64,000 nucleotides of DNA, from NCBI GenBank assembly GCA_018822845.1, contig JAHJJD010000044.1, forward strand, positions 1 to 64,000. The letters run 5' to 3'. The stretch comes from Gammaproteobacteria bacterium (lineage in GTDB: Bacteria; Pseudomonadota; Gammaproteobacteria; Thiotrichales; Thiotrichaceae). A program made the position numbers and the translations under genes. The notes beneath the pieces are model-generated. The model worked only from the letters and a program-made list of their open reading frames with translations, had not been told where the DNA came from and did no database searches. Of this stretch, positions 1 through 64,000 are shown piece by piece. Within the stretch, counting starts at the first letter, position 1. Each line of letters opens with the position of its first letter.

Positions 1-234
1 GATGACACCCCCAGCTACACCGACCAGATGAAGCCTAAAACTGACTCTGAGCTGGGTAAACGCATGATGGCCCAGCGTTTCGCCACCGTCGAACCCGTGT
101 TTGGGAACTTGCGCGGCAACAAACGCCTGCACCGCTTCACCTTGCGCGGCAAGGACAAAGTGGATGCGCAGTGGAAACTGTTTTGCCTGATGCACAACCT
201 CGAAAAGCTGGCACATTACGGGTATGCCGCATGA
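1..234 (+). CDS. IS1182-like transposase, C-terminal part (5' end outside window)
   Basis: An open frame runs from base 1 to a TGA at 232-234 without needing a start, so the gene begins before the window. The 77 visible residues contain the pattern FATVEPVFGNLRGNK followed by FTLRGKDKV and WKLFCLMHNLEKL. This is the usual end of DDE transposases of the IS1182/IS5 type, where the conserved glutamate-containing helix is followed by a basic stretch and a leucine-rich tail. It probably cuts and joins its own element. I cannot see the terminal inverted repeat of this element in the following 110 bases, so its right end and its completeness are unknown. The call to IS1182 rather than another IS5-superfamily group is moderate. 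Confidence 0.7.
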   Translation, partial: DDTPSYTDQMKPKTDSELGKRMMAQRFATVEPVFGNLRGNKRLHRFTLRGKDKVDAQWKLFCLMHNLEKLAHYGYAA

Positions 235-346
235 AGGGGGAAATGATGCTGCCAAACACGAAAAAACACATCGTATTGAGCGTATCAGACGGTATTCAGG
301 GCGTTACGGGGAAACCAGAAGTTGGCAACGGTGAAAAAACCTGTCA

Positions 347-427
347 GCCGGTTGGGGTGTTCAAAAAAATGACTGCCCGATCTGGATGGGATGATCAGAT
401 TCGGGTTTTTCTACACCCTCGTTAGGC
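347..427 (+). repeat. attC-like hairpin ending in GTTAGGC (possible decayed recombination site)
   Basis: About 80 bases fold into an imperfect hairpin. GGGTGT near 355 pairs with ACACCC at 412-419, the A-tract near 361 pairs with the T-run near 406, and CCCGATCTG at 377-385 pairs with CAGATTCGGG near 396. It ends in GTTAGGC at 421-427, which fits the integron R' core GTTRRRY. The partner box on the left reads GCCGGTT instead of RYYYAAC, so the site is either decayed, an attI-like half site, or simply a terminator-like hairpin with A and T tracts. The gene that follows starts 13 bases after this box, as expected for a cassette. Confidence 0.4.
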
Positions 428-440
428 ACACGGAATCTCT

Positions 441-1238
441 ATGCGAAGGAAGCAACTTTATGAAACAAGACTAAGACGACGGCTAAAGAAAAAACTGGCA
501 AACATTCAAAACCGTAAAAGGTACAAGGAGTACTTTTCTGTGGACGAGTCAGAAGACTATGAATATGAGGATTCCCATGATGATATGGGCTACCAGCTAC
601 ATAACGAAATCGACTTCTCAAGAATTCATACACTTCTGAGAAGTCTCGCTCTGTTTGATGATGTGTTTCTAAACATGCAAGCTATGAATATTGCAATGAT
701 TGATCGCTTCGCCACTGACCAAGAATATGCACTATTAGCCGAATATAACGAAATTGAGAAAACCCCCACACAGTCCGCGATGTTTGTCTCAGCAATATCC
801 CAAATGTGGATATTTAGTCTTTATGAGCTACTCAGGACGTGGCGAGAAAGGATAAGAAAGCTCATAGAAGCAAAAAAGAATGGCGGTCTTAATTATTATA
901 TTGAAAATCATTCTCGAGAAGAAATGAATCTTGCCGCAATGATTAGGGCTGATCATGCAAAAAAAATGAAGGAAGATGAAAACTTCGAAAAGCTTTTGAT
1001 AGCTCATAAAGAGAAAATGGACGGCGTATTTAGGCTGGCTGGAACCATCAGAATTACATTAGCCAAGCATGAATTGCCGGGTAAAAATAACAAAGTTCCG
1101 CATATGCCGGGTTATGCAAGAATCGATGGATTTTGTGGAGCTATGAACTTTGAGATTACCCATGCTAATAATTCATTTTCATTTCTGAGCAGAAGAGATA
1201 TAGCAGATGCACTTAGAGCGGTAAACTTAGATGCCTAA
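441..1238 (+). CDS. Uncharacterised protein carried as an integron-type gene cassette
   Basis: A 265-residue protein that I do not recognise. It starts with a very basic segment (MRRKQLYETRLRRRLKKK), then an acidic patch (DESEDYEYEDSHDD) at about 34-47, and then a mainly helical, charged body. One hydrophobic stretch (AMFVSAISQMWIFSLYELL) lies near residues 113-131 and could be a buried helix rather than a membrane span. No signal peptide and no catalytic motif is obvious. Base composition is visibly more AT-rich than the housekeeping genes to the right, which fits transfer. The gene lies between GTTAGGC at 421 and an attC-type site that overlaps its stop codon, the normal layout of an integron cassette. 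Function is unknown; helical, defence-like or stress-like roles are possible but not supported. Confidence 0.75.
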   Translation: MRRKQLYETRLRRRLKKKLANIQNRKRYKEYFSVDESEDYEYEDSHDDMGYQLHNEIDFSRIHTLLRSLALFDDVFLNMQAMNIAMIDRFATDQEYALLAEYNEIEKTPTQSAMFVSAISQMWIFSLYELLRTWRERIRKLIEAKKNGGLNYYIENHSREEMNLAAMIRADHAKKMKEDENFEKLLIAHKEKMDGVFRLAGTIRITLAKHELPGKNNKVPHMPGYARIDGFCGAMNFEITHANNSFSFLSRRDIADALRAVNLDA

Positions 1239-1329
1239 CAAATTTGTCCAGTTGACGTTTTGGTTTACGTTCCTTTTTGTGCATGCCCTCCGGGCATCTT
1301 TGCACAAAAATCTACTACAACCAAAACGC

Positions 1330-2645
1330 GAGTCTGTCAAACAAACTGTGTAACAAATTTTCATAGGGCTGAGAGCGGTACACGCTCTTCGCCGAACATG
1401 AGTAAAAAGGTCTGCAAAGCAGGTTTCCAGTGGTGGATAACCGACCACTTTTGTGAGGCTTCGCGCACCGCCAAATACAGGCTTTTGAGGGCTGAACTGT
1501 CACTAGGGAAAATGCGCCGGTTGCGGGTGAACTTGCGCAAACTCATGTTCAGGGACTCAATGGCATTCGTAGTGTAAATTACCTTGCGGATTTCGGGCTG
1601 GAACTGGAAGAAGGGGATGACATTCGCCCAGTTGCCGCGCCATAGGCGCACTACCGCTTTGTATTTGCTGCCCCATTCGGTGTCCAGGGCTTCCAGTTCA
1701 CGTTCCGCTTCTTCAGCGGTGCTGGACTGGTAAATGCGTTTGAGGGCTGCGACCACACCTTTGGTATCTTTGGCGGTGACGTAGCGCAAGCTGGCGCGAA
1801 CCATGTGTACCATGCACAACTGGGTCAATGTTTTGGGGAAGACGGCATTAACCGCTTCTGGCAAACCGTTTAACCCATCCATGCAAGCCACGTAGATGTC
1901 CTGTACGCCTCGGTTGCGCAGTTCAGTCAGCACTGACAGCCAGAACTTTGCACCTTCATTTTCTGCCAACCAGATGCCCAGCACGTCCTTTTCACCGCGT
2001 AGGTTGACCGCCAACACCACATGCGCGGCTTTATTGATGACCTGCTTATCTTGTTGGACTTTAACGATAATCCCGTCAAGCCAGACAATCGGGTAGATGT
2101 TCTCTAATGCCCTGGACTGCCAGGCTTTGGCTTCGCTTTGGACAGCTTCTGTCACCTCGCTAATCAGCGTGTGCGAGATGTCGACCCCGTAAAGACGTTT
2201 GATCGTGTCCTCGATGTCACGGGTGGTCATGCCTTTGGCGTACAGGGTCAGGATGTGTTCTTCCATCCCTGCCAGCCGTATTTGGCGTTTTTGTACCAGT
2301 TTTGGCTCAAAGCTGCCGTCACGGTCACGCGGTGTTTCCACCCGCAACTCGCCAAATTCGCCTTTGATGGTCTTGCTGCCTTTGCCGTTGCGGGTATTGC
2401 TGCGCCGTTGCCCTGCATCGCTACGCTCACCCTTGTCGTATTTCAGGTGTGCATCCAGCTCAGCCTCCAGGCTGCGGTTGATCATCCGTTGCAGGAGCTG
2501 GCTGTAGAGGTTCTTTACATCAGCGGGCGTTTTGCAATCGGTTAAAAGCTCATCCATCAAGATGGGATCAAGGGGTTCCATGTGACTGCTCCTTTGCGGG
2601 GGTTCCGCAGTTATATAGCAGTTACACAGTTCAGTTTACAGTCTC
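1330..2645 (-). mobile_element. Complete IS256-family insertion sequence with 8-bp target duplication
   Basis: The element is bounded by imperfect inverted repeats: the left end begins GAGTCTGTC and contains CTGTGTAAC at about 1346-1354; the right end read backwards begins GAGACTGTA and contains CTGTGTAAC. The bases CAAAACGC occur directly outside both ends (1322-1329 and 2646-2653), a perfect 8-bp target duplication as expected for IS256 transposition. The single transposase gene fills the element on the minus strand. The perfect duplication and the intact gene suggest a recent insertion. The target was the right arm of an attC hairpin. Confidence 0.9.
1361..2581 (-). CDS. IS256-family (Mutator-type) transposase
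   Basis: A 406-residue DDE transposase of the Transposase_mut family, full length for IS256. The N-terminal part carries helix-turn-helix-like segments and the sequence LYAKGMTTRDIEDTI near residues 113-127. The catalytic aspartates are in IVWLDGIIVKV (about 166-176) and CMDGLNGLPEAV (about 233-244), and the catalytic glutamate is in TTNAIESLNMSLRK near 339-352. The ATG at 2581 is preceded by AAAGGAG at a good distance, which supports this start. It encodes the only protein of the element described at 1330-2645. No frameshift or premature stop is visible, so it is probably active. Confidence 0.95.
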   Translation of the reverse strand: MEPLDPILMDELLTDCKTPADVKNLYSQLLQRMINRSLEAELDAHLKYDKGERSDAGQRRSNTRNGKGSKTIKGEFGELRVETPRDRDGSFEPKLVQKRQIRLAGMEEHILTLYAKGMTTRDIEDTIKRLYGVDISHTLISEVTEAVQSEAKAWQSRALENIYPIVWLDGIIVKVQQDKQVINKAAHVVLAVNLRGEKDVLGIWLAENEGAKFWLSVLTELRNRGVQDIYVACMDGLNGLPEAVNAVFPKTLTQLCMVHMVRASLRYVTAKDTKGVVAALKRIYQSSTAEEAERELEALDTEWGSKYKAVVRLWRGNWANVIPFFQFQPEIRKVIYTTNAIESLNMSLRKFTRNRRIFPSDSSALKSLYLAVREASQKWSVIHHWKPALQTFLLMFGEERVPLSAL

Positions 2646-2678
2646 CAAAACGCAACTGACAAAAGCGTTAGTGTGATC

Positions 2679-2699
2679 AATCGGGGACGTACCCCGATT
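2679..2699 (-). terminator. Perfect 8-bp hairpin downstream of the YbaN-like gene
   Basis: AATCGGGG and CCCCGATT pair perfectly around a 5-base loop. It lies 17 bases after the stop of the minus-strand gene 2716-3117 and could stop its transcription, although there is no clear T-run behind it on that strand. Confidence 0.45.
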
Positions 2700-2715
2700 A
2701 TTCTCCCAAGATACG

Positions 2716-3117
2716 TCATGCGCCGGGTGATGCAGGCCGGTTCCCCGGCGTTTCGGGGCGGGTTACCAGCCATATGGCGACAGTGGCGAGCGTTCCGCCG
2801 ACCAGGCAGGCCAGCAGCAAGGAAGGTTGTACGGCAAACAAAAAGATCAGGTAGCTGACGCTCATGCCAGTCACGGCAAACTGTTTGCCCCGGCGATTGA
2901 TGACGCCATGTTCCAGAAAATCACGCACTCCCTTGCCGAAGCGCGGGTGGGCATAGACCCGTTCCATCAGCACCGGGCAACTGCGCGCCCAGCACCACAC
3001 GGCGAGAATCCAGAAAACGGTGGTAGGTAGCAGGGGAATAAACATGCCGACCGTGCCGAGCATAAAACTCAGCCATCCTGCGTACAGGTAAAACTGTCGC
3101 CTGAGTATTTCCTGCAT
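2716..3117 (-). CDS. YbaN-like DUF454 inner-membrane protein
   Basis: A 133-residue membrane protein of the DUF454/YbaN family. The open frame extends upstream to 3252, but the ATG at 3117 is preceded by GGAGGAG six bases away and gives the normal family length, so I take that start. Visible features are a first membrane segment (YLYAGWLSFMLGTVGMFIPLLP) with the family pattern GxxGxFxPLLPTTxF, the segment AVWCWARSCPVLMERVYAHP with the family's PxxxxWLxxHPxFG-like motif (AHPRFGKGV), and two close membrane helices near the C-terminus. The family has no proven function. It is transcribed away from the dienelactone hydrolase gene and is probably a single-gene unit. Confidence 0.85.
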   Translation of the reverse strand: MQEILRRQFYLYAGWLSFMLGTVGMFIPLLPTTVFWILAVWCWARSCPVLMERVYAHPRFGKGVRDFLEHGVINRRGKQFAVTGMSVSYLIFLFAVQPSLLLACLVGGTLATVAIWLVTRPETPGNRPASPGA

Positions 3118-3279
3118 GGTTGCTCCTCCTGCCGGGCTGGAAATGCCAACATGGCAGCACCAGCGGTTGGCGTCAAGCAGCCATGGCGGGTGTATGTAAA
3201 ACACTGAAATAGTCAGGGGTATTAGCCTGTTTCCCGTTGGCTGGACTATCAATCACACAACACCAACAGGAGAACAAGC

Positions 3280-4179
3280 ATGGACAAGTACACCCGGACA
3301 GAACAGCCAGCTATTCCTCAGGAAGCTTTCGACTGGTATGACGAATACGCCCATGGCGGCATTGACCGGCGCACTTTTCTGGCACGGCTGGGTTCGCTGG
3401 CGGTTGCGGGCTTGACGGTTGGCATGATTACCGACGCATTACTGCCGAATTATGCGCTGGCGGAACAGGTTTCCTTCAACGATGACACGATCAAGGCCAG
3501 CTATGTGGAATTCGATTCCCCCAAAGGCCATGGCAAGGGGCGGGGCTATCTGGTGGTGCCGCGTGAGTTGCAAGGCAAAGCCCCGGTGGTGCTGGTGGTA
3601 CATGAAAACCGTGGCCTCAACCCCTACATCGAAGACGTGGCGCGGCGGCTGGCCAAGCTGGGTTACGTTGCATTTGCACCGGATGCGCTGCATTCGCTGG
3701 GTGGTTACCCCGGCAATGATGACGACGGGCGTGACATGCAGAAATCACTTGATCCGGCCAAGATTGAGCAGGATTTCATTGCTGCCGCACAATTCCTCAA
3801 AACGCATCAACTGAGTAGTGGCAAGCTGGGCGTGGTGGGGTTCTGTTACGGTGGTTACATCAGCAATATGCTGGCGGCGACACTGCCGGATGCGGTGAAT
3901 GCCGCCGTGCCGTTTTACGGGACACCCGCCAAAACGGGCATCGAAAACATCAAGGCCCCATTGCTGTTGCAGTTTGCGGAACTGGATGAACGGGTCAACG
4001 CTAGCTGGCCGGATTACGAAGCGACGTTGAAGGCCAACAAGGTGGATTATCAGGCGTTTGTGTATCCGGGGGTGAATCACGGCTTCCATAATGATTCGAC
4101 AGCACGCTACGACAAGGGCGCGGCGGAACTGGCGTGGTCACGCACGGTGGAGTTTTTCAACAAGCATTTGAAAGCGTGA
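3280..4179 (+). CDS. Dienelactone hydrolase family protein, Tat-type leader
   Basis: A 299-residue alpha/beta hydrolase. The N-terminal 60 residues contain a twin-arginine motif (DRRTFLARLGSLAVAG) followed by a hydrophobic stretch, so the enzyme is probably exported folded by the Tat pathway, as in the YghX subgroup. The nucleophile elbow is GFCYGG (cysteine nucleophile, as in dienelactone hydrolase), the acid is in AELDERV, and the histidine is in VNHGFHND near the C-terminus. The ATG follows AGGAG at a good distance. True substrates in this subgroup are not settled; the family hydrolyses cyclic esters such as dienelactone. A palindromic repeat separates it from the convergent glutamate dehydrogenase gene. 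Confidence 0.9.
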   Translation: MDKYTRTEQPAIPQEAFDWYDEYAHGGIDRRTFLARLGSLAVAGLTVGMITDALLPNYALAEQVSFNDDTIKASYVEFDSPKGHGKGRGYLVVPRELQGKAPVVLVVHENRGLNPYIEDVARRLAKLGYVAFAPDALHSLGGYPGNDDDGRDMQKSLDPAKIEQDFIAAAQFLKTHQLSSGKLGVVGFCYGGYISNMLAATLPDAVNAAVPFYGTPAKTGIENIKAPLLLQFAELDERVNASWPDYEATLKANKVDYQAFVYPGVNHGFHNDSTARYDKGAAELAWSRTVEFFNKHLKA

Positions 4180-4185
4180 TCTTTA

Positions 4186-4230
4186 CTCCCTTCACCCCTT
4201 GCGGGGGAAGGGGCGGGGATGGGGGGTATC
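4186..4230. repeat. GC-rich palindromic repeat between convergent genes
   Basis: CTTCACCCCTTGCGGGGGAA followed by GGGGCGGGGATGGGGGG belongs to the same family as the repeat inside glnE (10488-10602). It fills the whole space between two converging genes and could act as a bidirectional transcript end. Confidence 0.7.
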
Positions 4231-7200
4231 TCAAACCACCCGTGCCAGTTGCGCCTCAATGATGTCGCGGTACACGCTGTTGTCGTCGCTGAAATAAACC
4301 AGCCCGGACGCCAGCTTGCTGGCCAGTAGCGCGGATTTGATCTTGGCTGGCAGATGCGCGACCCGTGCGCGGAACTCGGCCTTTTCACCCAGCAGGGCAG
4401 GCATGTGGCTGAGGATAGCTTTCTCATAACGCCCATTCTGCGTCGATGCCTGGCTGGACTGGAAGTAGGCGAACATCTTGGCGTAGTGGCTGTTGATTTC
4501 GCGGCTCAACTGGTTGGAAATCTCGGTATAGGTCAGGCTGCCTTGCGCCGCGCGGTGGCGGCGGATGATCAGGTTGGCTTCCTGTTCCGCCATGCGATTG
4601 AGGATGCTGATCACATCGCTGACATAACGCTGCTTGTGGGAGAGGAATTCTGCCTCGCTGAGCATCAGGTTGGCGATGATTTCGTAGGATGAGGAAATCA
4701 CCCCGCACTTGTTGGCCGAAGCGTCGCGCATGATCACCACGCCGTGGTTTTGCAGGTAAGTGCGTGCTTCCGGGGTAATGAAGGAGTTAGCCCCTTCCAC
4801 AATCACCCGTGCCGTGGGTTCGCCCGCGCTATCGAAGAACTGCCCGGCATTGTGCGCGCCGATGGTTTCCGGTCGCCCGCCCGCCGGGATGAACAAGTCC
4901 GCATCCACCGTGAACAGCAACCGGTTGTAGGTGTGGTGGAACTCGTCCTTGGAAATCCAGCGTTCTTCCAGCCCGTCCTTGGTCTGGATCAGTTGTTTGT
5001 GCAGTTTGCGGATGCCGTCGGTGCGCTGCTGGTTGCGGTACAGCAGGTAGCCGCCAGGGTGCAGCGCTTGCGGGTCAAATGCATCCACATCGTTTTGCAG
5101 CACAATGGCTGACAGTGCCTGATGATCCAGCCCCAGCGGGTCGAAAATGGCTCCCGAGCCGTCAATGATCAGCTTGATCTGCACCTGCGGGCAGCGTGCC
5201 AGCAACAAGCGCATACTGTTGCCCGCCACATCGCCATTGGGGCCGCCAGTGAGTTTCACGCTGAACGCATCCTTATGCATGTCGATGCCCAGCGTTTCCT
5301 TGAGGGTGACTTCGGCGAAGCGGATCACGCCAATCGATGTGACGCCGTATTCCTTGTGGTTGATGCCAACCTTCTTGCTGGACATGACGCCCGCGCCCAG
5401 CACGTAGCCGCGTTGCACCGCCTGCTGCGCAATCAGCTCGATCATCACGTCGTGCATGTTTTCATCCGGCCCCAGTTCGATCGGTTCTTCCTCGCCGTAA
5501 TAATCAACCACGTTCGGGTCTTTGGCTTTTCCATCGGCGGCGGTGACGAACAAATCCAGAAAGGCGTGGATGAAACCGTATTGCAGCTTGTACAGGTACT
5601 GCAATACGGTCGGTGGCGGCGTGTCCGGGCGGGTGCTGAGGATCGCGACCAGTTTCGAGCCACCCTCGTAAATATCCTTGTTCTTGAGGTGCTGGGTATG
5701 CGCCAGCACGTAGTTTTCGCGAAACAGGGTATTGGCGGTGTTGATGTAATCGTCATGCCCCTGGGTCATCAGGGTGCGCCAACCGCCACGGGCAATATCG
5801 GAAAAACCGATGTGGTAGCCGGAACCGCTGCGCCCGGCGAAAAAGGTGATACGGAACGGGCGCTCAGTGGACAGGTCACTGGTGAATTCCGCCGCCAGCT
5901 CATCCAGATAGGCCGGGTCGAGGCGGAACGCCAGCGCGTGCTTTTCGTTGACGAAGAAATTGGTTTTCAGGCAGTGGCTAATGAAACTGATGGTGCAGCC
6001 GAAAATGATGCGCCGGGTTTCATCCAGCAAGCGGCGGCCCGTGTTGAAGTTTGCCACCATTTCCCGCGCTTCCGCCAGCAGGTGGTTATAGGTCTGCTCG
6101 CGGTCTGCCATACCGGGCTGGAAGCGGGCGTAAAACAGTTGTACCAGCCGGATGCTGACATCGGGATTGTTGTGGAAAGCGCGCTGGATGCCGGTCGGCT
6201 CGAAGCGTTCCGGATTACTGTGCGCCAGATTGGTGTGGGCGAAGGTGATGAAGGCTTTCACCAGACTCGCATCCGGCCCGTTCATTACCCCGGCGACCAC
6301 CAGATTGGCGAAACTGCTGGAAGATGAGGAAAGGATCTGCGTGTTGTACAACTCGTGCTGCAACTGGGCGAACAGTGCTGAACCCCGTTCCAGCGCCTGC
6401 TGCTGAAGCGGATGCACATAGAAGGTAGCGAGGAAATTGGGGAACACACCATTGCTGATGGTGACGATGTAGGAACGCCTGACCGCAATCCCCAGCCGTT
6501 TGAACACTTCCAGCACCTGCAACAGGAAATCGCGTTGCGGCGGGTTGCTGACGCCGAACATGATCCGCGCCGTTTCACCGTTACCGGCACTTTCGATCGG
6601 CTGGATGTCGAGATGGATGCCGCCGTGGTGCAGGGTTTTCTGGTACAGGTACATGACGCGGGCGAGGCGTTCCGGGTGGGAAACACTGACGTAATGCCGG
6701 TTGTTGATCCACAGCATTTTTAGCAGCTTGTGCAGTTCGCTATGGTCGAAATCCGCGAGTTGCCCGGCAAACTCCGCCCCGACTTCCTGTTCGATGCCTT
6801 GCGGCAGGTCATCGTTGAGGTGCGCCTTGATCAGCCTGGCAATCTCCGCATCCGGTTTTTGCGTGTAATCGAAACGCAGCACTTCCAGATACCCGTCGTC
6901 ATCGGGCAGTGGAGCCAGAGAGGTATTGACCTCCGCATAGGAAAGATTGCCCCGGTTCTTGATGGCGATCAGGGTGTTGTAAAGGGAGCCGGGGCCAGCG
7001 CGTTGCGCGACCAGAAAGCGGTCTGGCTGGTCAGTCAGGCGCAGGTAGGAGAGCCGGTGTATGCGGTTGAGGGCGCTGACCAGCACCGCCAGTGCCTCGG
7101 TTTCATCCTCGTTGAAACTGAAAAAGAACGGGTGCATGGCGGTTTGCAGCCAGGCGAGATTGTCGCAGATGCGGCTTTCCTGATGCCGGACAATTTTTTC

Positions 7201-7239
7201 TACATTACGCAGGACAACGGAGGTTTTATTGCTGGTCAT
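4231..7239 (-). CDS. NAD-specific glutamate dehydrogenase, ~1000-residue class
   Basis: A 1002-residue protein of the large NAD-glutamate dehydrogenase class, which deaminates glutamate to 2-oxoglutarate and ammonia and normally serves catabolism. The catalytic core lies in the second half: ARGGWRTL near residue 483, the nucleotide-binding stretch GGPNGDVAGNSM near 665, VEGANSFITPEAR near 808, and RDASANKCGVISSSYE shortly after. The first about 450 residues are the regulatory region typical of large forms. Length fits the roughly 115-kDa class rather than the 180-kDa class. The ATG at 7239 has AGGAG upstream. The gene is probably monocistronic; the protease gene upstream ends about 120 bases away. 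Confidence 0.88.
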   Translation of the reverse strand: MTSNKTSVVLRNVEKIVRHQESRICDNLAWLQTAMHPFFFSFNEDETEALAVLVSALNRIHRLSYLRLTDQPDRFLVAQRAGPGSLYNTLIAIKNRGNLSYAEVNTSLAPLPDDDGYLEVLRFDYTQKPDAEIARLIKAHLNDDLPQGIEQEVGAEFAGQLADFDHSELHKLLKMLWINNRHYVSVSHPERLARVMYLYQKTLHHGGIHLDIQPIESAGNGETARIMFGVSNPPQRDFLLQVLEVFKRLGIAVRRSYIVTISNGVFPNFLATFYVHPLQQQALERGSALFAQLQHELYNTQILSSSSSSFANLVVAGVMNGPDASLVKAFITFAHTNLAHSNPERFEPTGIQRAFHNNPDVSIRLVQLFYARFQPGMADREQTYNHLLAEAREMVANFNTGRRLLDETRRIIFGCTISFISHCLKTNFFVNEKHALAFRLDPAYLDELAAEFTSDLSTERPFRITFFAGRSGSGYHIGFSDIARGGWRTLMTQGHDDYINTANTLFRENYVLAHTQHLKNKDIYEGGSKLVAILSTRPDTPPPTVLQYLYKLQYGFIHAFLDLFVTAADGKAKDPNVVDYYGEEEPIELGPDENMHDVMIELIAQQAVQRGYVLGAGVMSSKKVGINHKEYGVTSIGVIRFAEVTLKETLGIDMHKDAFSVKLTGGPNGDVAGNSMRLLLARCPQVQIKLIIDGSGAIFDPLGLDHQALSAIVLQNDVDAFDPQALHPGGYLLYRNQQRTDGIRKLHKQLIQTKDGLEERWISKDEFHHTYNRLLFTVDADLFIPAGGRPETIGAHNAGQFFDSAGEPTARVIVEGANSFITPEARTYLQNHGVVIMRDASANKCGVISSSYEIIANLMLSEAEFLSHKQRYVSDVISILNRMAEQEANLIIRRHRAAQGSLTYTEISNQLSREINSHYAKMFAYFQSSQASTQNGRYEKAILSHMPALLGEKAEFRARVAHLPAKIKSALLASKLASGLVYFSDDNSVYRDIIEAQLARVV

Positions 7240-7359
7240 GGTTTATCTCCTTCCTTTGGCGGTGTGCGCTCAAAAGCACCATGCCATAGCGTAGCAGATA
7301 CCGCCAAAACCCTTGTAATGGCATGGCCTACCGGCAAGGGCAGGCGCGCAAGGTTGCTG

Positions 7360-8475
7360 CTAGAATGGCAGCTGCGCGATCTCCACATTCAGCGTCTGGC
7401 GTTGGCCGTTACGCACAATGTTGATTTCCACCCGCTTGCCGGGGCTGGTTGAGGCCACCCGGTTGCGGAAGTCGCCGACATCGGTCACTGGCCTGCCCGC
7501 ATAGCTGGTAATGACATCATCCCTCCTGAAACCGGCCTTGTCGGCGGGCGAGCCTGGGTCTATATCGGTCACCACGACGCCTTGTCCGGTGTTCAACTTG
7601 AGTTTGCGGGCAAGATCCTGCGTCAGCGGCTTGAGCAGAACCCCGAGCTGACCGCGCACCACGCTTCCTTGCTGGATAAGCTGATCGGCAACCGTTTTGA
7701 CAAAGTTGATGGGAATGGCAAAACCGATGCCCATATAGCCGCCGCTGCTGCTGAAAATGGCGGTATTCATGCCAATCACCTGCCCGTCAAGATTGACCAG
7801 CGGCCCGCCGGAATTGCCGGGGTTGATGGCTGCATCGGTCTGGATGAAATCCTCATAATCATTGATGCCCAGTTCGGTGCGGCCTTTGGCGCTGACTACG
7901 CCTACTGTCAGGGTATGTTGCAGGCCGAAAGGATTGCCGATGGCGAGTACCCATTCGCCGACTTCCAGTTTTGCTGAATTCCCCAGTGGCAGGGCTGGCG
8001 TATTGGTAGCGGGGATTTCCAGTACGGCGATGTCGGAATGCGGGTCGACCCCCTTGATGGTGGCCTCGACCTGCTGGCCATTCAGCAGCATCACCTGCAC
8101 GGTACGGGCATTGTCAACCAGATGGAAGGTGGTCAGGATATACGTGCGGCCATTTTCTGTACGGAACACAAAGCCCGACCCCTGGGTTGTTACGACCTGT
8201 TCCTCCAGTGGCGTTTTGGTGGGAGGTGTGGGTTGCGGCAAGTCACCAAAAAAGCGCTTGAGCAACGCCTCATCAGCAGGCGAGAGTTCCATGGAGGCCG
8301 GATCCAGCGGATATTCCATCTGTACCGACACGACCGAAGGTGAAACCTGGCGGGTGACTGCTGCAAATGCCTTGCCTGACGCGCGTGGGTTCAATAATGC
8401 GTCATAGCTGCCCGGAATTGCCTGACAAGCGGACAAAAATACAGACAGAAAACAGACTGATAGCGGTTTTAGCAT
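7360..8475 (-). CDS. DegS/DegQ-like trypsin-type serine protease, one PDZ domain, probable lipoprotein
   Basis: I start the gene at the ATG at 8475 because the protein then begins with a clean lipoprotein signal (MLKPLSVCFLSVFLSACQA, lipobox LSAC); the open frame itself reaches 8508. The mature protein would be anchored in a membrane facing the periplasm. The trypsin triad is visible: histidine in TTFHLVDNA (about 113), aspartate in SDIAVLEI (about 148) and serine in GNSGGP (about 220). A single PDZ domain follows at about 275-371 (GVVVTDIDPGSPADKAGF). One PDZ is the DegS arrangement, whereas DegP/DegQ have two. Usual roles are envelope quality control or sigma-E signalling. The histidine motif is TTFH instead of the common TNxH. 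Confidence 0.88.
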   Translation of the reverse strand: MLKPLSVCFLSVFLSACQAIPGSYDALLNPRASGKAFAAVTRQVSPSVVSVQMEYPLDPASMELSPADEALLKRFFGDLPQPTPPTKTPLEEQVVTTQGSGFVFRTENGRTYILTTFHLVDNARTVQVMLLNGQQVEATIKGVDPHSDIAVLEIPATNTPALPLGNSAKLEVGEWVLAIGNPFGLQHTLTVGVVSAKGRTELGINDYEDFIQTDAAINPGNSGGPLVNLDGQVIGMNTAIFSSSGGYMGIGFAIPINFVKTVADQLIQQGSVVRGQLGVLLKPLTQDLARKLKLNTGQGVVVTDIDPGSPADKAGFRRDDVITSYAGRPVTDVGDFRNRVASTSPGKRVEINIVRNGQRQTLNVEIAQLPF

Positions 8476-8691
8476 GCAGTGGCCAAAAGGTCGTAGAAGG
8501 AATACCACTTATACCTTGTTTACCAGGTTGACGCCAATAGGTCTGCTCCGTGGTCAATGGGGGACGCCCGACGGCAGTTCCGCCTTTGTTCATGACGGGT
8601 GGAAGTCACGCAGGAACGTTTACTGCTGATTGATGCTGGGAGAAATTACTGGCTGGATAGCTGATGGTCAATTACCGTCCATCTAAAATAA

Positions 8692-8719
8692 GTGACACGG
8701 AGCAATGAATAGGCATAAT
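8692..8719 (+). promoter_or_regulatory. Candidate sigma-70 promoter for a short transcript
   Basis: GTGACA at 8692-8697 and CATAAT at 8714-8719 are each one base from the consensus boxes and are 16 bases apart. No protein gene starts downstream on this strand before the terminator at 8751-8778, so a transcript of about 50-60 bases is possible. The rest of the space between 8509 and 8834 shows nothing else that I can name. Confidence 0.35.
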
Positions 8720-8750
8720 AGCAGGGACTCTCTATTATTGTTGATGGTGC

Positions 8751-8778
8751 AAAGCCGGGACGTGTTGCCCGGCTTTTT
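8751..8778 (+). terminator. Rho-independent terminator without an upstream gene
   Basis: AAAGCCGGG pairs perfectly with CCCGGCTTT around an 8-base loop and is followed by T residues on the plus strand. No plus-strand protein gene lies within 4.5 kb upstream, so it either ends a small RNA or works in reverse for minus-strand readthrough. Confidence 0.7.
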
Positions 8779-8833
8779 CGTGTCTCTCAAAAATCGAACG
8801 GTCATACCTCTACAAAAAGGGTATATGTTTATA

Positions 8834-8906
8834 TGCCGGTGAGAGGAATCGAACCCCCGACCCCATCATTACGAATGACGTGCTCTACCAACTGAGCTAC
8901 ACCGGC
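8834..8906 (-). tRNA. tRNA-Thr (anticodon CGU)
   Basis: Read on the minus strand, the acceptor arms GCCGGTG and CACCGGC pair fully, the D arm is GCTC/GAGC, the anticodon stem CGTCA/TGATG (one G-U pair) closes a 7-base loop TTCGTAA with anticodon CGT, and the T arm shows the GGTTCGATTCC pattern. The anticodon reads the codon ACG. CCA is not encoded and must be added afterwards. It stands alone between the protease gene and the DUF4124 gene. Confidence 0.95.
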
Positions 8907-8929
8907 GAAGTTTGAATATTAAGCCGGTA

Positions 8930-9568
8930 TTACTGACCGGGCAAGGTCGGGAAGCTGAATTCGGGTGATGAAGGCGCTTGCGGCTGGCTGCCGAACATAT
9001 CGCTTTGCAGTGATTCTTGCGCATCCTCATTGCTGCTGTCACCACCACTTTTTTGCAGGGCGGAATTTTGCAGGACGCTGAACTTCACGCTTTCGGTATT
9101 CTGGATGATGTTGCCGGATGCATCGTTCAGCACGGCGAAAACGGTATGTTCGCCCCGCTCAAGTTCCGTCAGGGGGAATGACAGTTCGGAACCTGATGCC
9201 ACCTGTCTGGAATCCAGATACAGGGTAATGCCATCACCAGCCTTCAGTTTCGGCTTCAGCCCGATGCTGACAGTCAGGTTGCCATCGTTGGCACGTACAG
9301 GCTCATCGGCAGTCGGGGAAGTGATCCTGAAATCGCTGTAGGCTTCGTCCTCTTCCTTGACCGGCTCAGCCTGCTGCGTTTTTTGCGGAACGAAACCGTC
9401 AGCCACGGTCAGCATCGGCAGGTTGACCGGTTTCGCGGCACTTTTATTCGGCGGGTCATCGCCATACATCACGCGCCCTTCAGCATCTACCCAGCGGTAG
9501 ATTTCCGCATGGGCGGAGAAGGTCGAAAGGCTGAACGCCAGTAGAAGGAATAGCAAACCAATACGCAT
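8930..9568 (-). CDS. DUF4124-domain exported protein
   Basis: A 212-residue protein with a clear signal peptide (MRIGLLFLLLAFSLSTFSAHA) ending at about residue 21. The mature start EIYRWVDAEGRVMYGDDPP is the hallmark of DUF4124, a short beta-rich periplasmic domain common in gammaproteobacteria. The second half (about 80-170) contains a beta-sandwich-like stretch (LTVSIGLKPKLKAGDGITLYL, HTVFAVLNDASGNII), resembling an Ig-like carbohydrate- or protein-binding fold. The final 40 residues are rich in Ser, Gln and Pro. Function is unknown; an envelope role is likely. In many relatives such genes sit near glutamine metabolism genes, as here next to glnE. Confidence 0.8.
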   Translation of the reverse strand: MRIGLLFLLLAFSLSTFSAHAEIYRWVDAEGRVMYGDDPPNKSAAKPVNLPMLTVADGFVPQKTQQAEPVKEEDEAYSDFRITSPTADEPVRANDGNLTVSIGLKPKLKAGDGITLYLDSRQVASGSELSFPLTELERGEHTVFAVLNDASGNIIQNTESVKFSVLQNSALQKSGGDSSNEDAQESLQSDMFGSQPQAPSSPEFSFPTLPGQ

Positions 9569-9656
9569 AAATTTCGCCGCTTTCCCGTTAAGTCAGTACA
9601 GTTACCATTCTACTGAAAATGGCTTGCGAGTCAGCCAGTTGGTTGATGAACGGCCA

Positions 9657-12449
9657 TTATTCGCCGCTTTCCACCAGCTCCACCCATGCCTGCCGCACGT
9701 ACTCGCGTTCACGCGCAAACTGTTCCGCCGGTACTTTGGCATCCTCCTCCTGCAAGGAAAGCTCATGGATGCGGTCACGCAGGGTACGGTAAATATCGGC
9801 CAGCGTTTCCGCCTGTTCTGCGCCGAGGATGCCCGCCTGCTGCAAGGATTCCAGTTGGCGGATATTGTCACTCCAGCGCACCAGATCAGGGGAGTCGTGT
9901 GCATGGGCGATGATCAGGAATTGCACGATGAATTCAATATCGGTAATACCGCCGAGGTCTTTTTTCAGGTTGAAAATAGTGGCGTCCTTGCTGCCGAGGC
10001 TCTCCCACATTTTCTGGCGCATGCTGATCACTTCCTTGCGCAGTTTGGCCTGGTCGCGTGGCTGGCAAAGGATGTCATGGCGGATTTGGTCGAATTGCGC
10101 CCGCAGGCTGGCGGAACCGGTAATGGCGCGGGCGCGCAGCAGTGCCTGATGTTCCCACACCCAGGCTTTTTCCTGCTGATAGGTGCGGAAGGCTTCCAGA
10201 CTGCTGACCAGCAAGCCGGAAGCACCGCTGGGGCGCAACCGCGTGTCGGTTTCGTAAAGCCTGCCCGCCGGGGTGAAAGTGGATAAGGTGTGGATAACTT
10301 TCTGGGCGAAACGGGCGTAGAAAACCGCATTCTCCAGCACCTTTTTGCCATTGGTTTGTTGCGCTTGCCCGTGGCTGTCGTGCAGGAAAATGATGTCGAG
10401 GTCGGAACCGTAACCCAGCTCCAGGCCACCCAGCTTGCCGTAGGCGATGATGGCAAAACCGGCTTCGTGGGTAACGGCTTCGCCGTTAATCCCCCCCATC
10501 CCCAGCCCTTCCCCCGCAAGGGGGGAAGGGAGCGAAGAGCTATCGTTCGAAGTGCCCTCTTGTTCCTTCCCCCCTTGCGGGGGAAGGTTAGGATGGGGGG
10601 TAAGCGGCGCAGCCGCGATATAAGTCGGCACACCGGTCAACGCAGTCATGGTTTTCCACACATGCCGCTGGCTTTCTTCCAGCACCGCTTCGGCAATCCA
10701 GGTGAGCTGGTCGGAAACCTTCATCAGCGGCAGCACACCGGTGATGTCCGCCGCCGCAACCCGTAGCACCTGCGCCTGCTTGAACTGGCGCAGGCGTTCC
10801 ATCACCTGTTCGGTGTCGCCTTCGTCAATCCGTTCCAGCTCCTGACGCAATGCCGCGCCGAGTTGTTCGCGGTTGAGCGGGGTGTAAAGCTGGCGCGAAT
10901 CCAGTAGCTGATCAAGCAGGATGGGGTGCTGGGTCAACTGACCAGTAATCCACAGGCTGTCGCTGACCAGCCGCACGAACTGGTCGAGTGCGCCGGGGTT
11001 GTCGGCCAGCATGGCGATGTAGCCGGAACGTGGCGCAACCTTTTGCACCACGCGCAAGCTGCGTTCCAGCGCCTGTTGCGGGTTGGCGACCGCATTGCAG
11101 GCATCCAGCAGCGCGGGCAGCAAACGGTTGAGGCGGCTGCGCCCGGTGTCGGTCAGGGTGTTGTAGAGACGGCTTTCCAGCAAGGCATGAATGGCGGGGT
11201 GTTCCGGCATCGGCTGGTGATTATTGTTGTTTTCCACAGCGAAAATGCGCTGGAAAATGCCTGACACGGCGCGCTGGTGGCGGTTGAGTTCGGCGTGGAA
11301 ACTGTCCCAGTCGGCAAAGCCCATACTGACAGCGAGGCTGGCTTGCTGGCCGGGTTTGTCGGGCAGGGAATGGGTCTGCTCGTCGTTCCACATTTGCAGG
11401 CGGTTTTCAGTACGGCGCAGGAACAAATAGGCAGGGCGCAATGCGCCGTATTCTTCTGCGCTCAGCAGTTGTTGCGCCAGCAGGGCGTCGAGGGTTCGCA
11501 GCAGGTTGCGTTGGCGCAGTTCGGGGATGCGTCCGCCACGCATCAGCTGGAACATTTGCGCGGTAAATTCGATTTCGCGGATGCCGCCAGTGCCGAGTTT
11601 TACGTCCTGATACTTGCCCCGGCGTTCGGCTTCGCGGTTGATCATGGCCTTCATGTCGCGCAGTTGTTCGACCGCGCCGTAGTCGAGGTAGCGGCGGTAG
11701 ACGAAGGGGCGCAGGCGTTCCATCAGTTGCGCGCCGCGTTGCTGGTCGCCTGCTATCACCCGTGCCTTGATCAGGGCATAGCGTTCCCATTCGCGCCCGT
11801 GGGTTTCGTAGTAGTGTTCCATCGCGTCGAACGAGAGCGCCAGTGCACCGACCTCACCGAACGGGCGCAGGCGCATGTCGACGCGGTAGCCGAAACCATC
11901 AGCGGTGGTTTGCCCCAGCGTGGCGATCAGGCGCTGGCCGAGGCGCACGAAAAAGCTCTGGTTGTCGAGCGGGCGTCTGCCGTCGGTGTCACCCTTTTCC
12001 GGGAAGGCGAAAATCAGGTCGATGTCGGAGGAAAAGTTCAGTTCGCTCCCACCCAGCTTGCCCATGCCGAGGATCACCAGTTGTTGCGCTTCGCCGTCGC
12101 GGCAGCGGGGTGTGCCGTGTTTGGCGGTGAGTTCGGCGTAACACCAGTTGAGCGCGGCGTCGGTGAGCGCGTCGGCGAGGTCGGAAGTGGTGCGGATGGT
12201 TTCCGCCGTTTCTGCCATGCCGGACAGGTCACGCCAGGCGATACGCACGGTTTCGCGGTGGCGGATTTGGCGCACCACGCGCAGCAGGCTGTTGTGGTCG
12301 GGGATGGCGCGGATTTCGTCGGCTATTTTCTGGAAGAGTTCACCGTCGCTGTAGGGCTGGCTGGTTTCGCACAGGGCTTGCCAGTTGGGGTGGCGTTCGA
12401 GCTGGCGCTGGAGGTAGGGGCTGGCGGAGAGGATGGCTTCGGCTGACAT
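9657..12449 (-). CDS. glnE: Bifunctional glutamine synthetase adenylyltransferase/deadenylylase with in-frame repeat insertion
   Basis: A 930-residue GlnE (E. coli: 946). It adds or removes AMP on glutamine synthetase in response to PII, and so sets nitrogen assimilation. The N-terminal deadenylylase site is GSELNFSSDIDL near residue 133, and the C-terminal adenylylase site is GLELGYGSDLDI near 673. I use the ATG at 12449 (MSAEAILSASPYL); the open frame extends further, but the extra residues come from repeat and intergenic DNA. Residues about 616-654 are encoded by a palindromic genomic repeat (10488-10602) that reads through in frame as TPHPNLPPQGGKEQ... and ends just before AGFAIIAYGKLGG of the second catalytic core. 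The enzyme may tolerate this as a surface loop. Confidence 0.95.
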   Translation of the reverse strand: MSAEAILSASPYLQRQLERHPNWQALCETSQPYSDGELFQKIADEIRAIPDHNSLLRVVRQIRHRETVRIAWRDLSGMAETAETIRTTSDLADALTDAALNWCYAELTAKHGTPRCRDGEAQQLVILGMGKLGGSELNFSSDIDLIFAFPEKGDTDGRRPLDNQSFFVRLGQRLIATLGQTTADGFGYRVDMRLRPFGEVGALALSFDAMEHYYETHGREWERYALIKARVIAGDQQRGAQLMERLRPFVYRRYLDYGAVEQLRDMKAMINREAERRGKYQDVKLGTGGIREIEFTAQMFQLMRGGRIPELRQRNLLRTLDALLAQQLLSAEEYGALRPAYLFLRRTENRLQMWNDEQTHSLPDKPGQQASLAVSMGFADWDSFHAELNRHQRAVSGIFQRIFAVENNNNHQPMPEHPAIHALLESRLYNTLTDTGRSRLNRLLPALLDACNAVANPQQALERSLRVVQKVAPRSGYIAMLADNPGALDQFVRLVSDSLWITGQLTQHPILLDQLLDSRQLYTPLNREQLGAALRQELERIDEGDTEQVMERLRQFKQAQVLRVAAADITGVLPLMKVSDQLTWIAEAVLEESQRHVWKTMTALTGVPTYIAAAPLTPHPNLPPQGGKEQEGTSNDSSSLPSPLAGEGLGMGGINGEAVTHEAGFAIIAYGKLGGLELGYGSDLDIIFLHDSHGQAQQTNGKKVLENAVFYARFAQKVIHTLSTFTPAGRLYETDTRLRPSGASGLLVSSLEAFRTYQQEKAWVWEHQALLRARAITGSASLRAQFDQIRHDILCQPRDQAKLRKEVISMRQKMWESLGSKDATIFNLKKDLGGITDIEFIVQFLIIAHAHDSPDLVRWSDNIRQLESLQQAGILGAEQAETLADIYRTLRDRIHELSLQEEDAKVPAEQFAREREYVRQAWVELVESGE
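10488..10602. repeat. Palindromic repeat embedded in frame in glnE
   Basis: Two inverted halves: CCCCCCCATCCCCAGCCCTT with CCCCGCAAGGGGGG, and CCTTCCCCCCTTGCGGGGGA ending GGATGGGGGG. The total is close to 38 codons, so the glnE frame is kept on both sides. A single half of the same family lies at 4186-4230. Confidence 0.9.
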
Positions 12450-12523
12450 TGTTGTTCTCGCGTTGCGGGTTTCCCGGCCATTATATGCCCCGTTTTGGGG
12501 CGTGGGGAATGGGGTTTGTCGGG

Positions 12524-12805
12524 TTAGCAGAGACGAGCCTGGAGTTCGGCGAGTTCGGGGTCGCGGCGGTGGTAGCCGGTTTCGTTGATCAGGTGTTCGG
12601 CTTCTGCGATGTGAATCCGTGCCTGCTGCATGTTGCCTTCGACTCCGCTCAGGCAACGGGGCGTGCCATTGTTCGTAGGCTGAGCGCTTGCGCTGAGCGG
12701 AGTCGCAGTGGAGTCGAAGAAATATCGAATGGCTGATCCATGATGTGAGCAAGCCCTGTTCACTTTACAATGGGCTTGATAATACCGTTTATCGGCGATT
12801 TTGTC
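12524..12805 (-). pseudogene. Internally deleted relative of the TIR-STAND-TPR gene (3' tail and leader only)
   Basis: The segment encodes IHIAEAEHLINETGYHRRD and ends AELQARLC, nearly the same as the last residues of the TIR-STAND-TPR protein (YHIAEAERLIEETGYHRRD). At the other side, 12783-12805 repeats, with one change, the 23-base leader found upstream of the intact gene (16786-16808). Between them only a palindromic repeat and a short spacer remain, so the body of the gene (more than 2.5 kb) is lost. This 363-base space between glnE and the DUF3037 gene holds nothing else. Confidence 0.7.
12641..12722. repeat. Palindromic repeat, TGAGCGGAGTCGAAG family
   Basis: Contains CTTCGACTCCGCTCAGGCAA, the inner hairpin TGAGCGCTTGCGCTGA, and the inverted copy GAGCGGAGTCG...GGAGTCGAAG. 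Close copies lie at 17681-17768 and, as a shorter form, at 60784-60816. Confidence 0.85.
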
Positions 12806-12812
12806 CCACAAA

Positions 12813-13214
12813 TTACGCTGCCAATGCTTGCTCACGTTGCACATAGCGGCTGAATAACTCGTCTGCGCTGGCTTGCGGGTCATCACCCAAAATTATTCCC
12901 GTTTGGGCATAGCGGATAATGTCTTCGCGAGGGCGGATGAGTTCTTCATGCAAAGCGGCGGGGTTTGCCACACTGGGTAACAGCTTTTGCACACGCTGCA
13001 ATTCAGTTTGTGCCACGCTCAATGCGCCTTGAAAGACGTTTGTATCCAGCGGGCTGAAAAAGCTGGTGATGCGTTGGTGTTGCCAGGGCGCAAGCAAGCG
13101 GAAGGCGAGTGCGCGAGTTTCTGGGGCGTACACGACCACGCCGATATTGGCGAATTCGCCAGTTTCCACGTCGGGCTGGAAACGAATCAGGTTGTAGCGG
13201 AAGGCTTGTTTCAT
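12813..13214 (-). CDS. DUF3037 protein, partner of HipA-like kinase
   Basis: A 133-residue DUF3037 protein (MKQAFRYNLIRFQPDVETGEFANIGVVVY is the typical start of the family, with the conserved F-x-N-x-G-x-V motif). The start ATG overlaps the stop of the HipA-like gene by 4 bases (ATGA), so the two are translationally coupled. HipA-like kinase and DUF3037 genes occur side by side in many bacteria, and in some the domains are fused, so a physical complex is likely. No enzymatic motif is visible; a regulatory or antitoxin-like subunit is one possibility but is not shown. It is the last gene of the operon 16746-12813. Confidence 0.85.
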   Translation of the reverse strand: MKQAFRYNLIRFQPDVETGEFANIGVVVYAPETRALAFRLLAPWQHQRITSFFSPLDTNVFQGALSVAQTELQRVQKLLPSVANPAALHEELIRPREDIIRYAQTGIILGDDPQASADELFSRYVQREQALAA

Positions 13215-13945
13215 GGGTGAAAATCTCTCCAGATAGCACCTTGCTGGTCGTGTTCCAGGCGTTGCAATGTGGCGGCATCATCAAACGCGCCTGTGGACTG
13301 GTTTTCATCCAGCCAGTCGTCTGGTAGTTGTTGCCATGCCTGCGACCATTGCGACAAAGCGTGTTGCATGTTTTGTTCAAACGCTTGCTGCTGCAATTGC
13401 CCGATGGGTTGCGGAAACGCATGGCGGAATACATGGGTTTGCCAGAATAACGCTGCATCGAAGGCTGTTGGTAATATCAGATTGTAGTCAATTGCGTAGA
13501 GTTCCGATGTGGCTTTGTTCAGCAACAGATTGGGGTTGCCGCCCAAGTCGGACAGCGTGCGGTCTTCATTTTGTACCCAGTAGTCGAATAGCAGGATGGC
13601 TTGTTGGGTGGCGGTTGGGATCAGGGGGATTTCGTCGTGGCGCAATTCGCTGACGGCTTGTACCTGACGTGAGCCGACGGCGTAGCCTTTGCCCAAGTCG
13701 CGGGCGGTGGCACTATCGAGGGATTTGAGTAAGGGGGCGGGAACTTCCAGCAAACGCATCGGTGGAACTGGAAGGCCGAAGGCTTGGGCGAGGTGTGTCC
13801 CCATCCATTCGCGGATGCGTTCGCCCGTGGAGGCGGAATGGCCTTTGACGTAATACACGTAGCCGTCAGCGGCACGGCAAACGAAGGGGCGGGTTGCGCC
13901 TTGGTCGGTGCGGCGGATGATTTGGGTGATTGGCGGGGTGTTCAT
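13211..13945 (-). CDS. HipA-like kinase family protein
   Basis: A 244-residue protein of the HipA-like kinase family paired with DUF3037. The N-terminal part (TRPFVCRAADGYVYYVKGHSAS) fits the ATP-binding lobe with the lysine in VKG. The catalytic-loop region is FDYWVQNEDRTLSDLGGN (about 140-157), with the aspartate in NEDR, and the metal-binding aspartate is in YAIDYNLIL. It is much shorter than toxin HipA (about 440 residues) and lacks the HipB partner. Its ATG overlaps the TIR-STAND-TPR stop by 4 bases, and its stop overlaps the DUF3037 start by 4 bases, so all three proteins are probably made together. Confidence 0.82.
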   Translation of the reverse strand: MNTPPITQIIRRTDQGATRPFVCRAADGYVYYVKGHSASTGERIREWMGTHLAQAFGLPVPPMRLLEVPAPLLKSLDSATARDLGKGYAVGSRQVQAVSELRHDEIPLIPTATQQAILLFDYWVQNEDRTLSDLGGNPNLLLNKATSELYAIDYNLILPTAFDAALFWQTHVFRHAFPQPIGQLQQQAFEQNMQHALSQWSQAWQQLPDDWLDENQSTGAFDDAATLQRLEHDQQGAIWRDFHP

Positions 13946-16746
13946 GGGCAGCTTTCCTTGGCGAGGGCTTGCTGCAAGTCTAGTAGCTCTTGGTCGCGGC
14001 GGTGGTAGCCGGTTTCTTCAATCAAGCGTTCGGCTTCGGCGATGTGGTATTGAAGAGGGCGTATGCAATACGCCCCTACGTCTGCCGTTCCCTGTAGGGG
14101 CGTATTGCATACGCCCTCTTTCTCCTCCGCCACCAACAACCGCGCCATCTCCAAATGATAATCCGTCAAATGCAGCCGCATCCCGCTGCCGTCGGCGATG
14201 TCGAACACTTCCTGCAAGTCCTGCCGGGCGCGGGCGAAGTCGCGGGTGTGGCGGTGCAGCGCAGCGCGGGTTAGCAGACCGCGTGGCAAATAATGCAATG
14301 TTCTTGCTGCACGTAAACCAGCGACAGCCTGATCTAGCCAGTGAAGACCCTCACCCCCAGCCCCTCTCCCGGAGGTAGAGGGGCGTAAGAGTTGTTGCAG
14401 ATGGGCACGTCCGAGGGTGAGTTGTTGTAGGCATACATCAAGTAAACTTGCTCTGTTTCGCATCGCCCATTCCAGCGTCTGTTCCGCCCGCTCCAGCACC
14501 TCCGCCGTGCTGCCCTGCGCCAGCAGCAGGTCGCAGTAGCGGAAACCTGTAACTCCATACAGGCGCGGGTACGCAGGCTGGCGTTCCTGCTGGAGTTGCT
14601 CCGCGTCCCGGAACAGGGCAAGGGCGGCGGCGGTGTCCCCTGCCTGATGCAGGGCATCGGCGTGGGTGGTGCGGAATCCCATGCGCAGAAACATATCCCC
14701 GGACTGGTCGGCGTAGCGGCTGCTGCGTGCGCCGCTCTCCACCGCTTGAGCCACATCGCCGAGGGTGAGTTGCAGTTCGCTGAGGTTGTTGGCTGCTTGT
14801 GCTGCACCTTTCCAGTCTTCTTGTTTTTCCGCCATTGCAATATCTACCTGCATCCGCTCCAATGCCTCACGCAGCCTCCCCAATGCGCGTAAGCAGAAAC
14901 CTGCCCAGTTCAGCACTCCGGCTTGCCAGATTTCCTGCAAACCCGCTGCGGGGGTGTGCCACGGGGTCGTGAAGAAATGCGCTACGGTGGCGAGGTCATC
15001 GCTGAAAGCACCGAGTTTTGCAGTTGTATAATTCTCTTTTCCACGTTTGATACGAGGCCAATAAACCTCATCCAACGCCTGCTGATGCAACCCCGCCGCA
15101 CACCCATGCGCCACCGCACTGAACAGCGGCTGCATTTCTTCCAGCGTATCGGGCAATGGGTTCTTGGGCAGGGCTTTGTAGTATTCGTACAGCCGTTCAT
15201 GCGCCTGCTGCCACGCTTGCGGCTGCTGGGTTTGCAGTTGCCCGCCGAAGTATTCGCGGATCAGCGGGTGGCAGTCGAGGTCGCCGCCGCTGTCATGCTG
15301 CGACAACAGGTGGTGTTCTTCGCGCAAACTGGCGATGGCTTCCAGCCATTCGTCTTCATCAATGCCTGCGGTCAGGTACGGAATCTGCGCATCCCACAGC
15401 ATTTGCAGCACGTCTTGCCCGATGGGGTGGTCGAACAGCCCCAACAAGTGCAGCAACGCCAGTTCCGGTTCGCCCGCAAACCATTCCGCGTAAGCCTGCA
15501 TCACCTTGAAGGCGTGGCGGCTGTCTTGATTGCCCTTTGCTTTCACCAATGCCTTGAGCGTGTCGCGCTTGCGTACATCGCCCTGATGCCGCAGCCGCAA
15601 CACATTCCCCAGCAAACTCAAGGCCAGCGCATGACCGCCGTATTCACCCACCGCCTTGCCCAGTTCCGCCGCACTGCCCTTCACCCCCAACGATTGCAGC
15701 AACTGGATGCCATCCGCCGTTGTCAGATTTTGCAAATCGTGACGGATGACGGTGGGCGCGTCCCGGTCACTGAGTTCATGCAGCGCAATCCGCGTGGTGA
15801 TAATGCACAAGCCGCTCGGATGGCGGGCAAGCTGGCGCAGCAACTGGCGGATGGCTTTGTCCTTGAGTTCGCCGCGCATTGCCGCGCCGCCGTGTTGCAG
15901 CGGCTCCAGACCATCCAGCACCAGCACGTAGCGTTTGCCGTGCAGCAACTCAGCGAGGTGGTCGCCCTTGTCCTCCTCCGACGCAAACCGCTCGCGAGTA
16001 GAGCCAAGTTTTTCAAACGCATGGCTGAAAAACGGCGTGGCGGAAGTCTGCTTGTCTTCGCTCGCCCCTTGCGAATAGAACGACCACGCGATCAGCACCG
16101 GAATGTCGGCAGTGTGGTCAAGCCAGTGGCGCAGCAGTTTGGTCTTGCCTGTACCACCGGGGGCGATGAATTGGACGATGCGGGTGGTGGTGTTTGCCCA
16201 GGCGTTGTTGAGGAGTTGCAGTTCGGCGGTGCGTCCGAAGAAGCCGCCTTTGACGGTGGGGAGGCGGTCGGAGTGGATACTTTTTTCTGATTTGCTGGAA
16301 TCTGAAGCCTTCGCAGAGAAAACATCATTCAACTTCAGCCGCTGCAAAATCAAGTCAGCGACCTCCTCCGCCTTGTGGTCATTCAAGTTCAGATAGCCAT
16401 CAATATCGAACAAACCGGAGATATGCGTCTTGTCAAACCGCATCGGCATGATGTCGTCATCCCGCCGCTGTTTCATCAGCTCACGGATAACCCGCCACTC
16501 CAGTTGACACCAGTCTTTGCTTGCGTAGTCCGTACATAGAAATGGAACCAGTAATGCTGATTCCTTGTGGTAAAGGTTTTGCAGGTAAGTATCAAGATTG
16601 GGACGGGTAAACTCGGCCTTGTACCATGCATCATAAAGAATGGCATCACGCCCCAACGTTTCAGCCAAATGCTCCGCCACTCGCAACACATAATCACGGT
16701 ATTCACCGGGAAATGACAGGGCAACTTGGAAGCGTTTGGTGCTCAT
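13942..16746 (-). CDS. TIR-STAND-TPR protein, putative NAD-depleting immune sensor
   Basis: A 934-residue multidomain protein. TIR domain at about 5-140: FQVALSFPGE at the start and KDWCQLEWRVI with the candidate catalytic glutamate at about 83, placed as in NADase TIRs. STAND NTPase at about 165-520: FFGRTAEL, Walker A APGGTGKT at about 195-202, Walker B YVLVLDGLEPL at about 273-283. TPR-like helices follow from about 590. Such proteins sense a trigger with the repeats and switch on the TIR. I choose the ATG at 16746 with AAGG upstream; a TTG six bases earlier is possible. Two palindromic repeats are read in frame near residues 785-801 and 875-898. It is first in an operon with HipA-like and DUF3037 genes. 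A defence role is inference. Confidence 0.85.
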   Translation of the reverse strand: MSTKRFQVALSFPGEYRDYVLRVAEHLAETLGRDAILYDAWYKAEFTRPNLDTYLQNLYHKESALLVPFLCTDYASKDWCQLEWRVIRELMKQRRDDDIMPMRFDKTHISGLFDIDGYLNLNDHKAEEVADLILQRLKLNDVFSAKASDSSKSEKSIHSDRLPTVKGGFFGRTAELQLLNNAWANTTTRIVQFIAPGGTGKTKLLRHWLDHTADIPVLIAWSFYSQGASEDKQTSATPFFSHAFEKLGSTRERFASEEDKGDHLAELLHGKRYVLVLDGLEPLQHGGAAMRGELKDKAIRQLLRQLARHPSGLCIITTRIALHELSDRDAPTVIRHDLQNLTTADGIQLLQSLGVKGSAAELGKAVGEYGGHALALSLLGNVLRLRHQGDVRKRDTLKALVKAKGNQDSRHAFKVMQAYAEWFAGEPELALLHLLGLFDHPIGQDVLQMLWDAQIPYLTAGIDEDEWLEAIASLREEHHLLSQHDSGGDLDCHPLIREYFGGQLQTQQPQAWQQAHERLYEYYKALPKNPLPDTLEEMQPLFSAVAHGCAAGLHQQALDEVYWPRIKRGKENYTTAKLGAFSDDLATVAHFFTTPWHTPAAGLQEIWQAGVLNWAGFCLRALGRLREALERMQVDIAMAEKQEDWKGAAQAANNLSELQLTLGDVAQAVESGARSSRYADQSGDMFLRMGFRTTHADALHQAGDTAAALALFRDAEQLQQERQPAYPRLYGVTGFRYCDLLLAQGSTAEVLERAEQTLEWAMRNRASLLDVCLQQLTLGRAHLQQLLRPSTSGRGAGGEGLHWLDQAVAGLRAARTLHYLPRGLLTRAALHRHTRDFARARQDLQEVFDIADGSGMRLHLTDYHLEMARLLVAEEKEGVCNTPLQGTADVGAYCIRPLQYHIAEAERLIEETGYHRRDQELLDLQQALAKESCP
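14053..14120. repeat. Palindromic repeat embedded in the TIR-STAND-TPR gene
   Basis: GAGGGCGTATGCAATACGCC at 14055-14074 and its inverted copy GGCGTATTGCATACGCCCTC at 14099-14118 flank a short spacer. The core GTAGGGGCG is shared with the small repeat inside dabA1 at 46611-46638. Translated, it gives GVCNTPLQ and GAYCIRPL. Confidence 0.9.
14344..14392. repeat. Half-size GC-rich repeat in the TIR-STAND-TPR gene
   Basis: ACCCTCACCCCCAGCCCCTC followed by TCCCGGAGGTAGAGGGGCG resembles one half of the approximately 106-base element seen at 23883, 31521 and 56093. In the gene it reads RPSTSGRGAGGEGLHW. Confidence 0.75.
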
Positions 16747-16785
16747 GGACAACCTTGTGACAATAAGGATTTACGCCATGAATCA

Positions 16786-16808
16786 TACCGTTTATCGGTG
16801 ATTTTGTC
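16786..16808 (-). repeat. Leader sequence shared with the decayed paralogue
   Basis: TACCGTTTATCGGTGATTTT and three more bases lie 40 bases upstream of the TIR-STAND-TPR start. The same 23 bases with one change are at 12783-12805 in front of the decayed tail. It may hold promoter or operator elements of this gene family. Confidence 0.6.
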
Positions 16809-16882
16809 TGACTAATCGAAGAAAATCCCCTCTATCTCTCCTTTTGCAAAGGGGAGTACTCTCCAGCAATACGCAAGCAAAC

Positions 16883-17110
16883 TCAGCCAGCATCCCCGTA
16901 ATGGTTTTGCAGTTTTTTTAGCAGTTCCAGTCCGCGCTGTTTGTTACCCCGGCTGGCGAGTGCCTTGAAGCGATTTTCCGCATCAAACTGGGTGAGTGCC
17001 ATGATGGTGAATTCTTCGTACAGCTTGTTGATGCTGATATTGCGGGATGACGCCAGCGTTTTGACCCGTTGGTGGGTGTCTTCTGGCAATCTGACGGTGA
17101 TTACGCCCAT
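16883..17110 (-). CDS. Ribbon-helix-helix antitoxin of a PIN toxin
   Basis: A 75-residue protein starting MGVITVRLPEDTHQRVKTLA, the beta-strand plus helix of a ribbon-helix-helix DNA-binding domain, followed by SRNISINKLYEEF as the second helix. The C-terminal 30 residues are charged and probably wrap the toxin. AGGAGG lies 5 bases before the ATG. It overlaps the PIN toxin gene by 10 bases and is the second gene of the pair; in most such pairs the antitoxin comes first. It likely represses the pair by binding the three 12-base repeats upstream of the toxin gene. Confidence 0.85.
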   Translation of the reverse strand: MGVITVRLPEDTHQRVKTLASSRNISINKLYEEFTIMALTQFDAENRFKALASRGNKQRGLELLKKLQNHYGDAG

Positions 17111-17532
17111 AACGCCTCCTGGATAAATTGTTGGGGAGTGACGATGTTAAGCCCATCGAAAAGCAACTCCCCGTTTTTGAAATCACGTACATTCGTGGTG
17201 ATGATGTATTTGGCTCCACCTGCGACAGCCAGTTCAATCAGGTGGTTGTCGCCCTCATCTTGCAGGTTGGGTCGCCAACCGAAATAAATCTTGCACCATT
17301 GGCAGCAAGCAAGAAAAGCTGACAGAAACTCCATGCGTTCATCGTCATCGAAAGGGCATTTCTGCATTACATCGTCGCGGCTGATAACGTCCAGATATTC
17401 GTTGAAAAGGGCATCTGCCATCAAGGGGGTAATCTTGTCCTGCAAGCCAAGTTCTATCACCTGTCTGGCAGTAGCGGCTTCTTTTCCCAAGAGGGCAGCG
17501 ACCATGACATTAGTATCAACGACAACTTTCAA
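17101..17532 (-). CDS. PIN-domain ribonuclease toxin (COG1569 type)
   Basis: A 143-residue PIN protein. Acidic metal-binding residues are visible in VVVDTN (aspartate 6), in LFNEYLDVI (glutamate near 44), and in the C-terminal half (LQDEGDNHLIELA and TTNVRDF). Such toxins cleave RNA when not held by their antitoxin. The frame has no ATG in a suitable place: the codon that gives the conserved start MKVVVDTN is TTG at 17532, with an in-frame TAG a few codons upstream, so translation begins at TTG without a strong ribosome-binding site. A weak start would keep toxin levels low. The gene precedes and overlaps the antitoxin gene. Confidence 0.85.
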   Translation of the reverse strand: MKVVVDTNVMVAALLGKEAATARQVIELGLQDKITPLMADALFNEYLDVISRDDVMQKCPFDDDERMEFLSAFLACCQWCKIYFGWRPNLQDEGDNHLIELAVAGGAKYIITTNVRDFKNGELLFDGLNIVTPQQFIQEALWA

Positions 17533-17563
17533 GCGGGTGACTCGCTATGGTTACAATACTTTC

Positions 17564-17599
17564 ATGCTAGCGTATATGCTAGCGTATATGCTAGCGTTT
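17564..17599. promoter_or_regulatory. Three 12-base iterons upstream of the PIN/RHH pair, probable operator
   Basis: ATGCTAGCGTAT occurs at 17564-17575 and 17576-17587, and ATGCTAGCGTTT at 17588-17599. Each contains the palindrome GCTAGC. The array ends 32 bases upstream of the toxin start. Short tandem sites with a 12-base period suit cooperative binding of a dimeric ribbon-helix-helix protein. Confidence 0.6.
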
Positions 17600-17624
17600 G
17601 TCAGGTAGGAAATTTGATCTTTAG

Positions 17625-17768
17625 ATTTGCGAGTTCTGCGTCGCGGCGGCTTTAATGTGAGGCCGTGCCTGCCCCATGTTGCCTTCGACTCCGCTCAGGC
17701 AACGGGTCGTGCCACTGTTCGTAGGCTGAGCGCTTGCGCTGAGCGGAGTCGAAGCGGAGTCGAAGCCA
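17625..17768 (-). pseudogene. Second decayed tail related to the TIR-STAND-TPR family, with repeat
   Basis: On the minus strand, GAAGGCAACATG and GCAGGCACGG match the equivalent part of the decayed copy at 12524-12805, including the same palindromic repeat (here 17681-17768) in the same place. After about 10 shared codons the similarity ends. The rest of the 488-base space up to rnfB holds the iterons (17564-17599), an FNR-like site and no gene that I can support. Confidence 0.5.
17681..17768. repeat. Palindromic repeat, TGAGCGGAGTCGAAG family
   Basis: Same build as 12641-12722: CTTCGACTCCGCTCAGGCAA, inner hairpin TGAGCGCTTGCGCTGA, then GAGCGGAGTCGAAG twice. The duplicated right end suggests repeated copying or slippage. 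Confidence 0.85.
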
Positions 17769-17920
17769 GTGAGTGAAATCTGATGCCCCGTTTTCGGGAA
17801 ATTCCCCACCCAATCCATTTGACACATCCAACACGATGATTAAAAAGAAAGTTATATGCACGTATCTTGTGCATGAAATATCCCCTCCTATCCCCTTTCG
17901 GCTATCCCCCATATCTCTTT

Positions 17921-17951
17921 TTGATGTGCATCGCAACATAAAAATTTGACA
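17921..17951 (+). promoter_or_regulatory. FNR-like site and -35-like box upstream of rnfB
   Basis: TTGATGTGCATCGC at 17921-17934 matches TTGAT-N4-ATCAA at 8 of 10 defined bases, and TTGACA at 17946-17951 matches the -35 consensus. I find no convincing -10 box at the right distance. Oxygen control of the following 2-oxoacid/Rnf operon would make sense but is only suggested. Confidence 0.35.
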
Positions 17952-18020
17952 AAAGTCATTATTGCGCCGCACAAACCTTAGTAACTTGAGTGTCATATTC
18001 AGGATCGCAGGACTTTCACC

Positions 18021-18911
18021 GTGATAAACAGTATTTTCACAGCCGATATGGCCGTGGCGCTGGGCTATATGCTCGTTTTAGGGGTAACCCTAGCCATATT
18101 ACTGGCTATCGCTAATCGTTTCCTGTTCGTTTACGAAGACCCACGTATTGACGAAGTGGATTCCGCCCTGCCGCACGCCAACTGCGGTGCCTGTGGCGAA
18201 CCAGGCTGCCGTGTGTTTGCGGAAAAGCTGGTGGCTGGTGTAGTCAGCCCCGGCCAATGCACGGTTAATGCGGCTGAAAACAACGTCGCCATTGCCAACT
18301 TCCTCGGCGTCGATCTGGGCAATCAGGAAAAGCGCGTGGCACGTCTGGCCTGCGCCGGTGGCAACCACGTTTCCTATAACCGCGCCATTTACAGCGGGCT
18401 GCATTCCTGCCGGGGTGCGGCGATGGTTGGCGGCGGTGGCAAGGGCTGCGCGTGGGGCTGTCTGGGCATGGGCGATTGCAAGGATGTCTGCGAATTCGGC
18501 GCAATTTCCATGGATAAAAACGGCCTGCCGGTCGTCGAGGCAGACAAATGCACCGCCTGTGGCGATTGCGTCGATGTCTGCCCGAAAAAACTGTTTGAAC
18601 TACATCCAATAAGCCACCAGCTATGGGTGGCATGTAAAAACCTGCACCACGGTGATGAAGCGGAAGCCGAATGCGAAGTTGCCTGCACCGCCTGCGAGCG
18701 CTGCGCAAACGATTCCCCGGAAGGACTAATAACGATCAGGGACAACCTGGCAATCATTGATTACAGCAAGAATTCCCTGGCCTCCCGCGTCAGTATCCAG
18801 CGTTGTCCGACCGGGGCAATCGTGTGGCTGAACCGTAAAGGGGAGACCGAAAAAGGCCAGAAGGCAAAACCTGTCATCAGAAAACAGGCATTGCCGGTCA
18901 GCCGTGCTTAA
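18021..18911 (+). CDS. rnfB: Electron transport complex subunit RnfB, long form
   Basis: A 296-residue iron-sulfur subunit of the Rnf ion pump, facing the cytoplasm and held by one N-terminal helix (about 9-33). Cluster motifs: NCGACGEPGC with cysteines 55, 58, 63 and 80; a ferredoxin-type set at 143/147/153/157; CTACGDCVDVCP at 177-188; and additional cysteines 205, 218, 222, 225 and 228. The E. coli protein is about 190 residues, so this is the long type known from anaerobes. GTG is the start, after AGGA. It passes electrons between ferredoxin and the membrane subunits. Next to it, 45 bases away, is the giant oxidoreductase, a likely electron donor. Confidence 0.93.
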   Translation: MINSIFTADMAVALGYMLVLGVTLAILLAIANRFLFVYEDPRIDEVDSALPHANCGACGEPGCRVFAEKLVAGVVSPGQCTVNAAENNVAIANFLGVDLGNQEKRVARLACAGGNHVSYNRAIYSGLHSCRGAAMVGGGGKGCAWGCLGMGDCKDVCEFGAISMDKNGLPVVEADKCTACGDCVDVCPKKLFELHPISHQLWVACKNLHHGDEAEAECEVACTACERCANDSPEGLITIRDNLAIIDYSKNSLASRVSIQRCPTGAIVWLNRKGETEKGQKAKPVIRKQALPVSRA

Positions 18912-18956
18912 CGCACTTAACCCTTTCAGAAATTCTCACCCGTAGAGGCAGTCAAA

Positions 18957-21900
18957 ATGTTCGGAATCAAGAAACCAGAAAAACCTGTCGTAAAGTACCC
19001 CGGTACACGCATGGCGATGGATGGCAACGCTGCCGTCATCATGTGTGAACGCGAGGCATCCGACGCGGCGGGCGCATACCCCATTACTCCGTCCACGCAG
19101 ATGGGCGAATACTGGGCGGAAGAGGTGGCCAAAGGTCACGTCAACACTTCCGGCCAGCCGCTGATTTTCGTCGAGCCGGAATCCGAACACGCGGCGGCTG
19201 CCGTGACTGCCGGTATGTCGATGACGGGCTTGCGCGCCACCAACTTTTCCTCCGCACAGGGCGTGGCGTTCATGCACGAATCGCTGTACGCAGCGGTGGG
19301 CAAGCGGCTGCCTTACGTACTGAACATTGGCTGCCGTGCAATTACCAAGGCCAGCCTCAACGTGCACTGCGCCCACGATGACTACCACTGCATCGACGAC
19401 ACCGGTTTCTTCCAGATTTTCGCCAAGAATGCGCAGGAAGCGGCTGACCTCAACCTGATCGGGCGCAAGATTGCCGAACTGTCACTGACGCCTGCCGCCG
19501 TGGCGCAGGATGGCTTCCTCACCACCCATTTGATCGAACCGCTGCAAGTGCCGGAACGGGCGCTGATCAACGAATTCCTCGGCAGCCCTGCCGACATGAT
19601 AGACTGCCCGACCCCGGCGCAGGAAATGATTTACGGCCCCAAACGCCGCCGCGTACCTGAAGTATGGAGCGTCGACAACCCGATGGTGGCTGGTACGGTG
19701 CAAAACCAGGATGCCTACATGCAGGCAACCGCCGCACAGCGCCCCTACTTCTTCGACCACATCCGCGACCTGTCCGAAAAGGTAATGGCGGAATACGCCG
19801 GTCTGACTGGCCGCTACTACGGGCGTATTGCCGAATACCGCTGCGATGACGCCGAATACGTGATCCTCGGCCAGGGCAGCATGATCGTACAGGCGGAAGC
19901 CGTCGCCGATTACCTGCGCGACACCCGCAAGCTGAAAGTCGGCGTAATCAACCTGACCATGTACCGCCCATTTCCCGGCGATCTGGTCAGCAAGGCACTG
20001 AAAGGCAAGAAAGGCTGCGTGGTGCTGGAACGTACCGACCAGCCGCTGGCCGAAGACCTGCCGGTGATGCGTGAAATCCGCGCTTCCCTCACCAAAAGCA
20101 TCGAAAACGGCACTGTCAGCCGTGGCGAACTGCCCTATCCGCTGTACGCCAGCTACAAGCCGGGTGAAGCACCTGCGCTGTATTCCGGCTGCTACGGCCT
20201 GGGTAGCCGTGACATGCAACCGGAAGGCATCATCGGTGCCATCGAAAACATGCTGCCGGAAGGCAAAAACAAGCGCTTTTTCTACCTCGGCATCGACTTC
20301 TTCCGTGACGCCACTACCCCGCGTCAGGAAATCTATTTCAACGACCTGCTGAGCCGTTACCCACAAATCAAGGATTTGTCTGTGTACGGCAGCGAAAACC
20401 CCAACCTGATGCCGAAAGGTTCCATCACCGTGCGGATGCACTCGGTCGGTGGCTGGGGCGCGATCACTACCGGCAAAAACCTGGCGATGACGCTGTATGA
20501 CCTGCTCGGTTTCGACATCCGTGCCAACCCGAAATACGGTTCCGAGAAGAAAGGCCAGCCGACCACGTACTACCTGTCGGCAGCACCGGAACCGATCCGC
20601 CTGAACTGCGAATACCATTACGTTGACGTGGTGCTTTCCCCTGACCCGAATGTGTTCCTGCATTCCAACCCGCTGCACGGTCTGGACAAGGATGGCGTGT
20701 TCATCATCCAGAGCAGCCTCGGTTCACCCGCCGAAGTGTGGGCGCAAATCCCGCGTCAGGCGCAGAAATACATCGTCGACCACGGCATCCGCGTGTTCTA
20801 CGTCGACGGCTTCAAGATTGCGCGTGAGGAAGCTTCCGACGCCGAACTGCAATTCCGGATGCAGGGTAATGCCTTCCAGGGATCGTTCTTCGCTGCTTCC
20901 CCGCTGATGGCGCGTAACAACATGACCCGCGAAACCCTGTTCGCTGCGATTGAACGCCAGTTGCAGGACAAGTTCGGCAAGAAAGGTGCGCGCGTGGTGG
21001 AAGACAACCTGCGCGTCGTGCGCCGTGGTTTCGATGAAATCATCGAGATCACCGAAAAGACCGTCGGTCTCACCCCGGATGCCGTGCGCAAGCAGGCCAG
21101 CAGCCTGCCGATCATGCTCAAGCAATTGCCGGAAGGCGACGGACGCCTGTCCGACATCCACCGTTTCTGGGAACAGACCGGCAGCTTCTACCTTGCGGGC
21201 AAGGGCAGCGGCAACCTCGCTGACCCATACATGGCCACTGGCCTGATGCCGGTTGCGACCGGTTTCTACCGCGACATGACCCAGATCCGTTTCGAGTACC
21301 CCGAATTCAAGCCGGAAAACTGCACCGCCTGCGGCAACTGCTACAGCGTGTGCCCGGACAGCGCGATTCCGGGGCTGGTCAACGCCATCGGTGACGTATT
21401 CAATTCCGCCATCATGCGCATCGAACGTGGCGGTAACCCGACCCGTTTCCTGCGCCGTGAAGTCCGCACCGTTGAGAAAAAACTGCGTGGCCTGATCGAC
21501 GAGAAGGGTGAAGAAGCCAACGTCAACCAGCTCATCGACCACGCCGTACTGGAAACGCTGGCCGAATCCGAACTGGAAGGCAAGGAAAAGGAAAGCCTGG
21601 AACGCGAATTCGCGCGCCTGCTGGAAGTCATTGGTGATTTCCGTTTCGCCATCACCAAGCCGTACTACACCAACCGCGAGAAAAAGCAGAAAGGCAGCGG
21701 TGGGCTGTTCGCCATCACCCTCAACCCTTACACCTGCAAAGGCTGTATGGAATGTATCAAGGTCTGTGACGATGGTGCACTGGTGGCCGAACCGCAAACC
21801 ACCGCAAGCGTGGAGCGGATGCGCAAGGAATGGAAATTCTGGCTCGACCTGCCCACCACCAGCCCGGATTTCAGCCGCATCGACGATCTGGACGAAAAGG

Positions 21901-23879
21901 TTGGCGCACTCGAAACCCTGCTGCTCGACAAGCACAACTACCATTCCATGATGTCCGGTGACGGCGCGTGTCTGGGTTGCGGTGAAAAGACCAGCATCCA
22001 CCTGTTCACTGCCACCGTGACTGCGCTGCTGCAACCGCGTGTCAAAGCGCATCTGGAAAAGATCGACACGCTGATCAACCAGCTCGAAACCAAGGTGCGC
22101 ATGACCCTGGCGAACAATATCAACCTCGGCGACACCGCTGCCTTCCGTGCTGCCATCGACGGCAACAAGGAACATGACCTGACACTGGGCATCCTCTCGC
22201 ATTCACTGGAAGCCGACGGCCCGACCCAGCCACTCAACCAGCAATGGCTGAAAGACATTACCAAGCTGCTGGATGCGTTGCGCAACCTGAAATGGAAATA
22301 CACCGAAGGCCAGACCAAGCAAGGCCGTGCCGAAATGGGCATTATCAATGCCACGGGCTGTACCTCGGTGTGGGCCTCCACCTTCCCGTTCAACCCCTAC
22401 CCGTTCCCGTGGGCAAACCATTTGTTCCAGGACGCGCCGTCCATGGCGATGGGTATCTTTGAAGGCCACATGGCGAAAATGGCGGACGGTTTCAAGGCCA
22501 TCCGTAAAGCCGAGCTGATCATCGCTGACAAGTACGACCCGGCGGAGCACGATTCATTCCTCACCTACTTCAACTGGAAAGGCTTCAGTGATGAAGAATG
22601 GCGTTTATGCCCGCCAGTCGTAGCGGTCGGTGGTGACGGTGCGATGTATGATATCGGCTTCCAGAACCTGTCGCGTGCGCTGATGTCAGGAATGCCGATC
22701 AAGGTGCTGGTGCTGGATACGCAGGTGTATTCCAACACGGGCGGTCAGGCATGTACCTCCGGCTTTATCGGGCAGGTGTCCGACATGGCTCCTTACGGCA
22801 AGGCGTGGAAAGGCAAGACCGAAATCCGCAAGGAGATGAGCCTGATCGGGATGGCGCACCGCACCTCGTTCGTGCTGCAAAGCTCCATTTCCAATATGAC
22901 CCACATGATCGAAGGCTTCATCGACGGTTTGAACAGCCGCCGTCCGGCACTGTTCAACCTCTACGCCGTGTGCCAGCCGGAACATGGCGTGCCGGATGAT
23001 GCTGCCGAACAGCAAAGCAAACTGGCGGTCGAATCCCGTGCTTACCCACTGTTCCGCTTCGACCCGGATGCAGGTGAAACCCTGAAGGATTGTTCCAGCA
23101 TCGAAGGCAACCCGTCCATCGACACCGACTGGCCGACCTACACGCTGGAATACACCGACGAAAAAGGCAAGACCGCCAGCATGAAAGTGCCGATGACCTT
23201 TGCCGATTTCGCCCTCACCGAAGGCCGTTTCCGCAAGAGCTTCCGCAAGGCTCCGCCGGAAACCTGGAACGACAACATGGTGCAGTTGCACGAGTTCATC
23301 GAGCTGGATGAAGACGAGCGTGACGGCAAGTTCCCGTACATCTGGGCAGTCGATGGCAAGAACCGCCTGATGCGGGTGCTGGTGGCGCAGGAAATCGTGA
23401 CCTCTACTGAAGAACGGCGTGGTTTCTGGCATCAGCTCAAGTCGCTGGTCGGCGTCGATCAGGTCGTTGATGTGGATGCCATCAAGCTGCAAGCCAAGGC
23501 CGAAGTGGCGCAACAGCTCACCGCCACCCTGATGGGCATGGCAGCGGGCAGCGTGCCTGCCGGTCTGCTGGCCAGCGGTGGCAATGGCGCATTGGCATCT
23601 GCTTCCGGTGCTGCCGCTAACGCTGCCGACTACGAGCCGGTGTGGGTGGAAACGCCGGAATGCACTGCCTGTGACGAGTGCATCAACATCAACCCCGGCA
23701 TCTTTGCCTACAACGACCAGAAGAAGGCCATTGTCATCAACCCGCAGGGTGGCCCCTTCAAGGACATCGTAAAGGCAGCGGAAAAATGCACGGCAGGCTG
23801 TCTGCACCCTGGCACTCCGCACAACCCGAACGAAGCTGGCCTCGACAAGCTGGTGGCGCGGGCTGCGAAGTATCAGTGA
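18957..23879 (+). CDS. Extra-long pyruvate:ferredoxin-type 2-oxoacid oxidoreductase
   Basis: A 1640-residue single-chain oxidoreductase; usual NifJ/PFOR chains are near 1200. Order of parts: thiamine-diphosphate pyrimidine-binding and transketolase-like domains (about 1-430), gamma domain (about 490-690, GGWGAITTGKNLA), first [4Fe-4S] motif CTACGNCYSVCP near 786, a helical insert of about 130 residues, second motif CKGCMECIKVC near 923, then the cofactor domain with CLGCGE near 1003 and GGDGAMYD...NTGG near 1224-1270. A C-terminal extension ends in a ferredoxin-like segment CTACDECININPG near 1567 with further cysteines. It would oxidise a 2-oxoacid (pyruvate most likely) to acyl-CoA and reduce ferredoxin-type centres. 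Being between rnfB and rnfC, it probably feeds Rnf directly. Confidence 0.88.
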   Translation: MFGIKKPEKPVVKYPGTRMAMDGNAAVIMCEREASDAAGAYPITPSTQMGEYWAEEVAKGHVNTSGQPLIFVEPESEHAAAAVTAGMSMTGLRATNFSSAQGVAFMHESLYAAVGKRLPYVLNIGCRAITKASLNVHCAHDDYHCIDDTGFFQIFAKNAQEAADLNLIGRKIAELSLTPAAVAQDGFLTTHLIEPLQVPERALINEFLGSPADMIDCPTPAQEMIYGPKRRRVPEVWSVDNPMVAGTVQNQDAYMQATAAQRPYFFDHIRDLSEKVMAEYAGLTGRYYGRIAEYRCDDAEYVILGQGSMIVQAEAVADYLRDTRKLKVGVINLTMYRPFPGDLVSKALKGKKGCVVLERTDQPLAEDLPVMREIRASLTKSIENGTVSRGELPYPLYASYKPGEAPALYSGCYGLGSRDMQPEGIIGAIENMLPEGKNKRFFYLGIDFFRDATTPRQEIYFNDLLSRYPQIKDLSVYGSENPNLMPKGSITVRMHSVGGWGAITTGKNLAMTLYDLLGFDIRANPKYGSEKKGQPTTYYLSAAPEPIRLNCEYHYVDVVLSPDPNVFLHSNPLHGLDKDGVFIIQSSLGSPAEVWAQIPRQAQKYIVDHGIRVFYVDGFKIAREEASDAELQFRMQGNAFQGSFFAASPLMARNNMTRETLFAAIERQLQDKFGKKGARVVEDNLRVVRRGFDEIIEITEKTVGLTPDAVRKQASSLPIMLKQLPEGDGRLSDIHRFWEQTGSFYLAGKGSGNLADPYMATGLMPVATGFYRDMTQIRFEYPEFKPENCTACGNCYSVCPDSAIPGLVNAIGDVFNSAIMRIERGGNPTRFLRREVRTVEKKLRGLIDEKGEEANVNQLIDHAVLETLAESELEGKEKESLEREFARLLEVIGDFRFAITKPYYTNREKKQKGSGGLFAITLNPYTCKGCMECIKVCDDGALVAEPQTTASVERMRKEWKFWLDLPTTSPDFSRIDDLDEKVGALETLLLDKHNYHSMMSGDGACLGCGEKTSIHLFTATVTALLQPRVKAHLEKIDTLINQLETKVRMTLANNINLGDTAAFRAAIDGNKEHDLTLGILSHSLEADGPTQPLNQQWLKDITKLLDALRNLKWKYTEGQTKQGRAEMGIINATGCTSVWASTFPFNPYPFPWANHLFQDAPSMAMGIFEGHMAKMADGFKAIRKAELIIADKYDPAEHDSFLTYFNWKGFSDEEWRLCPPVVAVGGDGAMYDIGFQNLSRALMSGMPIKVLVLDTQVYSNTGGQACTSGFIGQVSDMAPYGKAWKGKTEIRKEMSLIGMAHRTSFVLQSSISNMTHMIEGFIDGLNSRRPALFNLYAVCQPEHGVPDDAAEQQSKLAVESRAYPLFRFDPDAGETLKDCSSIEGNPSIDTDWPTYTLEYTDEKGKTASMKVPMTFADFALTEGRFRKSFRKAPPETWNDNMVQLHEFIELDEDERDGKFPYIWAVDGKNRLMRVLVAQEIVTSTEERRGFWHQLKSLVGVDQVVDVDAIKLQAKAEVAQQLTATLMGMAAGSVPAGLLASGGNGALASASGAAANAADYEPVWVETPECTACDECININPGIFAYNDQKKAIVINPQGGPFKDIVKAAEKCTAGCLHPGTPHNPNEAGLDKLVARAAKYQ

Positions 23880-23882
23880 AGA

Positions 23883-23988
23883 ACCCCTCACCCCCTAGCC
23901 CCCTCTCCCTCAAGGGGCGAGGGGGAACAAGAGGACTCCCATCTTTAGCCCCTCTCCCCTTGAGGGAGAGGGGTTGGGGTGAGGGGTA
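23883..23988. repeat. Full-size (~106-base) double-hairpin palindromic element
   Basis: Left half ACCCCTCACCCCCTAGCCCC plus TCTCCCTCAAGGGGCGAGGG, centre AACAAGAGGACTCC, right half AGCCCCTCTCCCCTTGAGGG ending GGGGTGAGGGGT. The halves are inverted copies of each other, and each folds on itself. It separates the oxidoreductase gene from rnfC. Confidence 0.92.
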
Positions 23989-24025
23989 TTTGGCGCAGCC
24001 AACTGTAACGTAACAGGTAAACACC

Positions 24026-25387
24026 ATGCTTGCTCTGTTTGAAAAATTCCGCAAAGGCCGCTTCTCACACGGTATCCATCCGCAATACCACAAGGAAGCG
24101 ACCCAGGGAAAAGCCATCAAGCGGCTGGCTTTCCCGCCGCGCCTGATCGTGCCAGTGGCGCAGCACATCGGCGCGCCTGCCAAACCCATCGTCAACGTGG
24201 GTGAGGAAGTGTTCCGTGGGCAGGTAATTGCCGAGGCGGATGGTTTCATGTCCGTACCGGTACACGCGCCCGCCACCGGCATCGTCAAGGACATCAACCT
24301 GATGCCGAGTGCGGCAGGCCCGCGCATGCTGTCGATCGTGATCGACGTATATCAGGCGTCTGCCCAGCAGGTGCTGTACGGTGAGCCGACCGAACCGGAA
24401 ACGCTGGATCGCAAGGAACTGATCCGCCGGGTACAAGCTACCGGCATGGCAGGCTTGGGTGGGGCTGCGTTCCCTTCCCACGTAAAACTGCAAATCCCCA
24501 CCGGCAAGACCGCGCACACGCTGGTGGTGAATGGCTGCGAATGCGAACCCTACCTCACCTGCGACCATCGGGTGATGCTGGAACAGCCGCACGAGCTGCT
24601 GCAAGGCATCCGCTACGCCCTGCAAATCACGGGTGCGGAAAAAGCCATTGTCGGCATTGAGGACAACAAGGCTGACGCTGCCGCCGCAGTGAAAGCAGCG
24701 CTCAAACCCAACGACCCGATCACGGTGCAACTGGTGGAAACCAAGTACCCGCAGGGCGCGGAAAAGATGCTGCTGAAATCGCTGCTGGGGGTGGAAGTGC
24801 CCGCTGGCGGCTTGCCCATCGACATTGGCATCGTGGTCAACAATGTCGGCACACTGGCGCAACTGGGCAAACTGCTGCCGAAAGGCGAAGGGCTGATCGA
24901 GCGCGTCGTCACCATTACCGGTTACAACGTCAACATGCCCAAGGCTGGCAACTACCTGGTGCCGATTGGTACACCGGTACGTTTCATCCTCGAACAGATG
25001 GGGGTGGAAGCCGACCACGAGAAAGTCATCCTCGGTGGGCCGATGATGGGCATGTCGCTGGCCTCGCTGGATGTGCCAATCACCAAGGGCACGTCCGGGG
25101 TACTGGTATTCCAGGGGCGCGAGTTCATGGAGGGGGAAAACCAGGAGGCGGTGTTCCCCTGCATCAAATGCGGGCGCTGCGTGGATGCCTGCCCGATGCA
25201 CCTCAACCCGGCGCAGATGGCGTGGCTGGCGGGCAAACGCCACTACGCCGAAATGGAAAGCGGTTTCCACCTCAACAGTTGCTTTGAATGCGGCTGTTGC
25301 AGTTTCGTCTGCCCGTCCAACATCCCGCTGGTGCAATACTTCCGCATTGCCAAAGCCGTCAACCGTGAACAGAAGGGGAAAGCATGA
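24026..25387 (+). CDS. rnfC: Electron transport complex subunit RnfC
   Basis: A 453-residue peripheral subunit that carries the NADH/FMN-binding part and two [4Fe-4S] clusters. The start region HGIHPQYHKEAT is typical, the nucleotide-binding part includes GMAGLGGAAFPSHVKL near 140-155 and NGCECEPYLTCD near 172-183, and the cluster motifs are CIKCGRCVDACP near 378 and CFECGCCSFVCP near 417. The long C-terminal Lys/Ala-rich tail of E. coli RnfC is absent. It overlaps rnfD by 4 bases (ATGA). It would exchange electrons with NAD, probably producing NADH when ferredoxin is reduced by the neighbouring oxidoreductase. Confidence 0.95.
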   Translation: MLALFEKFRKGRFSHGIHPQYHKEATQGKAIKRLAFPPRLIVPVAQHIGAPAKPIVNVGEEVFRGQVIAEADGFMSVPVHAPATGIVKDINLMPSAAGPRMLSIVIDVYQASAQQVLYGEPTEPETLDRKELIRRVQATGMAGLGGAAFPSHVKLQIPTGKTAHTLVVNGCECEPYLTCDHRVMLEQPHELLQGIRYALQITGAEKAIVGIEDNKADAAAAVKAALKPNDPITVQLVETKYPQGAEKMLLKSLLGVEVPAGGLPIDIGIVVNNVGTLAQLGKLLPKGEGLIERVVTITGYNVNMPKAGNYLVPIGTPVRFILEQMGVEADHEKVILGGPMMGMSLASLDVPITKGTSGVLVFQGREFMEGENQEAVFPCIKCGRCVDACPMHLNPAQMAWLAGKRHYAEMESGFHLNSCFECGCCSFVCPSNIPLVQYFRIAKAVNREQKGKA

Positions 25388-26433
25388 GCCAGAAACATAT
25401 CATCCTGCGCACTGCCCCGCATGTGAAAAAGCCGCAGGATGTGCCGCTCATCATGCGCAATGTGGTGTACGCACTGCTGCCGATTGTGGCGTTTGCGGTG
25501 TACCAGTTCGGCATCAGCGTGCTGGCGCTGGTCATCGTCACCACGCTGGCGTGTCTCGGTACTGAACGCTTTTTCAACTGGATGGGCAACAAACCCAGTT
25601 CCTTGAGTGACTGGTCGTCCACCATTACCGGCATTCTGCTGGCGCTGACCCTGCCACCCGGTTTCCCGCTGTGGATGGCGGCAGTCGCCGGTATCGCCGG
25701 GATTGCCATTGGCAAGGCGGTGTTTGGCGGAATCGGTTACAACGTGTTCAACCCGGCGCTGGTCGGGCGGGCGTTCGTGCAGGCCGCATTTCCGGTCGCC
25801 ATTACTACCTGGACACCTGCGTTTTTTACCGGGCGTTTCAGCGAGTTTGTGCCTTCCAGCCTGACCCTGCCATTCATGATGCCGCCGGAAACGGCAGAGT
25901 GGGTGGAGCAGGTGGCGGTGGATGGTTTTACCGGCGCTACCCCGCTGGCCTTGCAGAAATTCCAGCACATCACCACCGACCCGTTTGCACTGTATACCGG
26001 CACGGTAGCAGGTTCGGCGGGGGAAACCTCCGCGCTGCTGATCCTGGTGTGCGGCATGTATCTGGTGGTGCGCAAGATGATGAACTGGCAGATTCCGGCC
26101 TGGCTGTTCGTGGGGGTGATCGTGACTTCCGGGGTGTTGTACCTGATCAATCCGGACAAGAACCCTGATCCGCTGTTCATGCTGTTTTCCGGCGGGTTGA
26201 TGCTGGGGGCGATGTTCATGGCCTCCGACATGGTGGGTTCGCCATTGACGCCGCGCGGGGTAATGGTTTACGGGCTGCTGATCGGTTCCCTGACCGTCAT
26301 CATCCGCGTGTACGGCAGCCTGTCGGAGGGCATCATGTACGCCATCCTGCTGGGCAATGCCGCCACCCCGCTGATTGATGCGTGGACGCAACCACGGCTG
26401 TTTGGGGCCAAACCGAAGGGGAAATCCGCATGA
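25384..26433 (+). CDS. rnfD: Electron transport complex subunit RnfD
   Basis: A 349-residue membrane subunit with about nine to ten hydrophobic helices. The segment GFTGATPLALQK near residue 180 holds the threonine of the (S/T)GAT motif that binds FMN covalently in RnfD/NqrB. The early motif GYNVFNPALVGRAF is also family-typical. The gene overlaps rnfC and rnfG by 4 bases each, so synthesis is coupled. It forms part of the ion-translocating core. Confidence 0.95.
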   Translation: MSQKHIILRTAPHVKKPQDVPLIMRNVVYALLPIVAFAVYQFGISVLALVIVTTLACLGTERFFNWMGNKPSSLSDWSSTITGILLALTLPPGFPLWMAAVAGIAGIAIGKAVFGGIGYNVFNPALVGRAFVQAAFPVAITTWTPAFFTGRFSEFVPSSLTLPFMMPPETAEWVEQVAVDGFTGATPLALQKFQHITTDPFALYTGTVAGSAGETSALLILVCGMYLVVRKMMNWQIPAWLFVGVIVTSGVLYLINPDKNPDPLFMLFSGGLMLGAMFMASDMVGSPLTPRGVMVYGLLIGSLTVIIRVYGSLSEGIMYAILLGNAATPLIDAWTQPRLFGAKPKGKSA

Positions 26434-27107
26434 GCAGCAAAACGAGTACGGCGATGATCGCCACGCTGGGGTTTGTGACCGCGCTGTCCGGTTTCCTGAT
26501 CGTGACGGTGTATCAGGCCACCAAACCGGCGATTGAGGAAAACAAGCGCCTCAGCATCCAGAAAACCGTGCTGGAGGTGATCAAGGGCGCGACCGCCGAC
26601 AAGCATTTCATCATCAACGACAAGGGTGAGTTGCTGGAAGCAGTTCCCGGCATGAAGGGCATCAATATCTACGCCGGTTACGACGCGCGGGGCAAATTGA
26701 TGGGCGTGGCTGTGGAAGGCAGTGCGCAGGGCTATTCCGGTTCGGTCGACACCATTTACGCTTACACGCCAGCATGCGAATGCATCACTGGCATCAAGGT
26801 CATCAAGCAGACCGAGACGCCGGGGCTGGGCGACAAGGTGATTACCGACAAGAATTTCGTCGCCAACTTCGACAAGCTGGAAGCCAAGGTCAATGCGGCT
26901 GGCGATGCGCTGGCAAACGCCATCGTCGCGGTCAAGCACGGCGCAAAGCACAACCCATGGGAAATCGACGCGATCAGCGGGGCGACCATTTCTTCCAAAG
27001 CCATCGCCAAGGGCCTGAATGGCAGTGCGCAGCAAGTGCTACCCAAGGTCGTGCCGCTGTTACCGACAATTGAAAGCAAATTCACGAGTGAAGGAGCCAA
27101 GCCATGA
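26430..27107 (+). CDS. rnfG: Electron transport complex subunit RnfG
   Basis: A 225-residue subunit with one N-terminal membrane helix (TAMIATLGFVTALSGFLIV) and a periplasmic FMN domain. SGATISSKAI near residue 188 is the covalent flavin motif with the threonine acceptor. I use the ATG at 26430, which overlaps the rnfD stop in the form ATGA; the longer open frame from 26382 would overlap rnfD needlessly. Attachment of FMN would need an ApbE transferase, which is not in this window. Confidence 0.95.
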   Translation: MSSKTSTAMIATLGFVTALSGFLIVTVYQATKPAIEENKRLSIQKTVLEVIKGATADKHFIINDKGELLEAVPGMKGINIYAGYDARGKLMGVAVEGSAQGYSGSVDTIYAYTPACECITGIKVIKQTETPGLGDKVITDKNFVANFDKLEAKVNAAGDALANAIVAVKHGAKHNPWEIDAISGATISSKAIAKGLNGSAQQVLPKVVPLLPTIESKFTSEGAKP

Positions 27108-27754
27108 GCCTGATCAAACAGGATGACCGCATTACGGTCGATACCTTCCTTGAAGGCATCTGGCGCGAAAACCCGGTATTCGTGATGATGCTGGGGATGT
27201 GCCCGGTGCTGGCTGTCACTAACTCTGCCATCAACGCGCTGGCGATGGGGCTGGCGACCACCTTCGTGCTGATTACCTCCAGCCTGCTGGTGTCGCTGTT
27301 CCGTAACCTGATCCCGTCGGAAGTGCGGATTGCGACTTACATCGTGATCATTGCCACTTTTGTGACCATCGTTGACTACATCATCCAGGCGCTGAGTCAG
27401 GACGTGTACAACGCACTGGGCGCTTTCATCCAGTTGATCGTGGTGAACTGCATCATCCTTGGGCGGGCGGAAGCCTGCGCCTCGCGCAACAAACCCGTCA
27501 AGTCGATGGTGAATGCGGCGGGCATGGGGCTGGGTTTCACGCTGGCGCTGCTGTGCCTGGGCGTGGTGCGCGAAATCCTGGGCAGTGGTTCACTGTTCGG
27601 GCTGCCGCTGTTCGGCGAACAGTTCCAGCCGTGGGTGGTGATGGTGTTGCCACCGGGCGGATTCCTGGTGCTGGGCGGCTGGCTGCTGTTCTTTGAATGG
27701 CTGAAAACCCGTAAACAACAATCCTTGGCGGCGGAGGGTGTCACCCATGGGTAG
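27104..27754 (+). CDS. rnfE: Electron transport complex subunit RnfE
   Basis: A 216-residue integral membrane subunit, homologous to NqrD, with about six helices. MMLGMCPVLAVTNSAINAL and NCIILGRAEACAS hold the paired cysteine positions that ligate an iron centre in the middle of the membrane together with RnfA. It overlaps rnfG by 4 bases and rnfA by 8. Confidence 0.95.
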   Translation: MSLIKQDDRITVDTFLEGIWRENPVFVMMLGMCPVLAVTNSAINALAMGLATTFVLITSSLLVSLFRNLIPSEVRIATYIVIIATFVTIVDYIIQALSQDVYNALGAFIQLIVVNCIILGRAEACASRNKPVKSMVNAAGMGLGFTLALLCLGVVREILGSGSLFGLPLFGEQFQPWVVMVLPPGGFLVLGGWLLFFEWLKTRKQQSLAAEGVTHG

Positions 27755-28334
27755 TACCGAAAGCATTACCTTTATCTTTTTCAACGCTTTTCTGGCGAAT
27801 AACTTCGTGCTGGCGATGTTTCTGGGTCTGTGCCCATTCCTTGGGGTTTCCGGCAAGCTGAATACTGCGGTGCCGATGGGGCTGGCGACCAGCTTCGTCA
27901 TGCTGGTCAGTTCGGTGTGTGCGTATTTCCTCAATGAATTGCTGGTGATGTTCAACATCGAATACCTGCGATTGATCAGCTACATCGTGGTGATTGCTTC
28001 CGCCGTGCAACTGGTGGAAATGACGCTGAAGAAACTCAGCCCGACGCTGTTCCGCGCGCTGGGGATTTTCCTGCCGCTGATTACCACCAACTGTGCAATT
28101 CTGGGGCTGGCGCTGTTCCAGACTTTCAAGGAATACAACTTCATGCAGTCGCTGGCGTATGCGCTGGGCGCGGGCGCGGGTTTCATCCTGGCGCTGTTGC
28201 TGATGGCGGGGCTGCGCGAACGGCTGGATCTGGCGAAACTGCCGAGCGTGACGCAGGGGGCAGCGCTGAGCCTGATCCTCGGCGGCTTACTATCGCTGGC
28301 ATTCATGGGCTTTGCAGGATTGGGAGCGGAATGA
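27747..28334 (+). CDS. rnfA: Electron transport complex subunit RnfA
   Basis: A 195-residue integral membrane subunit, homologous to NqrE. LGLCPFLGVSG and TTNCAILGLALF contain the conserved cysteines for the intramembrane iron-sulfur centre shared with RnfE. The ATG at 27747 follows GGAGG by 9 bases; a GTG at 27738 directly touches the ribosome-binding site and is unlikely. Gene order B-(oxidoreductase)-C-D-G-E-A differs from the E. coli order A-B-C-D-G-E. The stop overlaps the start of the next small gene. Confidence 0.95.
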   Translation: MGSTESITFIFFNAFLANNFVLAMFLGLCPFLGVSGKLNTAVPMGLATSFVMLVSSVCAYFLNELLVMFNIEYLRLISYIVVIASAVQLVEMTLKKLSPTLFRALGIFLPLITTNCAILGLALFQTFKEYNFMQSLAYALGAGAGFILALLLMAGLRERLDLAKLPSVTQGAALSLILGGLLSLAFMGFAGLGAE

Positions 28335-28522
28335 TGCGGGATTATCTGATTGCGATGCTGGCAATGCCGGTGTTGTTGCTGGCGTGGCTGCTGGTGCAGC
28401 GGATCGTGCGCGAGTTTGCCTTGCGCCACCCCGAGTTTGGCCCGCCACGGGAAGAAGGCGGCGGTTGTGGTTCTTCGTGCGGATGCAAGGGCAAGAAGGC
28501 GTGCAAGAACCGCGAACATTAG
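28331..28522 (+). CDS. Small membrane protein with cysteine-rich tail, Rnf-linked
   Basis: A 63-residue protein: one membrane helix (YLIAMLAMPVLLLAWLLV) followed by a soluble tail GGGCGSSCGCKGKKACKNRE with four cysteines (C-x3-C-x-C-x5-C). Its ATG overlaps the rnfA stop, so it is made with the complex. The design resembles NqrM, a small membrane protein with four cysteines that delivers iron to the NqrD/NqrE centre of Na+-NQR, although I see no close sequence match. By position next to rnfE/rnfA, it may do the same job for Rnf. That role is inference. Confidence 0.8.
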   Translation: MMRDYLIAMLAMPVLLLAWLLVQRIVREFALRHPEFGPPREEGGGCGSSCGCKGKKACKNREH

Positions 28523-28526
28523 AAGA

Positions 28527-28624
28527 AACCCCACCCCGGCCCTCCCCTTATCAGGGGAGGGAGTAAGAGGTTCGGAGTTGTATCCGGCTCCTCCCCTGAC
28601 AAGGGGAGGCTGGGAGGGGTTTCT
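28527..28624. repeat. Palindromic double-hairpin repeat, AAACCCCACCCC family
   Basis: AAACCCCACCCCGGCCCTCC at one end and GGAGGCTGGGAGGGGTTTCT at the other are inverted, with inner hairpins CTCCCCTTATCAGGGGAG and CTCCCCTGACAAGGGGAG. Related in build to the 106-base element but with different sequence. It separates the Rnf operon from the flavoprotein gene. Confidence 0.88.
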
Positions 28625-28650
28625 TATTGGAAATTTTAGGAGAGGATTTT

Positions 28651-29496
28651 ATGACTGAAGAAACTTTTGGCGCTACCTGCCAGGCAACCCTCAAGGCCAG
28701 CACCCGCATTACTGCCGCCAACGCGGACGAAGTACGTGAGCTGGTGCTGAGCGTGGATGAACCTGCGTTCCGTGCGATGGCGGGGCAGAATATCGGTGTG
28801 CTGATTCCGGGGCCACATCCGTTCGGCAATCCGTATCATCACCGCTATTACAGCGTGGTGGCGGCACAGCCGAGTGGCGAAGGCACCGACATCGAGATTC
28901 TGGTGCGGCGCTGTTCCTACATCGACGAAGTGTCGGGCGAGGAATACCCTGGCACTGCCTCGCATTTCCTGTGCAATGCTGCGCCTGGCCAGCAGATTAC
29001 CCTGACCGGGCCGTACAAAGCTCCGTTCAAGGTACCTGCCGACAAGGGCAGCAACCTGCTGATGATCGGTACCGGTACGGGAATTGCGCCGTTCCGCACC
29101 CTGATCAAAACTGTCTACGCCGAACATGGTGGCTGGCAGGGCAAGGTACGGCTGTTCTACGGGGCGAAAAGCGGGCTGGATAACCTGTACCAGAATGACC
29201 AGAACAACGATCTGGCCAACTACTACGACGAAGCCACCTTTGAGGCGTATCAGGCGATCAACCCGTACCCGTTTGCTGACGTGGGCGAAACACTGGGCAA
29301 GAGCCTGACGCAAAATGGCGCGAAAACCTGGGTGCTGATGCAGATGCCGAACACTTACATCTATCTCGCCGGGCTGAAAAAGCAGCTGGCAGTGCTGGAC
29401 AAAGTGATGGGCGAGCAGGCGGGTTCGGCGGCCAACTGGCAGGCGTTGAGAGGCAGGTTGCAGGCGGAAGGGCGTTGGGCGGAGTTGGTGTATTGA
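28651..29496 (+). CDS. Ferredoxin-NADP reductase-like flavoprotein
   Basis: A 281-residue plant-type FNR protein. The FAD motif is HRYYSVVAAQ near 60-69 (RxYS), the pyridine-nucleotide loop is GTGTGIAPFRTL near 142-153, and the chain ends in a tyrosine (AELVY), the aromatic residue that stacks on the flavin in plant-type FNR. The ATG at 28651 follows AGGAGAGG; the frame reaches back to 28627 inside the repeat and leader. It would pass electrons between ferredoxin and NADP. Placed after the 2-oxoacid oxidoreductase/Rnf operon, it gives the cell a route from the same ferredoxin pool to NADPH. Confidence 0.85.
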   Translation: MTEETFGATCQATLKASTRITAANADEVRELVLSVDEPAFRAMAGQNIGVLIPGPHPFGNPYHHRYYSVVAAQPSGEGTDIEILVRRCSYIDEVSGEEYPGTASHFLCNAAPGQQITLTGPYKAPFKVPADKGSNLLMIGTGTGIAPFRTLIKTVYAEHGGWQGKVRLFYGAKSGLDNLYQNDQNNDLANYYDEATFEAYQAINPYPFADVGETLGKSLTQNGAKTWVLMQMPNTYIYLAGLKKQLAVLDKVMGEQAGSAANWQALRGRLQAEGRWAELVY

Positions 29497-29556
29497 GTAA
29501 ACGTTTGCAGATTATTTGTGTCTAATTTGGTAGAAACTGATTAAGGGGGAATAATC

Positions 29557-29715
29557 ATGAAACCATCATCCAATTATATGGCACAGTTCCGTCTGCCCGT
29601 AGACGTCTATGAGAGGTTACTGCGTGAGGCGCAGAAGGCTGGCGTTAATCGTAGCGAGTATCTGGCAAAATTGCTGGCTGACTTGTTTGGTGACAAGAAT
29701 TTACCCTCTTGCTGA
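29557..29715 (+). CDS. Small ribbon-helix-helix-like protein (52 residues)
   Basis: ATG at 29557 follows AGGGGGA by 6-7 bases and opens a frame of 52 codons. The protein has the strand AQFRLPVDVYERLL, a helix EAQKAG, the turn VNRSEYLAKLLADLF and a short tail, which fits a minimal Arc/MetJ-type ribbon-helix-helix DNA-binding domain. No toxin gene is next to it, so it could be an orphan antitoxin or a small regulator. It points at the 3' end of yggS and ends 22 bases from it. Confidence 0.65.
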   Translation: MKPSSNYMAQFRLPVDVYERLLREAQKAGVNRSEYLAKLLADLFGDKNLPSC

Positions 29716-29736
29716 TAATCATGAGCATGCTGTGTT

Positions 29737-30417
29737 TCACAGCCTTGCTCCGAAAATCGCCGTACCTATCCGCACCATCGTCGCCCCTTCCGCAATTGCT
29801 GCTTCCATGTCATCGGTCATCCCCATCGACAGTGTGTCCAGCGCGAACCCTTGTGCAATCAGGTTTTCCTGCAAGTCGCGCACCTGCGCAAACACGGCCC
29901 GTTGACGCGCGAAGTCATCCTCGGGAGCAGGAATCGCCATCAATCCGCGTAGCTGCAAGCCGGGTAGTTTTACTACCTGCGCAGCCAGTTCAGCCAGTGC
30001 CGCTGGTTGTACGCCAGATTTGCTGGCTTCACCACTGATATTCACCTGCAAACAGATGTTGATGTCGGGCGCATCCGCAGGTTTCTGCTCACTCAAGCGC
30101 TGGGCGATCTTTAGCCGGTCGACGGAATGCACCCAACGGGCGGTTGAGGCAATCAGGTGGGTTTTGTTGGACTGAATTGGGCCGATGAAATGCCATTCGA
30201 TGCCGGAACCAGCCAGTTCAGCGGCTTTTTCCACCATTTCCTGTGCGTAGCTTTCACCAAACCGGGTTTGCCCGGCGGCCAGCGCTGCGCGGATGGCTTC
30301 AGCAGGATGTTTCTTGCTCACAGCCAGCAGTTGCACGCTGCCTGTTACCCGCTTGAAACCTTGTTCTGCGGCGCGTATGCGTTCGCCGATTGTCTGGAGA
30401 TTGTCACGTATAGTCAT
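29737..30417 (-). CDS. yggS: YggS/PROSC family pyridoxal-phosphate homeostasis protein
   Basis: A 226-residue single-domain PLP-binding barrel. The lysine that binds PLP is in LLAVSKKHPAEAI near residue 35; GESYAQEMVEKA, WHFIGPIQSNKT and MGMTDDMEAAI are family landmarks. It keeps free PLP at safe levels and has no catalytic turnover known. It is transcribed away from pilT with a 63-base spacer, an arrangement common in gammaproteobacteria. Confidence 0.94.
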   Translation of the reverse strand: MTIRDNLQTIGERIRAAEQGFKRVTGSVQLLAVSKKHPAEAIRAALAAGQTRFGESYAQEMVEKAAELAGSGIEWHFIGPIQSNKTHLIASTARWVHSVDRLKIAQRLSEQKPADAPDINICLQVNISGEASKSGVQPAALAELAAQVVKLPGLQLRGLMAIPAPEDDFARQRAVFAQVRDLQENLIAQGFALDTLSMGMTDDMEAAIAEGATMVRIGTAIFGARL

Positions 30418-30480
30418 GGTTTGTGGTAGTTTTCCGCTAAGACAGAAAATTATAACCCCTGAACAAAGCTAACAACAAAA

Positions 30481-31515
30481 ATGGATATCACCCAACTGCT
30501 CGCTTTTGGCGTGAAAAACAACGCCTCCGACCTGCACCTCTCCGGTGGAATGCCGCCCATGATCCGGGTGGATGGCGAGATGCGCAAAATCAACCTGCCG
30601 GTACTTGAGCACAAACAGGTGCACGCACTGGTTTACGACATCATGAATGACCACCAGCGCAAAACCTATGAGGATCGCTGGGAATGTGACTTTTCGTTTG
30701 AAATCCCCGGCGTGGCGCGCTTCCGTGTGAATGCATTCAACCAGAACCGGGGCGCGGGCGCAGTATTCCGTACCATCCCCAGCAAGGTGCTGACGCTGGA
30801 TCAACTGAATGCGCCCGGCATTTTCCGCAAAATTGCAGAAAATCCGCGCGGTCTGGTGTTGGTCACAGGGCCAACCGGCTCCGGCAAATCCACCACACTG
30901 GCGGCGATGGTCGACTATAAAAACGACACCGATTACGGCCATATCCTCACTATTGAAGACCCGATTGAATTCGTCCACGAAAGCAAGAAAAGCCTGGTCA
31001 ACCAGCGTGAAGTCCACCGCGATACACGCGGGTTTGAAAATGCCTTGCGTTCTGCGCTGCGTGAAGACCCGGATACTATTCTGGTCGGCGAAATGCGTGA
31101 CCTGGAAACCATCCGTCTGGCCCTGACCGCTGCTGAAACCGGCCATCTGGTGTTCGGCACCCTGCACACCACTTCCGCCCCCAAGACCATCGACCGTATC
31201 GTCGACGTATTCCCGGCGGCGGAAAAGGAAATGGTACGGGCGATGCTGTCCGAATCGCTGCAAGCGGTCATTTCCCAGACCCTGCTGAAGAAAAAGGGTG
31301 GTGGGCGGGTAGCCGCGCACGAAATCCTGATTGGTACCCGTGCTGTGCGCAACCTGATCCGTGAAAACAAGATTGCGCAGATGCGTTCCGTCATGCAAAC
31401 CGGGCAAACAGACGGGATGCAAACCATCGACCAGTCCCTGAAAGCGCTGGTGATGAAAGGGCTGGTCGACCGCAACGACGCCCGCCGCAAAGCCGACAAT
31501 CCGGACAGTATTTAA
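30481..31515 (+). CDS. pilT: Type IV pilus retraction ATPase PilT
   Basis: A 344-residue hexameric ATPase that retracts type IV pili from the cytoplasmic side. Walker A GPTGSGKSTT near 130-139, the Asp box around IEDPIEF, Walker B-like ILVGEMRD near 200-207, and the C-terminal retraction motif AVRNLIRE near 288-295 (AIRNLIRE in typical PilT) are all present. Full length for PilT. Surface pili would serve gliding or attachment of filaments. A 106-base repeat separates it from the pilU gene. Confidence 0.96.
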   Translation: MDITQLLAFGVKNNASDLHLSGGMPPMIRVDGEMRKINLPVLEHKQVHALVYDIMNDHQRKTYEDRWECDFSFEIPGVARFRVNAFNQNRGAGAVFRTIPSKVLTLDQLNAPGIFRKIAENPRGLVLVTGPTGSGKSTTLAAMVDYKNDTDYGHILTIEDPIEFVHESKKSLVNQREVHRDTRGFENALRSALREDPDTILVGEMRDLETIRLALTAAETGHLVFGTLHTTSAPKTIDRIVDVFPAAEKEMVRAMLSESLQAVISQTLLKKKGGGRVAAHEILIGTRAVRNLIRENKIAQMRSVMQTGQTDGMQTIDQSLKALVMKGLVDRNDARRKADNPDSI

Positions 31516-31520
31516 CAAAG

Positions 31521-31626
31521 AACCCCTCACCCCCTAGCCCCCTCTCCCTCAAGGGGAGAGGGGGAATAAGAAAACTGGCCTCTTAGCCCCTCTCCCCTTG
31601 AGGGAGAGGGGTTGGGGTGAGGGGTA
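31521..31626. repeat. Full-size (~106-base) double-hairpin palindromic element
   Basis: Nearly the same as 23883-23988: ACCCCTCACCCCCTAGCCCC at the left, CAAGGGGAGAGGGGG, centre AATAAGAAAACTGGCCTCTT, and the inverted right half ending TTGGGGTGAGGGGT. It lies between pilT and pilU and may shape the mRNA. Confidence 0.93.
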
Positions 31627-31641
31627 AACAAGGAGATAACC

Positions 31642-32796
31642 ATGGATCGCGATTCTGCCGTCAGTTACGTCCACAAATTGCTCAACACCATGTTGGAAAA
31701 AGGCGCTTCCGACCTGTACATCACGGCGGATGCAGCGCCTTCCGCCAAGGTTGACAGTGAAGTCGTTGCCCTGACTACCCAGCCGTTGAACGAAATCAAC
31801 GCACGCCTGCTGGTGCGTTCCATCATGAACGACCGCCAGCTCAAGCAGTTTGAGGAAGACATGGAATGCAACTTTTCCATCAGCCTGCCGGGCAAGGCGC
31901 GTTTCCGGGTGAACGCCTTCACCCAGCGTGGCTGTTCCGGCATGGTGTTGCGGCATATTCCGACCAGCATTCCCGATTTCAAGAGCCTGTCATTGCCGCC
32001 GATACTGCGCGACATCGCCATGACCAAGCGCGGGCTGGTGATCATCGTCGGTGCCACCGGCTCCGGTAAATCCACCACGCTGGCTTCCATGGTTGATTAC
32101 CGCAACCAGAATTCCAAAGGCCATATCGTCACCATCGAAGACCCGATCGAATTTGTCCACCAGCACAAGGGCTGTCTGATTACCCAGCGTGAAATTGGAG
32201 TGGATACCGCCAGTTACGAAATCGCGATGAAAAACACCTTGCGGCAGGCACCTGATGTGATCCTGCTGGGGGAAATCCGCGACCGCGCCACCATGGACTA
32301 CGCCATTGCCTATGCCGAAACCGGGCACTTGTGCCTTTCCACCCTGCATGCCAACAGCACCAACCAGGCGATCGACCGCATCATCAACTTTTTCCCGGAA
32401 GAACGCCGTCACCAGTTGTTGATGGATCTTTCGCTCAACCTCAAGTCGGTGGTTTCCCAGCGGCTGGTGCGCAAGGCGAAAGCTGACGGGCGTCTGCCTG
32501 CGGTGGAAGTCATGATCAACACGCCACTGATGGCTGACCTTATCCTCAAGGGCGATGTGCCGGGCATGAAAGACCTTACCTCCAAGTCACGCGAGCACGG
32601 TATGCGCACTTTCGACCAGGCGCTGTTCGACCTGATCGAAGCCCGCCAGATCACGGTGTATGAAGGCATGCGCCACGCCGACTCACAAAACGACCTACGC
32701 CTCAAACTTAAACTGCAAAGCCGCTTCGCCAAGGACAACGACTTTTTCAAGGGTCTGGACAATATGGCGATCGAACCACTGGAGAATGGTAAATGA
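31642..32796 (+). CDS. pilU: PilU-type retraction ATPase
   Basis: A 384-residue PilT/PilU ATPase (P. aeruginosa PilU: 382). Walker A GATGSGKSTT near 138-147, the Asp box TIEDPIEF, VILLGEIRDRATMDYAI near 209-225, and a long C-terminal tail. PilU assists PilT in retraction. The ATG follows AAGGAGA. It overlaps the following homologue by 4 bases, so both are made together. Confidence 0.93.
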   Translation: MDRDSAVSYVHKLLNTMLEKGASDLYITADAAPSAKVDSEVVALTTQPLNEINARLLVRSIMNDRQLKQFEEDMECNFSISLPGKARFRVNAFTQRGCSGMVLRHIPTSIPDFKSLSLPPILRDIAMTKRGLVIIVGATGSGKSTTLASMVDYRNQNSKGHIVTIEDPIEFVHQHKGCLITQREIGVDTASYEIAMKNTLRQAPDVILLGEIRDRATMDYAIAYAETGHLCLSTLHANSTNQAIDRIINFFPEERRHQLLMDLSLNLKSVVSQRLVRKAKADGRLPAVEVMINTPLMADLILKGDVPGMKDLTSKSREHGMRTFDQALFDLIEARQITVYEGMRHADSQNDLRLKLKLQSRFAKDNDFFKGLDNMAIEPLENGK

Positions 32797-33953
32797 GCAC
32801 AATGGCCGAAGCCGACCTGCGTATTACTCCATTGTTGCACATGATGGTGAAACAGGGTGCATCCGACCTCTACCTGACGACCGGCGCGCACGCTTCCATC
32901 AAGGTACGCGGGCAATTGCGCCGCATCAGCCGTGAGCCGATGAAACCGGGTAACATCCGCCAACTGGCGGAAGAAATCCTTACCCGCACCGAGATCGAAA
33001 GCTTTTCCAACGACCGTGAACTGAACAAGGGCTTTTCCCTCAAGGGGATCGGGCGTTTCCGCATGAACTTCTACTTCCAGCGCGGGGAAGTTTCCATGGT
33101 TATCCGTCACATCCGTTCCGACATCCGCAAGCCGGAGGAGCTGGAACTGCCGGAAATCCTCAAGGAGCTGGTGATGCGCAAGGAGGGTTTGCTGCTATTC
33201 GTCGGTTCTACCGGCTCGGGCAAGTCCACTTCCATGGCATCCCTGATCCAGTACCGCAACGAACGGCATTGCGGGCATATCCTGACCATCGAAGACCCGA
33301 TCGAATACACTTTCCGCCACGGGCAATCGATCATCGGCCAGCGTGAAATCGGTTTCGATACCCTGAGTTACGCCAACGCCATGCGTGAGGCCATGCGCGA
33401 AGCACCCGACATGATCATGGTTGGGGAAATCCGTGATACCGAAACCATGGATGCAGCGCTGGGCTTCGCCGACACCGGCCATCTGGTGTTGTCTACCCTG
33501 CACGCCACCAACGTCATCCAGGCGCTGGAACGCATCCTCTACCTGTTTCCGAGCGAGGATAAAAACCGCATCCTGATGGACCTTTCCCTCAACCTGCGCG
33601 GTATCGTGGCGCAACGGCTGATACCCGACGAACAGGATGGCCTGCATCTGGCGGCGGAAGTGCTGATCAACACGCCCTATGTGGCCGAACTGGTGCGCAA
33701 GGGGAATTTCAGCGAACTCAAGGATGTCATCGCCAAAGGCGTCAGCGACGGGATGCAAACCTTCGACCAGGCGCTTTACCATCTCTACTGCGAAGGCAGG
33801 ATCAGCCGCACAACGGCGCTGGAATACGCCGGTTCGCGCAACGATCTGGAATGGCAAATCAACTTCGGCGCAGGTGAGGCCCAGCAAACGGCACAGGAAA
33901 TGCCTCCCCTCAAGGGCAGGGAGCATGATGCAGCCGCAACTGAAAGCGCCTGA
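32793..33953 (+). CDS. Second PilU-type ATPase
   Basis: A 386-residue homologue of the preceding protein. Walker A GSTGSGKSTS near 137-146, TIEDPIEYTFRHGQS, and MIMVGEIRDTETMDAALGF near 208-226. It differs clearly from the first PilU in the N-terminal PAS-like part and has a Gln/Glu/Ala-rich tail (about 360-386). Three retraction-type ATPases in a row (PilT, PilU, PilU-like) are unusual; tandem PilU-like genes occur in some gammaproteobacteria with extra pilus regulation. It converges on bioD with a 5-base gap. Confidence 0.9.
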   Translation: MSTMAEADLRITPLLHMMVKQGASDLYLTTGAHASIKVRGQLRRISREPMKPGNIRQLAEEILTRTEIESFSNDRELNKGFSLKGIGRFRMNFYFQRGEVSMVIRHIRSDIRKPEELELPEILKELVMRKEGLLLFVGSTGSGKSTSMASLIQYRNERHCGHILTIEDPIEYTFRHGQSIIGQREIGFDTLSYANAMREAMREAPDMIMVGEIRDTETMDAALGFADTGHLVLSTLHATNVIQALERILYLFPSEDKNRILMDLSLNLRGIVAQRLIPDEQDGLHLAAEVLINTPYVAELVRKGNFSELKDVIAKGVSDGMQTFDQALYHLYCEGRISRTTALEYAGSRNDLEWQINFGAGEAQQTAQEMPPLKGREHDAAATESA

Positions 33954-33958
33954 AGCGG

Positions 33959-34618
33959 CTATCCCAACTCGTTTGAATGCAGGATGGGTATATCGCGCTG
34001 CTCGCGTAAATCGGCAAGGTTATCCATGCCGTCAGGAGCAGACGCCCGCCGGTTCAGGACGATGCCCGCAACCTTAAGGCCACGTCTTTCCGCCGCTTCG
34101 ACCGTCAACATGACATGGTTGATGCAACCCACCCGGTCTTCCGTCACGATCACCAGTGGCAAGCCCAGCAGTTCCGCCAGATCGGCATTCAGGCCATCTT
34201 CGGCAATCGGGGAATAGAAGCCGCCAGCACCTTCCACATACAGAAACTGGCCATTGCGAAAACCATGGCTGCAAGCCGCCACCAGATCAACCATGCTCAG
34301 GGTTTTGCCTTCCAGCCAGGCGGCACGCGGTGGGGAAAGCGGTGCCTGCAAACGGTAGCGGCATACAATATCCATATCAACACCGCCAGCCTGCGCCAGC
34401 TTCCACGCATCCGTTTCACTGACATCGGCATTCCAGCCAGCTTCAACGGGTTTGCGCGGAGCAACATCCCGCCCGATGATTTTCAACAGTTTGAGCAAGT
34501 GCGCACCAATCCAGGTCTTTCCTACACCTGTATCCGTGCCGGTCATGAAAATACCGCCTGCGCGGTCAAACGCTGCACGCTCTAGCCAGCGCGCTACTTC
34601 AGGAGTGATCATACCCAT
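33959..34618 (-). CDS. bioD: Dethiobiotin synthase
   Basis: A 219-residue P-loop ligase that closes the ureido ring of dethiobiotin using CO2 and ATP in biotin synthesis. FMTGTDTGVGKTWIGAHLL near 24-42 is the diagnostic P-loop, KPVEAGW near 56-62 binds the substrate, and VEGAGGFYSPI near 128-138 is the second family motif. The protein has about 17 additional residues before the P-loop domain; a start at the third residue (second Met) would shorten it slightly. It stands alone, away from other bio genes. Confidence 0.92.
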   Translation of the reverse strand: MGMITPEVARWLERAAFDRAGGIFMTGTDTGVGKTWIGAHLLKLLKIIGRDVAPRKPVEAGWNADVSETDAWKLAQAGGVDMDIVCRYRLQAPLSPPRAAWLEGKTLSMVDLVAACSHGFRNGQFLYVEGAGGFYSPIAEDGLNADLAELLGLPLVIVTEDRVGCINHVMLTVEAAERRGLKVAGIVLNRRASAPDGMDNLADLREQRDIPILHSNELG

Positions 34619-34763
34619 ACAGCTTTGTTACCTTTGTGCTACTTATTTGTTACTGTTGATTTTATGCTTCTCCCGCTGGCATTAAATCGACAAAAATCAA
34701 CGAAAACCGATAATGCTGCATTATTCCACCCAGGGGTAACCCACTCCTTCTGCCATCAGCGCC

Positions 34764-34997
34764 TTATCCGTGTAGCCGGGCATTCAGGTCATCAATCACT
34801 TCCGCCCAGTTGGCGTCCTGTAGTAAACCTTCACGCAGGAAACCGGCTTGCGAGGGCGTCCAGAAACGGGCTTCAGCCAATGACTCATGCTTGCCGAGCT
34901 GATGTTGTTCGATAAACACATCGATGTCTTCATGCTCGCCTGACATGCCGAGCTGTGCAAACAGGGTGGAAAGGCTATAAATGGGTTCGGTCATCAT
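34764..34997 (-). CDS. DUF2789 protein
   Basis: A 77-residue soluble protein of the DUF2789 family: LSTLFAQLGMSGEHEDIDVFI, then ARFWTPSQAGFLREGL and ANWAEVIDDLNARL, all family-typical. Function is unknown. Two adjacent ATG codons (34997 and 34994) follow GGGAG; either could be used. It is 44 bases upstream of the fumC stop in the same direction, probably an independent unit. The 145-base space to bioD is AT-rich and shows no gene. Confidence 0.85.
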   Translation of the reverse strand: MMTEPIYSLSTLFAQLGMSGEHEDIDVFIEQHQLGKHESLAEARFWTPSQAGFLREGLLQDANWAEVIDDLNARLHG

Positions 34998-35041
34998 GAT
35001 GCGGCTCTCCCTTCAGGGTTAAATACCAGATAAAACTTGAA

Positions 35042-36433
35042 TCAGCCCTTTTGTAAAAAAGCATTGCTGGTCAGATGGCGGGGGTCCAGCAAGTTTTCCA
35101 GTTCACTTCTATCCATGCTGGTCATTTCGGCAGCCACGTCCAGAATGGGGCGTTGTTGCTGATAGGCCGCCTTGGCGATTTCAGCGCCTTTTTCATAGCC
35201 GATCAGGTTGTTCAGGGCTGTCACCAGCATCGGGTTACGGCTCAGGATTTCTTCCAGCCGGGTCTGGTTGAAATGCATGCCAGCAATCGCCTTGTCCGCC
35301 AGCAGACGGGTGGCGTTGGCCAGCAGGTTGATGCTTTGCAATAGGTTGTAGGCAATCACCGGCAGCATCACGTTCAACTGGAAATTGCCTGATTGACCCG
35401 CTATTGCAATGGTGGCGTCATTGCCAATCACTTGCGCGCAGACCATCACGACGGCTTCCGGCATCACCGGGTTGACCTTGCCCGGCATGATACTGCTGCC
35501 GGGCTGCAAGGCCGGTAGCTGGATTTCCCCCAGCCCTGCCAGCGGGCCACTGTTCATCCAGCGCAGGTCATTGCTGATTTTCATCAGGCTCACCGCCAGG
35601 GTACGCAACTGCCCGCTGACCGCCACTGCGGCGTCCTGCGAACTGAGCGCCTCGAAAAGGTTGGCAGCCAGATGAAAATTGAGGCCGGTCTGATTGTTCA
35701 GATAGGCAGGAATATGCCGGGCAAATTCGGGATGGGCGTTGACCCCGGTACCGACAGCGGTACCGCCAATCGCCAGCTCGCACAGTACCCTGGCGGCAAA
35801 GGCAATCCGCCCGCTGGCATGGTGTATCTGTGCTGCCCAGCCGCCCAGTTCCTGCCCGACTGTCAGCGGCATGGCATCCATCAGGTGGGTGCGGCCCGTC
35901 TTGAGCAGATGCCCGCTTTCACGCGCCTTGTCTTCAATGGTGGTGGAAAGGTGTTGCAGCGCGGGCAGCAGTTGTTCATGAATATCCAGCAAGGCCGCGA
36001 CATGGATGCAGGAGGGAATCACATCGTTGGAACTCTGCCCCTTGTTGACATGATCATTCGGGTGCACCGGCAGGCCGCATTGCAACTGGGCAAGGCGGGC
36101 GATGACCTCATTCGCATTCATGTTGGTGCTGGTGCCGGAACCGGTCTGGAATACATCAACCGGGAATTCACCATCATGAATTCCTTCCGCCATTTGCAGC
36201 GCTGCCAACTGGATTGTGTGGGCACGCTCATCATCCAGCAGCCCCAGGTTCTGGTTGGCGCAAGCACAGGCGTATTTGAGCAGACCCAGTGCACGAATGA
36301 AGCTGCGCGGCATGGTCAGGCCGCTGATCGGGAAATTATCAATAGCGCGTTTGGTCTGGGGGCCGTACAAGGCGTCCAGCGGAATCTGGACTTTCCCCAG
36401 GCTATCCGTTTCGGTGCGTGTCGATTTGCTCAT
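35042..36433 (-). CDS. fumC: Class II fumarate hydratase
   Basis: A 463-residue iron-independent fumarase that converts fumarate to malate in the TCA cycle. The superfamily signature GSSIMPGKVNP is intact (catalytic serine loop), and TGSGTSTNMNANEV, GRTHLMDAMPLTVGQE are further landmarks. I start at the ATG at 36433 (MSKSTRTETDSLGKV) with AGGA upstream; the open frame goes back to 36469. Being iron-free and stable in oxygen, it suits micro-oxic conditions. Confidence 0.95.
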   Translation of the reverse strand: MSKSTRTETDSLGKVQIPLDALYGPQTKRAIDNFPISGLTMPRSFIRALGLLKYACACANQNLGLLDDERAHTIQLAALQMAEGIHDGEFPVDVFQTGSGTSTNMNANEVIARLAQLQCGLPVHPNDHVNKGQSSNDVIPSCIHVAALLDIHEQLLPALQHLSTTIEDKARESGHLLKTGRTHLMDAMPLTVGQELGGWAAQIHHASGRIAFAARVLCELAIGGTAVGTGVNAHPEFARHIPAYLNNQTGLNFHLAANLFEALSSQDAAVAVSGQLRTLAVSLMKISNDLRWMNSGPLAGLGEIQLPALQPGSSIMPGKVNPVMPEAVVMVCAQVIGNDATIAIAGQSGNFQLNVMLPVIAYNLLQSINLLANATRLLADKAIAGMHFNQTRLEEILSRNPMLVTALNNLIGYEKGAEIAKAAYQQQRPILDVAAEMTSMDRSELENLLDPRHLTSNAFLQKG

Positions 36434-36574
36434 GTCCGGCAACATCCTGTTCAGCGGCTGAATGGTCATAATCCCACATAACTGCTGCCAGCCTTAAATT
36501 TCGCTGTTTTGCGTAATTGAATCAGCGCGCTGGTGTAGACTCCGCCATGCCAGCAAAACCCGCAACGAAGCTCC

Positions 36575-37867
36575 TCAAACGGCAACTTTCTCGGCAAAAA
36601 ACTCAGCGGCGTTTACCCCCCAGTTCGGTACCTTGCCGCCAGTGGCGAAGAACAGTTGCTTGTATTGCATTTTCAACATGTGCGGTACGCGGCCCATTTC
36701 CAGGATTTGTGTATCACCGCCATACCACGAGTTGGAGCGGATGTAGAAAGCCTTGCTGGAACCCATGTCACCTATGCACAGTACCACCGGTTGCAACAGT
36801 TTGTCGGCGTCATGCGCAGCTAGCAGACCCATGTCGCGGGCAATCTGGCGTCCAACAATTTCGCACTGCTGATGGCCGATGGAGCCCAGCTTGGGAACAG
36901 TTGCGGCAGCGCAGTCACCAGCCGCGAACACCTGGGGATATTTGGGGTTGCGCATGTACAAATCGGTGACGACAAACCCTTCATTATCCGTAATAGGCAG
37001 ATCGCGCAGGAAATCGTGCGCGCGCCAGTCCGGGAACAGGATCTTGATCTCAGCATCCAGCACCTGGCCGTTCTCGAACTCGATACCAGTGGCGGTCAGG
37101 CGCGTAACGTCCCCCGTTTTGTTGACGTAGTTGAAACCCATGCCGGAAGCGATTTCCAGCAGTTGCTTGACGATTTCCTCACCCGCATCTTCGGCGATCA
37201 TTTCAGCAGGCGTGGTGATGGTGATGTTTTGCGGGCCACCCTTGTCATGCTTTTCCAGCCAGTTGGCCAGTGACAGGGAAACCTCTACCGGCGGGCCTTC
37301 ACAAGCGGCTTCGGCATACGGAATCTTGCCGCCGGGGTAAGGCTCCAGCCCTTCCGCGCCGTTGCCCTGATGGAAACGCGCCGAACCTACCACGATCGGC
37401 CCACCCTGGTAGCTGTCGCGCAGCTTTTTGTGCAATTTGTTGGCATGGTAAAAGTCGGATACGGTATCGCCGTATTCGTCAAAACCCTCGATGCAGTCAT
37501 AGGCCAGCCTGCACCCCAGCGCTACTACCAGATAATCGTAGGTAATCTGTTGCAGGGCGGAACCAGGGCGTTCGCTGGGAACGAAGCTGACCTGTTTGGT
37601 ATCCGGGTTAAGGCTAATGACCTTACCCTGGATGAAAGCAACATTGTCCTTGGCCAAGGTGCCCGGCAAGTCCATTTTCAGGGATTGCTCGGGGTCGTGG
37701 TCTTCGAATATTTCGGTAGGGATGTTGGGAATGAATAGCAGGTAGTTTTTCTGGTCAATCACGGTAATGTCGACCGTGTCCTTCGCGTATTTGCGGATTT
37801 CCTGGGCACATCCGAGACCGGCAAAGTTGCCGCCCAGTATCAGCACCCGTGGTTTGATAGTGGTCAT
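36575..37867 (-). CDS. SQR-like FAD-dependent oxidoreductase
   Basis: A 430-residue two-dinucleotide-fold flavoprotein. LILGGNFAGLGCAQEI near 9-24 binds FAD, VFAAGDCAAA near 325 is the second FAD motif, and the C-terminus YKQLFFATGGKVPNWG resembles the amphipathic membrane-contact end of sulfide:quinone reductases. Cysteines in LAYDCIEGF, AACEGPPVEV and HQQCEIVG are in places compatible with a sulfide-oxidising disulfide. In a sulfur-storing host it probably oxidises sulfide and reduces quinone, but related NDH-2 or flavocytochrome-like functions cannot be excluded. The ATG at 37867 follows GGAG; the upstream open frame joins it to an mscS remnant and is not part of the protein. Confidence 0.8.
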   Translation of the reverse strand: MTTIKPRVLILGGNFAGLGCAQEIRKYAKDTVDITVIDQKNYLLFIPNIPTEIFEDHDPEQSLKMDLPGTLAKDNVAFIQGKVISLNPDTKQVSFVPSERPGSALQQITYDYLVVALGCRLAYDCIEGFDEYGDTVSDFYHANKLHKKLRDSYQGGPIVVGSARFHQGNGAEGLEPYPGGKIPYAEAACEGPPVEVSLSLANWLEKHDKGGPQNITITTPAEMIAEDAGEEIVKQLLEIASGMGFNYVNKTGDVTRLTATGIEFENGQVLDAEIKILFPDWRAHDFLRDLPITDNEGFVVTDLYMRNPKYPQVFAAGDCAAATVPKLGSIGHQQCEIVGRQIARDMGLLAAHDADKLLQPVVLCIGDMGSSKAFYIRSNSWYGGDTQILEMGRVPHMLKMQYKQLFFATGGKVPNWGVNAAEFFAEKVAV

Positions 37868-37879
37868 GGTTGATCTCCT

Positions 37880-38488
37880 CGTATTACTTGCGCTTGACCC
37901 ATTTGTCGTTGCGCTTTTCGTAACTTTACGTATGGCTTCACTGCGAACCTTCCCGAAATTGTGGCTCCGTTGATCCACCCACGCGAATACCCGCAACAAT
38001 ACGTTGGAATCCCCCAGTGCCTCAATCAGCGCCAGCGGCCTGGGCTCGGCCAGCACGCCCGGCATGGCTTGCAGGGTTTCCAGCGCCAGTGTCTGGGCGG
38101 CCAGCAGATCCTGTGCCGTATCCATTCCCACATCGAACTGGAAACGTCGTTCCGGGTTGCGGGTGAAATTGGTGATGATGGCCTTGAACACCGTCGCGTT
38201 GGGGATGCGGATGTGATTCCCGTCTGGCGAAATCAGGATGGTGGCGCGCGAATTGAGGCTGGCGACATTGCCCTCGAAATTGTCGATCCGGATCAGATCG
38301 TTAACCTCGAAGGGATTGCGCACGTTCAGCAAAATACTGGCGATGTAGTTTTCCACTGTATCACGCACCGCCTGCACGGAGCTGCCGGTTGCGATGACCT
38401 TGTCTGCTTCAGCTGCACTTTCTGCGCTTTTATTGGTCAGCAAACCGGCTGAACGGCCTTAAATAAAGACCCTGTTTTTAATATTCAT
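37880..38488 (-). pseudogene. Remnant of an MscS-family mechanosensitive channel gene
   Basis: The minus strand encodes the end of the pore helix and the soluble beta domain of MscS (ENYIASILLNVRNPFEVNDL, then IRIPNATVFKAIITNFTR) and part of the C-terminal domain. The first membrane helices are missing. An ATG at 38488 with AAGGTGA upstream gives MNIKNRVFI and stops at once, while the channel frame begins without any ATG. At the other end the channel frame runs on into the next gene without a stop, whereas a stop preceded by EKRNDKWVKRK lies in another frame. At least two frameshifts and a deletion are therefore likely. Confidence 0.7.
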
Positions 38489-38595
38489 GATAATCACCTT
38501 GACCTAAAGTCTTAGGCAAAACACTGTATAAAATCAAAAACAACACAACTCATCTATAATTCATTTTAAAATTTAAAATAATAATTTCCATGTAA

Positions 38596-39789
38596 TCATT
38601 TTTTATTTTCCCCGTGCTGTGTAGATACCCGTTGCGCCAGCCACATCAGTGCAGCCCCCACTACGGTGACGCCAGCGGCGATCATCAACGGCAGGTTGAA
38701 ATTACCTTGCTGTTCCGCCATCCAGCCCGCCGCCGCAGGCCCCACAATCTGGGCTACCCCGAAACAGGCTGTCAGCAGGCCCATCAAGCGGGTAGGGCGC
38801 GAACCGCCCAAGCGTCCACCGTACATCAGCACCATCGACACAATTCCCATGAAAGTCCCGCCAAACAGCAAGGCTCCCAGGATGGATGCAACTTGCGAAG
38901 TACTGATCACCGGCAAAACAATACCCACTGCCTGCACCAGATAAGCCGCAATCAGGGCAGGAAAATCACCAATCCTGCGTGCCAGTTGCGACCACAACCA
39001 GCAGGACGGCGCAGCCGCCAGACCCACCACCACCCAGGCATAGTCTCCCAGATGCGGAACCAGCGAAGCCTTTTGTAGAATCGACACCAGAAAGGTTGCG
39101 CTGATGACATAACCAACTCCCTCGCAAAAATACGCCAGCGCAATCAGCGCAATCAGCGTAATCAACAGCTTGAAAGCCCTGTGTGGAACCGCCGAGTCTA
39201 TCGCCACCTTCTTGTGCGGGTTCAGGCTCCACTGATTGAACAGCAGCCCCGGCAAGCCCAATACCAGCAACAGGATGCCAGTGCTGATCCACAAGCCCTG
39301 CCATGTCAGCCCGTCCTTCAGGAGCAGCACCCACAATGCCCCCAGCGCAATACCGATTCCCACTCCGGAAAAATGGATGCCCAACGCTGTCGTGCTGTGA
39401 CGCGGATTCACCGCCAGCATCATCAGGCCGGAACCGATGACCATGCCCCCCGCACTCGCCAGCCCGCTTAAAAAGCGAAACAATAGCCACAGCGTATCAT
39501 CCTGAATGATACCCATACCGATGTTGGTCAGCGCGGCCACGACGATGGCCAGGCGGAACAAAAAACGCTTGGTGGCAATGGAGTGGATGAAGCTGGCACC
39601 CAGTGCGCCGCACAAATATCCGACATAGTTTGCGGAGGCCAGCAGCCCTGCCCAATCCTCACCAAAGCCCAGCGAAGCCTGCATCAGGGGCAATAATGGC
39701 GTGTAAATGAAACGGGCGATACCGAATGTCGCGATCAGACCCAACATACCAACCGCAATTGACCAACGCTCCTGCTTGCTAAGTGTCAT
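38596..39789 (-). CDS. MFS transporter, YbfB/YjiJ family
   Basis: A 397-residue transporter with about twelve hydrophobic helices. FGIARFIYTPLLPLM near residues 22-36 is the signature of the YbfB/YjiJ branch (GxxRFxYTPLLPxM). GRLGGSRPTRLMG near 325 corresponds to the loop in the C-terminal half. Substrate unknown in this branch. The neighbouring spaces (38489-38595 and 39790-40002) are AT-rich; apart from possible promoter elements I see nothing in them. Confidence 0.88.
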   Translation of the reverse strand: MTLSKQERWSIAVGMLGLIATFGIARFIYTPLLPLMQASLGFGEDWAGLLASANYVGYLCGALGASFIHSIATKRFLFRLAIVVAALTNIGMGIIQDDTLWLLFRFLSGLASAGGMVIGSGLMMLAVNPRHSTTALGIHFSGVGIGIALGALWVLLLKDGLTWQGLWISTGILLLVLGLPGLLFNQWSLNPHKKVAIDSAVPHRAFKLLITLIALIALAYFCEGVGYVISATFLVSILQKASLVPHLGDYAWVVVGLAAAPSCWLWSQLARRIGDFPALIAAYLVQAVGIVLPVISTSQVASILGALLFGGTFMGIVSMVLMYGGRLGGSRPTRLMGLLTACFGVAQIVGPAAAGWMAEQQGNFNLPLMIAAGVTVVGAALMWLAQRVSTQHGENKK

Positions 39790-40002
39790 GTAAGCCTCGT
39801 AAAAATATCGGGTAATCCCTAGTGTAACAACTCTAAAAATTAAAAATTACTCACTCCTTGTTACTTACTGCCAAAAAAAATTAATGATAGATTTGATTTA
39901 TGAAGTGAACCTCTTGGCTGCGGGCTGCGACTATATTAACAAGCCAAGGGGATACGGCCAGTAAAACAACATAATTCAAGACTTGCCAGGGTAACAATAA
40001 CG

Positions 40003-40512
40003 ATGAAAATGACGAGAACAGCGCTCATGCTGGCCATGAGTGGGGGATTCTTTTTCGGGGCTACATTCGCATCTGCGCAGGACTGCCAGATCAATCAACC
40101 ATTCACAACGCCTGATCAGCGGTTTGTCGATCATGGTGACGGCACTGTCACTGATGCGCAAACCGGCCTGATGTGGAAAAAATGCCTGGAAGGGCAGCAA
40201 GGCATTTTTTGTTACGGCTCTCCTGCCCAAATGACGTGGCAATCGGCAGAACAACTGGCCAGTAACAACCGTTTTGCGGGTCGGGATGGCTGGCGTCTTC
40301 CCAGCGTCAAGGAATTGTCCGGTATCGTGGAACGCTCATGCCAGAACCCGGCCATCAATTTACGCATTTTCCCCGGCACACCCGCCCATAGCTTCTGGTC
40401 ATCCAGCCAGTCTGGTGCCAACGCATGGAGCGTGGACTTCAGTCGGGGACAACCGCTTCGCAGCCTCCAGCTGGGGGGCAAATACGTTCGTCTGGTGCGG
40501 GATCTGCGGTAA
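40003..40512 (+). CDS. DUF1566 (Lcl-type) exported protein
   Basis: A 169-residue protein with a signal peptide (MKMTRTALMLAMSGGFFFGA to about residue 25). The rest is one DUF1566 domain: FVDHGDGTVTDAQTGLMWKK, then WRLPSVKELSGIVE, and the end HSFWSSSQ ... AWSVDFSRG ... KYVRLVRD. The domain is a C-type-lectin-like fold found in surface adhesins such as Lcl of Legionella. Paired cysteines (residues 28, 61, 70, 112) would be oxidised in the periplasm. A role in surface binding is likely but unproven. Confidence 0.88.
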   Translation: MKMTRTALMLAMSGGFFFGATFASAQDCQINQPFTTPDQRFVDHGDGTVTDAQTGLMWKKCLEGQQGIFCYGSPAQMTWQSAEQLASNNRFAGRDGWRLPSVKELSGIVERSCQNPAINLRIFPGTPAHSFWSSSQSGANAWSVDFSRGQPLRSLQLGGKYVRLVRDLR

Positions 40513-40530
40513 AACTCCGCAGTTTGCGTC

Positions 40531-40611
40531 AGGTTTACGTCTTACCGGCTACCGCTGAAGGTTTACCCCGCTTCCCCTGTGGGTAAACTGAATCCGGTAG
40601 CTGGTAAACCT
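40531..40611. repeat. Nested inverted repeat between convergent genes
   Basis: TTACCGGCTACC at 40542-40553 pairs with GGTAGCTGGTAA at 40596-40607, and inside it GGTTTACCC at 40560-40568 pairs with GGGTAAACT at 40581-40589. It fills the gap between the DUF1566 gene and the NuoM-like gene and may end both transcripts, although no T-run follows. Confidence 0.65.
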
Positions 40612-40629
40612 ATTTCAACCCTCTCCTGA

Positions 40630-42123
40630 TTACGGTGAAACTTCCACCGGCAACATCAAACTCACCCAATACTGGCTGCTGGTTTCCGTCACATCCAGTA
40701 TCGCCTGCGGGTAGAAACCGAAGGCCAGTACCAGCAACGCCATCACCAGCAGCACCGCCAGTTCCCGCCGTTTGAGGTCAGGCGCATCGCGGATGATGTC
40801 ATGCCGCGCCTCACCCAGAAACGCCTTGCGGTAGAAGCTGAGGAAATACGCAGCCCCCAGGATCACCACGAACAGCACCACCAGCCCCGCGCCGGTATGC
40901 GTTTCCAGCACGCTCACAATCATCAGGAATTCTGCCGGAAAACCACTGGTGGCAGGCATCCCGATCCCCGCCAGCCCGAGGAAAAAGAATAGCGCCGCCA
41001 GCAACGGCATGGATTTCGCCACCCCGCCCAGACTGAGGATCTCGGTCGAGCCAGTACGCTGATGCAGGAAACCGGTAATCAGGAACAAGCCGCCCGCCAC
41101 CAGGGTGAAATTCAGCAACTGGAATACCGCACCCTGAATCCCCTGCGGGCTGAAGGCAGCAATCCCCAGCACCACCAACCCCACATGACTGAGGGAAGAA
41201 AACGCCAGCATCCGCCGCAAACTGGTCTGGCTCAAGGCAGCTACCGCGCCGTACAATACCCCGATCATGCCCAGCCCTACCAGCACCCACTGGAAATCAT
41301 GCGCTGCCTGCGGTGCCAGCGGCAGGGCGAACCGCAACAGGCCGTAAGCCCCTACCTTCAAGCCGGTCAACAATGCGACCGTGGCAGGCGGGCCTTCCTG
41401 CGCCACCACCGGCAACCAGGTATGCAGCGGGAACAGCGGAATCTTCACCCCGAAACCTACCAGCAACAGGAAGAACACCGTCACCTGCACCCCGTAATCC
41501 CGGCTTCCCTGCAACAAATCGACGTAGGCAAAACTCATCCCGCCCGGATTATTGATCGCCATGAATACAAACCCGACCAGCAGTGGCAGACCACCCGCCA
41601 GCATGAACAGGCTGTATTTCACCCCTGCATAACGCCGGTTTGCACCGCTACCCCACAGGCTGATGAGGAAAAACAGCGGCAGCAAGGTCATCTCCCAGAA
41701 CAGGAAGAACAGGATGGTATCCAGCGAGGTGAAAATGCCCATGATGGTGAATTCCAGCACCAGCAACAGCGCAAAATACAGCCGCGTCAGGGTGCGGATT
41801 GCATTCCACGACGCCAGTATCACCCCGATGAACAACAACGCGGTAAACGGCAGGAACAGCACCGACAGGCCATCCACCCCCAAGCGGTAGGCAATGCCCA
41901 GATCAGGCATCCACGGCGTCGTTTCCACAAACTGGAAACCGGTCTGTTTCGGGTCGAAACCCGCCACAATCACCAGTGACACCAGCAGCGTCAGGGTGGC
42001 CATGGTCAGCGCCGCCCAGCGAGCTTCCTTGCCTGGCATGAAACCTGTCAGCAAAGCGCCCATCGGCAGCATCAGCAACAACAGACTCAACCAGGGAAAA
42101 TCCATACCCGTCATACTGAGCAT
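40630..42123 (-). CDS. NuoM-like proton-pumping subunit (NADH dehydrogenase/antiporter family)
   Basis: A 497-residue membrane protein with about fourteen helices, homologous to NuoM/ND4. The pumping residues are present: glutamate in LFFLFWEMTLLPLFF, lysine in GFGVKIPLFPLHTWLP and lysine in LLTGLKVGAYGLLRF. It is the last gene of the Dab operon and overlaps the upstream gene as TGATG. No other complex I genes are nearby, so it probably works with the DabA/DabB units or as part of a dedicated membrane complex that moves protons or Na+. It is not a normal nuo operon. Confidence 0.88.
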   Translation of the reverse strand: MLSMTGMDFPWLSLLLLMLPMGALLTGFMPGKEARWAALTMATLTLLVSLVIVAGFDPKQTGFQFVETTPWMPDLGIAYRLGVDGLSVLFLPFTALLFIGVILASWNAIRTLTRLYFALLLVLEFTIMGIFTSLDTILFFLFWEMTLLPLFFLISLWGSGANRRYAGVKYSLFMLAGGLPLLVGFVFMAINNPGGMSFAYVDLLQGSRDYGVQVTVFFLLLVGFGVKIPLFPLHTWLPVVAQEGPPATVALLTGLKVGAYGLLRFALPLAPQAAHDFQWVLVGLGMIGVLYGAVAALSQTSLRRMLAFSSLSHVGLVVLGIAAFSPQGIQGAVFQLLNFTLVAGGLFLITGFLHQRTGSTEILSLGGVAKSMPLLAALFFFLGLAGIGMPATSGFPAEFLMIVSVLETHTGAGLVVLFVVILGAAYFLSFYRKAFLGEARHDIIRDAPDLKRRELAVLLVMALLVLAFGFYPQAILDVTETSSQYWVSLMLPVEVSP

Positions 42124-43658
42124 CAGTGACCTCCCCCTTGCACTTCACCTGTGTATTCTGCAAACAGCCCGCTCAAACCATTGACCGGTTCACTAAGCAA
42201 CTCGATCCACGGTGCGGAATAGAAACCGGTCACCAGCGTAACCACAATCACGGTACCCGCCATTAGCTGTTCCGCCATATAGGCCGGGCGCTTGTCCCAG
42301 CGGCTGGTGTCCATACCCGGCTCGGCCAGGAACGCCCGCTGAAACGCGCGCAGCAGGAAACCCGCCGCGACCAGGTTGCCCAGCGCCGCCGCCACCGTCA
42401 CCAGTGCGCCAAAACGCTTGATGGAACCTTCCAGCACGAAATGTACCGCATCAAACCCAGGCGTTCCCGGCATTCCCACGATTGCCAGACCGGCCACCAG
42501 AAACGCCAGCCCCACAATCGGAATGTAATCCAGCAACCCGCCCAGCTTGCTCATGCGCGTGGTACGGGTACGCTGCCACACCATGCCGGTCATCAGCACC
42601 AGGCCGCTAATCGCCAGGCCAAAGTTGAACGCCAGCAGCAATGCCCCCTGAAACGCCATATGGTGCAGGCTGAACAACCCAATGGTGAGGATGCCGGTAT
42701 GGCTGATCACCGCAAACGCCAGCAACTCCCGCAAGGTCTGCTGCCGCATGGCCAGGAACGCCGCGTAAAATACCCCGGTAGCGGCGAAAATGGTCGCAAT
42801 CGTGTGCCATTCCCACACCGCATGTGGCACGATCGGGAACACGAACCGCAGCAGGCCATAAATACCCACTTTCACGCCCAGCAAATAAATCGGTGCCACC
42901 GCCAGATTGCCGTGCAACATGAAACTGGGTAACCAGCCGTGCAGCGGAAACATCGGCGTCCTCACGCCCAGCCCATAGAACAGCGAGAAAAACACCAATG
43001 TGCCTACCATGCTGCCTTTCTCAAACCCCATGTCTGCCAGTTCATACAGGCTGAAACTCCAGCGTCCGCCATGTGCATCGGCAAAATTCCAGCCCAGCAG
43101 CAACGTCCCGAACAGCGTCAACAGCAGTCCCACCGCCATGAATTGCAGGTAACGCGCCAGCGTTGACTGAATGTCGTGGAAAGTGGGCCAGCGCTTGATC
43201 AGGTAACCGACCAGCAAGGTTTGCAACAGCAACATGATGTCGAACCATAACAGGTCTACGGTTACCAACAGGCTGATGACAACCGACTGGAGCGCCATCA
43301 TGACTGCCAGAACCGAGGTTTCATGCAAACGCCGCACCAGAATGAAAGCCACGCTCAGCAGGTTGACCACCGCCGCCAGCAACACAAACATGACGCTGAT
43401 GCCATCCACCCCAACGTGGTAATGAAACGCACCCAGAATGGGGATGTCTGTCGCAAACTGCATCACCCCGGCAGTCTGGTGAAGATCAAACTGCACATAC
43501 AGGTTGATCGCCAGAAAGAGCTGCGCGAGGGATGTAATTGTGGCAAGCGCTACCGCCGCCTCCCCCCGCACCCGGATCAACACCAGTCCGGTCAGCAGGG
43601 GCAGGATTTGCAACACCCCCAGCAATGGCGAATCGGCCTGAATTTCGTGAAATGTCAT
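42123..43658 (-). CDS. NuoM-like membrane subunit lacking key charged residues
   Basis: A 511-residue NuoM/ND4 homologue with the usual helices (FPLHGWLPSFMLHGNLAVAP, then LLGVKVGIYGLLRF). In the helix where functional NuoM has FxE, this protein reads FDIMLLLQTLLVGYL, so the glutamate is replaced by glutamine, and the lysine before PxFPLH is arginine (GLGVRTPMFPLHGW). The third lysine is kept. The channel may therefore have a structural or altered pumping role. It overlaps the next gene by one base and follows dabB1 by 9 bases. Confidence 0.85.
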   Translation of the reverse strand: MTFHEIQADSPLLGVLQILPLLTGLVLIRVRGEAAVALATITSLAQLFLAINLYVQFDLHQTAGVMQFATDIPILGAFHYHVGVDGISVMFVLLAAVVNLLSVAFILVRRLHETSVLAVMMALQSVVISLLVTVDLLWFDIMLLLQTLLVGYLIKRWPTFHDIQSTLARYLQFMAVGLLLTLFGTLLLGWNFADAHGGRWSFSLYELADMGFEKGSMVGTLVFFSLFYGLGVRTPMFPLHGWLPSFMLHGNLAVAPIYLLGVKVGIYGLLRFVFPIVPHAVWEWHTIATIFAATGVFYAAFLAMRQQTLRELLAFAVISHTGILTIGLFSLHHMAFQGALLLAFNFGLAISGLVLMTGMVWQRTRTTRMSKLGGLLDYIPIVGLAFLVAGLAIVGMPGTPGFDAVHFVLEGSIKRFGALVTVAAALGNLVAAGFLLRAFQRAFLAEPGMDTSRWDKRPAYMAEQLMAGTVIVVTLVTGFYSAPWIELLSEPVNGLSGLFAEYTGEVQGGGH

Positions 43659-43667
43659 GTATGGCTC

Positions 43668-45227
43668 CTAAAAAATCACCACCAGGGTTACTACCACCAG
43701 CAATACCAGATAGCGCGGCTGGGTCAGCAAGCGGTCGATCCTGTCCAGATAACGCCCCAGCGTATCCAGCGTCCGTTTGGCGTTGCCGCCGCCCTGTTGC
43801 AGCAGCAAACGGTTTTCAAACCACTCCAGTTGCTCTGCGGCCCACTGCATGAGTTTGCCCAGCAGGCCGGAACCACGCCCGATGCTGCTTTCCAGCCGTA
43901 ATTTGCCCTGTTGCATGGCCTGCATCTCCGCCAGCGTGGCAATTCCTGTGTGATGGGCAGGCGTGCCACTCAACTTGTCCAGAATCTGCCCGTCAAACAC
44001 ATGCGCTTCCTGCGACAACGCCATGGTCGGTTTCACCAACAACCAGTCAGCAATCGGGTCCAGCCAGAAACGTTGCAGCGCGGCATTATGTAGCCAGCGC
44101 CGCCTGCTCAGCCACGCCGGTACGGCAGGTGCTGCCTGCCAGCCGGTATGCAGCGCAAAGGAAGGCGAATGCAGGAACTGGTACGCCCGCCACAGCGCAT
44201 GCAACAACAGGTGTGCCAGCGCCAGTGAATACCAGCCCAGCGCAATTTCCAGCAGCATCAGCCCGGTTTGCGCCAGGGTGGAAAACATCAGCGAAGTCTT
44301 GATGTCGGTTTGCGCCAAACCACCCAGCCAGCCGTACAGGATAGTCAGCACGCCCACCAGCAGCAGCAGGTATTGCAAGGCCGGGGCCTGTTCCAGCAGG
44401 GGATGGATGCGCAACAACAGGTAAATGCCCGCGTGCACCATGATCGAACCGTAAAACACCGTACTGGATGGCGTCGGCCCTTCCAGCGCGCGGGTAATCC
44501 ACGCCGAAAACGGGAACTGCGCCGATTTCACCAGCGCCGCAGCCATGAACCCCATCGCCATCACCCCGACCAGCAAGCTGGAATCCAGCGGCTGCGGAAC
44601 CAGCATCACATCCCATTCGGTGCTGCGAAACAGGGTGAAAGCCATGAACATGGCCAGCAGGAACCCGGCATCGCCGATCCGGTTGGTAACGAACGCACGG
44701 GTTGCATTGGCGGTCGCCACCCGGCTTTGCCAGTTGTAACCGATCAGCAGGTAGGAACTCGCCCCCGCCAGCTCCCAGCCAATGAACGCCAACATCGCGC
44801 TACCCGCCAGTGCAATCAGTTGCATCGCCGCCGTAAAGATTGCCAGCACCATGAAAAAGCGCTGAAACCCCGGTTCCCGATGCAGATAACTGACCGAAAA
44901 GCGCGTCACCAGCAAGGTAATCAGTGCCACCAGCGTCGCCATTCCCAGACTCAGGGTATCGAGGGTGAAACTCACGCTGGCGTTATAGCCGCCACTGTGC
45001 AACCACGGGAACAGCACCACATGCCGCTCAGCAGCACCCGCCAGCCACCAGCCAGCAGCACCCGCCAGCACCAGCAACAGGCTGAGGAAACCAGCCGCTT
45101 GCGCCAGCCGTGCGGTGAAACGTTCGCCGTTGTCGCCACGGTTCCAGCCGAATAGGGTCAGCAGGGCGATGATGGCGGCAGCCAGCAGCGGCAGGCCGGG
45201 AATGAGGAGTAAGAAAAGATCAGGCAT
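43668..45227 (-). CDS. dabB: DabB, NuoL-like membrane subunit of inorganic carbon uptake (copy 1)
   Basis: A 519-residue NuoL/MrpA-type protein. The glutamate (LAFIGWELAGASSYLLIGY) and the lysine (AALVKSAQFPFSAWITRALE) of the antiporter channel are both present. It overlaps the dabA1 stop by 8 bases; the ATG at 45227 follows GGAGGT. DabB anchors DabA and couples it to the proton or Na+ gradient so that CO2 is trapped as bicarbonate in the cytoplasm. The open frame extends back into dabA1 (45368) without biological meaning. The last helix (PRYLVLLVVVTLVVIF) matches copy 2 closely. Confidence 0.9.
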   Translation of the reverse strand: MPDLFLLLIPGLPLLAAAIIALLTLFGWNRGDNGERFTARLAQAAGFLSLLLVLAGAAGWWLAGAAERHVVLFPWLHSGGYNASVSFTLDTLSLGMATLVALITLLVTRFSVSYLHREPGFQRFFMVLAIFTAAMQLIALAGSAMLAFIGWELAGASSYLLIGYNWQSRVATANATRAFVTNRIGDAGFLLAMFMAFTLFRSTEWDVMLVPQPLDSSLLVGVMAMGFMAAALVKSAQFPFSAWITRALEGPTPSSTVFYGSIMVHAGIYLLLRIHPLLEQAPALQYLLLLVGVLTILYGWLGGLAQTDIKTSLMFSTLAQTGLMLLEIALGWYSLALAHLLLHALWRAYQFLHSPSFALHTGWQAAPAVPAWLSRRRWLHNAALQRFWLDPIADWLLVKPTMALSQEAHVFDGQILDKLSGTPAHHTGIATLAEMQAMQQGKLRLESSIGRGSGLLGKLMQWAAEQLEWFENRLLLQQGGGNAKRTLDTLGRYLDRIDRLLTQPRYLVLLVVVTLVVIF

Positions 45228-48200
45228 GTTGCACCTCCGCTGTCTCCCCCACAATCCGCGCGGGCGACAAATAGCCCTGCTGCCCGCTGTACCAGTCCAG
45301 CGAATGCCCTGCCTGCGGTAGCGGATGCACGGAGCCATTCCACTGCACGAAACCTTTGCCGGGTTCAAACAGGTGGATTTCGTTGCGCTCAGGCGGTTTC
45401 GCCGCCAGCAGCACCCAACCGTTGTCGAGCAATTGCCGCAGGTAAGTGTGCCGCTGGTAAATCGCTACCAGGGTTTCAATTTCAGCTTCTGCTATTGCCA
45501 GCAGGCGCATGGGTTCGTGCAGTTCCACCATCTGTTGGGCAAGGCCGGTACGCAGGTCGCTGGAGCCGCCTTCCATCACCCCGAACAGGCCGGTGAGATT
45601 GTGGGTGGTCTTGCTGCCGGAGCCAAAATAGCCGTTTTGCATCCGCGAAAAGTAGTAGTCCATCTGGATGCCAACCCCGACTACGCCGTTGCCCTGTAAC
45701 TGCGCTTCCAGCAGCCTGCCGCCGGGGTCGTTGTGCGGGTCGTAGGAAATCAGGAAGGAACGCCGATCCCAGAAAATGCCCTTGCTCAGGTTGCGCCGCC
45801 CGATGAAGGCGACCGCACAGCCCTGATGTCCCAGTTCCGCACGGGTCTGGTCAGGGGAGGCAGCACGGCCTTCCACATGGCGTTTGGCCTGTTTGAGTGT
45901 CAGGCGCTGGGGGGCGGAAGCAAACTTGCGGCAGCGTTCGTGTGAGGATTGCCGCGCCGCCTGTTCGGTCACCTTGCGCACCCGCTGGAACAGTTCCTGA
46001 TGGGTGGCGGGAATCAGGTCGGTATCCAGCCAGTCGATGTCATCGCTGGTAGTGTCGTGTTCTGCCGCCATCAGCCAGCAGCCGTCGGGAATGTGGATGT
46101 CATGCTCGGCTGCCAGCCGCGCACGTACTTCCGGTTCGTTGGCGCTGCTGCTGAAAGCGCGCGCATTTGGCCCGCCGAAACGTCCGCTGCATGCGCCGCA
46201 ACCATAGCCAAGGATGTGTGGGTTGTTGAGGTGGCGGGAGCGGTGCGCCATCAGCACCACCAGTGGCGCGAACCCGCTGGTGAAGCCGGTCAGTTTGAGG
46301 AAGGCGGCCACTTTTGCCACTTTTTCATCCTGGCTCAGGCCGATCTGGTTGTGTTCCTTGCTGGGACATTCCAGTACCTCACTGGCGGTGTAGTTCACCC
46401 GCGTTTTGAGCGGCACGCTGAGTTTGTGTTGGGTTTTGCCGATAAACCGCTGGTAAGCCGACGGTAACAGCCCGCGCCCGAGCATTTCCAGCAGGACGAA
46501 TGGAGCCAGCAGTGGCAAACCCAGTGTAGTGGCAGCGACATTGTGGCGCATCTTGTGGTTTTTCAGACGTTTCAGCCAGCGGAAGGTCTGCTGCCGTTTC
46601 TGATGCCGTTGTAGGGGCGCATCATTATTCGCCCCTACCTCGCGGAATTCGTGTACTGCTGTGACCACTGGCTGCGCCAGCTTGAGCGGGCCGTCGGCAT
46701 CCAGCGCCCGCCAGTTGTTGGGCAGGCCGAATACGCCCGCCGCGCCGAGGGTTTCAAGGTCGGGAGCCAGTTCTTCCAGATGGCGGCGGATGCTTTCCTC
46801 GCGGTCATCCATGCAGAAAATCAGTTGTGCTGCTGGGGGCGCTGACAGGGCGGTGGGGGTTTCTTCCGTGCACTTGTTCAGCAGGGCACTGAAAATTTCT
46901 TCCTGGAAATGGTGCTCATACGCCCGCAGCCACAAATAGCCGCTGGTATTGGGGTCGTCGAGTTCCTGCATGATGGCGAGCAGGCGGTCGATGCGGGTGC
47001 GTTCCAGCGTGGTGATGGTGTTGGCGTCCATCCCCAGGTGCTGGGCAAGGTGGAACAGCCGCCACGCCTTGCGGTAAATGTCGGAACCTACCGGAATGAC
47101 GCTTTCGGGAGCAAGGTTCCAGGTGAGGATCTGGTGGGCGAGCTGATGCCATTCCTGAGGGTGGATGTCTTCCTGACTATCGAGGAATTGCTGGGCAAGC
47201 TGTTGCAGGTATTCCGGCAGGTCGCTGTTCCACACATGGTAGCGGACGAAGAATTCGTCCTGGTTGTGGTGGAAATAACCCCGGATGTTGCTGGTGCTGG
47301 CGTTGATCTGCCAGAGCTTGCCGCTAATGTGGCGGCAGTAAAGATGTTCCAGCACCAGCCGGATGGCAAGGTAATCTTCCATGCTGGCGATGCGTGGCGA
47401 ACCGGCATAGTGCGGGTTGCGCGAGCGCCAGTTGAACATACCTGACCAGCCCGGCAGTTCCAGTGCCAGCGCTTGCAGGTAGCCGCCCCAGTGCTGTTTG
47501 TCGATGCCGATGCGCATCAGTTCCTGATGGATGGTTTCCAGCGGGTCAGTGTGCAGGGAACTGAGGTAATCGCCCCAGTCTTCCATACCTTCCAGCCAGG
47601 GAGTAGGGTCATGCTGGATGGCTTCACGCCAGTAATGGTAGAAACCTTCGTCTTTCCCGGCCTGCGGGCGTAGTGCAGCAATACCCTGATCCAGCCAGCT
47701 GGCCAGATGGCGCTCCAGCAGTGGCAACATCTGCTCCAGCACGTCGTGGCTGGTCAGCTTGCGTAACAGGCCGCGCAGGGTAAGGCTGATGCCAACCTGA
47801 TCCAGCAGACTGTGCAGCAGTGAACGGCTTTCTGCATGGATGAAGCTTTCCGCGTCAGCCAGTTCCTCTCCATCATGTCCCTGTTGGCGGATGTGATCCC
47901 ATATATCGTTGACATCAATCAGGCGCAGGTTGAGCAAGGCTTCCGGGTGCGGCAGGTCGTAACTGAGCCCCAGTTTTTTCAGGCACGCTTCCCACAGGCT
48001 GCGGATGGCAGTTTCCTCATCCTGGGCGGCAGCCGCCAGCAGCTTTTCACGCTGTTCGTAGGCTACATCAGACTGGAAGCGTTCCAGTGCGTGGTTTTCT
48101 TCCACCTGCCAGCGCATCTGCTGGAAACTGATGCCCTTGATGTCATTAGCCAACGCTGTCAGGTAAATGTCACGGTCGGCGTATTTGTCCGGCTCGCTTG

Positions 48201-48468
48201 CCAGTACGCTGAAAATATCGTGCTGGCTGATGCGTCCTGCACGGAAAAACCGGCGGTATTCACTGGCGGGCAAATAGCCCAGCGAACCGCTGTGGGTATG
48301 CGCCAGCCGCAGGGCTTCAGCAAATGGCAGGTGTTCGTAACGTTCCAGCGGGTTGAAATGCACAAAATCCTGCAAGGGTGCCTGGATCGGCAGGACTTTA
48401 TCCAGCCCCGCAATGACATCACGCAATAGCGCCCGTTGTTCGTTTTCTGCCTGACTGTGGTCACTCAT
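45220..48468 (-). CDS. dabA: DabA, zinc carbonic-anhydrase-like subunit of inorganic carbon uptake (copy 1, DUF2309)
   Basis: A 1082-residue DUF2309/UPF0753 protein. The zinc site of the family can be placed: cysteine 552 and aspartate 554 in IFCMDDREE, histidine 742 in MAHRSRH, and cysteine 757 in GYGCGACSGR, with the same 15-residue spacing as in the Halothiobacillus protein. It hydrates CO2 to bicarbonate, driven by the ion gradient through DabB. A short palindromic repeat (46611-46638) is read in frame as GANNDAPL at about 611-619. The end ETAEVQHA overlaps dabB1, a detail that helps in reading the insertion in copy 2. Confidence 0.93.
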   Translation of the reverse strand: MSDHSQAENEQRALLRDVIAGLDKVLPIQAPLQDFVHFNPLERYEHLPFAEALRLAHTHSGSLGYLPASEYRRFFRAGRISQHDIFSVLASEPDKYADRDIYLTALANDIKGISFQQMRWQVEENHALERFQSDVAYEQREKLLAAAAQDEETAIRSLWEACLKKLGLSYDLPHPEALLNLRLIDVNDIWDHIRQQGHDGEELADAESFIHAESRSLLHSLLDQVGISLTLRGLLRKLTSHDVLEQMLPLLERHLASWLDQGIAALRPQAGKDEGFYHYWREAIQHDPTPWLEGMEDWGDYLSSLHTDPLETIHQELMRIGIDKQHWGGYLQALALELPGWSGMFNWRSRNPHYAGSPRIASMEDYLAIRLVLEHLYCRHISGKLWQINASTSNIRGYFHHNQDEFFVRYHVWNSDLPEYLQQLAQQFLDSQEDIHPQEWHQLAHQILTWNLAPESVIPVGSDIYRKAWRLFHLAQHLGMDANTITTLERTRIDRLLAIMQELDDPNTSGYLWLRAYEHHFQEEIFSALLNKCTEETPTALSAPPAAQLIFCMDDREESIRRHLEELAPDLETLGAAGVFGLPNNWRALDADGPLKLAQPVVTAVHEFREVGANNDAPLQRHQKRQQTFRWLKRLKNHKMRHNVAATTLGLPLLAPFVLLEMLGRGLLPSAYQRFIGKTQHKLSVPLKTRVNYTASEVLECPSKEHNQIGLSQDEKVAKVAAFLKLTGFTSGFAPLVVLMAHRSRHLNNPHILGYGCGACSGRFGGPNARAFSSSANEPEVRARLAAEHDIHIPDGCWLMAAEHDTTSDDIDWLDTDLIPATHQELFQRVRKVTEQAARQSSHERCRKFASAPQRLTLKQAKRHVEGRAASPDQTRAELGHQGCAVAFIGRRNLSKGIFWDRRSFLISYDPHNDPGGRLLEAQLQGNGVVGVGIQMDYYFSRMQNGYFGSGSKTTHNLTGLFGVMEGGSSDLRTGLAQQMVELHEPMRLLAIAEAEIETLVAIYQRHTYLRQLLDNGWVLLAAKPPERNEIHLFEPGKGFVQWNGSVHPLPQAGHSLDWYSGQQGYLSPARIVGETAEVQHA
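46611..46638. repeat. Short palindromic repeat inside dabA1
   Basis: TGTAGGGGCG and CGCCCCTACC face each other around CATCATTATT. It shares GTAGGGGCG with the repeat in the TIR-STAND-TPR gene at 14053-14120 and keeps the dabA1 frame open. Confidence 0.75.
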
Positions 48469-48482
48469 GTTGTTGTGTGTTC

Positions 48483-50039
48483 CTACAAGATAACAGCCAG
48501 TGTTGCCGCAATCAGCAACACCAGATAGCGGGGCTGCGTGAGCAGTTCTTCCGCCAGATCAAGATAGACGCCTATGCGGCGCAGGTAGCCCATCATTTTG
48601 CCTTCGTCTTTCTGTAGCAGTAGACGGTCTTCCAGAGCCTGCAATTGTTCCGCTGCCCATTGGGTGAGCTTGCCGAGCAGCCCGGAGCCAGTGCCGACGC
48701 CGCTTTCCAGCCGCAACTTGCCTTGCTGGAATGCCTGCATTTCCGCCAGTGTGGACAGCATGTTGCTGTGCGAGGGCGTGCCGGTCAGACGGTCAATCAC
48801 GTAGGTGTCGAAGGTTTGCGCTTCATGTGCCAGCGCCTGGGTCGGGCGTACCAGCAGCCAGTTCTCCAGCGGTACCAGCCAGAAGCGCTGGAGCGCGGCA
48901 GTATACAACCAGCGCCGCTTGCGTAGCCACTCCGGAACCGGTTTGGCTGGCTCCCAACCGGTCTGTTGCAGGAATGAGGGTGAATGCAGGAACTGGTAGG
49001 CCCGCCAGATGGCATGCAGCCCCATGTGGACGGCAGCGAAAGTGTAAAAGCCTAGCCCGATTTCCACCAGCATCAGCCCGGTTTGCTGCTGGGTGGAAAA
49101 GATCAGCGAACTCTTGATGTCGGTTTGCACCTGTACACCCAGCCAGCCGTACAGGGTGGTCAGCACGCCAATCAGCACCAGCCCGTTGCCCAGCAGCGGA
49201 ACCTGTTCCAGCAAGGGCTGGATGCGCAGCAACAGGTAAATGCCTGCATGCACCATGACGGAACCGTAGAACACCGCGCTGGATGGGGTCGGCCCTTCCA
49301 GCGCGCGGGTGATCCAGGCGCAGAACGGGAACTGCGCCGATTTCACCAGTGCTGCCAGCATGAAACCCATGGTCATGATCCCAACCACCATGCCGGACAT
49401 GTCGGGTTTGTCGCCGAACAGCACATTCCATTCCACACTGCCCAGCCAGACGAAGCCGATGAACATGCCGAACAGGTAGCCAGTGTCGCCGAAGCGGTTG
49501 GTGACGAAGGCGCGGGTTGCCCCTTCCACTGCCGTTTCACGCTGCCAGGAATAGGCTATCAGCATGTAGGAGCTGATCCCTGCCATTTCCCAGCCGATAA
49601 AGCCCAGCAGGGCGCTACCTGACAGCACGATCAGCAGCATCGCGCAGGAAAACAGCGATATGACGATGAAAAAGCGCTGAAAACCGGCCTCGCGGTGCAG
49701 GTAGTTGACCGAAAAGCGCGTCACCACCAGCGTAATGGTCGCCATCACCACGCCGAATGTCAGGCTGAGCGTATCCAGCATCAGGCTGATGTTGGCCTGA
49801 TAACCGCCACTTTGCAGCCAGGGAAACAGCACCACATGGCCGGGCGCGCCGTGGGTGAAATCGTAAATGGCCAGCCCCAGCATCGCCAGCAGGCTCAGGG
49901 TATTGGCGGTGACGGCGACGAACGCGGTTTCGCGCTCGCCCTTTTCCCCCCGGTTCCAGCCGAAGATGAAGCCGATAACAATCCACAGGGCGGAGAGGAA
50001 GGGCAGGCCGGGGATTAGGAGCAATAACCAGTCAGGCAT
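48483..50039 (-). CDS. dabB: DabB, NuoL-like membrane subunit of inorganic carbon uptake (copy 2)
   Basis: A 518-residue protein strongly similar to copy 1 all along (MPDWLLLLIPGLPFL against MPDLFLLLIPGLPLL). The channel glutamate (LGFIGWEMAGISSYMLIAY) and lysine (AALVKSAQFPFCAWITRALE) are present. GGAGG lies 6 bases before the ATG. Its start overlaps the stop of the DUF559 gene by 8 bases, exactly as dabB1 overlaps dabA1. This shows that the original partner in front of it was dabA2. Confidence 0.92.
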   Translation of the reverse strand: MPDWLLLLIPGLPFLSALWIVIGFIFGWNRGEKGERETAFVAVTANTLSLLAMLGLAIYDFTHGAPGHVVLFPWLQSGGYQANISLMLDTLSLTFGVVMATITLVVTRFSVNYLHREAGFQRFFIVISLFSCAMLLIVLSGSALLGFIGWEMAGISSYMLIAYSWQRETAVEGATRAFVTNRFGDTGYLFGMFIGFVWLGSVEWNVLFGDKPDMSGMVVGIMTMGFMLAALVKSAQFPFCAWITRALEGPTPSSAVFYGSVMVHAGIYLLLRIQPLLEQVPLLGNGLVLIGVLTTLYGWLGVQVQTDIKSSLIFSTQQQTGLMLVEIGLGFYTFAAVHMGLHAIWRAYQFLHSPSFLQQTGWEPAKPVPEWLRKRRWLYTAALQRFWLVPLENWLLVRPTQALAHEAQTFDTYVIDRLTGTPSHSNMLSTLAEMQAFQQGKLRLESGVGTGSGLLGKLTQWAAEQLQALEDRLLLQKDEGKMMGYLRRIGVYLDLAEELLTQPRYLVLLIAATLAVIL

Positions 50040-50547
50040 GTTGCGCCTCCGGCGTACCCCTCACCCCTAGCCCCTCTCCCTCAAGGGGAGAGGGGGACAA
50101 GAGGAGGGTTTGTTGGATTGTGATGATTACTGTTGGGAGTTTTTGTTCTACTTGGGTGGCGGTGAAGCGAAGGAATTGGTAGCCGCAGCATTCAAGTATG
50201 TGTTGGCGCTCTTGGTCGCGTTCAATTTGGGTTGCGTGGATTGCGCCGTCTACTTCGACGATCAGGTTTTTTTCGGCACAGAAGAAGTCCACGACAAAAG
50301 CTCCGATGGGTTGCTGGCGACGGAATTTGTAGCCCCCTACTTGGCGGTTACGTAGAGCTTGCCACAAGATAGCTTCGCTTGGGGTGGGAATTTTACGGAA
50401 ATCGCGGGCGCACTCAATCATCCTTTGGTGGAGGTCGGGGGGGGTGGTTAGCCGCTCGCGGGGAGACCCCTCACCCCCTCGCCCCCTCTCCCTCAGGGGG
50501 CGAGGGGGGATAAGAGTGTTTTTACCATCACGAAGTGTGTGCTTCAT
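50032..50547 (-). CDS. DUF559 endonuclease-like protein with repeat-encoded ends
   Basis: A 171-residue protein. The core, about residues 38-145, is DUF559 (PD-(D/E)XK, Vsr-like): TPSEAILWQALRNRQVGGYKF, then FVVDFFCAEKNLIVEVDG with the D...ExD pattern, and a C-terminal strand YQFLRFTATQVE. Residues about 11-27 (IPPRPLRERGRGGEG) and 148-165 (LSPSPLEGEGLGVRG) are encoded by palindromic repeats. The last codons, PEAQHA, match the end of dabA1 (AEVQHA) and are probably the old end of dabA2. It overlaps the NACHT gene by 4 bases and dabB2 by 8. DUF559 proteins are thought to be DNA endonucleases; the true role is unknown. Confidence 0.85.
   Translation of the reverse strand: MKHTLRDGKNTLIPPRPLRERGRGGEGSPRERLTTPPDLHQRMIECARDFRKIPTPSEAILWQALRNRQVGGYKFRRQQPIGAFVVDFFCAEKNLIVEVDGAIHATQIERDQERQHILECCGYQFLRFTATQVEQKLPTVIITIQQTLLLSPSPLEGEGLGVRGTPEAQHA
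50055..50108 (+). repeat. Half-size GC-rich element at the dabB2 side of the inserted cassette
   Basis: TACCCCTCACCCC, then CTCCCTCAAGGGGAGAGGGG and the inner end ACAAGAGGAGGGT. It equals the left half of the 106-base element and encodes the C-terminal tail of the DUF559 protein. It is inverted relative to 54197-54253. Confidence 0.92.
50465..50517 (+). repeat. Half-size GC-rich element at the 5' end of the DUF559 gene
   Basis: ACCCCTCACCCCCTCGCCCC, then CTCCCTCAGGGGGCGAGGGG and the inner end ATAAGAGTG. Same orientation as 50055-50108. It encodes the N-terminal tail of the DUF559 protein. Confidence 0.9.
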
Positions 50548-53500
50548 CGTGGTTTTGTTGCCTCCTCAATGATGGTTTCAATGAGCTCAAAAATTTTGGC
50601 GAAGTTGCTTACGTCAACATCGTTAAACTCTGGAGTTTCCTTTCGGATATTTTCTGCGAAATCGTTTTTACTTAAATCTGCTGGTGACTGTTCATTAGTT
50701 ACCTTGTACCCAACGCGCCGCAAGGTTCTTCCTTGTGCATCTTTTCTGCTTAAATCATTGATAGAGTAGTAGTTTTCGATGGATATGCGATCTTCCGACT
50801 CAATAAGTTGAGGGATGCGTGTAATGAATACGTTGTTGCCGTAGTAAACAAAGCCTCTGTCACTACTATTCTTGACTTTAAATTCATTATTTATTTTGTC
50901 TTCATCTCGGTCAAAAATACAGATGATTAATCGGTTTTGTGGACTTTTAGAGAGTGCCTTGCAGTGATCTAGCATGTGTGCATAGCCCATATGCTCTTCC
51001 GTTTTGCTTAACTCAAGCTTTAGAGTGTTAAATAAACCCTTCTTTTGTAACTTTGGGAGTGCAGCCTCTAGGTGTTTCCAGTCTGTTTTTCCTTCAGTTA
51101 GGATTAATGGCGAGAACTCTTTTTTAACGAGTGCATTATCTGGCTGATTGTTTACAGCACTTTCTTTAGTTGAGAAGTTTCGTGGAATCTGCTGTCGCGT
51201 TTCAAACCATTCATGAGAGTAGTATTTATGACGCTCCCGTAGTTTCAATGCACGTTCGGAGGTGTTGTATTCTTTTCCTTCATCCGTTGATAGCCATTTC
51301 AAAAATCTAGGCCAATCTTCAATGCTGGAAAAATGCGTTATTATCTCTACAAAAAAATTTAAATTACTGGAGTTGTTATTTAATTCAGAAAAAGAATATT
51401 CTATGATCTTTTTGAATCCATGGTTTGGATCGGATTCTGAGGTTTGCTTGGAAATTCCAACCAGTTCATCCTGTAACAGTTTCTCAGATGAAAATGGGTC
51501 GGTTTTTAATAAAAGCACGTCATTTACAAAGGTAAGTGATCTTATCTTATCATCAAGCTCATCCTTTTCTGATTTATAAGCGGGTTTAGATCTTCTAATA
51601 AAATTGCCATGATCCTTATTAAGAGGTGCATTACTTAATGCGAACTTGCCAGAATTTAACAAGTCCAATATAATATATTCGCACTCTGCGTATGATAGCA
51701 ATTTTGGCACAACATCACCCATTGCCTTTATTATTTTGTCTATTTCCTCGTTTAATTCTGATTGGCTGGTGTTGGGAATAATGTATCTGTGAGAAAAAAG
51801 TCCTGATACATTAATATTCAATATATCTCCAATTATCTTTGGAATGCATTTTATTTCGCCTATGGACTTTATTAGTAATGGGATTGCTTTCCTGCCCATC
51901 CTGGGGCTAATTAATTTAATAGAGTCAATAATGGTATTATAATAATCCTCCGGGGTTGCTGTTTCTGATTGGCTCCGCCGGTTAATTCTTTGGGGATAGG
52001 CTGTTACTTCTTCTGTTTCGTTATAATTTATAGCTAGTTCTATTAGAATAAATAATGAATCAACACTTCCGATAAAGCCTAATGCTATAATGTATGCAAT
52101 CTGCTCTAAATAATCATTGCTGTTTTTCAAGTAACTTAAGACTTCTTTTTCAGCATGGCCGGGCGAAATCATTTGTAATGATTTCGCTGCCTCATGAAGA
52201 ATATCAGTGTATAATTTATAGTTACATTGAAAGCCTACCCCACGTCGTTTTGTAAAATGAACTTTGCGCGACCTCTTGCTGTAATAAATTATATTTAGCA
52301 ATGGCTCTATAGCTTTTTCACTTCGAACTATTCCTAATATTTTTGTAGCCATGATTTGAATGGGGGATTTATTATCATTTAATAAAATAATCAAGTCATC
52401 TGAAACTTTATTTGCACTAAAATTTCCAAGTGCCTCAATGGCCTTCAATTGAAAACAAAAAAAGCACTCATTATCAGCATTTTTGGCATTTATGATTTTA
52501 AGAAGAAATCCTCGATGTATATCTGATTTAGATTCTTTCACTATCCAGTTTAGATTGCTGTAAGATAATTCTTCCAGTATTGGTTGCATTGAGAATATTT
52601 CAATAATGTGATCTATTTGTTCAAATCTCCATAGTGTAATCATAATATCTGTAATTACAGTGCCAGAAAGGTGATCGCAGTTTGTTTTTAGACAGTGAGT
52701 CAAATAGTTATGCGATGATTCGCAATTAACGCTGATGATGGTATCAAAGCAACTCTGCCATGTATGATATTGAACTGTTTCTTGCCTAAGAATATTCACC
52801 ATCTTTTCTACTGCGTACTTCGTCCCATTTGCAGCCATCAACTCAAGGTAAGTTTTTTTATTTTCTTTTTCCACGCGAGAATGAAAAATCTTAAAAAGAT
52901 TTTTTTCATTCTCACCTTTACTCCTGCCTGAAAGCTTTGCGGCGAGAGTAATATCAACCTTTATGGCTAATTTTACAATACACCCTGCTTTTTCAGCATC
53001 TGAAATAAAATCCATTAATATAAAAATGGATTCCGTCCACTTGATAGGATTCAAGAAATGAGCACATAACTGATCATCAGATCGAGAGTCCAAGTGCCGC
53101 AGCAACCACTCGGCGGCATAGTATTCTTGGAAAAACTGATGTGAAAATTCAATCTTATTCTTTTCTGTAGCATGTTGCAGTAAATGTAGATTTAACGCAT
53201 CATCTAGCCATTGTTTAACTCTTATTGGTGTGTCAGAGAGACCCCTTCCCCTGAAGCATTGTTCTAACCATCTCTCTGCATCAGTTCGTGTTACTTGTAA
53301 CCAAAGATTTTTTCCATTTCCGCCAGCATCCATCATGAAAAATGCAAGTTCTTGTAATATTTCATCGCGGAAATCAAAGAACTTGCTATGCTGAGGAGTT
53401 ACTGTGTCTTTAGGCTTGTGGTTTTCATACAAACCATGGGTAAATTGACGAAATAATTCACCTTGGTTGTGAGGTATATTCCCTGATGATTGATATGTAG

Positions 53501-54188
53501 TAGATAACATATCTAGCAATAATGGTCTATCAGTAAGTTCTTTGATTCGACCACGTAGAGATTGTAGCATTCCAAATGCCAACTCATCGCCTAATCGCTT
53601 CTTGATAAACTCTTTTACTTGGTCTTCTGCCAAAGGCAGCATGTAAAAGCGCACATCTATACCAAGATAAGTTTCTACTCCTAACTCCCTGCTGGTAAAT
53701 ATCATTGGTATATGAGCAAAGTCTTTCCTCCAGTCATATAGTCCAGAACCGGATGGTAGCTCATTCAAACCGTCAAGTAATAACAAGAAATGATCTTCAT
53801 CTAGTAAATCAGTAATATTTTCAGGGTTAACTCGATAGCGGGGTACACTAAGTGCTTTCGCCAATAATTGGTCAATCGTTGTATTTTCATCTAACCGCCT
53901 CAACTCCAGTAAAACTGGAATTCGTTGATTAGTATTCTGTAAACATCTATCAGCTTCTTCCCGCAGTAGACGCTTGAGAGCAGTTGACTTTCCGGAGCCA
54001 GGTTTTCCTAATAACACTACATGCTTTTCTGCGTGTTCACGTAGAGCGGTTAACACATCACTACTTTCACGGTGATGGTTTCCGTTTTCTACCAACTCAA
54101 CCTGTAGCGTGGAAATATAATTCTCTCCGCAAGTCTTAGCCTCCGGCTGATTTAAGACAAATTCTAGATACCGTTCACGATCAAACAA
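50544..54188 (-). CDS. NACHT-helical repeat-TOPRIM protein, candidate NLR-like immune nuclease
   Basis: A 1214-residue protein from visibly AT-rich DNA unlike its neighbours. NACHT NTPase: Walker A GKPGSGKST at 61-69, Walker B FLLLLDGLNELP at 134-145, FTSRE at 164-168, RPLLLDML at 221-228 and FSHQFFQEYYAAEWLL at 348-363. A long helical, HEAT-like region follows (about 380-1000). The C-terminus has TOPRIM signatures: ILTEGKTD at 1029-1036, IFDRDED at 1091-1097 and SIENYY near 1136, as in OLD-type nucleases. Inference: the repeats sense a trigger, NACHT oligomerises and TOPRIM cuts nucleic acid. The start overlaps dabA2 by 8 bases, and the stop overlaps DUF559 by 4. Bacterial NACHT proteins are known antiphage proteins; this architecture and site look unusual. 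Confidence 0.85.
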   Translation of the reverse strand: MFDRERYLEFVLNQPEAKTCGENYISTLQVELVENGNHHRESSDVLTALREHAEKHVVLLGKPGSGKSTALKRLLREEADRCLQNTNQRIPVLLELRRLDENTTIDQLLAKALSVPRYRVNPENITDLLDEDHFLLLLDGLNELPSGSGLYDWRKDFAHIPMIFTSRELGVETYLGIDVRFYMLPLAEDQVKEFIKKRLGDELAFGMLQSLRGRIKELTDRPLLLDMLSTTYQSSGNIPHNQGELFRQFTHGLYENHKPKDTVTPQHSKFFDFRDEILQELAFFMMDAGGNGKNLWLQVTRTDAERWLEQCFRGRGLSDTPIRVKQWLDDALNLHLLQHATEKNKIEFSHQFFQEYYAAEWLLRHLDSRSDDQLCAHFLNPIKWTESIFILMDFISDAEKAGCIVKLAIKVDITLAAKLSGRSKGENEKNLFKIFHSRVEKENKKTYLELMAANGTKYAVEKMVNILRQETVQYHTWQSCFDTIISVNCESSHNYLTHCLKTNCDHLSGTVITDIMITLWRFEQIDHIIEIFSMQPILEELSYSNLNWIVKESKSDIHRGFLLKIINAKNADNECFFCFQLKAIEALGNFSANKVSDDLIILLNDNKSPIQIMATKILGIVRSEKAIEPLLNIIYYSKRSRKVHFTKRRGVGFQCNYKLYTDILHEAAKSLQMISPGHAEKEVLSYLKNSNDYLEQIAYIIALGFIGSVDSLFILIELAINYNETEEVTAYPQRINRRSQSETATPEDYYNTIIDSIKLISPRMGRKAIPLLIKSIGEIKCIPKIIGDILNINVSGLFSHRYIIPNTSQSELNEEIDKIIKAMGDVVPKLLSYAECEYIILDLLNSGKFALSNAPLNKDHGNFIRRSKPAYKSEKDELDDKIRSLTFVNDVLLLKTDPFSSEKLLQDELVGISKQTSESDPNHGFKKIIEYSFSELNNNSSNLNFFVEIITHFSSIEDWPRFLKWLSTDEGKEYNTSERALKLRERHKYYSHEWFETRQQIPRNFSTKESAVNNQPDNALVKKEFSPLILTEGKTDWKHLEAALPKLQKKGLFNTLKLELSKTEEHMGYAHMLDHCKALSKSPQNRLIICIFDRDEDKINNEFKVKNSSDRGFVYYGNNVFITRIPQLIESEDRISIENYYSINDLSRKDAQGRTLRRVGYKVTNEQSPADLSKNDFAENIRKETPEFNDVDVSNFAKIFELIETIIEEATKPR

Positions 54189-57100
54189 GTGATTGACCCT
54201 CCTCTTGTCCCCCCTCTCCCCTTGAGGGAGAGGGGGTTAGGGGGTGAGGGGTAACGGCGTTAGCCGTCACCAACGCCGGTTCCAGATGCCCATAATCCCC
54301 CGCATACCAGTCCACAGATCTTGCAACCAACGCCAATTCTTTCCGTTCCCCCTCCCAGCGCATAAACCCCTTTTCCGGCACAAACAAATCAATCGCCGCC
54401 GAATCCGGGTCTTTCACCGCCACCACGATCCAGCCACCGCCGATCAGTTCCTGCAAGGGCGGCTGGCGTGCGTAAATTGCGCCGACCGTGGCGATTTTGG
54501 CTTCCACGATGACCAGCAGGCGCATTGGCTCGTGGATTTCGATCATCTGCGCAGGCAGACCGGTGCGCAGGTCGCTGAACACGCCCTCCATCACGCCGAA
54601 CAGCCCGGTCAGGTTGTGGGTTACTTTCGTCCCCGCGCCGTAGCGCTCGTTGTTGACGGTGGAGAAATAGTATTCGAGGCTGATGCCCGCCCCCACAGGC
54701 CCCGCGTTCAGCAGAATGTTTTCGAGAATGCTGCCATCCGGGTCACGGGTGCAGTCGTAGGAAATCAGGAAACAGCGCCGGTCAAGGAAACTGCTGCGGG
54801 TTACGGCACGCCGCCCGATCAGCGCGCAGGCGTTGGTGGCGTGGCCCAGTTCCGGACGCGGCTGGCTGTAGTCGAAAGCGCGCCCGGCAATGTGCGCCGC
54901 CGCCTTCGCCAGCGATGGATTGCGTGGGGCAGAAGCCAGCTTGCGGCAGCGTTCGTGGGCGGAATGGCGGGCAGCTTCGGCCAGTTCCGCCTGCAAGTTG
55001 TGCAGCCTGCCCCGCAAGCCAGTCGGCACCTTGTCAGTATCGAACCACGGAATCTGCTCGTCGCAGGTATCGTGTTCCGCCCCTACAAACCAGGTATCAG
55101 CGGGGATTGGCAAGCCTTGCTGCGCCAGCAATGCGCGTACTGCCGGGCGATTGGCCATCGAGGCAAACACCCGTGCGTTCGGCCCGCTGTGCCGCCCACT
55201 GCACGCGCCGCATTCATACGCTGCTGCGTGCGGGTTGTTCTGGCTGGTGGAGCCATGCCCCATGATCACCACCAGCGGCGCAAACCCGTCAGTCAGCCCG
55301 ATCATGCGCAGGAAGCCGCCAACCTTGTCCGCCTGTTCCTGATCGGTAAAGCCCATCTGGTTGTGCTGGCTGGAACGTTCCGCATCGGGTTGCAGCGCGA
55401 TGAATTCGAGTTTGGTCGGAATCGGCAAATCGGTTTTCTGCCGCAGTTTGCTGACCCACTGGCCGAAACCCAGCGGCATGTAGGATTTGCCCAGCATGAT
55501 GCCGAGGGAGAGCGGTGCGAGTGCCATCTGGCTGACCGTGCCGAGTACCAGATTGTGGCGGGTAACGTGGTTCAGCCCGGCGAAAAAGCGCTTGCGCCAG
55601 GTCACGCGGCGTTCGTGCTCATGGCGCAGGGTGGCGGCTTCATCGGCGGGAACTTCGCGCACCAGATGTTCCGGGGTAACGGGCACGGGGCAAAGTTTGG
55701 TGACGGTTTTGTCATCAAGTCCCTGCCAGTTCATCGGCAGGTTGAAAAAGGCCGCAGCACCCAGGGTTTCGACCTGCGGGTTGAGCTCTTCCAGATGGCG
55801 GCGAATGCCTTCCTCACGGTCATCCATGCAGAACACCAATTGCGCCTCAGGACGCTGATCGCGCTTGCGCCATGCACCGCGCCCGTGGTTGCTGGCGATG
55901 GCATTGAACACCTGTTCACGGTAATGGCGTTCGTAGGCTTGCAACCAGAGGAAACCGGCGTGCTCCTCATCCAGCGCTGCCAGACAGGTGAAAAGGGTGT
56001 CGAGTTGCCCGCGCTCCAGACTGCACACAGTGGTGGCGTCCATCCCCAGATGCTGCGCCAGCAGGAACAGCCGCCAGCCATGGTCATAGACGTACCCCTC
56101 ACCCCCCAACCCCCTCTCCCTCAAGGGGAGAGGGGGAGCAAGAAAAGATTCTCTTAGCCCCTCTCCCCTTGAGGGAGAGGGGTTGGGGTGAGGGGTAAAT
56201 ACTTGATTCCATGTCCAGATCTGGTGGGCAAGCTCTTCCCAATGCTGGTCTTCGTACACACGCGGGCGGCTGTGGCGGATCAGTTGTTGCGCCGGGGTCA
56301 GCAGGTATTCCGGCAGGCGGCGGTTGAAGGTGTAGTAGCGCACCAGAAATTCTTCCGGATGGCGGCGGAAGCGCCCGCGAATGTCGCCGAGATTGGCTTC
56401 CATCAGCCAGATTTTACGGCACAGGCGGCGCGCGAACAGGTGTTCCATGCTCAGCCGTACAGCGAGGTAATCAAGCATGTCGGCTTTGGGGGCTGCCTCG
56501 CCTACATATCCGGGGTGCAGATGCCGCCACAGGAACATGCCTGACCAGCCGGGCAGTTCCAGCGCCAGTCGCTCCAGATAGGCGTCGCGGTGTTCGGTGG
56601 GAATGCCGATGCGTTGCAGTTCGGCGATGATGGTTTGCTGTGGGTCGGTGGGCAGGGAGTTGAGGTGTTCCACCCAGTCCGGCAACCCTTCCAGCACTGG
56701 CGTCAGGTCAGTTTCGCTGGTGGCACGCCACGCATCAAAAAAGCCGGGAGCCACTGCGCCGCCATGCCAGGCTGCCATGCCCTGATCCAGCCAGGATGAT
56801 GTCTGCCGCAACAGCAGGGGGCGGATGTCATGCAGGATGTCTTCGCCGGTCAGTGCCAGCAGCAGGCCGCGCAGGGTCAGTTCCTTGCCAACCTTGTGGG
56901 TCAGCTCCAGCAACTGCGTGTGGCTGTCATGCTTTACCTGTTGGTGGATATTGGCCGGTTCATCCAGTTGGGTGGCAAACACGCGGGCGGCGCGTTCCGG
57001 GGAAAAGTTAAACAGCTCTTCAGAATGCAGCAGGTAATGGTCGAGTTGTAGCGCCTGCATGCAAGCTGCCCACAGTTCGCCGTGCGTTTCCAGTGCGTGG

Positions 57101-57519
57101 TTTTCTTCCACCTGCCAGACAAACTGGCTGGGGCTGATCGGCTTGATCGGGTAACTCATGGCGATGCGGTAAATGTCGCCGCGTGTTACCTCGCCTCCGG
57201 CATGGGTGAAGACAGGGGCACGGCTGTCCAGACTGGCGTCTTCTTCCAGCACCGCCTGCAAGTCATCTGCTGTAATGCGGCCACGCTGGAATTGTTCGCG
57301 GAATTTTTCCACCGGCCAGTAACCGCTGGAACCGGTAATGTCATGTGCGACTTTCAGCGCTGCGGGGAATGGTAAATGCTGGAAGCCATGCAGGGTATTG
57401 TGATGCACGAAATCACGCAGGGGCGCTTGCCCCGGCAGCACATGTTCCAGGTGTTCCAGCAAATGCCCGAAACTGTGGGAACCATCATGCTGGCCAGCGT
57501 GACCCTGTGCCCGGCTCAC
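54181..57519 (-). CDS. dabA: DabA, inorganic carbon uptake subunit (copy 2), with repeat-derived insert and altered C-terminus
   Basis: A 1112-residue DUF2309 protein. Zinc ligands: cysteine 564 and aspartate 566 in VFCMDDREE, histidine 755 in IMGHGST, cysteine 770 in YECGACSGR. I start at GTG 57519, which overlaps the upstream TGA and has AGGAGG 9 bases before it; the longer frame to 57804 lies inside the upstream gene. Residues about 441-475 come from a full palindromic element (56093-56197) read in frame (TPHPNPSPSRGEG...), inserted where copy 1 has only LAPESVIPVGSDI. The C-terminus after YGHLEPALVTAN is also repeat-encoded because a cassette was inserted there. The core is intact, so it may still work. 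Confidence 0.9.
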   Translation of the reverse strand: MSRAQGHAGQHDGSHSFGHLLEHLEHVLPGQAPLRDFVHHNTLHGFQHLPFPAALKVAHDITGSSGYWPVEKFREQFQRGRITADDLQAVLEEDASLDSRAPVFTHAGGEVTRGDIYRIAMSYPIKPISPSQFVWQVEENHALETHGELWAACMQALQLDHYLLHSEELFNFSPERAARVFATQLDEPANIHQQVKHDSHTQLLELTHKVGKELTLRGLLLALTGEDILHDIRPLLLRQTSSWLDQGMAAWHGGAVAPGFFDAWRATSETDLTPVLEGLPDWVEHLNSLPTDPQQTIIAELQRIGIPTEHRDAYLERLALELPGWSGMFLWRHLHPGYVGEAAPKADMLDYLAVRLSMEHLFARRLCRKIWLMEANLGDIRGRFRRHPEEFLVRYYTFNRRLPEYLLTPAQQLIRHSRPRVYEDQHWEELAHQIWTWNQVFTPHPNPSPSRGEGLRESFLAPPLPLRERGLGGEGYVYDHGWRLFLLAQHLGMDATTVCSLERGQLDTLFTCLAALDEEHAGFLWLQAYERHYREQVFNAIASNHGRGAWRKRDQRPEAQLVFCMDDREEGIRRHLEELNPQVETLGAAAFFNLPMNWQGLDDKTVTKLCPVPVTPEHLVREVPADEAATLRHEHERRVTWRKRFFAGLNHVTRHNLVLGTVSQMALAPLSLGIMLGKSYMPLGFGQWVSKLRQKTDLPIPTKLEFIALQPDAERSSQHNQMGFTDQEQADKVGGFLRMIGLTDGFAPLVVIMGHGSTSQNNPHAAAYECGACSGRHSGPNARVFASMANRPAVRALLAQQGLPIPADTWFVGAEHDTCDEQIPWFDTDKVPTGLRGRLHNLQAELAEAARHSAHERCRKLASAPRNPSLAKAAAHIAGRAFDYSQPRPELGHATNACALIGRRAVTRSSFLDRRCFLISYDCTRDPDGSILENILLNAGPVGAGISLEYYFSTVNNERYGAGTKVTHNLTGLFGVMEGVFSDLRTGLPAQMIEIHEPMRLLVIVEAKIATVGAIYARQPPLQELIGGGWIVVAVKDPDSAAIDLFVPEKGFMRWEGERKELALVARSVDWYAGDYGHLEPALVTANAVTPHPLTPSPSRGEGGQEEGQSLV
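54197..54253 (-). repeat. Half-size GC-rich element at the dabA2 side of the inserted cassette
   Basis: Read on the minus strand: TACCCCTCACCCCC, then CTCCCTCAAGGGGAGAGGGG, and ACAAGAGGAGGGT. It is the inverted partner of 50055-50108 and encodes the current end of DabA2. Confidence 0.92.
56093..56197. repeat. Full-size (~106-base) element embedded in frame in dabA2
   Basis: TACCCCTCACCCCCCAACCC, CTCCCTCAAGGGGAGAGGGG, centre AGCAAGAAAAGATTCTCTT, then the inverted half ending TTGGGGTGAGGGGTA. It replaces about 35 codons' worth of sequence without breaking the frame. Confidence 0.93.
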
Positions 57520-59015
57520 TGCATGATTCCTCCTGACAGTTGTGCCATGGAGCCAGCCGTGAACTGGCTGATCAGGTGCTGTACGGAAACATCCATCATG
57601 TCCAGCAGTGGCGTGGGGTAGAAGCCCAGCAGCATGGTGCCTGCGATCAGGCTGCCTGCCGCCACCATTTCCAGCGGATGCAGGTCGTCCACTTTCTCCA
57701 TGTCCAGCCGTACCGGGCCGGTGTAAAGATGCTTGACCGTGCGGATACTGTAGGCCGCCGTTACCAGCACGCCCAGCGACAGCAACACAATCATCCATCC
57801 CCAAGTGCTGAAACCGCCGATCAGCACATGCAGTTCCGCCACGAAACCGGCGGTACTCGGCAGCCCCACCCCACCGACGAAGGCCAGAATAATCAGGAAG
57901 GCGAAACGCGGCGTCACCTTGATCAGTGAACCGTAGTCGTTGATGTCGCGGGTATGGGTGCGCTCATACAGCAGGCCAATCAGCATGAAAGTCGCACCTG
58001 CCACCAGACCGTGCGCCACCATCTGGTACACCGCGCCGGTCATGCCGTACACGTTCAGGGTGGAAATGCCGATCAGCACCACCCCCATGTGACTGACGGA
58101 GGAATAGGCGATCATCTTTTTCATGTCACTTTGTCGCCAAGCCAGCAACCCACCGTACAGCAAGCCAATGACCCCCAGCGTGAACAGCACGCCCTGCATG
58201 GCCACTGCCGCCGCAGGCAGGATTTCGATCACGCGCAACAGGCCATATGAACCCATTTTCAGCAGGATGCCGGACAGCAGGATGCTCACCGGGCTGGGTG
58301 CTTCCACATGCGCCAGTGGCAGCCAGCCGTGCAGGGGGAACAGCGGCATTTTCACCCCCAGGCCGATCAGCATGCCGACGAAGATCAGCACCTGTTCCGT
58401 TGCCCCCAGATGCTTTGCGCCTTCTGCCATCGCCGCGAAGGTAAAGGAATGGGAAGGGGTGGCGTCAAACAGCACCAGCAACGCCAGCAGCATGAAAATG
58501 GAACCGCCCATGGTGTACAGCACGAAATTCAGCGCTGCCGTTTGCCGGTTTTTGCCGCCCCAGCGGTCGATCAGGAAGAACAGTGGAATCAGCACCAGTT
58601 CCCAGAACACGTAGAACAAGCCCCAGTCCTGCGCCACGAACACGCCCATGGTGGCCGCTTCCAGCAACAACATCAGCAGGTAATAGCCTTTGACGTGATG
58701 CGTAATCATGTGCGAAGCCAGCAGCGCCATCAGCACCAGCAAGGTAGTCAGCAGCACCAGCGGGAAGGCAAGGCCATCCACCCCGAGGGAAAAGGATGTG
58801 CCGAGTTGTTCGTTCCAGACAATGCTGGTGTTCAACTGGATGGCAGCGCTGGAAAAATCGACCTGGGTCGCAAGCCCGGTGGCATAAACCAGGGTTAATA
58901 CCGCCACCAGAATGGCAGTGTTGCGTATCAGGGAAACACGTTCAGGGGGCAGCAACGCTACCACCAAAGCACCCAGGACGGGCACAAGCAAGAGCAGGAT
59001 TAAAGGATGATCCAT
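57516..59015 (-). CDS. NuoM/ND4-like proton-pumping subunit, first gene of the Dab operon
   Basis: A 499-residue protein with about fourteen helices. Channel residues are present: glutamate in LFYVFWELVLIPLFFLI, lysine in LGVKMPLFPLHGWLP and lysine in LLKMGSYGLLRV. Its stop overlaps the GTG start of dabA2, and AGGAGG for dabA2 lies inside its last codons. It is probably the promoter-proximal gene; the 172-base space to the hydrolase gene stop at 59188 would contain the operon promoter, but I find no convincing boxes. Together with two DabAB pairs and two more NuoM homologues it forms an extended carbon uptake or ion-coupling locus. Confidence 0.88.
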   Translation of the reverse strand: MDHPLILLLLVPVLGALVVALLPPERVSLIRNTAILVAVLTLVYATGLATQVDFSSAAIQLNTSIVWNEQLGTSFSLGVDGLAFPLVLLTTLLVLMALLASHMITHHVKGYYLLMLLLEAATMGVFVAQDWGLFYVFWELVLIPLFFLIDRWGGKNRQTAALNFVLYTMGGSIFMLLALLVLFDATPSHSFTFAAMAEGAKHLGATEQVLIFVGMLIGLGVKMPLFPLHGWLPLAHVEAPSPVSILLSGILLKMGSYGLLRVIEILPAAAVAMQGVLFTLGVIGLLYGGLLAWRQSDMKKMIAYSSVSHMGVVLIGISTLNVYGMTGAVYQMVAHGLVAGATFMLIGLLYERTHTRDINDYGSLIKVTPRFAFLIILAFVGGVGLPSTAGFVAELHVLIGGFSTWGWMIVLLSLGVLVTAAYSIRTVKHLYTGPVRLDMEKVDDLHPLEMVAAGSLIAGTMLLGFYPTPLLDMMDVSVQHLISQFTAGSMAQLSGGIMQ

Positions 59016-59187
59016 ACGATCCAGTACGCCTTATTCTGATTTGGCTGGAAAAAGGTAATCAGCCGATATTACAAGCATCCGTATGGAATTAACAGGCTAC
59101 ATCCCCATTGGATAGGATAATCAGTCATGGCCTGTACTTGCCCAAATATAAATACAGGGGCGTCCACACCCGTTTCCTCAAGCGGCC

Positions 59188-60753
59188 CTAACCCGGCAGG
59201 AAATCCAGCACCCGGCGGATTTCCGGCTGGTCGAAAAAGTTGGTGTGATGCACCTGCCCACCCTTGAAGCGCACCACCTGTTCATCCGCCAACCTGAAAT
59301 GACTGTTGGCGGAAACACCAGCCGATGGCACCACCAGATCGTTGGCCAAATCGCCAAATAACTTTTTCACCAGCAAGCCAGCCCCGGCAGGAAATGCCCC
59401 CACGGCTCTGGCTGCATCCGCCAGCCCACCCGCCGTGGTGAAATTGGCTTCGAAGCCATAGTAACGCGCCGCCTCTATCTGTGAATCGGCCAGAGCTTTC
59501 ACCAGATCACTTTCCGGCCCCTGATCCTCCAGCCCCGGAACATGTGGCAGACCCGCCTCGGCAATCGCGGAAGCCAGCGCCAGCAGCATGCCTGCACTGA
59601 TGGAAAGCAACCCATCCGGTAGCATATTGACGTAGTTGGCCAGCCATTCCACCGCCGCAGGAACATTGCCGGGCCGCGCCAGATCGGTGCCGCCATTGGG
59701 CGCGGCGACGAACACAATGCGGTCGACGCTGATTTTCACATCGGTTGGGCGCGTCCAGCCGTCCAGCCGTTGCGCCAGAAACGCATCCGGCAACTGTGTC
59801 AGGGCGCGCGCCAGCAAACCGCCCCGGCTGTGGCAGATTACGTCGAACCGGTATTCGCCCGGATGCTGGCGGAAAGCTTCGTAAAACTGCCGCACATTGT
59901 CCGCCACGCCGACACTCATGGTGTGGTGGTTGAAAGCCAGCACCCGCCCTGCGTAACGATCATACAGGGATTGTGGAATGTCATTGTTGCCATCCTTCTG
60001 CAAACCGGCGAATGCGCCAGCGGTGCTGCTGCTGGTGCCGTGGATGAACAGCAGCGCCTTGTTGCCGCGTATGCTGTCCCACTGGTCGAAGGCGTGTGGT
60101 TCTGTTTGCATCAGCGCGGCAAAATCCTTGCCGCCGTGCAAGCCCTGAAAGGTACGCTGGCTGTTTTCCCACTTGCTGACCAGCCAGTGCGCTGCCTTGC
60201 CTGCCTGTGGAGCCAGCAGCTTGCCGACCACGATCTTGACCACCTTGCTGGCAAGGATGCCAAACAGGCCGCGCGACCCTTCCTCTGCTTGCCCACGCGC
60301 CTTGCGCAGCGGAATGTTGTACTGGTTTTGTTGCGGGAAACCGAAGGCACGCGACGGCAGGCTATCCGCCGTATCCAGCTTTCTGGGGTAATGGAAGGAA
60401 ATGACGCCCGCCTCGTCGGTGTAAATTGCAAACTGGAACTCGTCGGATTTGCCGGGCACCTGCAACAACATCGCGTCGTTTTCCACCGTTTGCAGCCCTG
60501 CGCGGGTTCCACTGCCGGGCTGCGGGTCGGGCGTCGGTGCTTCCAGTATCAGGGTATGGCGGTCTTCCAGTCCGGCTTCCTGGATGGCGTCATCCAGCCC
60601 GCCGCGTTCCCCGGTCAGGGCGCGGGTCTGGCCGGTTTCACGCTTGCCCACATACCGCCCGTGCCCACGCAAACCGGGTGCGACCAGCACGATACCCGCC
60701 TCGCGCAATTCCAGCGGAGCCGGGGTTTCTTTCAGATCAAAAGTTGTTTCCAT
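59188..60753 (-). CDS. Alpha/beta-hydrolase (lipase/esterase-like) paired with CHAT protease
   Basis: A 521-residue protein. The C-terminal two thirds is an alpha/beta hydrolase: oxyanion region ALLFIHGTSSSTAGAF near 233-248, nucleophile elbow VICHSRGGLL with serine near 309, and VAAPNGGTDLA as a later family motif. The N-terminal 200 residues are a separate mixed domain with no name I can give. A start at ATG 60753 is preceded by GGGGAG; the GTG just before it is possible. The gene follows the CHAT gene by 54 bases in the same direction. The CHAT protease might cleave and activate this enzyme, which would then attack lipids or esters; this is inference. Confidence 0.8.
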   Translation of the reverse strand: METTFDLKETPAPLELREAGIVLVAPGLRGHGRYVGKRETGQTRALTGERGGLDDAIQEAGLEDRHTLILEAPTPDPQPGSGTRAGLQTVENDAMLLQVPGKSDEFQFAIYTDEAGVISFHYPRKLDTADSLPSRAFGFPQQNQYNIPLRKARGQAEEGSRGLFGILASKVVKIVVGKLLAPQAGKAAHWLVSKWENSQRTFQGLHGGKDFAALMQTEPHAFDQWDSIRGNKALLFIHGTSSSTAGAFAGLQKDGNNDIPQSLYDRYAGRVLAFNHHTMSVGVADNVRQFYEAFRQHPGEYRFDVICHSRGGLLARALTQLPDAFLAQRLDGWTRPTDVKISVDRIVFVAAPNGGTDLARPGNVPAAVEWLANYVNMLPDGLLSISAGMLLALASAIAEAGLPHVPGLEDQGPESDLVKALADSQIEAARYYGFEANFTTAGGLADAARAVGAFPAGAGLLVKKLFGDLANDLVVPSAGVSANSHFRLADEQVVRFKGGQVHHTNFFDQPEIRRVLDFLPG

Positions 60754-60783
60754 CACGGTTTCTCCCCATGTTCATAATTATCT

Positions 60784-60816
60784 GTTGCCTGAGCGGAGTC
60801 GAAGCCCTCAGGTAAC
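60784..60816. repeat. Short hairpin of the TGAGCGGAGTCGAAG family
   Basis: GTTGCCTGA at one end and TCAGGTAAC at the other pair around GCGGAGTCGAAGCCC. It spans the gap between the CHAT gene and the hydrolase gene and even supplies the CHAT stop codon, so it may set the ratio of the two proteins. Confidence 0.7.
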
Positions 60817-63006
60817 GGGCTGGAACGATACCCGCGCTTGCGGGTCGCCATATAGCACATAGGCCAGGAAGGTCAGGTGCTGCTTGTCCGCCCATTGCTT
60901 GTGGATGTCCTGCATGATTTCCCCCAGCGTCGCGCCCGGATTGGCGAAAGCCGCCTGATAGAACTGCTCGGTAATCGTTTTGGCGTGTTCGTCACTGATC
61001 GTCCACAGTGGACTGATTACCGCACTGGCCCCCGCTTTCAGGAACGCACCGGGAAACCCTGCCATCAACGACAACGATGCGCCGCTCGACCCTACCTGGC
61101 AAGCATTGAGGAATATCAGCGGATGCGCCTTGCCCAGCCCCACTTCCACCTCATTGGCAGAAATCACCGTAGGTCGCAGGTTGGCAGGCGAATCTTCCAT
61201 CACCAACTGGCTACGTAGCGGGTTGAGGGAATCCATCATGCCGTGGCAGGCGAAATGCACCGCCTGCGCCGTACCCGTCTTGAGGAAATTCAGCACATCG
61301 GTAGAGCGTAGTGGCACGGTTTTGGCCTGATAGTGCTGACCCAGCCATGCCAGTTCCTCCTTGACCCAGGGTAGAGGCGGGTCAACAGCAGGTATGCCCA
61401 CGTAATCCGAACCGCTGGCGACCATTTCCTGCACCGGAATCTGTTGTGGCAAGCGCGAAGAACAATCCGCCACCCAGCGCCCAACGGCATGACGTATGGA
61501 CAGGAATTCCGCCTCAACGCCGGGGCCGCGCTGCTGGTCGGCTATCCGCATCAATTCCCACGGAATATACGGCTCGTCGGTGATGAACAGGATGTTCTTG
61601 AAAGCAACACCGCCGCGTGTACGGCTCAGTCCGTGTAGCGTCCAGTAAGCTGCCCTGAAGGCTTCCGGCGTACTGTCATAGATGTGTTCGCCGATACCAC
61701 GGATTTCGTTGACCCGCACTTCGTTCAGGGTGGTGCGGGAGTATTGCTCGAACATGTCGCGCACGAAATCCTCCGCCTTCTGCGGCAGGATCATGGAGCC
61801 GGACAAACTTGTGTCAAACTGCATGTGTGGTGACAGGCAGACCCATTGGTACTGGTGCTCGCCGGTCTTGCTGATACGCACCAGCAGGTCAGGTGGCTGC
61901 GCACCCTGTTCCAGGTAAATCAGTTTGCTCCAGTAGCTTTCCGGCGGCTTGGGCAGGCGACGCAAGGGGGCAACCGTTTCGTCCAGCAACAGGTCGAGGT
62001 AACGCCGCCCTTCGCCACACCAGCGGTTCTGGTAATAGAAATTAACCGTAACCGGCAGTTTTTCCCGCTCAGGGTAGTTACCGCTGGCATCCGGCGAAAC
62101 ATCCGGTGCAGTGAAACTGAAGGTGGCGGCTTTGGTGGTTCCGCCTTGCTGGCTGTATTCGAGGCTATCCCACCGGCTTTCCTGGCCGCACAGCAGGTGT
62201 ACATCCAGCTTGAATACGAAAGCGGGTTCGGCGGTTGGCAGGGCGACGCCGCCGCTGACTTCCGGGTCGGCCTGCGTTTTCAGACTGACGCTCAGGGTAA
62301 TGTTTTCACCCACCAGCGGATGTTTGCTGGAAGCATCGATGGCCGGGAAAACCTGTTGTATCTGGTTTGCCGGTTGCGTGCTTTCCTCCACGGTTTCCAG
62401 CCCGTCAGGAATATCCGGCCCGCGCATAGGCTCCGTCGCCCCGCCGTCTCTGGTGATGGAAGGCGCGCCGAAACTCCGGTTGAGAATGTCGTTTATGTCT
62501 ATCCCGCCCGCGATGTGCGTCAGGATGCTGCTTGATCCCCCCAATGAGCGGGAAGTTTCAACCCCCAAATGTTCCAGTATGGAAGTGCGGGAGGGTATAT
62601 TGGCCGTGCTGCTGCCCTGTTCCCATACGCCCGTTGGCTTGTTGTTGCTGACCGCTACCGGGAAGTTTTCAGCAATCCGGTTACCCTGGTCGTAGCGTTC
62701 ACTCCAGCGGGGCAGGGTAATATTGGCGGGGACGACCGGGGCAGATTCGCTTTCATGCAATTGCGGCAGGCATTCGCGCAGGCTGGGGAAAGCATTGCCA
62801 TGTACCTGCTCGACGGCGGGTTTCAGATACGCCATCAGCTCAGCAGGGTCGAATACGTAAAACCAGAACCGGTCAGCCTGTTCACGGGGGCGTCGCAACA
62901 CAATGTAGTCCGGCCTGCGGCTGGCCTTCGCCAGTTCGGCCACTACCTTGTCCAGTCCTATATCTACATCGAACACCATGATGTTTTTGTTCAGGCGTGT
63001 TCCCAT
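60808..63006 (-). CDS. CHAT-domain (caspase-like) protease
   Basis: A 732-residue protein. The C-terminal third is a CHAT domain with the catalytic histidine in VHFACHG (about residue 588) and the catalytic cysteine in FLNACQVGSSG (about 636), followed by SPLWTISD. The first 70 residues (VVAELAKASRRPDYIVLRRP) look like a small effector-associated domain, and the middle (about 220-345) is beta-rich with sequence like an Ig or sandwich fold (NITLSVSLKT). CHAT proteases work as triggered proteases in bacterial defence and cell death. It leads a two-gene operon with the hydrolase. The ATG at 63006 follows GGAG. Confidence 0.88.
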   Translation of the reverse strand: MGTRLNKNIMVFDVDIGLDKVVAELAKASRRPDYIVLRRPREQADRFWFYVFDPAELMAYLKPAVEQVHGNAFPSLRECLPQLHESESAPVVPANITLPRWSERYDQGNRIAENFPVAVSNNKPTGVWEQGSSTANIPSRTSILEHLGVETSRSLGGSSSILTHIAGGIDINDILNRSFGAPSITRDGGATEPMRGPDIPDGLETVEESTQPANQIQQVFPAIDASSKHPLVGENITLSVSLKTQADPEVSGGVALPTAEPAFVFKLDVHLLCGQESRWDSLEYSQQGGTTKAATFSFTAPDVSPDASGNYPEREKLPVTVNFYYQNRWCGEGRRYLDLLLDETVAPLRRLPKPPESYWSKLIYLEQGAQPPDLLVRISKTGEHQYQWVCLSPHMQFDTSLSGSMILPQKAEDFVRDMFEQYSRTTLNEVRVNEIRGIGEHIYDSTPEAFRAAYWTLHGLSRTRGGVAFKNILFITDEPYIPWELMRIADQQRGPGVEAEFLSIRHAVGRWVADCSSRLPQQIPVQEMVASGSDYVGIPAVDPPLPWVKEELAWLGQHYQAKTVPLRSTDVLNFLKTGTAQAVHFACHGMMDSLNPLRSQLVMEDSPANLRPTVISANEVEVGLGKAHPLIFLNACQVGSSGASLSLMAGFPGAFLKAGASAVISPLWTISDEHAKTITEQFYQAAFANPGATLGEIMQDIHKQWADKQHLTFLAYVLYGDPQARVSFQPVT

Positions 63007-63229
63007 GTCATCTGCTCCTGCCTCGCATACCTACTATTGGTTTATAGCAGAATTCCGGTTGCTTATGTGTGAATCTGCAAGCCAATCCACTCGACCAAGC
63101 AGGCAGACTTTCCTGATCCATATCAAGATTTCCAAGTGTATTCAGGGTTGACCCTCGGACAAGTGGCAGGGTTGATGGAGGAAATGCACTTTACGTAAGA
63201 ACTTTCTAATATTATTATTTAACTACACT

Positions 63230-63243
63230 TTGATAGTAATCAA
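63230..63243 (+). promoter_or_regulatory. Perfect FNR/ANR-type binding site upstream of the sulfur-globule gene
   Basis: TTGATAGTAATCAA is an exact match to TTGAT-N4-ATCAA. It ends 37 bases before the ATG, within the likely promoter region. The AT-rich stretch TAATATTATTATTT at about 63208-63221 lies just upstream and could hold the -10 box, in which case FNR binding would repress; a promoter overlapping the other side would make it an activator site. Confidence 0.65.
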
Positions 63244-63280
63244 ATGGCGACTAAATAAACAAACTGCTAGGAGAAAAAAC

Positions 63281-63793
63281 ATGAAACTGCAAGCTATTGC
63301 ATTCGCTTCCCTGATCGCCCTGTCTGGCGCTGCTTCCGCTGAATTCTTCGACGGTTTTGATAACGGTTCCGGCTACGGCAATGGTTATGGTAACGGCACT
63401 GGCACTACTGCTGCCAATGGCAACGGTTACGGCAACGGCGCTGGCGACCTGAATGGCTGGGGCCGTGGTAACGGCAACGCTGACGGCGAAGTTGATTTCA
63501 GCATCACCTTCAAAGGCAAAGGCAAAACCGACATGGCTACCGACATGGCTGCCAACGGTAAAGGCAACGGCGACTGGTACGGTGCTGGCAACGGTTACGG
63601 CTATGGCGACGGTAACGGCAATGCTTACAGTTACAACAACTTCGCGAAGGAAGGCTACGGCTACCCTGGCTATGGTTACGGCGCTCCAATAATGGCTCCG
63701 CAGATGCCACAAGTGCCAATGGCTGCTCCTCAAGCACCAGCAGCAGCTCAGGCTCCTGCCGCTGCACCGGCTGCTCCTGCTGCCGCGCAGTAA
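63281..63793 (+). CDS. Sulfur-globule-type low-complexity exported protein
   Basis: A 170-residue protein starting at the ATG 63281 (AGGAG upstream); the open frame from 63230 is not used. A signal peptide (MKLQAIAFASLIALSGAASA) is followed by repeats of the type GYGNGYGNG and NGNGYGNGAG, a middle part with DFSITFKGKGKTDMATDM, a second Gly/Asn/Tyr stretch, and a Pro/Ala/Gln-rich tail. This composition is typical of sulfur globule proteins, which form the coat around periplasmic sulfur droplets in purple and colourless sulfur bacteria. The assignment rests on composition and layout, not on a strict motif. A strong terminator follows at once, so it is monocistronic. Confidence 0.75.
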   Translation: MKLQAIAFASLIALSGAASAEFFDGFDNGSGYGNGYGNGTGTTAANGNGYGNGAGDLNGWGRGNGNADGEVDFSITFKGKGKTDMATDMAANGKGNGDWYGAGNGYGYGDGNGNAYSYNNFAKEGYGYPGYGYGAPIMAPQMPQVPMAAPQAPAAAQAPAAAPAAPAAAQ

Positions 63794-63812
63794 TCAGCAC
63801 TTCGCGCTGATC

Positions 63813-63840
63813 AAAAAGGCGTCCTTCGAGACGCCTTTTT
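63813..63840 (+). terminator. Rho-independent terminator of the sulfur-globule gene
   Basis: AAAAAGGCGTC pairs with GACGCCTTTTT around a tiny loop and ends in a run of T. It starts 20 bases after the stop codon. Confidence 0.93.
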
Positions 63841-63887
63841 GCGTTTGGAGTCTTCCTGGATTGCTTCCAACAAAAATGACTTGGCTG

Positions 63888-64000
63888 TTAGTGAACTGGC
63901 TGCGCCGCGTTACTGAGAGCATTCCGCACAAAGTCGTTCAAACTGACGCCCAGCTCCTTTGCCTTGACCGCAGCGGCTAGATGCAGATCATGCCCGACCC
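63888..64000 (-). CDS. HicB-like antitoxin, C-terminal part (5' end outside window)
   Basis: On the minus strand an open frame enters from the window edge and ends at TAA 63888-63890. It reads VGHDLHLAAAVKAKELGVSLN and ends DFVRNALSNAAQPVH, which fits the ribbon-helix-helix end of HicB-family antitoxins (LH..L...A...G.SLN..V...L). The partner toxin and the start would be beyond the window. Only 36 residues are visible, so the family call is moderate. Confidence 0.6.
   Translation of the reverse strand, partial: VGHDLHLAAAVKAKELGVSLNDFVRNALSNAAQPVH

What the first reader, a model, noticed from the sequence alone, without database searches (positions are those of the whole stretch)
50053..54253. 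A DUF559 + NACHT-TOPRIM cassette inserted inside a carbon-uptake operon
Between dabA2 and dabB2, which belong together, lie two genes with no link to carbon uptake: a 1214-residue NACHT protein with a C-terminal TOPRIM nuclease signature and a DUF559 endonuclease-like protein. They overlap each other by 4 bases and their neighbours by 8 bases each, so they are co-translated with the Dab genes. The NACHT gene is strikingly AT-rich. NACHT proteins are known antiphage sensors in bacteria; NACHT joined to TOPRIM and paired with DUF559 is not an arrangement that I recognise as described. The sensor would be constantly made with a housekeeping operon, which is attractive for an immune guard.
Basis: partly seen in the sequence, partly recalled or inferred. 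Interest (0 to 1): 0.92.

Follow-up and report, generated by a model that had tools for sequence, protein, structure and literature searches.

The report
Hairpin-ended mobile element carrying immune gene
A 4-kb piece of DNA bounded by inverted hairpin repeats, holding an NLR-like immune gene and a small Vsr-like (DUF559) nuclease gene, has inserted between two genes of a carbon-uptake operon, and it appears to belong to a widespread and so far unrecognised family of DUF559 elements that settle between genes of bacterial operons.

Summary
In detail: a NACHT-HEAT-TOPRIM gene (AT-rich) and a DUF559 gene lie between dabA2 and dabB2 with 8-, 4- and 8-nt overlaps. They form an insertion whose ends are inverted copies of a palindromic repeat scattered in dozens of copies through this Thiothrix genome. 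Seven relatives keep the empty dabA2-dabB2 junction; three genomes have it filled, one with NACHT deleted but DUF559 kept. The same pair, with another NACHT tail and 47-bp perfect inverted ends, splits potB/potC in another species. In sampled Pseudomonadota, DUF559 genes (not Vsr genes) are flanked by such palindromes, genomes with DUF559 are rich in them, and DUF559 sits between genes of housekeeping operons (murC/murB, carA/carB, glyQ/glyS, rsmG/parA). The TOPRIM is real, but its closest solved fold is the retron Eco2 effector, an RNase, not OLD/GajA. Best reading: an immune sensor carried as cargo on a hairpin-ended mobile element that DUF559 mobilises, expressed by reading through its host operon. 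Mobilisation by DUF559 is inferred from association; a Y1/RAYT transposase acting in trans is not excluded. An immune guard wired to carbon uptake is not supported.

The parts
54196..54252 (.). Left terminal inverted repeat (dabA2 side): outer box ACCCCTCACCCC plus hairpin CCCCTCTCCCTCAAGGGGAGAGGGG; encodes the new tail of DabA2 and lies just before the NACHT start
   Evidence: I2: 40 nt, 85% complementary to 50057-50096; I4: 18 nt, 100% to 50092-50109; longest perfect stretch 26 nt
50544..54188 (-). NACHT-HEAT-TOPRIM protein, 1214 aa (cargo, probable antiphage sensor)
53679..54020 (-). NACHT NTPase domain (residues 57-170); Walker A K67, Walker B D139 invariant in three homologues
50547..51116 (-). 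C-terminal TOPRIM (residues 1025-1214): TEGKTD (E1032) and FDRDE (D1093, D1095); fold like retron Eco2 effector
50463..50516 (.). Third, internal copy of the palindrome, coding for the N-terminus of the DUF559 protein
50032..50547 (-). DUF559 (Vsr-like, PD-(D/E)XK fold) protein, 171 aa; last residues TPEAQHA correspond to the displaced C-terminus of DabA2 (SPEVAHA in the empty site of G012)
50056..50109 (.). Right terminal inverted repeat (dabB2 side), read through in frame by DUF559
54181..57804 (-). dabA2 (host gene, 3' end displaced; true start probably further downstream, Pfam DabA begins at residue 117)
48483..50039 (-). dabB2 (host gene)
56095..56195 (.). Solo ~100-bp two-hairpin element of the same family, inserted in frame inside dabA2
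23884..23986 (.). Solo two-hairpin element of the same family
31523..31624 (.). Solo two-hairpin element of the same family

Best explanation
The cassette is a mobile element. Shown: it has terminal inverted repeats, each an outer box (ACCCCTCACCCC) plus a pyrimidine-purine hairpin, of the same type as ~100-bp solo elements scattered through the genome; it entered a pre-existing dabA2-dabB2 junction; its ORFs read through the repeats, so the stop-start overlaps that couple DabA2, NACHT, DUF559 and DabB2 are kept; it has passed between Thiothrix species. Inferred: DUF559, a Vsr-like PD-(D/E)XK nuclease, recognises and cuts the hairpin ends and so mobilises both the element and the solo copies, as RAYT transposases are thought to do for REPs; insertions between genes of operons survive and give expression from the host operon. 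Inferred: the NACHT-HEAT-TOPRIM protein is immune cargo; the divergent HEAT region senses infection, the NACHT module oligomerises, and the TOPRIM cuts nucleic acid (RNA most likely, by its likeness to retron Eco2), stopping phage and cell.
For: Inverted ends. Repeat family: 62 pattern hits with up to 2 mismatches in the genome, 50 of them exact (its reversed-pattern control also hit, 52 times, because the units are C-rich, but the longer pattern gives 42 against 0); 37 distinct complete solo copies in the stretches fetched, median 100 bp. Empty junction in 7 of the 10 Thiothrix genomes with dabA2-dabB2, filled in 3. Filled ones are not a clade: G007 is sister to empty G001 (100/100), and the last ~130 nt of dabA2 in G007 switch from G001-like to G013-like. 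Second site: potB|NACHT-DUF559|potC with 47-nt perfect inverted ends; DUF559 of dab and pot cassettes form one clade (100/99). DUF559 flanks: palindrome on 35 of 58 sides, far windows 2 of 116; Vsr control 0 of 56. Strong left-right inverted repeats in 22 of 51 DUF559 loci, 0 of 28 Vsr. Genomes: >=5 palindromes in 35 of 48 with DUF559, 10 of 152 without, p 2e-19. In the genus the three dab-cassette genomes have the most copies of this repeat: 42, 39, 14. TOPRIM. dN/dS below 1: DUF559 0.13-0.23, NACHT N-part 0.18 (NG86).
Against: No movement was seen and I know of no biochemistry of DUF559 on these hairpins. 10 of 152 genomes without a DUF559 hit have >=5 palindromes, and 8 of these 10 have none by HMM either; 13 of 48 with DUF559 have fewer than 5. 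Palindrome load is also somewhat higher with Vsr by rank test (p 8e-4; Fisher 0.07), so part of the link may be general genome make-up. One genome with a related cassette (G006) has only 4 copies of this repeat. Three of seven plasmid loci, all cyanobacterial, gave no palindrome at my threshold. 3 of 29 phylum loci and 8 of 28 genus loci had none. TIRs of some RAYT-like genes share the motif GGGGWSAS (PMC3733652, section 16 read), which GGGGTGAG fits, so a Y1 transposase acting in trans is possible; I could not search whole genomes for it. Defence by this NACHT protein is by homology only; NACHT with this TOPRIM was found only in the own genome and G007, with partial NACHT relatives elsewhere.
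Confidence: 0.6

Rival explanations
1. The repeats and the cassette are mobilised in trans by a Y1 (RAYT/TIRYT-like) or other transposase elsewhere in the genome; DUF559 and NACHT are both passengers, DUF559 persisting for another reason (mismatch repair, restriction, addiction).
For: PMC3733652 (section 16 read): RAYT-like genes are flanked by TIRs, some sharing GGGGWSAS; palindrome-rich genomes without DUF559 exist; solo copies have no target duplication of 3 nt or more (0 of 37).
Against: No ORF with the RAYT-type motif I tried in the fetched own-genome stretches, which include enlarged stretches around the unpaired half copies found by exact pattern (crude motif, a part of the genome only). 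DUF559 itself is bracketed by palindromes in many genera and Vsr is not; palindrome load follows DUF559 far more than Vsr.
Confidence: 0.22
2. NACHT-TOPRIM and DUF559 form a two-gene defence system, DUF559 being a second nuclease effector or accessory; the repeats are incidental.
For: 4-nt overlap; the pair is kept together at two sites (dab, pot) by one DUF559 clade; other Thiothrix DUF559 genes lie directly downstream of NACHT-FGE, nSTAND1-FGE or hsdS genes.
Against: In G011 NACHT is reduced to a stub fused to an intact DUF559 under purifying selection; in the phylum sample DUF559 lies beside murC/murB, glyQ/glyS, carA/carB and similar.
Confidence: 0.12
3. The DUF559 unit behaves as an addiction or homing-type selfish gene (cuts unoccupied sites or unmodified DNA) and spreads by recombination of flanking DNA; hairpins are protective or regulatory structures rather than mobility ends.
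For: G007 acquired the cassette with flanking dabA2 sequence, that is by homologous recombination; a DUF559 protein, VsrA of Caulobacter, causes DNA damage when its partner methylase is lost (PMC12907096, passages seen).
Against: A cassette of the same lineage occupies an unrelated site (potB/potC) and solo copies lie at dozens of unrelated sites, which recombination of flanks alone cannot give.
Confidence: 0.06

Closest known systems
REPtrons / RAYT (TnpA-REP) with REP and REPIN repeats; TIRtrons (PMC3733652, abstract, passages and section 16 seen)
   Same: High-copy GC-rich palindromes, often in inverted pairs, between co-directional genes and sometimes inside genes; a gene flanked by the same repeats.
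   Different: The flanked gene here is DUF559 (Vsr-like PD-(D/E)XK fold) and not a Y1 HUH transposase; cargo genes are carried; whether the repeats carry a GTAG or CGTC tag was not tested.
Bacterial NACHT (bNACHT, NLR-related) antiphage proteins (PMC12169576, passages seen)
   Same: NACHT module with Walker A/B and a repeat-rich region expected to sense.
   Different: Order is NACHT - HEAT - C-terminal TOPRIM, whereas that paper describes the effector as N-terminal and the sensor as C-terminal; the word TOPRIM does not occur in its text.
Retron Eco2 (Ec67) RT-TOPRIM (PMC12405507, abstract; PDB 9i2f, 9lm3)
   Same: TOPRIM domain: profile (residues 1017-1210) and fold match.
   Different: Fused to NACHT-HEAT and not to a reverse transcriptase; no msDNA locus was looked for.
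OLD/GajA-type AAA-TOPRIM nucleases
   Same: Viral relatives of this TOPRIM sit at the C-terminus of ~630-670-aa proteins, two of which were scanned and carry AAA_21.
   Different: NTPase is NACHT (STAND), not ABC/SMC-like AAA; OLD/GajA structures were not among the E<=0.001 fold matches.
Vsr / VsrA mismatch endonucleases
   Same: VsrA of Caulobacter contains DUF559 and resembles Vsr (PMC12907096, passages).
   Different: Here flanked by hairpin repeats; sampled Vsr genes (PF03852) are not (0 of 28 loci).

Membership tests
Transposable element with terminal inverted repeats | Inverted repeats at both ends of the insertion | tested here: met
   dab: 40 nt at 85% plus 18 nt at 100%; pot: 47 nt perfect
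Transposable element with terminal inverted repeats | Empty site in relatives and more than one site occupied | tested here: met
   7 empty, 3 filled at dab; pot site; its empty site was not looked for
Transposable element with terminal inverted repeats | Target-site duplication | tested here: not met
   none of 3 nt or more in 37 solo copies (2 nt identical in 8 of 37); at most TA/AA at the two cassettes, which is not decisive
Transposable element with terminal inverted repeats | Encodes a known transposase | tested here: not met
   only the NACHT-HEAT-(TOPRIM) and DUF559 proteins between the ends, no transposase domain
REPtron (RAYT + REP) | Repeat-flanked Y1 HUH transposase | tested here: not met
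   The repeat-flanked gene is DUF559; a RAYT elsewhere in the genome was not tested genome-wide
REPtron (RAYT + REP) | High-copy palindromes of the same type in the genome, in inverted pairs | tested here: met
bNACHT antiphage protein | NACHT NTPase module above Pfam cut-off | tested here: met
   42.1 bits, cut-off 26.7
bNACHT antiphage protein | Protection against phage | not testable with these tools
   Needs expression and challenge
Retron-type TOPRIM effector | TOPRIM fold with E and DxD | tested here: met
   TEGKTDW and FDRDE invariant in 7; pLDDT 77; retron Eco2 E 1.1e-7
Retron | Reverse transcriptase and msDNA RNA | tested here: not met
   No RT domain in the cassette proteins; msr-msd RNA not searched for
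DUF559 (PF04480) | Pfam model above cut-off | tested here: met
   113.2 bits, cut-off 20.6; solved relative 3hrl E 4.7e-19

The most novel reading that the evidence does not exclude
DUF559 defines a large unrecognised class of bacterial mobile elements: a Vsr-like PD-(D/E)XK nuclease between inverted hairpin ends that spawns high-copy two-hairpin repeats, inserts between genes of operons in read-through orientation, and in some lineages carries NLR-like (NACHT/STAND) immune genes as cargo.
Probability: 0.5. Interest if true: 0.93.

Novelty: new variant of a known kind. Interest (0 to 1): 0.8.

Why it matters
DUF559 is annotated in very many genomes with no agreed role (breadth recalled; here 48 of 200 Pseudomonadota genomes had a hit). 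If these proteins move the palindromic repeats that fill many genomes, repeats without a RAYT gain a candidate enzyme: PMC3733652 states that CGTC REPs lack a dedicated transposase (those repeats were not tested here). It also shows a way in which immune sensors may travel: as cargo that slots between overlapping genes of housekeeping operons and keeps the coupling of both neighbours. Both claims can be tested with one cloned cassette and one hairpin substrate.

Tried and rejected
Tried without gain: the scan of genome contigs with the NACHT alignment found one locus only, Thiothrix sp. UBA5583, the same place as G007; class-wide search at E<=1e-12, 1 of 369 genomes, the own one (G007 was not in that sample). 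First TOPRIM model from two sequences was poor (pLDDT 42.6) and not used. First element-length script used too strict a pattern (1 hit) and was redone. An unconstrained hairpin score (near 8.8, far 6.3, p 3e-6) was replaced by the pyrimidine-purine test. An exact-stem scan in the genus found palindromes at 6 of 26 loci; the mismatch-tolerant test at 20 of 28.

Considered and rejected: a Dab-specific immune guard (the pair also sits in pot; DUF559 sits in many operons); vertical inheritance of one insertion alone (tree; flank switch); chance repeats (none in shuffles; reversed-pattern controls; the control is not clean, see evidence).

Limits: genus loci are partly orthologous and not independent. 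One search used 51 loci: 29 phylum loci and 22 of 28 genus loci; six were left out (five near duplicates, and L116, which has no palindrome). The window's own DUF559 is not among its 22, because its left inverted end lies beyond NACHT. Vsr used 28 of 30 (two cut by contig ends). The 29 phylum loci are the best hits of the best-scoring genomes among 48 with hits, not a random draw. Neighbours checked by Pfam were 10 loci chosen by eye from 29 because they looked recognisable. The 7 plasmid loci were chosen from 39 records with hits. The tree warns of long branches where this clade joins the hsdS group. Some dN/dS estimates failed (YN00; TOPRIM dS saturated).
Full report
What is there. On the minus strand the window reads dabA2 - NACHT - DUF559 - dabB2, with 8-, 4- and 8-nt overlaps. 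Pfam confirms all four. The NACHT gene is 37% GC, DUF559 56%, the neighbours 58-62%. The genus is probably Thiothrix: the one hit in named genomes is Thiothrix sp. UBA5583, at the same position as same-genus genome G007.

The cassette has ends. A third copy lies at the start of DUF559. The half-unit occurs 62 times in the 4.0-Mb genome by pattern with up to 2 mismatches, 50 times exactly (the reversed control pattern also hits these C-rich units, 52 times); a longer pattern gives 42 against 0 in the control. Of the 39 places first read, 34 have a facing second half, that is a solo element. 37 distinct complete ones in the fetched stretches have a median of 100 bp and no target duplication of 3 nt or more. 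Several sit between co-directional genes or in frame inside genes, including one inside dabA2.

It is an insertion. Ten of 16 genomes of the genus have this dabB2 (79% identity or more) with dabA2 before it. Seven have the bare junction, for example GCTAACGCCGTTTCACCGGAGG...ATG, and three (own, G007, G011) have the cassette at that point. In the bare junction of G012 DabA2 ends ..SPEVAHA and its stop overlaps the dabB2 start by 8 nt; in the window the matching residues (TPEAQHA) are the tail of DUF559. So the ORFs run through the repeats and the overlaps are kept on both sides (sequence). G011 has lost most of NACHT and keeps a stub fused in frame to DUF559.

It moves. The three filled genomes are not a clade: G007 is sister to the empty G001 with full support. 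The last ~130 nt of dabA2 in G007 match G013 (88-95%) rather than its sister (72-80%), while the rest is sister-like: the cassette came in with flanking DNA by homologous recombination. DUF559 DNA identity among the three is 86-88%, dabB2 78-79%. A second site is potB/potC in G006: 47-nt perfect inverted ends 4.0 kb apart enclose a NACHT-HEAT protein with a different tail, and DUF559 (pot genes named by eye). The DUF559 proteins of dab and pot cassettes form one clade (100/99), so the pair travels together.

DUF559 and palindromes go together in general. Of 29 DUF559 loci from other Pseudomonadota, 26 have a GC-rich pyrimidine-purine palindrome within 250 bp on at least one side, 9 on both, 35 of 58 sides in all, against 2 of 116 windows further out; for Vsr 0 of 56 sides, 1 of 112 far windows. 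In the genus, 20 of 28 loci and 29 of 56 sides. Strong inverted repeats joining both flanks were found at 22 of 51 DUF559 loci and 0 of 28 Vsr loci; direct repeats at 14 of 51. On plasmids of other phyla, 4 of 7 loci showed palindromes, with matching inverted pairs in two Deinococcus loci, and 3, all cyanobacterial, did not. Across 200 genomes, 35 of 48 with a DUF559 hit have 5 or more such palindromes, 10 of 152 without (p 2e-19; by genus 24 of 34 against 5 of 76). For Vsr it is 16 of 49 against 29 of 151 (Fisher p 0.07, rank test p 8e-4). Of the ten exceptions, eight have no DUF559 by HMM and two have weak matches, so palindromes can outlive or do without it. Within the genus the repeat of this cassette is commonest in the three dab-cassette genomes (42, 39, 14; then 12, 9, 8, 6, 4 (G006), and 1 or 0 in eight); G007 has 39 and its empty sister G001 has 6.

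Where DUF559 sits. Reading the flanks of the 29 loci and scanning ten chosen ones by Pfam gave DUF559 between two recognised same-strand genes in eight: rsmG/parA, carA/carB, murC/murB (twice), cbiG/tetrapyrrole methylase, glyQ/glyS, alpha-2-macroglobulin/transglycosylase, and a PD-(D/E)XK nuclease/UvrD helicase pair; in the other two one neighbour was recognised (cobO; glyS). In a Deinococcus plasmid it lies between paaD and paaZ. In Thiothrix it also follows hsdS (four loci) and STAND proteins: NACHT-FGE in the own genome, nSTAND1-FGE in G009 and TIR-nSTAND1-FGE in G015. The Dab operon is therefore one landing place among many.

The cargo. The protein is NACHT (residues 57-170), HEAT, then TOPRIM (1025-1214). 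N- and C-parts are conserved between own genome and G007, the middle is not (DNA identity 74%, 58%, 73%; dN 0.23, 1.08, 0.17), as expected of a sensor under changing demand (inference). The TOPRIM has E1032 and D1093/D1095. A seven-sequence model (pLDDT 77, pTM 0.76) matches retron Eco2 only at E<=0.001 (four chains, E 1.1e-7 to 2.0e-6, TM 0.58-0.66). The Eco2 TOPRIM is an RNase (PMC12405507, abstract). Viral relatives end proteins of 631-667 codons, two of which were scanned and carry AAA_21. In the bNACHTs of PMC12169576 (passages) the effector is N-terminal; here it is C-terminal.

Mechanism proposed. DUF559, with the Vsr-like fold (solved relative 3hrl; the DUF559 protein VsrA damages DNA in Caulobacter when a methylase is lost, PMC12907096, passages), cuts the hairpin ends and so spreads the element and its solo derivatives; this step is inferred from association alone. 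The rival is a Y1 transposase, because some RAYT-like genes have TIRs with GGGGWSAS (PMC3733652, section 16). No ORF with the motif I tried was seen in fetched stretches (crude), but the genome was not searched.

In print. Searches for DUF559 with 'palindromic' (2 papers, unrelated by title and abstract start), with 'inverted repeats' (0), DUF559 alone (14), COG2852 (4), and two of 'very-short-patch-repair endonuclease', 'palindromic', 'transposase' (2,670 papers, 12 listed) listed nothing about DUF559 and repeats; NACHT with TOPRIM and antiphage gave 4 papers, seen as a listing only. The library lacks most subscription journals and bioRxiv, so this is weak evidence of novelty.

Noticed in passing
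L009 4500-8460 (own genome, C22): NACHT-FGE protein (939 aa, Pfam NACHT 3.8e-9 and FGE 1.2e-59) and DUF559 with CCCCCCTTTTGCAAAGGGGGG-type palindromes before, between and after them: possibly a second immune-type cargo with a different DUF559 lineage.
   Followed up: partly
L139 4131-6808 (G009) and L134 5733-9211 (G015): nSTAND1-FGE and TIR-nSTAND1-FGE proteins directly upstream of DUF559; palindromes on both outer sides in L139, only between the genes in L134.
   Followed up: partly
L034 6552-11420 (G004): 1622-aa protein with Sacsin and Schlafen AlbA_2 domains whose C-terminus is a relative of this TOPRIM: the TOPRIM is shared among unrelated sensors.
   Followed up: partly
L116 (G013): DUF559 lies in frame inside a 1107-codon open frame that begins with DUF1156, with palindrome-like peptides at its borders; DUF1156 neighbours also on two cyanobacterial plasmids.
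   Followed up: partly
L147 1465-2991: DUF559 fused in frame to MurB (Pfam DUF559, FAD_binding_4 and MurB_C in one 509-codon open frame), with murC just upstream.
   Followed up: partly
L012 2819-3097 (own genome, C102): Short ORF with a long run of glutamines near a signal-peptide-like start.
   Followed up: no
L033 5620-9144 (G006): The pot-cassette NACHT protein ends in a different tail after an FNAPVTAG motif; a similar FNAP motif precedes the TOPRIM in G007: tails may be exchanged at that motif.
   Followed up: no
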